From IMG/VR virus record IMGVR_UViG_3300029910_000189, positions 1 to 23,042 of that record: a DNA stretch of 23,042 bases; one strand, given 5' to 3'. The stretch comes from a virus. The position numbers and the translations under genes were made by a program. This document shows positions 1-23,042 of this stretch, in pieces. The notes beneath the pieces are model-generated. The model ran no database searches. It worked only from the letters and a program-made list of their open reading frames with translations, and was not told where the DNA came from. Numbering within the stretch: position 1 is the stretch's first letter; every line of letters starts with the position of its first letter.

Positions 1-120
1 CCTACCATAACCCAACTTGGGTATAGCCGCCGAAGGGCGTTTAAATTTGTCTATCAGCAGCCTTTCCCTCTTCGGATGGAATCGTTTGAGCTAGATATCA
101 TTCAAGAAGTTAGGAGATAA
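1..120 (+). CDS. C-terminal end of a phage structural protein (5' truncated)
   Basis: An open frame runs from the first base to a TAA at 118-120 and gives 39 C-terminal residues. They are rich in Arg and aromatics and include FKFVYQQPFPLRMESFELDI. This pattern resembles the C-termini of podovirus head-to-tail stabilisation or tail proteins, where a beta-rich end of the form 'fpf.l..ie.e.e' is common, but this is a weak resemblance. The gene lies directly upstream of another structural gene, 2 nt apart, and the next gene's ribosome-binding site (TTAGGAG) overlaps its stop. Function is inferred from position only. Confidence 0.6.
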   Translation, partial: PTITQLGYSRRRAFKFVYQQPFPLRMESFELDIIQEVRR

Positions 121-122
121 CA

Positions 123-611
123 ATGGCAGTAGGCATTCCACCACCACCACTAAACTCACCAGATGGTAGCTACTACTGGCTTGAGTGGTACTCCAGTCTG
201 ACTAACTTCATCAACGGTCAGAATATTCCCTGGAGCAACCTGAACTTTGCCGGGTCGAATATCACGGACATCATTACGAGAAATCACAATGATCTTCAGA
301 ACATTCAGGGTGGTGATGTTAATTTTAGATACCATCTAGTTGGTATTGGTTCCTGTAGTGCGGACGCAAGTGCCCAGTCTTTGCCAAACACTTGGTCATT
401 GACCCACACAGCGGCCAGCGGAATCTACACAATTGTTCACAATCAGGCCATTCCTGTGACGAGTTCTATAATTGTGGCAACGTCAACTGGATCCGCCGTA
501 ACGTGGTGTACCGGAACGACAACAGATACTAATTCCTTCAGTATCCACACATATTCCAACACGGGTGTTCCAACAGATCAGGCGTTTTCTTTTATGTTCG
601 GCACAGTATGA
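123..611 (+). CDS. Small virion-associated protein, fibre/neck-like, unknown role
   Basis: The 162-residue protein starts at an ATG preceded by AGGAG six bases upstream. The N-terminus is proline-rich (GIPPPPLNSPDGSYYWLEWY). A central segment, FAGSNITDIITRNHNDLQNI, is of a kind seen at the start of baseplate- or fibre-linked proteins in many phages. The C-terminal half (residues about 75-162) is rich in Thr, Ser, Val and Gly with alternating hydrophobic residues, which suggests a beta-sandwich. There is no signal peptide or membrane segment. Its place between a structural gene and the acetyltransferase/ejection-protein block suggests a particle component, perhaps a tail spike or fibre adaptor. 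I do not recognise a specific family. Confidence 0.75.
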   Translation: MAVGIPPPPLNSPDGSYYWLEWYSSLTNFINGQNIPWSNLNFAGSNITDIITRNHNDLQNIQGGDVNFRYHLVGIGSCSADASAQSLPNTWSLTHTAASGIYTIVHNQAIPVTSSIIVATSTGSAVTWCTGTTTDTNSFSIHTYSNTGVPTDQAFSFMFGTV

Positions 612-1069
612 AAATACAAATAATCAAGTATGATCATAAGTATAAAAATCAAATGATAGAAGTTGCTCACCAGATCCACCAAGCGTCTCTATATTCAGAA
701 ATCGAGATGGAGGAAGATAAGCTACTGGCCCAATTAGAGTATGCCAGTAACACTCACCCCTCTGGTTATTTTAGATTGGCTGTGCTCGGAGATAAACTTT
801 ATGGGGCCTTCCTTGGCATGATAAGTCCAGGATTCTTCTGTGATGCCCTGATTGCCAAGGACATGGGTTGGTGGGTAAAGCCGGAACATCGGGGCTCTCC
901 CGCAGCTATCTGTCTCCTTCGAGACTTTGAGAAGTGGGCAAAAGAGAAGGGGGCTAGTAAGGTGATGATTGGCCAAACGGGTGTAGAGAACATTGAAAAG
1001 ACCACGAAGCTGTTTACGCACTGCGGATACAAAGTAGTTGGGTACAATACCGCCAAGGATATTATCTGA
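608..1069 (+). CDS. GNAT-family N-acetyltransferase (first of a tandem pair)
   Basis: A 153-residue protein with the GNAT layout. A beta-strand region around residues 55-75 leads into strand 4 (DMGWWVKPEHRGS), followed by the acetyl-CoA pyrophosphate-binding turn and helix (PEHRGSPAAICLLRDFEKWA). The C-terminal segment TKLFTHCGYKVVGYNTAKDI matches the usual '..fy.k.GF......' end. Family members move an acetyl group from acetyl-CoA to an amine; the substrate cannot be read from the sequence. The start ATG overlaps the previous stop (ATGA). The next gene is a second GNAT, with start and stop overlapping in TGATG. A GNAT pair inside a structural module suggests modification of a virion or early host target. 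Confidence 0.85.
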   Translation: MKIQIIKYDHKYKNQMIEVAHQIHQASLYSEIEMEEDKLLAQLEYASNTHPSGYFRLAVLGDKLYGAFLGMISPGFFCDALIAKDMGWWVKPEHRGSPAAICLLRDFEKWAKEKGASKVMIGQTGVENIEKTTKLFTHCGYKVVGYNTAKDII

Positions 1070-1527
1070 TGATTTTATTTCGAGAGGAATCTTTTACAGA
1101 AGCATTGCTAGAAGAGGTTGCATCTTTGACTGAAGATCATTGGGATGAGGTGGCTAACTTTAAAGACACGATTAAGCTGGCAGTAGACAATGAGAAATAT
1201 ATCTCCCTTGGTTTGAAGAAATCCTGTCGGTTATATACCATGAGGGATGACGACAGATTAGTTGGATATATGTCTGTATTAGTAGACACCCATCTCCACT
1301 ATAAGAATGATCTATTTGCATTTGTTGATACAATCTTTATAGATATCGATTATCGTAAAGGTGCTAGTGCGCTCTACTTTATGAAATTGGTAGAAAATCA
1401 AATGAAGTTGTTGGATGTAAAAGTAATGTCATACCACATTAAAGTAAAAGCAGATTATCCTGCTATTTTCAAACGGCTCAAATTCGAAAAGGTTGAGCAT
1501 ATTTATTCTAAACTGTTAGGGGAATAA
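1069..1527 (+). CDS. GNAT-like N-acetyltransferase (second of a tandem pair)
   Basis: 152 residues. It is more divergent than its neighbour but has the same order of elements: an N-terminal helical region, a strand RLVGYMSVLVDTH, then the motif A region DTIFIDIDYRKGASALYFMK, and a C-terminal AIFKRLKFEKVEHIYSKLLG. The Q/RxxGxG/A loop is reduced to YRKGAS, so cofactor binding may be altered. It starts in a TGATG overlap with the first GNAT, so the two are probably translationally coupled. The proteins differ too much to be a recent duplication. The gene ends 2 nt before the first ejection-protein gene. The GNAT fold is likely; the substrate is unknown. Confidence 0.75.
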   Translation: MILFREESFTEALLEEVASLTEDHWDEVANFKDTIKLAVDNEKYISLGLKKSCRLYTMRDDDRLVGYMSVLVDTHLHYKNDLFAFVDTIFIDIDYRKGASALYFMKLVENQMKLLDVKVMSYHIKVKADYPAIFKRLKFEKVEHIYSKLLGE

Positions 1528-1528
1528 C

Positions 1529-2806
1529 ATGGGATTTTCTGGAGCCGCTGCGGCGGGAGAGGGTGCAAAAGCTGCTGGTGAAGCCGGTGCAGGGGCCGTC
1601 ACTGCGGGTGGCCTGGGAGCTGCTGGTGCGACCGCTGGTGGTTTAAGTACCGGCGCACTGGCGGGCATTACCTCAGGGGTACTTGCAGATGGTGGTGCCA
1701 CTCTGGGTGGCCTTAGCGGTATTGCTGGTCTTGGTGCCGGAGGAGCCGTTGGTGCTGGTGCACTAGGAGCATCATCTCTTGCCTCTATTGGAGCAGGGCT
1801 CGGCGCTGGTATCGCAGGTGGTGACGCCTTGGGGGACTTTGCTGGAGGGAGTTTGTTGTCCTCGGGGGGTGGTCTACCTTCAGCGGGTGGGGATGTATTC
1901 TTGAATGCTGACGGCTCTCTGTCGGCGGCCCCGGGTTCTCCGACTGCTGCGGCGTCAGGGACTTCCCCAACGAGTGCCCTCGCCAACACCAGTGCAAATG
2001 GTCTAGGCACCACAGGCACTCCCACGGGCAGTATTGGTGGGGCTGCTCCCAGCTCGGTGACCGGCCCTACAGGCGGCGCTCAATTTACTGATGCTACCCA
2101 GGGCGCGGCCCAGTTCTCTGACGCCCCACAGGCTGCCCCACTGGGAGCTAATCCAGGGGCTGCCGGCGCGGCGGGGGATCAGGGATCATTGTCAAGTCTA
2201 TATGGTCCAAACTCTACGGCGATCCAAAGTCCTATGGGACAGGCTATCTCAGGCTCCACTGGTGGGGATGTTGGCGGGGCTACTATGGGCCAGGTCATTC
2301 CGAATATGGGCACTCTGGGGCAAGGCTCTCCTAGCTTTCTTAGCTCTATGTTTGGTGATGCTAGTGGGAACATTACCCCAGGTAGTGTGGCCCAGAAAGA
2401 GGCACCTAATCTTATTAGCTCTTTGGCAAATGAAGGTCTGGGAGCGTATCAGCAATATGCTAAAAACCAGGCAGCAAAGAACTACGCAAATCAAATTAGC
2501 CAACTATATAGTCCCACGGGGGCCTATGCTCAACAGATGCAGCAGACCTTGGCTAGGCAAGATGCCGCCGCTGGGCGTAACAGTCAATCTGGCACTCGTG
2601 CTGTGCAGCTTGCCGCCGCTCTGACCCAAGGACAGGCACAGGCACTTGGTGGTAATAACTACTCACAGGCATCTCAGAATGTGGCCAGGACTGACGCCTT
2701 GAATGGTCTGTTCACACCCACCATTATGAATGCTGCCGGTACTGCGGGAACATCCGCCTACACCGGACTGGCTGGTCTTTTTAGCTCGCCGTCTTACTCA
2801 TATTAA
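1529..2806 (+). CDS. Gly/Ala-rich internal virion (ejection) protein
   Basis: 425 residues in two parts. Residues 1 to about 270 are extremely rich in Gly, Ala and Ser with many small-xxx-small patterns, as in membrane-inserting or glycine-zipper segments. The rest is alpha-helical and Gln/Ala-rich, including ARQDAAAGRNSQSGTRAVQL, a pattern common in small podovirus ejection or DNA-transfer proteins. It lies first in a set of three and corresponds in position to T7 gp14 or P22 gp7. Such proteins leave the virion with DNA and help form a channel across the cell envelope. The start follows GGGGAataac. A long antisense frame at 1516-2025 is a shadow of its GC-rich codons. Confidence 0.8.
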   Translation: MGFSGAAAAGEGAKAAGEAGAGAVTAGGLGAAGATAGGLSTGALAGITSGVLADGGATLGGLSGIAGLGAGGAVGAGALGASSLASIGAGLGAGIAGGDALGDFAGGSLLSSGGGLPSAGGDVFLNADGSLSAAPGSPTAAASGTSPTSALANTSANGLGTTGTPTGSIGGAAPSSVTGPTGGAQFTDATQGAAQFSDAPQAAPLGANPGAAGAAGDQGSLSSLYGPNSTAIQSPMGQAISGSTGGDVGGATMGQVIPNMGTLGQGSPSFLSSMFGDASGNITPGSVAQKEAPNLISSLANEGLGAYQQYAKNQAAKNYANQISQLYSPTGAYAQQMQQTLARQDAAAGRNSQSGTRAVQLAAALTQGQAQALGGNNYSQASQNVARTDALNGLFTPTIMNAAGTAGTSAYTGLAGLFSSPSYSY

Positions 2807-2824
2807 TGATAGGGACTATCAAAA

Positions 2825-3835
2825 ATGCCATATACAAATGATGCCCAAACGCTTGCAGATATTGTGAGTCCTGCCGCTGCGGCTATGCAAATGCAGACCC
2901 AGAACGAGCAGGCTAATCAAGAACAAGCTATCAAGAATCAAGTGCTCCAACAACAAGCTCCAGCTATGGGACAGCAAATTGCTGCTCAGAATGCTGAGGC
3001 TCAAGCACGAGCAGCCAATCTCACGGCAAACACCCAAGGTCAGCAACTTACCAATCAAGGAACTGCTGCTACCCAACCAGGGGCAATTGCTGCTGCCAAC
3101 GCTGGTAACTCAGCTAAGATGACTGCTGACCAAGCACAGAAACTTAGTACCTATGGTCAGATTGCGGGACAGGTAGCTGGCATGATGGACAACGTTCCTC
3201 CTGCTGCTCGACCCGCAGCTATGAATCAGATGCTCCAGCAATACGGTGTAGATCCTAAGATGCTTGGTCCTTTAGCCAACGGTGATCCAGACATGCTCCG
3301 GAACTTCTCTCAGAAGGCTATTCAACAAAGTGCCAACTTTCAAACTGAGATGGCTAAGACGACCCTCCAAGGTCAGAACCAACAAGCTAATACTGGCCTG
3401 GAGAATCAAGGTCGTGTGGCATCTTCGCAGATCCTTGCTGGGGGTAGGGCCGATGTTGCTAACATCAACGCCAATGCTAAGATGAGCGCAACTCCTGCGG
3501 CTGTACAAGCCCAGTTGGAAAAGAAGGTGGCAGACGGCACTGCAAATCCTCAAGAGATTTCCTCGGTAAACCAACTACGTCAGTTGAATCAGATGGCCAA
3601 GGTCAATCCTATGATTGCTGCTATGCTGAACCAAGCCAATGCACAGTCAACAATGCCCCAGGTGCCTCAGGCAGGCCCAGCGCCCTCGGCGGCACCTACG
3701 CCCATCCCATCTAACGATGCTGGGCAGAAGGCAGTGTCGAGTAAGTTTGGTTCGTATGATCCTGATAAGTTCACTTACGTGCAGGCGATTAATCCGAAAA
3801 CCGGCCAGATGGACGTGGGCCGTATTCCTAAATAA
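2825..3835 (+). CDS. Gln/Ala-rich internal virion (ejection) protein
   Basis: 336 residues, strongly alpha-helical and coiled-coil-like. Long Gln/Ala/Asn runs occupy roughly residues 20-110 and 150-235 (for example NEQANQEQAIKNQVLQQQ), with a Pro/Ala linker near residue 280 and a short C-terminal tail. It is the second protein of the ejection set, the position held by T7 gp15 or P22 gp20. There is no signal peptide and no catalytic motif. It begins 18 nt after the previous stop and ends two bases before the giant third protein. Its role, ejection into the periplasm with the DNA, is inferred from composition and order. Confidence 0.75.
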   Translation: MPYTNDAQTLADIVSPAAAAMQMQTQNEQANQEQAIKNQVLQQQAPAMGQQIAAQNAEAQARAANLTANTQGQQLTNQGTAATQPGAIAAANAGNSAKMTADQAQKLSTYGQIAGQVAGMMDNVPPAARPAAMNQMLQQYGVDPKMLGPLANGDPDMLRNFSQKAIQQSANFQTEMAKTTLQGQNQQANTGLENQGRVASSQILAGGRADVANINANAKMSATPAAVQAQLEKKVADGTANPQEISSVNQLRQLNQMAKVNPMIAAMLNQANAQSTMPQVPQAGPAPSAAPTPIPSNDAGQKAVSSKFGSYDPDKFTYVQAINPKTGQMDVGRIPK

Positions 3836-3837
3836 CT

Positions 3838-6800
3838 ATGGCCAATATCGACTTCGGTAACACTCCCTCTAATGCCCCCGCCCCGAGCGGGGGTGTTTCT
3901 TCATCAGCTCTGTACGCACAGGATGCTCTTATCCAGGCCAATCATGCAGCATGGCCCACCGGGGGTAGTGCTGCCCAACTGAGTCAAGAAACAAACAACT
4001 ACAACAGTAATGCCGTATCCCCTAAAGGGGCTATGGGCATTGCTCAGGTAGAGCCAGACACCCTCAAAGCTGTAGAACAACAAGTGGGACGCAAGCTTGA
4101 CCCTAAGAATGTCAATGATGCCTTGACCATCCATGCTTATGTGATGAACCAGAATCTCGATAAGTTTGGTGGAGATCCCTCTAAAGCTGTGGCTGCCTAC
4201 AACAGTGGATGGGATCCTAGCAAGTGGAATAATCCCGAGACCTCAAACTATGTCAACAAGTTTAATGGAGCTACGCAAGGGGCTACCAATGCTATCGACT
4301 TCGGGGATGGTACTAAGGTTAGTACCCCTGGTAGTATAGATTTTGGCGACACACCCGGCGCTGACAAAGGATCCTCCACCTGGGATAATATCAAAGGTCT
4401 TGGAATGCAGGCCGCCAATATCGGAGTGGGTGCCCTTGAAGCACTACCTATTGGTGTGAGCACGGCACTCCATGTGGGGGAGAATCTCTACCAAGGACAA
4501 GGCGTTGGGCAAGCAGTTCAAACGGCTGCTCAACAGGGCATGGGAGAGTTTCAAGCAGCTTCCCCAGAGACACTACTGAATAAGGCTGGTGTCAATACTG
4601 ATTCCCTCCATGGAACGCAAGGTTACGATCTGCCTGCTAAAGCTCTGGATTTTATCTCGAACACGCTTCCCGAGAAGGCAGCCCCGTACTTTGCGCAGGG
4701 TATTGCAAATGCTACTGGTTATGATAAGCCCATTACAGACCAGGATCTTGCTGATATCAAGGGGGGAATCCAGACAGGAATGTTGGTTACTCCTGCGGCA
4801 GAAATCCTTCATCGTATGGGTGGCCCCAAAGCGGGCACTCCTGAAGCCACGGCTGAGTTGGACAAACTCAATCAAACAGACATGGAGGCTCCTAAAGGTC
4901 CGACTACGGGCGTACAACAAGGCATTGATTTTGGGGACGTTGACAGGGCTAACAATGCTTATCAAGCCGCCACCATTGATGCTCAAGAGAATGCTCTAGC
5001 TGATGTGCCAGGACAGACTCTTGATGCTATGCGGGAGCAAGCACAGAATGAAGCCGCTGGCATTAACAGTGATGCAGATGTAGCAGAAGCTAAAGCCGCA
5101 GGACAGGGAGATCTCTTCTCTGAACCCAGCTCGGTAGATCTGGAAATGCAGCGTCGTATTGATGCTATGAAGTCGGCAGATCCTCAACAGTTGGATATGT
5201 TTAGTGATCCAGCACAACATCCTTTTGATCAGTTCATGACTCGTGGAGCTACTGATGAGGAGATGAAATCGGGTTCTCCCGCCGATGCACCAAGAACGCT
5301 GTCCCAAGATGAGTTTGAACAGACCATGCAAAATCTAGCTAGTACAGTAGATGATCAAGGTCGTCCTAAAACTGGCGTCACCATGCCAGACGATATGGAA
5401 GATGCCTATAACAAGTATCTAGATACTGTCCGTGATGACCAAGGTGGTCTCTTTGATCGTGCCACTATGGCCAAGAACTTCGCTGAAAGCGCAGCGGCAG
5501 ATGCTATGGACAGGCGTGTGGCAGAGCATCCCATTGTGGCTGCTGCACAGGCTCGCGTTGATTCTTTCAATGCACAGATAGCGGCCTCGCAAGAAGCGGG
5601 GCATGGGGTGACTAACCTCACTCAACAGCGCGATCTAGCGCAGGCCACTCTTGAAAAGGCCAAGACCAATATTGGCAAAGCACTAGGCCGTGATCCTACC
5701 CTTCCCTGGGAAAAAGATGGTGTAGTGAATATGTTCACCTTCGGTAACTTGCCAGAGATGTGGCGTTCCATGAAAGCGGTGCTTCAGGGTATCCACGGCG
5801 TTGCTTTCAAGATGCTGGATAAGATGATCAATCGTCCTGGCAATCTTGATTCAACAGGTAAGATTGTTACTGCTGGTATGAAGCAGTTTGCCTCTCGTGA
5901 AGCTAATCGGGATTGGGCTCAGACTGTTAATGAGCAGCCTAAGGCTGTGTTGAAGGGCGTAGCGGGACTCCGCTCGGGTATTGACTCATTCAATCCCTAC
6001 GAAGCCCAAGAAATCAGCCCTGCTGAGATCAAGCAACAGATGATTCAAGCTCCTGACTTGGCTCCTGGGACTGTTAAATCGGCTCTACGGAATAACATCC
6101 TACAAGGTGGGCAACAAATGTCTATCTTCAGCCGCAATCCTATTGTCAAGTATGTTACTGAATCAATGGATCGAGCACTACGAGATGCTCAGCACTTTAC
6201 CCGCACTGCCTTGATGGGTAAGGATGGACTGCGTGAAAAGATCCGTGGTATGTCAGAAGACGAACTTACGGGTATCCGATCCCTCATGGAACTCAATGAA
6301 GGTGTGAAGGAATTTACTCCCAACGAACTGAAAGGACGTGGGTTCAGTGACAAGCAGGTTGATTACTACAACAAGTCTCGTGAGCTTAGCAAAGGTGCTT
6401 ATGACGCACTCAACCGGGGTCGTGCCCTTGCCGGGCTTCCCGCTGTGGACCAACGTATTGGTCACATTGCTGGATACTTCATGGGAGATTTTAAACGTCT
6501 GGTAACGGACGGAGAGGGTAGTGTACGTGCAGTCCTGGCCCACAACAATCGCTTTGCGTTGAATACTATCTCTCAGCATTTCATGGAAAATCACCCTGAT
6601 GCAGCCAACCTCAAGTTGGGTGAGATCAAGATGAACAAACTCAATGATGCTGGTAATGGTATGGACCATCGGTTCGAAGGTTACATGAATACCATCAACA
6701 TGCTCAAAGAGACCAACGCTGATGTGGCACAGGTGGTAGATGCATACAAGACGTATATGTCTCGTGATGCTGCTAACGCCATGAAATACCGTGCTGCATA

Positions 6801-8598
6801 TAAATCTAAGGAGGGGGTGATTGGCGCAGAAGGGCGCAAGATGTGGCAGTCAGCACAGAAGAATGCTGTGGATGGATCGAAGCAAGAACTTCACTCGCTG
6901 GAGGCTATTAACAAATGGGCTGAGGTACAGAAGTCGATCCACGACTCCAAGCAGTTCCTAGCGGACCCGGAGATTGATAAGCCCAACGCCAAGGGAATGG
7001 CTCAAGCTTATCTCGATAACGTCCAACACAGGAACCAAGGTCTAGGTCAACAGTTTGTTAACAGTCTTGTTAATGGTGTATCAGAGGTTACCGGGGTAGG
7101 TCCGAGTCAACTACGTAACTTTAGTGCTGGCACCAAGACTGGGCTGCTTACAATGTTTATCGGTCTTGGGAAATTAAGCCACTCTTTCGTAACACTGATT
7201 CAACCTTTGCAAGGTATTCCAGTAGTAAATTCTCTGATGAAAGCCCGGGGAGCGGATCTGGGTCTAGCTCAAGTTTCAGCAGTTGTGAAGTCAATGATGA
7301 GTCAGAAGGATATGTTGCAAGCACTGACGACAAAAGGAACTGTAAGCGATCCATTTGTTCGTAAAGCGTTAGATTACGCATCGAAGAATGATACCTTTAA
7401 TAGTTCGCAGTTTCAGTTTGGACACTTGACAGACGTTAACCGAAGTCGGCTAGGTTCCAATCTGCGGACGGCCTTTGAGTTTAACGTCACTGGTATGGAA
7501 GCAGGTACTCGTAGCTTTACCTACATGTACTACGCCCACATGCTCCGTGACCTGGGGCTTCCTGACAATGAGGCATTAGCAACTGCTCATAATGCAATGC
7601 GCAGTGTGATGGTGGATTATAGTGCGTGGGAACGTCCTGGTGTGTTTGGTAAGTTGGGCTTCCTTGGTGACTTGACGGCCATGTTGACGCGGTACAAGTT
7701 TAACCAATTGAGCCAGTATGCTACCGCAGGTAAGGAGATGGGCAATGGTAAATTTATGCCTATGGTTTCTTTACTCACGACTAGCCTTGCTGCTGCTGGG
7801 GCTCGTGGGTTCATTGGTTATAGTGTTGCTAATGAGTTGGTGAAGTTCCTTTCTACCTGGGCAGCTAAGAACAGTAGCACCATTCAACCTACCAGTCTGG
7901 ATCAAATCTTCTTGCATGCTATTCATGGATTAAACCCACACCTCAGGGACGCTTTGAATTTTGGACTGCCCTCTGGACTGGGATTAAATCTTACCGGCTC
8001 GTTGAGCCACGCAGATGATATTCCAAATGATCCGTTGGGTACGTTGTTACCCCAGGCACAGCCACTTGGTAACATTGCTAAGTCGGCCTATGAGTTTGCT
8101 CACAATCCGAACAAGCAAACAGCCAAGACTGCTGTGTATGATGCCTCTCCTAACTCGGTTAAGGGTATCGAAGAGAACCATATGTTCACTGATGCTAATG
8201 GGAATTACTACAATCCACACACTCAGTTGCTGGAAACCAACCGGTCTCCTGCTGACCAGACTAAACGAACCTTTGGGTTCCGTCCGGTCAAAGAAGCTAA
8301 CGATGACTTCACAGCGAACATAGCTAAGGAACAAGGGAATCAATTAGCTGAGGTTCGTCAAGACGTCATCAAGAAGATGTTGTCAGATCGAGATGCTGGT
8401 AGTTTGACGCAACAAGGGATGCAGCAATACGCACAGCGGTATGTCCAACTACAAGGAGATCCGTCTGATCTGACCTCGGCTATTGTTGAGCACGCAGGTA
8501 TTGGACAGCACTTGGATCGGCTACAGCGTGAGCAAGGCATTCCTAACAGTGGCCTCAGCTCTATCTATAAATATGAAAGAGGAGATACACTCAAATGA
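3838..8598 (+). CDS. Giant internal virion protein with lytic transglycosylase domain (T7 gp16-like role)
   Basis: 1586 residues. An SLT-type lytic transglycosylase domain occupies about residues 28-145. The likely catalytic glutamate is E51 (SQETNNYN), followed by the family signature SPKGAMGIAQVEPDT and by AVAAYNSGWDPSKW. This domain would cut peptidoglycan locally during DNA entry. Residues 150-400 are low-complexity and carry repeats of the short motif IDFG(D/N) at residues 4, 153, 167 and 363. The long middle is helical. A hydrophobic stretch around residues 1280-1330 (VSLLTTSLAAAGARGFIGYS) may insert into membrane. It is the third ejection protein, comparable in size to T7 gp16 (about 1300 residues). 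Only a weak Shine-Dalgarno precedes it, so coupling to the previous gene is likely. Confidence 0.9.
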   Translation: MANIDFGNTPSNAPAPSGGVSSSALYAQDALIQANHAAWPTGGSAAQLSQETNNYNSNAVSPKGAMGIAQVEPDTLKAVEQQVGRKLDPKNVNDALTIHAYVMNQNLDKFGGDPSKAVAAYNSGWDPSKWNNPETSNYVNKFNGATQGATNAIDFGDGTKVSTPGSIDFGDTPGADKGSSTWDNIKGLGMQAANIGVGALEALPIGVSTALHVGENLYQGQGVGQAVQTAAQQGMGEFQAASPETLLNKAGVNTDSLHGTQGYDLPAKALDFISNTLPEKAAPYFAQGIANATGYDKPITDQDLADIKGGIQTGMLVTPAAEILHRMGGPKAGTPEATAELDKLNQTDMEAPKGPTTGVQQGIDFGDVDRANNAYQAATIDAQENALADVPGQTLDAMREQAQNEAAGINSDADVAEAKAAGQGDLFSEPSSVDLEMQRRIDAMKSADPQQLDMFSDPAQHPFDQFMTRGATDEEMKSGSPADAPRTLSQDEFEQTMQNLASTVDDQGRPKTGVTMPDDMEDAYNKYLDTVRDDQGGLFDRATMAKNFAESAAADAMDRRVAEHPIVAAAQARVDSFNAQIAASQEAGHGVTNLTQQRDLAQATLEKAKTNIGKALGRDPTLPWEKDGVVNMFTFGNLPEMWRSMKAVLQGIHGVAFKMLDKMINRPGNLDSTGKIVTAGMKQFASREANRDWAQTVNEQPKAVLKGVAGLRSGIDSFNPYEAQEISPAEIKQQMIQAPDLAPGTVKSALRNNILQGGQQMSIFSRNPIVKYVTESMDRALRDAQHFTRTALMGKDGLREKIRGMSEDELTGIRSLMELNEGVKEFTPNELKGRGFSDKQVDYYNKSRELSKGAYDALNRGRALAGLPAVDQRIGHIAGYFMGDFKRLVTDGEGSVRAVLAHNNRFALNTISQHFMENHPDAANLKLGEIKMNKLNDAGNGMDHRFEGYMNTINMLKETNADVAQVVDAYKTYMSRDAANAMKYRAAYKSKEGVIGAEGRKMWQSAQKNAVDGSKQELHSLEAINKWAEVQKSIHDSKQFLADPEIDKPNAKGMAQAYLDNVQHRNQGLGQQFVNSLVNGVSEVTGVGPSQLRNFSAGTKTGLLTMFIGLGKLSHSFVTLIQPLQGIPVVNSLMKARGADLGLAQVSAVVKSMMSQKDMLQALTTKGTVSDPFVRKALDYASKNDTFNSSQFQFGHLTDVNRSRLGSNLRTAFEFNVTGMEAGTRSFTYMYYAHMLRDLGLPDNEALATAHNAMRSVMVDYSAWERPGVFGKLGFLGDLTAMLTRYKFNQLSQYATAGKEMGNGKFMPMVSLLTTSLAAAGARGFIGYSVANELVKFLSTWAAKNSSTIQPTSLDQIFLHAIHGLNPHLRDALNFGLPSGLGLNLTGSLSHADDIPNDPLGTLLPQAQPLGNIAKSAYEFAHNPNKQTAKTAVYDASPNSVKGIEENHMFTDANGNYYNPHTQLLETNRSPADQTKRTFGFRPVKEANDDFTANIAKEQGNQLAEVRQDVIKKMLSDRDAGSLTQQGMQQYAQRYVQLQGDPSDLTSAIVEHAGIGQHLDRLQREQGIPNSGLSSIYKYERGDTLK

Positions 8599-9179
8599 CC
8601 AACGTAAACAATCTAACCTACTCCGCTAATGGGTTGAAGCTGACGGAAGAATTCGAAAGCCTCTCCCTTAATGCCTACCAAGATGGTACAGGGGTCTGGA
8701 CGAACGGGGATGGAAATACTCATAATGTAACTCCAGGCTCTACAATTACGGCGGCTCAGGCTACTTCGGATCTGGCGGCGAATGTTGAAGGTGCTGCATA
8801 TGTGGTCAATACGGTCGTCACCACACCATTGAACCAAAACCAGTTTGATGCTCTCGTAGATTTTGTCTTCAATCTCGGCTCGGGTAACTTCCAAAGTTCC
8901 ACGCTGCTTCGGAAGCTCAACAATAATGACTTTGTGGGAGCATCCCAGGAATTTCCTAAGTGGAATCATGCTGGTGGTGTCGTGGTTGATGGTTTAACGA
9001 GGCGTAGGCTTGCGGAGCAAGTACTCTTCAATACTCCGACAGTCGTGAATCAACAACCAACGGCCCCTGTAGTATCTGCTGGGATACCACCCAACAGCGG
9101 TGATCCACAACCTTCGGTTACGGAAGTAATTTCTAATGCTGAGAATTGGTTGTCTAATCTTCAAGATAAGCTCCCATGA
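8595..9179 (+). CDS. Endolysin, T4-type lysozyme (glycoside hydrolase 24)
   Basis: 194 residues. The GH24 catalytic arrangement E-x8-D-x5-T is present as E21, D30 and T36 (EFESLSLNAYQDGTGVWTNG). After it come NQNQFDALVDFVFNLGSGNF and a helical end with LTRRRLAEQVLF, both typical of the family. The active-site loop usually reading TIGYGHT is TNGDGNT here. The enzyme cleaves the MurNAc-GlcNAc bond of peptidoglycan. No clear signal peptide or SAR anchor is seen at the N-terminus, so it probably needs a holin. A Pro/Gln-rich tail follows residue 148. The start overlaps the preceding stop in ATGA, with GAGGAG upstream. It is the last gene of the rightward block. Confidence 0.9.
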   Translation: MTNVNNLTYSANGLKLTEEFESLSLNAYQDGTGVWTNGDGNTHNVTPGSTITAAQATSDLAANVEGAAYVVNTVVTTPLNQNQFDALVDFVFNLGSGNFQSSTLLRKLNNNDFVGASQEFPKWNHAGGVVVDGLTRRRLAEQVLFNTPTVVNQQPTAPVVSAGIPPNSGDPQPSVTEVISNAENWLSNLQDKLP

Positions 9180-9205
9180 GCGCTTTGCATCGCTTATAAA
9201 ATAAA

Positions 9206-9233
9206 GCCGCCCATTAAACCGGGCGGCCTTTTT
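9206..9233. terminator. Bidirectional rho-independent terminator between convergent modules
   Basis: A perfect 7-bp GC stem, GCCGCCC / GGGCGGC, encloses an 8-base loop (ATTAAACC). The rightward transcript continues into CTTTTTATT; read from the other strand the stem is followed by TTTATTTT. It sits 27 bases after the endolysin stop and at the very end of the leftward operon. The T-run includes the TAA stop of the last leftward gene. Confidence 0.9.
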
Positions 9234-9366
9234 ATTCCTGCTCAAATGCTTTGGTGATCAAAAACGAAATGATACCTAGATCAATAAGGATATAGAATGC
9301 TTCATCATCCTCTGCGTACTGAATACCAAACATCAAACCTTTAATCCAAGCCCCGGATATTGTCAT
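9232..9366 (-). CDS. Small 44-residue protein with one hydrophobic segment
   Basis: The ATG at 9366 overlaps the previous gene by 26 nt and has a GAG four bases upstream. The protein begins MTISGAWIKGLMFGIQYAED, then an acidic stretch, then a hydrophobic stretch FYILIDLGIISFLITKAF and EQE at the end. It is the last gene of the leftward operon; its stop lies in the terminator T-run. An internal ATG at 9333 would give 33 residues. The hydrophobic segment and its pairing with a two-segment membrane protein suggest a membrane role, possibly in lysis. No family is recognised. Confidence 0.55.
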   Translation of the reverse strand: MTISGAWIKGLMFGIQYAEDDEAFYILIDLGIISFLITKAFEQE

Positions 9367-9511
9367 ACATCTCGATTATAAAGTGAATTACGTCCAGCAC
9401 GAATCCCACTAACAAGATCCACCAACCCGTTGTCCAGGTTGGCAGACTTATCAACAGGGAAAGTAACAGACTAAGAAGCGTTAGATTCTTTAAGAAGCTC
9501 CTTAGTCCCAT
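9341..9511 (-). CDS. Small membrane protein with two transmembrane segments; holin candidate
   Basis: 56 residues. Basic N-terminus (MGLRSFLKN), a first hydrophobic segment at about residues 9-24 (LTLLSLLLSLLISL), a short turn PTWTTGW, a second at about 28-47 (WILLVGFVLDVIHFII), then a charged tail EMYDNIRGLD. Its ATG sits inside the stop region of the upstream gene (10-nt overlap ATGGGACTAA), so it is probably translated by coupling. Size and topology fit a class II holin or other small phage membrane protein. No other holin-like gene is seen next to the endolysin, although the endolysin is on the opposite strand. The holin role is inference. Confidence 0.6.
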   Translation of the reverse strand: MGLRSFLKNLTLLSLLLSLLISLPTWTTGWWILLVGFVLDVIHFIIEMYDNIRGLD

Positions 9512-9882
9512 GCGATATGAAAGAGATTCTTAGTCCAACTGCGATATCTAAAATAGATGTGGAAATGGTACATATCTAGGCGAATAGTCCACCAATTACC
9601 TAGTTCGATAATGCCGTTGTCCATATTAGTGTAGTATCGAATTGGCTGTCCTTCTGGCTTAACCATATACTCGACAGCCCACCCATCATCTTCCCGGACT
9701 AGCTCCGGAATAGGCATTCGCATATTGGTGTAATCAAGCTGAATGCCTTTCGTGAACCGCACTACCTTATTGGGCACACCATCCCAGTTATAACCATTCA
9801 ATCGACCTTGCCACCAAGCTAAATTACTTGGCCGCCCCAGCTTTATCCGAGAGGAGTTGTTCAATTGCTTTTTGAGCCTCAT
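9502..9882 (-). CDS. Hypothetical phage protein rich in Trp and Tyr
   Basis: About 126 residues from an ATG at 9882 preceded by GAGG with six bases of spacing; the frame stays open upstream to 9939. The N-terminus is basic (MRLKKQLNNSSRIKLG). Then come NLAWWQGRLNGYNWDG and a Trp/Tyr/His-rich C-terminus (NWWTIRLDMYHFHIYFRY). There is no recognised domain. It overlaps the end of the upstream 55-codon gene by 59 nt in another frame, more than usual here, so the true start may be further in (no better ATG until about 9720). The 3' half is well supported because the next gene is coupled to its stop. Confidence 0.55.
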   Translation of the reverse strand: MRLKKQLNNSSRIKLGRPSNLAWWQGRLNGYNWDGVPNKVVRFTKGIQLDYTNMRMPIPELVREDDGWAVEYMVKPEGQPIRYYTNMDNGIIELGNWWTIRLDMYHFHIYFRYRSWTKNLFHIAWD

Positions 9883-9991
9883 ATTTAGCCTCAGCATCTT
9901 GTTTAAGAAACTCCAGGATCTCCTCCTGGGCCTCAACATTGTTAACTTCAGTCGTCACTTTCTTCTTGGTCCGCAGGTTACTCGTCTTCAT
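9824..9991 (-). CDS. Small charged helical protein, unknown function
   Basis: 55 residues from the ATG at 9991, which overlaps the end of the upstream gene by 14 nt (ATGAAGACGAGTAA). The N-terminus is basic (MKTSNLRTKKK); the rest is an acidic amphipathic helix (EILEFLKQDAEAKYEAQKAI) ending in KAGAAK. Its composition is that of a real small protein, and the overlap arrangement is the same as for its neighbours. No motif is recognised. Confidence 0.55.
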   Translation of the reverse strand: MKTSNLRTKKKVTTEVNNVEAQEEILEFLKQDAEAKYEAQKAIEQLLSDKAGAAK

Positions 9992-10154
9992 AATTGTCGT
10001 TCAATGCTTCCAAGAGTTCATCATACTTCTCAATCACTTGGTCCGTCAAGAACTCAACAAGTTCAGTGGACGTAATATCCAACAGTTCCAAAATCGTCAA
10101 TTCATCAAGCTGACTTAGCTTTTCTTTGATCTCTTCAATCGTCAGTTCACTCAT
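9978..10154 (-). CDS. Small acidic helical protein, unknown function
   Basis: 58 residues: MSELTIEEIKEKLSQLDELT at the start, then further Leu/Glu-rich helix and an acidic end NDNYEDE. The start ATG overlaps the stop of the HD phosphohydrolase by 8 nt (ATGAGTGA). It is predicted fully helical and strongly acidic, compatible with a coiled coil or a small inhibitor/adaptor. No family is recognised. Confidence 0.6.
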   Translation of the reverse strand: MSELTIEEIKEKLSQLDELTILELLDITSTELVEFLTDQVIEKYDELLEALNDNYEDE

Positions 10155-10695
10155 CCAATTCCTTAAACATCTTCATAAAAGCAAAGGCTGCGGTCTTGGG
10201 CTCCATATTCAAAGGCATATATTCTGGATCAATCTCAGGGCGAATGCCCCTCCAAAGACTCCAATCATTACCTTGTGATGGCAGTAAGTAATGTGCCTCA
10301 TCACTTAACTGTTCCCAATCTGCTTGTTTTACTTCTTTATAGTTATCCCAATCCAGATTATACTTCTCACCAATAACTTCCATAATCTTTTCTTCCATCT
10401 TATTGTAGTCGGGAAGAAATTGTTTGATCGGAGAGGGCATATCTGTAATATACGCTTCGGCAGCATCATGCAGCAGTCCGGTACGACACAATCGAGTGTC
10501 GAATCCTTTGGATCGCAAACGGCGTGCCACGGCAATGCTGTGTTCTGCCACCGACATAAAATCTGAACAGTGGCCATTAAACCGACAGTTGTTAGATAAA
10601 GCGAACGCAATGTCGTTAATATCAATCTGCTCTGGCTTAGGATCCATGAAGTAAAAAGATTTACCGCTGGACGTCTCGATATATGGTTCGATCAT
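10147..10695 (-). CDS. HD-domain phosphohydrolase, YfbR-like 5'-deoxynucleotidase
   Basis: 182 residues with HD-superfamily metal-binding positions: H52 (SVAEHS), H76-D77 (RTGLLHDAAEAYITDMPSPI) and a later Asp near 126 (VKQADWEQL). The segment LLHDAAEAYITDMPSPIK matches phage and bacterial HD proteins that act on nucleotides, such as 5'-deoxynucleotidases, which remove phosphate from dNMPs. The substrate is inferred. The gene is preceded by an HNH gene (ATGA overlap), and a dATP/dGTP-pyrophosphohydrolase-like gene lies one further upstream. Together these point to reshaping of the deoxynucleotide pool during replication. Confidence 0.85.
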   Translation of the reverse strand: MIEPYIETSSGKSFYFMDPKPEQIDINDIAFALSNNCRFNGHCSDFMSVAEHSIAVARRLRSKGFDTRLCRTGLLHDAAEAYITDMPSPIKQFLPDYNKMEEKIMEVIGEKYNLDWDNYKEVKQADWEQLSDEAHYLLPSQGNDWSLWRGIRPEIDPEYMPLNMEPKTAAFAFMKMFKELDE

Positions 10696-11144
10696 TTAAT
10701 ATATTCCTCGATCCTATTTAAAATCGTAGGATCTGCGTCTATGGTTCCAACATACCAATTACACTGGTGACACAATAATCCTCTAACCCGTCCAGTAGTA
10801 TGATTATGATCCACATGGAGTGGGATCTTACCTGGTTTGCGGTTACATAATTTACACCCACCGTTCTGAGTGTCTAGCATCCTGGCATAGTCTTCCAGGG
10901 TTAATCCGTAGTTCTTCAATAGCATTCTACTTCTACGAATTTCTGGATTGTCCTTCTCTTTTTGCTTTCTTCTATCTTGGATGACTTTGGCCCTGTCAGG
11001 ATTAGCAAGAATCCACTTAGTAGTATTCGAACGCTGATCTGATTTATAGACTGGATTCGTTTCCTTTAGCCATTTATCATAACAGGGTTTGCACATACCT
11101 CGTGCTTGGTGTTTTCGTTGTGGATGACACTCAGCTAGTTTCAT
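10692..11144 (-). CDS. HNH endonuclease of the recombination endonuclease VII family, probably free-standing homing type
   Basis: 150 residues. The C-terminal domain has the Endo VII pattern: LKNYGLTLEDYARMLDTQ, zinc cysteines C97-xx-C100 and C125-xx-C128, and the catalytic core LHVDHNHTTGRVRGLLCHQC (D112, H113, H115; N129 follows). The N-terminus has another Cys pair (GMCKPCYDKW). The family cuts DNA, either branched junctions or specific sites. A T7-type resolvase gene is present nearby (12839-13225), so this copy is more likely a selfish HNH than the phage's resolvase. It overlaps both neighbours (14 nt and 4 nt), which is tidy for an inserted gene. Confidence 0.88.
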   Translation of the reverse strand: MKLAECHPQRKHQARGMCKPCYDKWLKETNPVYKSDQRSNTTKWILANPDRAKVIQDRRKQKEKDNPEIRRSRMLLKNYGLTLEDYARMLDTQNGGCKLCNRKPGKIPLHVDHNHTTGRVRGLLCHQCNWYVGTIDADPTILNRIEEYIK

Positions 11145-11511
11145 TCAGAATGCCGTTTGGTCCGTATGGAAGGTCGTCCCATTTGGTCCCCTTCTTGCTC
11201 AGAGCAGAAAGAAACATCCAACAGCAACCAAGATGATCAATGTGAGGTAGGCCCGATTCGCCATCAAGATACTCACCTTTCTTGATAGCCCCAAGATGGC
11301 GCTCCATAGCAGCAACCAGCCTACTATAGTTAATACCTTTGGCCCAGTTCCAACTGGCGTATTTATTTGAACCAAAGGTAAGTACGGCAGCCAGCCCCTC
11401 CAATGCCCAAGGATCGAGTAGATCCATTCTAGGCTTGTCTGTATCATGCTTGGTCCCACCTGCATGTTGATCGGGGAATAGATCCCCTTGTGCGTCTGCT
11501 TTAAATCCCAT
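11131..11511 (-). CDS. dATP/dGTP pyrophosphohydrolase-like protein (MazG/MazZ-type helical fold)
   Basis: 126 residues from the ATG at 11511, which has GGAG upstream and overlaps the previous stop by 11 nt; an earlier in-frame ATG at 11571 would bury 71 nt of the neighbour. The core has the signature of the phage dATP/dGTP diphosphohydrolase N-terminal family: KHDTDKPRMDLL, FGSNKYASWNWAKG, RLVAAMERHLGAIKKGE, then D83/E85 and LPHIDHLGCCWMF. The conserved acidic and His residues (E70, H72, D83, H90, D92, H93) are those expected to hold metal. Such enzymes convert purine dNTPs to dNMPs. In Z-genome phages a related enzyme removes dATP, but no PurZ is visible here. Confidence 0.8.
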   Translation of the reverse strand: MGFKADAQGDLFPDQHAGGTKHDTDKPRMDLLDPWALEGLAAVLTFGSNKYASWNWAKGINYSRLVAAMERHLGAIKKGEYLDGESGLPHIDHLGCCWMFLSALSKKGTKWDDLPYGPNGILNETS

Positions 11512-11710
11512 TGTACAAGTCTCCGGTATCGGCCAGAGAGCTGGTGTAATCGCCGCGATTAATTCTATCATTTAGATCCAGTATCATTGACGCCAAGATG
11601 TGAAACGTACTGGTGTTGGCGTGTTGCCAGTCAGTCAACGTACCGCTAACCAATGCTCGGCCAGCGAGTTCAATCATCTGCTGCAACTCAGTATAATCTT
11701 TAGCTTCCAT
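11501..11710 (-). CDS. Small helical hypothetical protein
   Basis: 69 residues, beginning MEAKDYTELQQMIELAGRAL and ending LADTGDLYNGI. It is predicted helical, with no motif, signal or membrane segment. The ATG overlaps the metallophosphoesterase stop by 11 nt, and its own stop overlaps the pyrophosphohydrolase-like start by 11 nt. This makes it a genuine member of the operon, perhaps working with one of these enzymes. Function unknown. Confidence 0.7.
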   Translation of the reverse strand: MEAKDYTELQQMIELAGRALVSGTLTDWQHANTSTFHILASMILDLNDRINRGDYTSSLADTGDLYNGI

Positions 11711-12464
11711 AGCGCTTCTTCAAGTAGTTGAGGGAGACTTGCATGGCGTCAAATTCTCCGTTGTTGACTTCGTGGAGAACCCAGATACCCCGCCAATAGT
11801 TGTTACCTTGTGCACCCAGGTAATCTTCATCATGTTCATAACAACAGCCTGCAAAGATACCCGTAATCTCCGTACCATCGGCTTTCTGTCCGTAAGCGAT
11901 GCCACGATTCTGTACGTGGCCCATCACTGCTGACATATGCCGTTTTGTAAGAAGCGCTGAAGGACTTGCAACTGGACGTCCCATGACACCGGAAGTGAAA
12001 TAATGGCTGTAAGCAATACCATCAATAACACAAACCTCCAGAAAAGGTTTAACTTCCCACCCATAGCGTTCATAACCCAGGTCATCGACACTAATAGTCC
12101 CATCGAGCTTAGGATCACCATCAACCACACGATCAATTCGATTCTCATGATTTCCGAGTGTCAGTACCATCCTAGGTTTGTATTGTTTCTTACCGTTCTT
12201 GCGGGCACGTTCGTTGAACTCATTCATAGGCCCCAGGAGACGCTGCATAGCCTCGTGGCTGGCCTCGATGTCTGCGATGTACCTACGACCCTCAAACGAC
12301 TTACGACCTACGTCATAGGAACTAAGGCTAGCCATATCCGCAAAGTCGCCTATGTTCACAATTACCTCAGGCTGTTTCTCGACGATGTAATGGCCGATGC
12401 GTTCTAGGTAATCGTAGTTATGGTCCGGCTTTACTTGACAATCGGGCAGCACTAGATGTTTCAT
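11700..12464 (-). CDS. Calcineurin-like metallophosphoesterase
   Basis: 254 residues with the metallophosphoesterase blocks in order: D8-C-Q10 (the first D-x-H motif, here with Gln), IGDFAD with D40, LGNHENR (G103 to R108), H153 (AYSHYF) and MGHVQN with H182. The family hydrolyses phosphomonoesters or diesters using two metal ions. Phage members are variously linked to DNA end processing or nucleotide metabolism, so the substrate is open. It sits between the junction-resolving nuclease block and the nucleotide hydrolases. Gln replaces the usual His in the first motif, as in a subset of phage proteins. Confidence 0.85.
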   Translation of the reverse strand: MKHLVLPDCQVKPDHNYDYLERIGHYIVEKQPEVIVNIGDFADMASLSSYDVGRKSFEGRRYIADIEASHEAMQRLLGPMNEFNERARKNGKKQYKPRMVLTLGNHENRIDRVVDGDPKLDGTISVDDLGYERYGWEVKPFLEVCVIDGIAYSHYFTSGVMGRPVASPSALLTKRHMSAVMGHVQNRGIAYGQKADGTEITGIFAGCCYEHDEDYLGAQGNNYWRGIWVLHEVNNGEFDAMQVSLNYLKKRYGS

Positions 12465-12652
12465 TGCTTCCCCTCAGGAAGTTCATGCAGATCGTGGATC
12501 GCATGGGTTTCTGTGCTTGCAAAGATAGGGTGTCCTGATTCAATCAAAGTATCAAGGCCCACCTCAATCACGTAAGCCAACTCAGCACCTTCAAGGATGC
12601 CTTGGAAGACCACACTACCATCCTCCCGTTCCACAGTTCGCTTTACTCGCAT
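12461..12652 (-). CDS. Small hypothetical protein
   Basis: 63 residues: MRVKRTVEREDGSVVFQGIL, then an acidic/hydrophobic middle (AELAYVIEVGLDTLIESG) and a His-rich end (THAIHDLHELPEGKQ). A GGAG lies eight bases before the ATG. Its stop overlaps the next start in ATGA. The N-terminal part looks like a beta-hairpin followed by a helix. No family recognised. Confidence 0.7.
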   Translation of the reverse strand: MRVKRTVEREDGSVVFQGILEGAELAYVIEVGLDTLIESGHPIFASTETHAIHDLHELPEGKQ

Positions 12653-12686
12653 GAGCGGCGCTCCACCGCGATGTTATCGCTTTTCA

Positions 12687-12842
12687 TTAAAGGGCCGCAA
12701 CCAGTGCTGCGCTTGCCTCGGCTATCGTAGCGTAGTAGGTTTCGGTTTCAACAGCCCCTTCCGTTGCGGTGGGCGGGACAAAGAGAACAACAACAAACCC
12801 ATTAAGGATCTGTCGGATTACTGCTGATGCCATTGAATTCAT
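12687..12842 (-). CDS. Small hypothetical protein, partly hydrophobic
   Basis: 51 residues from the ATG at 12842, which overlaps the endonuclease I stop as ATGA and has AAGGA nine bases upstream; a longer in-frame start at 12905 would lie inside endonuclease I. A hydrophobic stretch (IRQILNGFVVVLFVPP) is followed by a Thr/Glu-rich linker and an Ala-rich end (EASAALVAAL). One short membrane-associated helix is possible. An alternative start is the ATG three codons in. Function unknown. Confidence 0.65.
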   Translation of the reverse strand: MNSMASAVIRQILNGFVVVLFVPPTATEGAVETETYYATIAEASAALVAAL

Positions 12843-13225
12843 TTGAACCATTCCTTTGGAATAGAGTCTATCGTAGCCCATTTGATCCCGTGCTGGTCGC
12901 ACCACTCGCCATATGTAGTCTTAGAGACTCGGCTCAGTTTATTATTGGGATTCTGGAACACTAGATAAACAGTGATGTCGGGATGTTGTTCTTTGATATG
13001 AAGATGTTTAGCACGATCTTGTGCTTTGAACAGTCCCTTAGTTTCGATGTACACACCCTCTTTTACTTTGAAGTCTGGGTTGTATGTGTGTGTTACTTGA
13101 TACTGGAGCTTATCTGTTTCGTATTTTAGTTTTGGATAAGCTTGTGCAAATGTTTGCTCGAACTTACTCTTGTATGGCTTGATCGAGTCTAACTTCTGTT
13201 TCCTTCGGGAATTCCCACCAGTCAT
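12839..13225 (-). CDS. T7-type endonuclease I, Holliday junction resolvase
   Basis: 128 residues (T7 gp3 has 149). The catalytic residues of the family are present: E23 (KSKFEQTF), D51 (TYNPDFKV), E61 and K63 (YIETKGLF), followed by DRAKHLHIKEQHPDITVYLV and TYGEWCDQHGIKWA, which match T7 endonuclease I in order and spacing. The enzyme is a dimer that cuts four-way and other branched DNA, clearing replication and recombination intermediates and helping degrade host DNA. It overlaps the exonuclease gene by 62 nt in a different frame. The N-terminal extension matches the family, so the start is probably right. Confidence 0.93.
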   Translation of the reverse strand: MTGGNSRRKQKLDSIKPYKSKFEQTFAQAYPKLKYETDKLQYQVTHTYNPDFKVKEGVYIETKGLFKAQDRAKHLHIKEQHPDITVYLVFQNPNNKLSRVSKTTYGEWCDQHGIKWATIDSIPKEWFK

Positions 13226-13868
13226 TGTCTTTTTTCATTATCCAAAGTAATTTACCGTTTCGTAGAAGTCGTTCGTCATCGTTGTATAGGGCTTGAACTA
13301 TCTCGAACATGTCCCATTCGTCTTCTACGTCATTAATATACTTACCCGCTTTTACCGGCCCAATACCCCGGATACCATGAACATTATCACTAGTATCCCC
13401 AGTGAGAAGCTGCCTATAAAACAGGCGTAGTCCGTCAAGAGGATCGACCATATCAAACTCATCTCGTCTCCAGTTGTAGTGACGACCTGCGATCTGCTTA
13501 AGGTCTTTGTCTATGGAGCAGATGATCGTGGTTAGCGGTTCCGCTTGGCTTTGATTGATGCCCATCTCATCGTCAGCCTCATTACCGTCGGAGACTCTGG
13601 CACCCCACTTAGTGACCATGTAAGCATTAGCCTCGGCGCGGAACACTGGCGGTATTTTGTCTTTCCTGTTGGCTTTGTATTCTGGATCGATTTCATAACG
13701 TTTGTTGTTGTCGCCTGTGATAAAACATTGGTAGGAGTCGGCACGCGTGGTGTTGAGTATTCGATTCATTAGGTCATCGATGTCTCGTACCACAGCGTCC
13801 CAACCGTACTCATTGTTGTAGGCGGCACAGGAGAACGCTACAATATCAGCATCCACCAATGCTCGCAT
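13164..13868 (-). CDS. 5'-3' exonuclease of the FEN/T7 gp6 type
   Basis: 234 residues with the metal-binding acidic residues of the 5' nuclease superfamily: D6 and D8 (LVDADIVAF), the EADDEM block (E97, D99, D100), SIDKDL (D120, D122) and TGDTSDN (D158, D161). The H3TH-like DNA-binding turn follows as VHGIRGIGPVKAGKY. YKANRKDKIPP matches the arch region. The enzyme removes RNA primers and recombines DNA ends, and in T7 it also degrades host DNA. The last 20 codons overlap endonuclease I in another frame. It is preceded, three bases apart, by a small coiled-coil protein. Confidence 0.92.
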   Translation of the reverse strand: MRALVDADIVAFSCAAYNNEYGWDAVVRDIDDLMNRILNTTRADSYQCFITGDNNKRYEIDPEYKANRKDKIPPVFRAEANAYMVTKWGARVSDGNEADDEMGINQSQAEPLTTIICSIDKDLKQIAGRHYNWRRDEFDMVDPLDGLRLFYRQLLTGDTSDNVHGIRGIGPVKAGKYINDVEDEWDMFEIVQALYNDDERLLRNGKLLWIMKKDNDWWEFPKETEVRLDQAIQE

Positions 13869-13871
13869 GAT

Positions 13872-14090
13872 TTAGGCTGCCGGGGGAGTAGTCGTTTCCG
13901 TCGGAGCAACAACTACCGGAGGCACCACAACCGTTTCCGGCTTCGGATCAGCCGCTGCTGCGGGAGCTGCCGGCTTGGCCGTCACACCAAACATCGCATC
14001 CAGCTTCTGTTCAATACGCGTGAATGCTGCTTTGATGTCAGCCAATTCTGCTACAACTTTTGCTTTAAACGTCGAGAAAAAAGTAAACAT
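13872..14090 (-). CDS. Small protein: helix plus Pro/Ala tail
   Basis: 72 residues from the ATG at 14090, with AGGA ten bases upstream. The frame stays open upstream to 14267, but that part is a shadow of ssb. An N-terminal helix (MFTFFSTFKAKVVAELADIK and on to about residue 40) is followed by a long flexible tail made of Ala, Pro, Val and Thr (residues 42-72), ending TTTPPAA. The tail resembles a linker or secreted-type disordered end. No domain recognised. Confidence 0.6.
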   Translation of the reverse strand: MFTFFSTFKAKVVAELADIKAAFTRIEQKLDAMFGVTAKPAAPAAAADPKPETVVVPPVVVAPTETTTPPAA

Positions 14091-14154
14091 TTCTAATATG
14101 TCCTTAATTTGTGTTAGTGTTATAAGTCGTGTGTACAGCCGTGCTGCAAATGGT

Positions 14155-14745
14155 TCAATAAGGAATAGAATCTTCCATATCTTCGATACTTCCCACATCT
14201 TTACGAGCGGTGTCTTCAGCTTCTCCACTACCAAAAACAAATGCCTCAAAACGCTCAGCAGTTGCAATTATGTCATCCACGTGAGGGGGAACCTTTGCTC
14301 CCGTTGTGAGAAGTTCAATCGCGTTGCTCAGACTTGACTGGCGAACAATAAAGATCTGCTTCTTCGCCCGTTCCTCCGGAGTTTCGTAGGTCGGCTTTGC
14401 AGTGGCATAACTTGCAGTACCAGTGCGAGCCGATGTCCCCGTCGTCGAACCAGACCCACTTGTGCTCCCCGAGGTCGCACCGCCGCCGTGATTTCGAGTT
14501 GCGGTCGTCCATTCCCAATACTTCTCCCCTTTAACCAACTCAACGTCATACACTTCCAACGCCTTTGCGTCTGCCAGCACCCTAAACGTAGTCCCTTCGG
14601 TCTTGCTGAAGGACATAAGCTTCTTCGCACCAACCTTACCACCATCACTCAGATTCTTGTATGCTACTTCAAGCATCTGATAACTACCCTTGGCAGTCGG
14701 TTTCGTTTCACTGGTTACTGATAAAACCTGAACTTGAATACTCAT
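14155..14745 (-). CDS. ssb: Single-stranded DNA-binding protein
   Basis: 196 residues. The N-terminal 80 residues are beta-rich and fit an OB fold (SIQVQVLSVTSETKPTAKG, EVYDVELVKGEKYWEW). A Gly/Ser/Thr-rich linker covers about residues 85-110. A helical part follows, and the C-terminus is acidic and ends in an aromatic (DMEDSIPY), the hallmark tail by which phage SSBs contact polymerase and helicase. The ATG has AGGAG upstream (TTTAGGAGATTGAATG). A sigma70-like promoter and a 14-bp palindrome lie just upstream. It is followed by exonuclease and endonuclease I genes. Confidence 0.85.
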   Translation of the reverse strand: MSIQVQVLSVTSETKPTAKGSYQMLEVAYKNLSDGGKVGAKKLMSFSKTEGTTFRVLADAKALEVYDVELVKGEKYWEWTTATRNHGGGATSGSTSGSGSTTGTSARTGTASYATAKPTYETPEERAKKQIFIVRQSSLSNAIELLTTGAKVPPHVDDIIATAERFEAFVFGSGEAEDTARKDVGSIEDMEDSIPY

Positions 14746-14757
14746 TCAATCTCCTAA

Positions 14758-14771
14758 ATGTATATATACAT
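14758..14771. promoter_or_regulatory. Perfect 14-bp palindrome ATGTATATATACAT, possible operator
   Basis: The 14 bases are identical on both strands. They lie between the -10 box of the candidate ssb promoter and the ssb Shine-Dalgarno, where the transcript should start. A dimeric regulator could bind here. It could also be a chance AT-rich inverted repeat. Confidence 0.45.
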
Positions 14772-14799
14772 CTTAACACAATTTAATAAGGCTTGTCAA
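14770..14799 (-). promoter_or_regulatory. Candidate sigma70 promoter for ssb and downstream genes
   Basis: On the minus strand a consensus -35 TTGACA (14799-14794) is followed after 18 bp by TAAGAT (14775-14770), 4 of 6 matches to TATAAT. The -35 lies inside the last codons of the polymerase C-terminal gene. The only non-coding gap of note in this area follows it. Transcription would begin near 14763 and give ssb a short leader. Confidence 0.5.
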
Positions 14800-15505
14800 C
14801 TTTAACCATATCAAGAGTGTTCATTCCGACTTTCACTTCACAAGCTAAGGGCACTGTCCAGTTAATCTTGAACGTCCGATTCAGGTTGCTCACCAGATCG
14901 TCGAACACCTCGTAGAACAGCTTTACAACTTGGTCCACATACTTCTTCTCGCAATCCACTACGATTGAATCGTGGACCGTTGAAATCAACAGTACCGGAA
15001 TACCAAGAGCCTTCAACCGGCGTGAGAAGCTGATACGGGCGATCATCATTACATCGGCACCTGTCCCCTGTACTGGGTAGTTTGTTAGAGTTGTCCATGG
15101 TACTTTGAGTTCTCCGTAGCGATCTCGCGTGATTTTGATAGTCCACTCTCGTCCTGACGGACCGACGAGCGGTCGACCAGCCATGACCTCTTCCGCCCAG
15201 TGCTTATGTGTCGCATCAAGTACTTTGTATTTACCATAGAATTTTTCTCCTATTCCGTCCCAGAAAGCGGGACTGGTGGACACGTGCATGAAATCCGGAT
15301 CCACTGAAAAGGCGTAGCCGCTCCCTCGGAAAATAGTGCGGAAGAGGTAGATCTTTGCAATGAATCGACTAGGTAGGTTAAAGGCTTTTTCGTTGAGGCT
15401 GTGCGGATCTTGGCCTTCAACAATCTCCTTGATCCCAACCGGGTCTTGGCTAAGCTGCAAGGCTGTGCGCCACTCCAATTGGCTGGCATCACACGCTACC
15501 AGCAT
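14783..15505 (-). CDS. Family A DNA polymerase, C-terminal piece (palm and fingers)
   Basis: 240 residues. It begins right at polymerase motif A (LVACDASQLEWR; D6), then motif B (SRFIAKIYLFRTIFRGSG; R47, K51) and motif C (STVHDSIVVD; H178, D179), with the preceding NYPVQGTGAD block. All catalytic residues for nucleotide addition are present. The residue matching T7 Tyr526 / E. coli Pol I Phe762 is Phe55. It has its own strong Shine-Dalgarno (AAGGA, 15515-15511, five bases before ATG), so it is built to be made as a separate polypeptide. The N-terminal half (exonuclease and thumb) is encoded at 15655-16794. The two pieces presumably assemble. Confidence 0.92.
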   Translation of the reverse strand: MLVACDASQLEWRTALQLSQDPVGIKEIVEGQDPHSLNEKAFNLPSRFIAKIYLFRTIFRGSGYAFSVDPDFMHVSTSPAFWDGIGEKFYGKYKVLDATHKHWAEEVMAGRPLVGPSGREWTIKITRDRYGELKVPWTTLTNYPVQGTGADVMMIARISFSRRLKALGIPVLLISTVHDSIVVDCEKKYVDQVVKLFYEVFDDLVSNLNRTFKINWTVPLACEVKVGMNTLDMVKVDKPY

Positions 15506-15662
15506 TAGATTCCTTCAGATCCCGTGTCTTGACAGCATGACTCAAAGCCTCATATTCTTCCTTACTCAAGTTCATTATGAAGTCCTGGAAGGTGTCAGAA
15601 TACTCCAGCTTTACAAAGATATTACTCAACATCTTTTCTTCGTTGACAACGTGCTTAGTCAC
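15489..15662 (-). CDS. Small ORF lying between the two halves of the DNA polymerase
   Basis: 57 residues from a GTG at 15662 that overlaps the stop of the polymerase N-terminal gene by 8 nt (GTGACTAA). A second possible start is the ATG at 15632 (47 residues). The end overlaps the C-terminal polymerase gene by 17 nt. The sequence begins MTKHVVNEEKMLSNIFVKLE and continues as charged helix (NLSKEEYEALSHAVKTRDLK). The codons read like a normal gene and the overlaps match the style of the operon. No domain is recognised. It may be a polymerase-linking subunit, a remnant of an inserted element, or an unrelated gene. Confidence 0.55.
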   Translation of the reverse strand: MTKHVVNEEKMLSNIFVKLEYSDTFQDFIMNLSKEEYEALSHAVKTRDLKESNAGSV

Positions 15663-16794
15663 TATATCTGCTCACGAATAAATCAGCAGCTTCCCCATCA
15701 AAGTTCTGCTGGTTGGGTTTAGAAGCACTGAGGCGACCGCTGACGGCCACGCATTGATTCAGTTGACCGTGGAGTACACCTGGTTCCCACATCTGCTCTC
15801 GGTTGACTTTGATGATCCCTTCATATGTTTTAGACAATAGGGTATCAAGTCGCACCTGACGCTGGATCAACTCAATGATTGCTTTGGTAGCTTTGTTGCC
15901 TTTGAGTTTGAGTAAGGTATCTTGATTCGTTGCCCAGAATCCCTCCTTCTTTAGTTCCGACCCACGCAGGGGTGTCACTAATCTGGGAAGTTCGTGGAGA
16001 ATCTCGATGTTCTTATATTTAGGTTCCCCTACTCGTGCTCCGCTTTTGAAGAAGCCGATGTGCTCCTTACCTTCCTCCACAATTGTTCCACCATAAAGAA
16101 AGGCAGATAGCTGATCCCCACTACCGAAGTTAATAGGCACGTTAGGATAAATGCTAGATAACTTCTCGGTGATGCGTTGTATCTCTCCCTTAATCTCCTC
16201 CGCACGTTTATGACATAACTCCTCGTCGTACACCAAACCATTTTTCTCCATAGTCTGAAGGATCAATAGATCCATGCCCATGAGATTGACCAAACGTTTC
16301 TGGTTTTGTGTTAACAGTTCTTGTTGTTTATGATACAAGGCCAAGGTCATCTTGGCATCCCAGATAGCATACTCCTCTAGGATAGGCCACGGCACATCTT
16401 CCGTTTGGATTCCTTTAGCCCAATACTCCGTCTTAACAACGTCTAACTTATGTCCAAGATCATGCCGCACGAGGGCATCCTCCAACGAAGGATACCTCTC
16501 CGTTTGTCTACTTAAGATGAACTCGCCGGTTTGGGTGTCGTGGACTCGGCAGATTTCTGGGACTTCGATTCCAATTTTGTTGAGCCAATGGATATCAAAT
16601 TTAATGTTGTGCCCAATGAGAACTCTAGCTCCGAGAATCTTGTCTCTAAGGATTTCGATGCTATCCGATGTAACCTTATTTGCTCCCGCAGAAGTCTCAT
16701 CTGCCCAGCTATAACATACAATTGTGTTTCGTCTATCATAGGGCGCACCATTGTTGTGTGTGCTCGTCTCTACATCTACGCATAGTGCACTCAT
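15655..16794 (-). CDS. Family A DNA polymerase, N-terminal piece (3'-5' exonuclease and thumb)
   Basis: 379 residues. Exonuclease motifs are intact: Exo I CVDVETS (D7, E9), Exo II GHNIKFDIHWL (D67) and Exo III EYAIWDAKMT (Y142, D146). After residue 180 come the thumb helices and, near the end, VSGRLSASKPNQQNFDG, which in intact polymerases leads into motif A. The protein stops after LFVSRYSD, only a residue or two short of where the C-terminal piece starts (MLVACDASQ). Nothing essential seems lost. It overlaps the upstream small gene by 1 nt (TAATG). It would give proofreading and DNA-holding functions. Confidence 0.92.
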   Translation of the reverse strand: MSALCVDVETSTHNNGAPYDRRNTIVCYSWADETSAGANKVTSDSIEILRDKILGARVLIGHNIKFDIHWLNKIGIEVPEICRVHDTQTGEFILSRQTERYPSLEDALVRHDLGHKLDVVKTEYWAKGIQTEDVPWPILEEYAIWDAKMTLALYHKQQELLTQNQKRLVNLMGMDLLILQTMEKNGLVYDEELCHKRAEEIKGEIQRITEKLSSIYPNVPINFGSGDQLSAFLYGGTIVEEGKEHIGFFKSGARVGEPKYKNIEILHELPRLVTPLRGSELKKEGFWATNQDTLLKLKGNKATKAIIELIQRQVRLDTLLSKTYEGIIKVNREQMWEPGVLHGQLNQCVAVSGRLSASKPNQQNFDGEAADLFVSRYSD

Positions 16795-16982
16795 TAATCA
16801 TAAAATGCAGTCGTAGCTACGTCAAACCGGAAGCCCTTGATACCCTCGTCAATAAACTTCTGGGTGTGGGCACCGGCCGTCTCCACTGCGTCATCGTAGT
16901 TCATGAAGATAGCCACAGGAGTTTGATCTTTTCCATCACAGCTACGTACCACCACAAACGCCACTTCCTGTTTCTTAGTCAT
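16794..16982 (-). CDS. Small hypothetical protein
   Basis: 62 residues starting MTKKQEVAFVVVRSCDGKDQ. The pattern is a beta-strand pair followed by a helix (NYDDAVETAGAHTQKFIDEG) and a last strand, so it is probably a compact alpha/beta fold. The ATG overlaps the oxygenase stop by 8 nt, and its stop overlaps the polymerase start by 1 nt. Function unknown. Confidence 0.7.
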   Translation of the reverse strand: MTKKQEVAFVVVRSCDGKDQTPVAIFMNYDDAVETAGAHTQKFIDEGIKGFRFDVATTAFYD

Positions 16983-17502
16983 GTTTAGCTATGTCCACAA
17001 TAAGGTGAATGCGATCACTGTCGCCTTTGTTTTGTACACTGTGCATCAAAGAATTATCAAACCAGAAAGCTGTGCCACCTAGTTCGTTAAGGACTTCATC
17101 ACCACACATAAAAATACTATCAGCATCGGTAAGGCATAAATGATATCGGTTATACGCATCCGTGTGGTCCTTGAGGTCTATATGGGGATAGATAACTTTC
17201 CCTGGCTTAAGGCGAGTCAACACCATGCGACCCAATACAGCGTCGTCTTCTGTGTACCCCAGATGTTCCAAGAAGTTATATACAAAATCTCCCAGCTTTT
17301 CAAGTTCCCCTGACGCTGGATAGCATCCTTTGTTATCTTCTTCATCAATATCAAAGATCAGCAGAATATCATCAGCTTCTTTGTGAAAAGAATTACCTTT
17401 GGTTCGAATATCATTCTGGTTCCACAAATGTTCCTTGTCAGCTAGTTCCTCAAGAAGAGGTCCAGCGTCGAAGTCAAACTCCAACAACTTAAAGTTTTTC
17501 AC
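16975..17502 (-). CDS. Fe(II)/2-oxoglutarate oxygenase, aspartyl/asparaginyl beta-hydroxylase-like
   Basis: 175 residues. The double-stranded beta-helix motif is present: H107-x-D109 (KVIYPHIDLKDHTD), a strand region with NRYHLCLT, then FWFDNSLMHSVQNKGDSDRI, giving the distal H154 and the 2-oxoglutarate-binding R164. This order and spacing match the Asp/Asn beta-hydroxylase family, which uses O2 and 2-oxoglutarate to hydroxylate a side chain. The substrate in the phage is not evident: a host or virion protein or a nucleotide is possible. The gene lies between helicase (ATGA overlap) and polymerase, so an early role is likely. Confidence 0.82.
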   Translation of the reverse strand: MKNFKLLEFDFDAGPLLEELADKEHLWNQNDIRTKGNSFHKEADDILLIFDIDEEDNKGCYPASGELEKLGDFVYNFLEHLGYTEDDAVLGRMVLTRLKPGKVIYPHIDLKDHTDAYNRYHLCLTDADSIFMCGDEVLNELGGTAFWFDNSLMHSVQNKGDSDRIHLIVDIAKHD

Positions 17503-18731
17503 ATTAAATCCTGATATCTGGCAATGGTTGGATCAATCAGTGTTTCAAATCTTCCGTGGCGCATCTCGGGCTTGCCGTCTGGATCACCAACAAGTTTGTT
17601 CTTGGACAGGTGCATGAAGCGTAAGTTGTCATACCCAGGCTCATTCACTTTGCCAATGCCCAAAATCCAATCCGCCTCAGCTTGTTTACTTGTCTTGGCG
17701 TTAGCCACATTACCCATGGTAAGCCACTTTTGACCCTCTCCCGATCCATCAGATTGGCACACCCCCACAACGGGGCAGTACGTCTTCGCAAGTTCACGCG
17801 CCCATATGTAGATCGCCCCAAGGCGGAGATCTTCCCGGTCGGAATCAAAACCCTTGATCTTGTCAATTTGATCGAATACAACGAGAGATGGTTTTTGGAT
17901 CGAACAGATCTTTTCCACCTGCCTCCAGTGGATACTCGCCGAATCTTTGAGTTTGATATTCCCATGAGTTACCTCGTGATATCGTCTGTGGTTCCCCGGC
18001 ATATCCCGTAACAAAGTTACCATGTCAATCCCTAGGGCTGCTTGGTAACAACGTAACATTACTTCTCGGCCAACCTGCTCATTATTGAACCAGAGAATCG
18101 GACCCTTAGCTTGCGAAGCCATGTGTGTAACTTCCGAAGCGAGGAACGTCGTCTTGCCTGTTTCGGGGCGTGCAAATACAAAACCAAAATTACCCTGTCG
18201 AAGCGAACCAAGAGCCTGATTAAGACTGTTAAGACGCCATCGCAAACCTTCCACAGCACGACTTGCATTAACGATCTCGATAAGATCATCAGATACGAAG
18301 TCATCCAAGTCACTATCTTTAGATGCATCTCCTTCACCTGTTTGTTTAAGTGCCTCCAGCTTGGCTAGAATGCCCTCCATTGGCTTGCGGCCCTCTGCTG
18401 CATCGTAGGCATCCAGCGATAGTTCCCGTAGGAGCCTGGACGTTTGTAGGCCGTCTATTAATTTCTCGGTACTTTCCAACGAAGCTTCATTCTTCCTGAT
18501 AGCTTCAAATACATCTTGATAGAACTCTATCTTACCACGATTCGTTGAGAAATACAAGTTAGATAGATCATCTACTGTGATACTCTCGTGGTTGTCACCA
18601 AGAAAGTGGGCATCAATAGTACGTAGGATTGGATGTAGGTCTTTGGAGAGATCCTCTACATCGATTCTATCACGTATACCATGGTAAGTCGTCTTGTTCA
18701 GTAGGTGGCGGATTACGCTCAGTTCGCTCAA
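17499..18731 (-). CDS. DnaB-like replicative DNA helicase
   Basis: 410 residues. A helical N-terminal domain (to about residue 130) is followed by a RecA-type motor: Walker A FARPETGKTT (K193, T194), Walker B SLVVFDQID (D287) and later VVGVCQSDGSGEG, typical of the DnaB/gp4 helicase core. It unwinds the fork 5' to 3' as a hexamer. Primase is a separate gene (20891-21691), unlike the fused T7 gp4. The first 62 nt overlap the HNH-AP2 gene in another frame, and the DnaB-like N-terminus makes this start credible. Confidence 0.92.
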   Translation of the reverse strand: MSELSVIRHLLNKTTYHGIRDRIDVEDLSKDLHPILRTIDAHFLGDNHESITVDDLSNLYFSTNRGKIEFYQDVFEAIRKNEASLESTEKLIDGLQTSRLLRELSLDAYDAAEGRKPMEGILAKLEALKQTGEGDASKDSDLDDFVSDDLIEIVNASRAVEGLRWRLNSLNQALGSLRQGNFGFVFARPETGKTTFLASEVTHMASQAKGPILWFNNEQVGREVMLRCYQAALGIDMVTLLRDMPGNHRRYHEVTHGNIKLKDSASIHWRQVEKICSIQKPSLVVFDQIDKIKGFDSDREDLRLGAIYIWARELAKTYCPVVGVCQSDGSGEGQKWLTMGNVANAKTSKQAEADWILGIGKVNEPGYDNLRFMHLSKNKLVGDPDGKPEMRHGRFETLIDPTIARYQDLM

Positions 18732-19275
18732 TAAAAACCTCCATCGCTTGAGCTATCTCCTTTTCGGAGAATTTTACACGTCCCACAGGCTTGGCCTGCT
18801 TCGGTACTTCGTTACTAATCTTTTGAATTAACGTCTCGTGCGCTGCAAGCGCGGCGTCCAGTGAAAGGAAAGGTCCAGCATTGTAAAACTTACCGTTGTG
18901 TTCAACGGAAACTTCCCAGGTATCGTTAGCGTAATTTTTAGAGATACCCTTGACTCCGGTACACGTGGTACGTCGGCGTCGTCTATACTTCAAGTGTTCA
19001 GCATGCGTCTGTAGCTGTAGGTTGGTCCACTGATTGTTGAGGGGATTACCGTCGAGGTGACGGACTCGTTCAGGGGGGACCACACCAGTCATGTAATACC
19101 ATGCGAGGTTACATGCTAACCACAATACTCCATTAACACACACCCTACGATGACCGAAGTGGTCAATTGTACCTGCTGGTGTTGTTAGGCTTCTACCTCT
19201 TTTAGAAACAATCCAAAAGAAATATCCAGATACTAAATCGTATCTGATTTGTTCTTTTAGTTCTTTTATATTAAT
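18670..19275 (-). CDS. HNH endonuclease with AP2-like DNA-binding domain; start codon not canonical
   Basis: The HNH part reads VRHLDGNPLNNQWTNLQLQT (catalytic H-N-N), preceded by LACNLAWYYMTG. An AP2-like domain follows (TGVKGISKN, WEVSVEHNGKFYNAGPF, LDAALAAHE). This combination is typical of free-standing phage homing endonucleases. The first normal start is GTG at 19143, which cuts off the usual N-terminus. In the same frame, upstream, lies a good family match (IRYDLVSGYFFWIVSKRGRS, then PAGTIDHFGHRRV) open to a TAA at 19308-19306 with no ATG/GTG/TTG. The boundary given here uses ATT at 19275; ATA at 19287 is nine bases after a GAGGAG. A damaged start or sequencing error is also possible. 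Confidence 0.65.
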   Translation of the reverse strand: MNIKELKEQIRYDLVSGYFFWIVSKRGRSLTTPAGTIDHFGHRRVCVNGVLWLACNLAWYYMTGVVPPERVRHLDGNPLNNQWTNLQLQTHAEHLKYRRRRRTTCTGVKGISKNYANDTWEVSVEHNGKFYNAGPFLSLDAALAAHETLIQKISNEVPKQAKPVGRVKFSEKEIAQAMEVFIERTERNPPPTEQDDLPWYT

Positions 19276-19290
19276 AGTTTCTTTTATATT
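19261..19290 (-). repeat. Short direct repeat AATATAAAAGAA, two copies
   Basis: The 12-mer occurs at 19290-19279 and 19272-19261 on the minus strand, 18 nt apart, and would encode NIKE twice in the open N-terminal region of the HNH-AP2 gene. It is probably a small in-frame duplication in AT-rich DNA. Confidence 0.5.
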
Positions 19291-19296
19291 ATAGCT

Positions 19297-19302
19297 CTCC
19301 TC
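19297..19302 (-). promoter_or_regulatory. GAGGAG ribosome-binding site upstream of the HNH-AP2 frame
   Basis: A strong Shine-Dalgarno follows the candidate promoter by about 10-20 nt. The only ATG nearby overlaps it and reads into a stop after six codons. The nearest in-frame candidate at the right distance is ATA at 19287 (nine bases). Confidence 0.5.
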
Positions 19303-19315
19303 ATATTATGTAACT

Positions 19316-19344
19316 ATTATCTCACAGAATAGAAGGGCTGTCAA
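19316..19344 (-). promoter_or_regulatory. Strong candidate sigma70 promoter for the HNH/helicase/polymerase block
   Basis: On the minus strand TTGACA (19344-19339, 6 of 6) is followed after exactly 17 bp by GATAAT (19321-19316, 5 of 6). It lies in one of the few non-coding gaps of the leftward operon, just after a small membrane-protein gene and about 15-20 nt before a GAGGAG. Host RNA polymerase should recognise it. Confidence 0.75.
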
Positions 19345-19366
19345 GTAGACCAGCCCATTGTGTTGC

Positions 19367-19450
19367 TTATCTACAACTGGATGTCCCTATCCCAAGACCT
19401 ACCCAAATACCTAACAATAAACCAATGAGATAACACAAGATTGGAGTCAT
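19367..19450 (-). CDS. 27-residue single-span membrane peptide
   Basis: The frame reads MTPILCYLIGLLLGIWVGLG followed by IGTSSCR. It is almost entirely one hydrophobic helix with a short polar, Cys-containing end. Its ATG overlaps the previous stop as ATGA. Genes of this size can be chance, but the overlap and composition favour a real product, perhaps a toxin-like or lysis-modulating peptide. Function unknown. Confidence 0.45.
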   Translation of the reverse strand: MTPILCYLIGLLLGIWVGLGIGTSSCR

Positions 19451-19584
19451 GGTGTTTGTTGCTCCTGTACAACAGATAGCCAGTATTGAAGGTCTTTCAC
19501 TGGTATTACAATACCATCCAGTGTACCCGGATTCTCTAGGTAGTTAGACAGTTGTTCAATTACAACAGCAATGTCTGCATTCAT
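19447..19584 (-). CDS. Small hypothetical protein
   Basis: 45 residues starting MNADIAVVIEQLSNYLENPG and ending DLQYWLSVVQEQQTP. Predicted helix-loop-helix. The start overlaps the previous stop by 1 nt (TAATG) and its stop overlaps the next start (ATGA). No recognised family. Confidence 0.55.
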   Translation of the reverse strand: MNADIAVVIEQLSNYLENPGTLDGIVIPVKDLQYWLSVVQEQQTP

Positions 19585-19907
19585 TATGGATTAGCATCCG
19601 GTATAACTGCCCGTCGTCCTTTGTCCCGCTCAAGGGCAAGTTGGCAGTGGTTGGTTTGAAACCAGCTAAGGAGCTTACACATCACACATCCCCACTCCTC
19701 ACCGGCTAGCTGAGCCTTCGCAGAACGGCTTGAGATGGTCTCGTTGGGATCCCCGAAGGTCAGGGCATTACCCAACTGGTCCAACGTCACCAGGACGTTC
19801 TTAAGCCAGCTATCACCTTGAACTGCTTGGTACTTCCCCAGGATAGCCAAGGGCATTCGGAGGAACGAGACAGTGCAATTCTCCAGATATAGTTCTAGTT
19901 TGTTCAT
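19584..19907 (-). CDS. Conserved phage protein with LDQLGNALTFGDPNETIS motif
   Basis: 107 residues. The central LDQLGNALTFGDPNETISSR is a signature I associate with small phage and prophage proteins often located near lysis or membrane genes; no biochemical role is known to me. A conserved-looking C-terminal part has CVMCKLLSWFQTNHC with Cys and His that could bind metal. Start overlaps the protease stop in ATGA. The neighbours are a secreted protease and small membrane peptides, so an envelope-linked task is possible but unproven. Confidence 0.75.
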   Translation of the reverse strand: MNKLELYLENCTVSFLRMPLAILGKYQAVQGDSWLKNVLVTLDQLGNALTFGDPNETISSRSAKAQLAGEEWGCVMCKLLSWFQTNHCQLALERDKGRRAVIPDANP

Positions 19908-20578
19908 TTAATCAGTTCCAAAGACTTAGCTGGAGTCAAGAAGTTCAGGCCAAACGGGACGTCACTGCCCCGATCAGCTTTGAGTGCCAGTTCCGCGACA
20001 CCAACGACACAACTATGTACGTCGTCAACAGCAGGACCACCGCTGTTTCCTGGAAGCATGACACCATCATACTGAACAAAAGTAGCAAACTTACCAAGAT
20101 CGTCCGTGAGGTCTCGACTCGGGTTGCTGACAGTGCCGAACGAAATAGTTTTACTTTGTGCAAGTGGTCCGCCCATTAAGTGTACTCGTTCCCCATAATA
20201 TGCGGGGTCTTTACAAACAGGAAAACCTTTCGGCCAATTGATAGTCCCGTCTGTGGTCTTCAGCGTCATCAGATCAGGACCAGTGGCAAAGTTCTCCCCG
20301 TCCCCTTTCTTTTCGATAACAAAGTCGTGCGGCTTGCCGTCCCCGAAGTCCACTACATAAGGGCTTGCTGGCACTGCCTGTCCCTCCTGACAGTGGGCTG
20401 CTGTAACTACCGTGTGGGTTCCAGCCAGTACCCAACCACTACAGTGGCCCAAGTCCATCGTAACCGACACAACACTGTCTAGTTGTTTCTGGAGAGGCGG
20501 AAAGTAATGCACGTTAACTGCACATCCGGCCAGCAGAATAGCTAGGCCCACCATTGCACCTCGAATGAAATTATTCAC
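19904..20578 (-). CDS. Trypsin-like serine protease, predicted lipoprotein
   Basis: 224 residues. The N-terminus is a lipoprotein signal: a short basic end, hydrophobic core, then lipobox LLAGC with C19. The catalytic triad of the chymotrypsin fold is visible: H62 in VVTAAHC, D102 in TGPDLMTLK and S179 in LPGNSGGP. Cys pairs at 46/63 and 122/190 could form disulfides, which fits export to the periplasm. The residue set is complete, so an active protease is expected. It begins at a GTG, overlapping the upstream gene by 8 nt. Possible roles are attacking envelope or periplasmic proteins, superinfection blocking or aiding lysis. Its position among replication genes suggests early expression. Confidence 0.88.
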   Translation of the reverse strand: MNNFIRGAMVGLAILLAGCAVNVHYFPPLQKQLDSVVSVTMDLGHCSGWVLAGTHTVVTAAHCQEGQAVPASPYVVDFGDGKPHDFVIEKKGDGENFATGPDLMTLKTTDGTINWPKGFPVCKDPAYYGERVHLMGGPLAQSKTISFGTVSNPSRDLTDDLGKFATFVQYDGVMLPGNSGGPAVDDVHSCVVGVAELALKADRGSDVPFGLNFLTPAKSLELIK

Positions 20579-20765
20579 CGTTGAGGATCTCTTTTAGTTT
20601 CTCATCGTCGTACACTGTGTCAATCAACCGTTGTGCTGTCCGAATACTCCCGGCAATCAAGGAGGCCGGGGTGTGGGAGTTGTTGGGATTTGACAACAAA
20701 CTGCCAAGGATACCTCCCGCATAGCAAAGTAATCTCTCTTTACCTGCAATCATTTCAGTTTTCAT
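20571..20765 (-). CDS. Small hypothetical protein
   Basis: 64 residues from the ATG at 20765 (GAG six bases upstream); the frame is open to 20807 but that overlaps the gene before it. It starts MKTEMIAGKERLLCYAGGIL and has a helical amphipathic C-terminus (RTAQRLIDTVYDDEKLKEIL). A weakly hydrophobic stretch (LLCYAGGILGSLL) may contact membrane. No family recognised. Confidence 0.6.
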   Translation of the reverse strand: MKTEMIAGKERLLCYAGGILGSLLSNPNNSHTPASLIAGSIRTAQRLIDTVYDDEKLKEILNGE

Positions 20766-20907
20766 TACGGACTCGATTCCCTGGGAATTTGAAATTATCT
20801 CCAGCACGTTTGATCAAGACCAGCAAAAGCCCTGACTGGAACTTGCTGAAATCGATGTGATTGAACTTATTCTTACGACCCAGACCTTCTTTACGCCACT
20901 GTTTCAT
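20755..20907 (-). CDS. Small basic protein
   Basis: 50 residues: MKQWRKEGLGRKNKFNHIDF, then SKFQSGLLLVLIKRAGDNFK and a basic end. The high Lys/Arg content suggests nucleic-acid or ribosome contact. It overlaps the primase end by 17 nt and the next gene by 11 nt. Function unknown. Confidence 0.6.
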   Translation of the reverse strand: MKQWRKEGLGRKNKFNHIDFSKFQSGLLLVLIKRAGDNFKFPGNRVRNEN

Positions 20908-21691
20908 CGCCGAATATCTCCTTTACTTGTTCCACTGTATAGCACTTTGGGTCTTCCGTTGTGTGGATAACCCGACTTTCATATCCAAGAGTCTGGATCT
21001 TTCTACTTAATCCTACCGCTTCTTTGAACTTGTCAGAATCAAGCCACACATCTATGCGCCGATACATTCTGGCGAGTCGGGTGAGCTTGACTGACGGCAT
21101 CGATGCACTAAAGCATGGAACTCCAGTTCGACCGGCTTGGGAAACTCGGATGCCGGAAACACAGTCTTCAACAATGCAGCACGAGTCGCTATCTTGTTCT
21201 GGATAGTATGCTGCAATAACATCTGCTGTCGATCCGCTAGTAAAGAAGCGTGACTTGTGGGTTGTTGTGGCTCGGAAGTTCCGGGCTTGCCACAGGACAA
21301 CTTCTTTATCGACTCCATAAAAGACATAAAAGAGTTGCTCATTCTTTGGACTCCAAAAAACGTTGTTACGGATTAGGTCGGTAGGAGTGAGGTGGTACTT
21401 CTGGACCCACTCCACCACACCTAGGGGATAATAATGTCCAATGTCATCAGCAAGGGGTCGTACTCCAGCTTCGGATTGTGCCCCCACCTTAGGAGTCCCT
21501 GAAGTGTTAGCTCCAGCAGATGCCAACTCAGGTAATCCTTGACCTGCTTCGCGGTAAAACTTTCCGCACCCGAAACAGAATCCTGATAACCTCGCACCAG
21601 CCCCAGCATACCACGCGACATTATCCTTGGACCCACACGACGTACAGGGACCGTGATGGCTAAACTTTGACTCACTGGAATGCCCACTCAC
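20891..21691 (-). CDS. DNA primase (zinc-binding domain plus TOPRIM)
   Basis: 266 residues. The N-terminus has a zinc ribbon with C16-xx-C19 and C39-xx-C42 (HGPCTSCGSKDN and FCFGCGKF), as in the T7 gp4 primase part. After a linker with HYYPLGVVEWVQKYHL comes the TOPRIM core: E175 (CIVEDCVSGIRVS) and D218/D220 (VWLDSDKF), which hold magnesium for RNA primer synthesis. It is not fused to the helicase. It starts at GTG, overlapping the previous stop (GTGA). Its role is to prime lagging-strand synthesis with the DnaB-like helicase encoded downstream. Confidence 0.9.
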   Translation of the reverse strand: MSGHSSESKFSHHGPCTSCGSKDNVAWYAGAGARLSGFCFGCGKFYREAGQGLPELASAGANTSGTPKVGAQSEAGVRPLADDIGHYYPLGVVEWVQKYHLTPTDLIRNNVFWSPKNEQLFYVFYGVDKEVVLWQARNFRATTTHKSRFFTSGSTADVIAAYYPEQDSDSCCIVEDCVSGIRVSQAGRTGVPCFSASMPSVKLTRLARMYRRIDVWLDSDKFKEAVGLSRKIQTLGYESRVIHTTEDPKCYTVEQVKEIFGDETVA

Positions 21692-21993
21692 TTCTTCCTC
21701 TTTGGAGAGATATCAATGGTGATCACCTGGGGGATGTCGATGTAGAGTTGATGGATGTTCTCATCTCGTCCATTCGGCACTGGGGTTGACTTGGTTGATA
21801 TAGTATTAGCCATCCTCGCCACCTCTTCCCCGCCGCGAGACTGCGCTCGTTTAATTGCAACTTGGGTTGCCTTCATTGCTTTTTTTATCTCCGGACACCT
21901 ACAGTCAGGGTTGTCACACGCTGTGTTTTTCATCCACTCAAGCCGAGTCATCTTTCGATTGCACGGCTTACAGAGTATGATTGGGTTAGTCAT
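21688..21993 (-). CDS. Zinc-ribbon-like hypothetical protein
   Basis: About 101 residues from the ATG at 21993, which overlaps the upstream stop by 8 nt. An in-frame ATG at 22014 with AGGA seven bases upstream is an alternative. The start reads MTNPIILCKPCNRKMTRLEW, then a second Cys group (CDNPDCRC), giving C-xx-C plus C-x4-C-x-C, a likely zinc site. A basic helix follows (IKKAMKATQVAIKRAQSRGG). The C-terminal third is IHQLYIDIPQVITIDISPKR, probably beta. The open frame further upstream (to 22194) is a shadow of its neighbour. Confidence 0.7.
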   Translation of the reverse strand: MTNPIILCKPCNRKMTRLEWMKNTACDNPDCRCPEIKKAMKATQVAIKRAQSRGGEEVARMANTISTKSTPVPNGRDENIHQLYIDIPQVITIDISPKRKK

Positions 21994-22231
21994 CTTGGGA
22001 GTATCCTTCTCCATACCGGTATCCTGGCCAAAGTGATGCGTCCTCACCGATGATCTCTCCCTCATCAATCTCATCGATCTCTTCACCAACAGGGCCGTCA
22101 TCAATGTCCGGAATGTCTTCAGCAACCGTGGAAAAACATCTGTTACACAGATCAACAAAATCACCACTACTGCTGTACTTACGAGTGGATTCATAGTCGT
22201 TTAATAGTTTATCACACGCTAGACAGTGAAT
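21986..22231 (-). CDS. Small Cys-rich acidic protein, apparent ATT start
   Basis: About 81 residues. Two Cys pairs (IHCLACDKLLNDYESTRKYS and DLCNRCF) look like a zinc ribbon, a layout seen in small proteins of many phages. The rest is very acidic (IDDGPVGEEIDEIDEGE) and ends GYGEGYSQDD-like (YRYGEGYSQDD). The frame has no ATG, GTG or TTG between the end of the preceding gene and the first Cys. A perfect AAGGAGG lies eight bases before an ATT at 22231, which is the best start candidate. The longer ATG at 22342 lies far inside the upstream gene. Confidence 0.7.
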   Translation of the reverse strand: MHCLACDKLLNDYESTRKYSSSGDFVDLCNRCFSTVAEDIPDIDDGPVGEEIDEIDEGEIIGEDASLWPGYRYGEGYSQDD

Positions 22232-22239
22232 TTTGGGTT

Positions 22240-22246
22240 CCTCCTT
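22240..22246 (-). promoter_or_regulatory. Perfect Shine-Dalgarno AAGGAGG that sets an ATT start
   Basis: Seven bases match the anti-Shine-Dalgarno fully. The site overlaps the stop codon of the GcvH-like gene (TTAAGGAGG) and lies eight bases before ATT at 22231. No ATG, GTG or TTG is at a usable distance in any frame that stays open. Confidence 0.7.
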
Positions 22247-22682
22247 AAGGGAGACGGACGTTAAGATTGTTGGCCATGTTCCCCACTGGGGCCTGCCTGG
22301 GCACCTCTGCTGCTTGCTCCTCAAAATCATACCAATCAACAAACTTCGGCTTTGTCACAGCTTTCCTCTTTACCTCAACCGCCTTGACTCCCTCCGGCAA
22401 CACAGTGAAGATAACATCATCTTCCACCAGTCGATCCGGGAAGTTGCGGGCCTTGTCGTTAAAGAACGTGATACGTCCCGTAAGCGGACTCTTAAGACTC
22501 TCCAGCCCATCATTGGTCTCGATCACCATCATCGGTCCCCCTTTCTTAAGATTGATGGCGTCTGCCTGAAGGATGTGGAAACACTCTTGCATCTTCTCTT
22601 CCAGATACGTCTGACGAAGCCCAATGCTTACCACACCAGCCTTGTCAGTCTCTTGCCATATGTTGCCACTAAACGTTTTCAT
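22245..22682 (-). CDS. GcvH-like (biotinyl/lipoyl fold) protein lacking the lipoylation lysine
   Basis: 145 residues from an ATG overlapping the upstream stop (TGATG). The order resembles glycine cleavage H protein: IWQETDKAGVVSIGLRQTYL (compare the W-x-G-x-VGIT start), a middle with LKKGGPMMVIETNDGLESLK, then SPLTGRITFFND (compare SPVSGEVVEVNE) and FPDRLVEDDVIFTVLPEG. In H protein the lipoyl lysine is in ESVK; the matching place here is ETND, so Asp replaces Lys. If the fold is right, it cannot carry lipoate and probably has a scaffold or binding role. A C-terminal tail rich in Lys, Val and Pro follows. Confidence 0.6.
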   Translation of the reverse strand: MKTFSGNIWQETDKAGVVSIGLRQTYLEEKMQECFHILQADAINLKKGGPMMVIETNDGLESLKSPLTGRITFFNDKARNFPDRLVEDDVIFTVLPEGVKAVEVKRKAVTKPKFVDWYDFEEQAAEVPRQAPVGNMANNLNVRLP

Positions 22683-22852
22683 CAACTTCTCCGGAACCCT
22701 TCGGTGATTTGTGCTTTAAACTGTTTAATATTTTCTTGCGATCCATACTCTTTTAGGCCCGCTGCTATAAGACTGAGAAGTAATCTGTGGTCTTCGAATG
22801 TTTCCACCTTAATGACGTAAGGTTGGAATCTGCTTTCCATCTGTACTTTCAT
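22682..22852 (-). CDS. Small hypothetical protein
   Basis: 56 residues starting MKVQMESRFQPYVIKVETFE, then DHRLLLSLIAAGLKEYGSQE and a basic end (AQITEGFRRS). It has a beta-strand followed by helices; the fold is not recognised. The ATG overlaps the ATP-grasp stop (ATGA), and its TGA overlaps the next ATG (TGATG), so it is well embedded in the operon. Function unknown. Confidence 0.65.
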   Translation of the reverse strand: MKVQMESRFQPYVIKVETFEDHRLLLSLIAAGLKEYGSQENIKQFKAQITEGFRRS

Positions 22853-23042
22853 TTACGTAGTTCCTTAACAAAAGCCTCGGCGTATTTTTCTACAGTTGTA
22901 CCTTCCAGGCCGGGGGCCGTGTTTACTTCTAGCACGAAGCACTGGTTGGCTTTCTCGTTCCATATAACATCCACGGCTCCGAAGTCGAGTCCAAGTGCCC
23001 GAACTGTTGCGATAGCCATTCCTCGCATTTCCTCCGGCTCTT
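22849..23042 (-). CDS. ATP-grasp enzyme, C-terminal end (5' part outside the window)
   Basis: The frame enters from the right edge and gives 63 residues ending FVKELRK. It has the ATP-grasp C-terminal signature: ATVRALGLDFGAVDVIWNEK followed by CFVLEVNTAPGLEGTTVEKY, where E and N of LEVNTAPG bind magnesium and ATP. ATP-grasp enzymes join a carboxylate to an amine using ATP (for example RimK adding Glu to a ribosomal protein, or D-Ala ligase). Which reaction this one performs cannot be told from the end alone. Confidence 0.85.
   Translation of the reverse strand, partial: EPEEMRGMAIATVRALGLDFGAVDVIWNEKANQCFVLEVNTAPGLEGTTVEKYAEAFVKELRK

Follow-up and report, generated by a model that had tools for sequence, protein, structure and literature searches.

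A split family A DNA polymerase has already been reported in the OM43 phages MEP401 and MEP402 and in most of the group I genomes (PMC10580990). LUZ24-like phages also carry family A parts in separate genes, referred to as “DNA polymerase part I” and “DNA polymerase part II” (PMC3890496; Rembedalsseter), although the break is situated there between the exonuclease and polymerase parts and not before motif A. The replicative polymerase of the Aeromonas phages 25 and 44RR is likewise present as two polypeptides, 43A and 43B; the halves of phage 25 (gp43A/43B) co-purify and are active, and in this phage the break of gene 43 goes with an endonuclease gene, whereas 44RR has none (PMC2988022). These Aeromonas enzymes belong, however, to family B, and their break point is a different one from that described here. 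In the nrdA/mobE region of Aeromonas phage Aeh1, an essential enzyme is functional in pieces and an endonuclease occupies the break, the enzyme being in this case a ribonucleotide reductase (PMC2988022). In the 39-mobA-60 region of T4, a topoisomerase gene is split by an endonuclease, and close to the beginning of gene 60 lies a 50-nt non-coding insert, whose bypass by the ribosome is established and which may protect the gene from a homing nuclease (PMC2988022, PMC5009743).

The window, that is, the whole stretch of DNA analyzed (23,042 nt; positions 1–23,042 of the IMG/VR record IMGVR_UViG_3300029910_000189), encodes a family A polymerase whose split is not new: going by the accessible text of PMC10580990, it is a further member of a lineage that had been noticed once. 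As in the clearly homologous enzyme of MEP401/402 (35–41% identity), the break lies just before motif A and a small ORF sits between the halves; the intervening ORF of these phages differs, nonetheless, in encoding 77 aa and in showing no similarity by a small-ORF profile. Neither the reading of the gap as a slot nor the disruptions of motif A described below appear in the accessible account of MEP401/402, and the slot with an endonuclease and the interrupted motif A found in relatives are the new part of this work. In the literature searched, outside of which most subscription journals lie, no report of motif A disruptions was found.

Every gene of the polymerase region is on the minus strand: a helicase (18731–17499), an aspartyl/asparaginyl hydroxylase-like gene (17502–16975), a small ORF (16982–16794), the two polymerase halves, a 196-aa ORF (14745–14155), a 5'-3' exonuclease (13868–13164) and endonuclease I (13225–12839). 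The N-half gene (15655..16794; 379 aa) encodes the 3'-5' exonuclease, the thumb and the start of the palm, and ends LFVSRYSD. Its motifs Exo I (D7-x-E9; 16768..16776), Exo II (N63...D67; 16594..16608) and Exo III (Y142...D146; 16357..16371) are conserved throughout, D7, E9, D67, Y142 and D146 being invariant among 28 aligned N halves and N63 nearly so. A gap of 149 nt (15506–15654) separates it from the C-half gene (14783..15505; 240 aa), which begins MLVACDASQLEWR, encodes palm and fingers, and is preceded by a Shine-Dalgarno-like AAGGA (15511..15515) 5 nt ahead of its ATG. Motif A (CDASQLEWR; 15467..15493), unbroken in the window, is followed by motif B (RFIAKIYLFRTIFRGSGYAF; 15308..15367) and motif C (VHDSI; 14963..14977); D6 of motif A, R47 and K51 of motif B, and H178 and D179 of motif C are invariant in 29 aligned C halves. 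The gap is occupied by a 57-codon gene with a GTG start (15489..15662), which shares 8 nt with the end of the N gene and reaches 17 nt into the C gene. A preliminary description, made from the letters alone, had given this arrangement, and the ORF map of the window agrees with all of its coordinates, including the 57-codon frame overlapping both sides of the gap and the separate AAGGA of the second half (15515–15511). Translation and the invariant residues likewise bear out what it had said of the N gene (all three exonuclease motifs, and a stop after LFVSRYSD) and of the C gene (a start at motif A, with motifs B and C following). Two near-copies in IMG/VR cover the break, L006 with 100% identity across 11,366 bases and L007 with 99.9% across 9,045 bases, from the metagenomes 3300028801 and 3300029882; since these contigs carry the same sequence across the break, an assembly error is an unlikely cause of the split.

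The split of one polymerase in two before motif A, as originally proposed, is confirmed by the way in which the Pfam family DNA_pol_A (PF00476) is shared out over both ORFs, with profile positions 53–131 in the N half and 154–378 in the C half; the exonuclease domain PF01612 is also found in the N half. The family A hallmarks are all present, i.e., the catalytic Asp of motifs A and C, the R...K of motif B and the DEDD 3'-5' exonuclease motifs. When aligned to Bst Pol I chains, the N profile, built from 28 sequences, has its best stretch ending at residue 332, while the C profile, built from 29, starts at residue 353, and the junction differs from the fused HMO-2011 enzyme (L167) in only a few loop residues; thus little is missing between the halves, much as the preliminary description had held. 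AlphaFold2 models reach a pLDDT of 94 for the C half, with a strand at residues 2–8 (motif A), and of 91 for the N half, whose last 40 residues fall to 65–75, as would be expected of a model from which the partner is missing. Family A polymerases are the top Foldseek matches of both models. By Pol I structures, the break presumably falls in the turn between neighboring palm strands, just ahead of the motif A strand. The C half of the window gives dN/dS values of 0.11–0.17 against L008, L009 and L013; for the N half, dS is saturated against L008, L009, L012 and L014 (dN 0.35–0.39), and no dN/dS is computable.

The explanation that we hold with high confidence, taken as a whole with its assembly, slot and origin, is that the window encodes a replicative polymerase of family A whose sequence is stably shared between two genes. 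As comparison shows at the sequence level, the halves are complete, co-inherited and conserved, each with its own start and stop and in a variable frame relation. The N protein would provide the exonuclease, the thumb and the first piece of the palm, the C protein the catalytic palm and the fingers, and both polypeptides would join non-covalently into one active enzyme, by analogy with gp43A/43B of phage 25. The “true two-subunit polymerase” of the preliminary description stands insofar as two conserved, co-inherited genes are concerned, while the assembly of their products is a step that we infer. Most likely, the split would have originated by insertion of an endonuclease into an ancestral intact gene, a proposal based on the relatives and not on the window, and the 57-codon ORF would be one of the small passenger genes. 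A stable two-gene family A polymerase cut at the catalytic palm, in a large phage lineage, offers a natural template for split polymerases.

The gap varies considerably even among close relatives, whose C halves are 63–73% identical to that of the window: 152 nt in L009, 443 in L008, 473 in L011, 288 in L012, 0 in L013 and 316 in L014. In L008, L011, L012 and L014, a homologue of the 57-codon protein is encoded right ahead of the C gene, as the final gene in the gap; within this family dN is lower than dS in the six computable pairs (ratios of 0.19–0.36), dS being saturated in the other four. Judging from these comparisons, the 57-codon ORF is probably a genuine small gene whose position is labile, and it is probably translated by coupling; rather than a linker, it is a small slot gene with homologues in four related loci. 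That its product might be a third polymerase subunit bridging the halves is improbable, even if the best placed of the alternatives considered for the window. The conserved family sits just before the C gene in the window, L006, L007, L008, L011, L012 and L014, dN is below dS where computable, and the overlapping gene ends suggest coupled expression. Against this, no homologue was found in the fetched stretches of the similarly distant L009, L013, L016 and L017, all of which hold both halves, and the protein has no Pfam match above the cut-off, no PHROGs match at E ≤ 0.01 and a single match, at E = 7, in the phage records. An accessory role in the polymerase is possible but not needed, because close relatives lack the gene near their polymerase. 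To return to the two-gene enzyme, its gap is a slot that, as the sequences of relatives suggest, gains and loses small genes as well as, in relatives, endonucleases that may be homing ones.

Relatives were collected by tblastn against phage records and by two IMG/VR scans, the best 80 matches of each of which make up 160 loci; every scan was seeded with split members, so the census is biased and fused close relatives may be missed. Split relatives among the phage records are Alcaligenes phage QDWS535, the Methylophilales phages MEP401/402 and two Manatee Spring genomes (tblastn). In a first, laxer count by six-frame profile search, the halves lay in separate ORFs in 154 of the 154 loci matching both, a figure that includes L051 with a short exonuclease match only and a few contigs fetched twice, and that leaves aside 12 further loci with the C half only. 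A strict recount of all loci fetched by then gave 167 distinct loci with a C start, 159 with both halves and 155 once the ICP2-type outgroups were subtracted. The search of related phages for intact versions called for by the preliminary description returned no fused polymerase in these 155 distinct lineage loci, found with queries from split members and through a filter that drops fused enzymes as distant as HMO-2011. When every locus fetched was recounted laxly, a single ORF matched both profiles in four of them only, all distant outgroups: HMO-2011 (L167), APK16 (L168) and the distant L212/L213. Matches below the split ones in the phage collection start at 33% C-half identity; the two of them checked, HMO-2011 and, from the N-half list, APK16, are single ORFs.

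Divergence of the N and C halves is highly correlated (Mantel r of 0.91 over 126 loci; none of 999 permutations as high). That the split is not a recent mutation, as had been supposed, is supported by this congruence together with the absence of fused enzymes in the 155 loci, the low C-half dN/dS, the invariant catalytic residues, and cultured phages with almost no gap. An old split, general in the phage lineage, is therefore well supported on sequence grounds. In ICP2 and VP41s3, the junction lies about 12 residues earlier than in the lineage, so that the split may have had more than one origin. For ICP2-like phages, an independent split was considered as well and could not be told apart from a junction that has moved.

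Gap lengths in the 127 loci with intact motif A run through −17, −14, −4, −1, 0, 1, 29, 48 and 52 nt, among others, up to 3598 nt in L002, where annotated genes lie between, and the halves are distributed over the three frame relations (38, 42 and 47 loci). Among cultured phages, the halves overlap by 1 nt in QDWS535 and are separated by 9 nt in ICP2_2013. Since the gaps vary between −17 nt and 3.6 kb, fall into each of the three frames, and measure −1 and 9 nt in cultured phages, an intron or a ribosomal bypass is unlikely in the window; both had been put forward as alternatives in the preliminary description. Bypass of the 149 nt, or a frameshift yielding a fused protein in the fashion of T4 gene 60, could draw on the open frame that spans the gap and overlaps both sides. 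We consider it very unlikely: gap length and frame are free in relatives, 3.6 kb would have to be skipped in L002, the ORF in the gap has conserved homologues in four relatives, and the C half of the window has its own ATG and AAGGA, unlike the gene 60 type. Slightly less probable still is a short self-splicing intron in the gap that would restore one polypeptide, as the authors of PMC10580990, in its accessible text, thought possible for MEP401/402, noting that group I introns are frequent in phage polA genes. In this sense, inserts of 668–788 nt do lie inside the C half in nine relatives of the lineage, and that of L197 matches RF00028 (E of 9e-7; 33.6 bits, short of the 50 required as gathering score). 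On the other hand, Rfam gives nothing at E ≤ 1 for window positions 15350–15800, the relatives' gaps of −17 to 1 nt, and of 9 nt in ICP2_2013, are too small, the halves of L002 stand 3.6 kb apart with annotated genes in between, and the C half comes with a start codon and a ribosome site of its own. At the gathering score, no group I intron was found in any of 12 loci, namely L022 and 11 that carry large inserts; at a relaxed threshold, L197 gave the only one. As for inteins, the end of the N half and the start of the C half are, by eye, directly polymerase sequence, with no parts of a split intein seen. Least probable of all is that the gene is a decaying or accidental allele while another polymerase replicates the genome, for which no support was found in the window, and against which stand the low C-half dN/dS, the invariant catalytic residues in both halves, the same split throughout the lineage, cultured phages included, and the neighboring break in ICP2.

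While motif A of the window is intact, the C half is broken in 29 of the 167 distinct loci. The break consists of 1–10 extra nt, at most 5 codons behind the catalytic Asp and at or beside codon 10, except in L086 and L175, where one nt is missing instead. The start codon and the Asp share one frame in all 29; in 24 of them a stop follows 4–6 codons past the Asp (16 TAG, 7 TGA, 1 TAA), after which the remainder of the enzyme is encoded. One of these loci, L266, has a large insert farther on as well. Breaks elsewhere were looked for in both genes of the 155 loci, within the sequence that each contig covers, with the result of one break of 6 nt (L199), one early end (L130) and two late N starts (L038, L070), besides the large inserts of 668–788 nt, which occupy two constant positions in the C half in 9 loci, and L040–L044, in which the N half ends early, ahead of a long stretch. 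As breaks elsewhere in the two genes are so few, those of motif A are unlikely to be random errors. They recur across separate metagenomes (L127, L171, L172 and L173; also L053 and L177), and in GTDB genome bins two of three loci have them (L266 and L268, not L267). Pattern scans for two of the insert types returned 3 of 13 and 2 of 4 matches in C-half genes, one of them new, and thus contributed little.

Broken loci also have longer gaps, with a median of 606.5 nt against 210 nt in intact ones, the former being measured to a point about 20–30 nt later. Sister loci differ accordingly: 603 nt in the broken L127 and 52 nt in the intact L138, whose C proteins are the same over the 225 codons compared, 611 vs. 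52 nt in L141 and L129, 610 vs. 125 nt in L086 and L087, and 1305 vs. −4 nt in L075 and L069. Exceptions to this difference in length are L054 (498 nt), next to the intact L045 (746 nt) and L056 (702 nt), and L061 (396 nt), next to the intact L067 (377 nt). The extra DNA of L086, L127, L141 and L075, as well as the gaps of L046 and L053, encodes an endonuclease of 144–174 aa. Its best PHROG is phrog_3322, an endonuclease (two proteins tested); none of three tested matched a Pfam family, a structure match by sequence gave nothing meaningful, and no Rfam match of note surrounds the endonuclease of L127. The Endo VII-type (DHHRN) homing endonuclease F-CphI has a DHDH core (PMC6083498); the gap nuclease reads, by eye, S-I/L-DR-I/K-D, and was discarded as a member of the F-CphI type.

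At more than 100 bits, the endonuclease is found in the gap of 12 of the 28 broken loci and in none of the 127 intact ones (Fisher, 1e-10), some of the loci counted having been fetched via the endonuclease itself; among the 19 broken loci from the polymerase scans and phage records, six have it. On the tree, seven independent pairs joined by well supported branches differ in the endonuclease, and the break follows it in 6.8 of the seven on average (median sign test of 0.016). In a scan with the endonuclease, all 13 loci with more than 100 bits in the gap between N and C halves were broken, six of them on contigs already in the set. L197, whose match is weaker (97 bits), has its motif A intact; in L198 and L200, the endonuclease precedes a C-half piece starting at codon 148, outside of the N/C gap; L029 keeps an endonuclease remnant only, together with the break; and L022 has a different HNH protein in its gap. 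Sixteen of the 28 broken loci lack this endonuclease at more than 100 bits in the gap, which counts against a cassette model, and it is absent from the gap of the window.

Several observations would fit C halves that are still made despite the break. Past the break, dN/dS amounts to 0.03–0.12 in the pairs sharing an insert (L127/L171, L127/L172 and L054/L057) and to 0.11 in L086/L175, with their common missing nucleotide, although recent co-conversion could weaken this as an argument for expression. The 13 whole records of broken loci, several of which are fragments, contain one C half each and no second one. Ahead of the C start, broken loci have a far stronger ribosome site, with a mean match of 6.7 against 3.9 in intact ones (22 vs. 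127 distinct sequences, p = 1e-11) and a match of at least 5 in 25 of 29 as compared with 29 of 131 others; across 15 independent pairs, 7.7 differ in this direction, 0.1 in the opposite one and 7.2 not at all. Such a site fits strong initiation offsetting a rare skipping event, and could also be part of the endonuclease cassette. Some break sites read CTT TGA, which we take to be like the shifty sequence of prfB, and others CTT TAG CTN or CTG TAA CTG, presumably like stop hopping; at other sites there is no matching landing codon. The best reading, unproven and one that we infer from these sequences, is that ribosomes may skip the extra bases.

We lean slightly toward the slot between the two genes being a homing site. 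In relatives, the gap endonuclease, a free-standing gene shortly ahead of the C half, would target motif A of unoccupied alleles, the break of 1–10 nt at most five codons from the catalytic Asp would protect the occupied ones, and ribosomes would skip it by a shifty stop, by +1 or +2 shifts, or by a hop; the same process would first have split the polymerase, the window being an unoccupied, susceptible allele. If true, it would amount to a small-scale version, arisen repeatedly, of the mobA/gene 60 bypass cassette of T4. Those broken relatives that have the endonuclease in the gap share the anatomy of T4 39-mobA-60, with an endonuclease and an insert near the start of the downstream piece, but the insert of T4 measures 50 nt and lies at codon 46/47, that of the relatives 1–10 nt and lies near codon 10. 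In gene 60 the bypass is established, in the broken relatives it would be assumed, and the window has neither endonuclease nor insert. The 29 distinct alleles with interrupted active-site code, some in endonuclease cassettes, may serve as natural replicates for the gene 60 puzzle, i.e., the long-standing curiosity of a bypassed insert beside an endonuclease.

The slot of ICP2 isolates also varies, with an endonuclease gene in ICP2 and 2011_A and not in 2013_A_Haiti; the C halves of these isolates have no break in motif A. As a further point against a cassette model, relatives of the gap endonuclease occur elsewhere near the polymerase too, in intact loci as well (L013, L018, L067, L100 and others), and in L025 and L181 the endonuclease is situated just before the N half.

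Among the relatives of the split polymerase that were fetched from phage and metagenome records, motif A of the C-terminal half is broken behind its catalytic aspartate in 29 distinct loci, by 1-10 extra nucleotides or, in two of the 29, by the loss of a single one. These disrupted loci include L127 (3630-3700), L141 (7720-7790), L046, L053, L075, L086, L025, L034, L052, L171-L175, L180, L181, L185, L261, L266 and L268, among others. A stop codon lies at the break point in most of them; an upstream-adjoining endonuclease gene, in part of the loci, and a strong ribosome site are also linked with the break. A 6-nt break resembling these, situated elsewhere, is found in the N-terminal half of L199 (approximately profile position 342-345).

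The halves of relatives also carry large interruptions at fixed positions, namely C-half codon 56/57 (L064, L067, L073, L161, L197), C-half codons 146-148 (L072, L079, L085, L266) and close to the end of the N-terminal half (L040-L044). These are probably group I introns; the interruption in L197 matches the Rfam group I intron model RF00028 with an E-value of 9e-7, under the gathering score.

In cultured Vibrio phage ICP2 isolates the polymerase is split about 12 residues earlier, and the gap differs between isolates, with an endonuclease gene in some (L269:1872-2321, L270:1577-1981) versus only 9 nt in another (L166:6159-6167). The halves of L002 (MW202796.1) are separated by 3.6 kb (3902-7501), holding a cytosine methyltransferase and other genes.

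Several other minus-strand genes of the window are of note. The DnaB-like helicase gene is overlapped at its start by an HNH_3 endonuclease gene (18670-19143), possibly another free-standing homing nuclease; an Aspartyl/asparaginyl beta-hydroxylase-like protein (PF05118; 16975-17502) is encoded between helicase and polymerase. Adjoining the replication genes is a trypsin-like serine protease (PF13365; 19904-20578), whose start resembles that of a lipoprotein.
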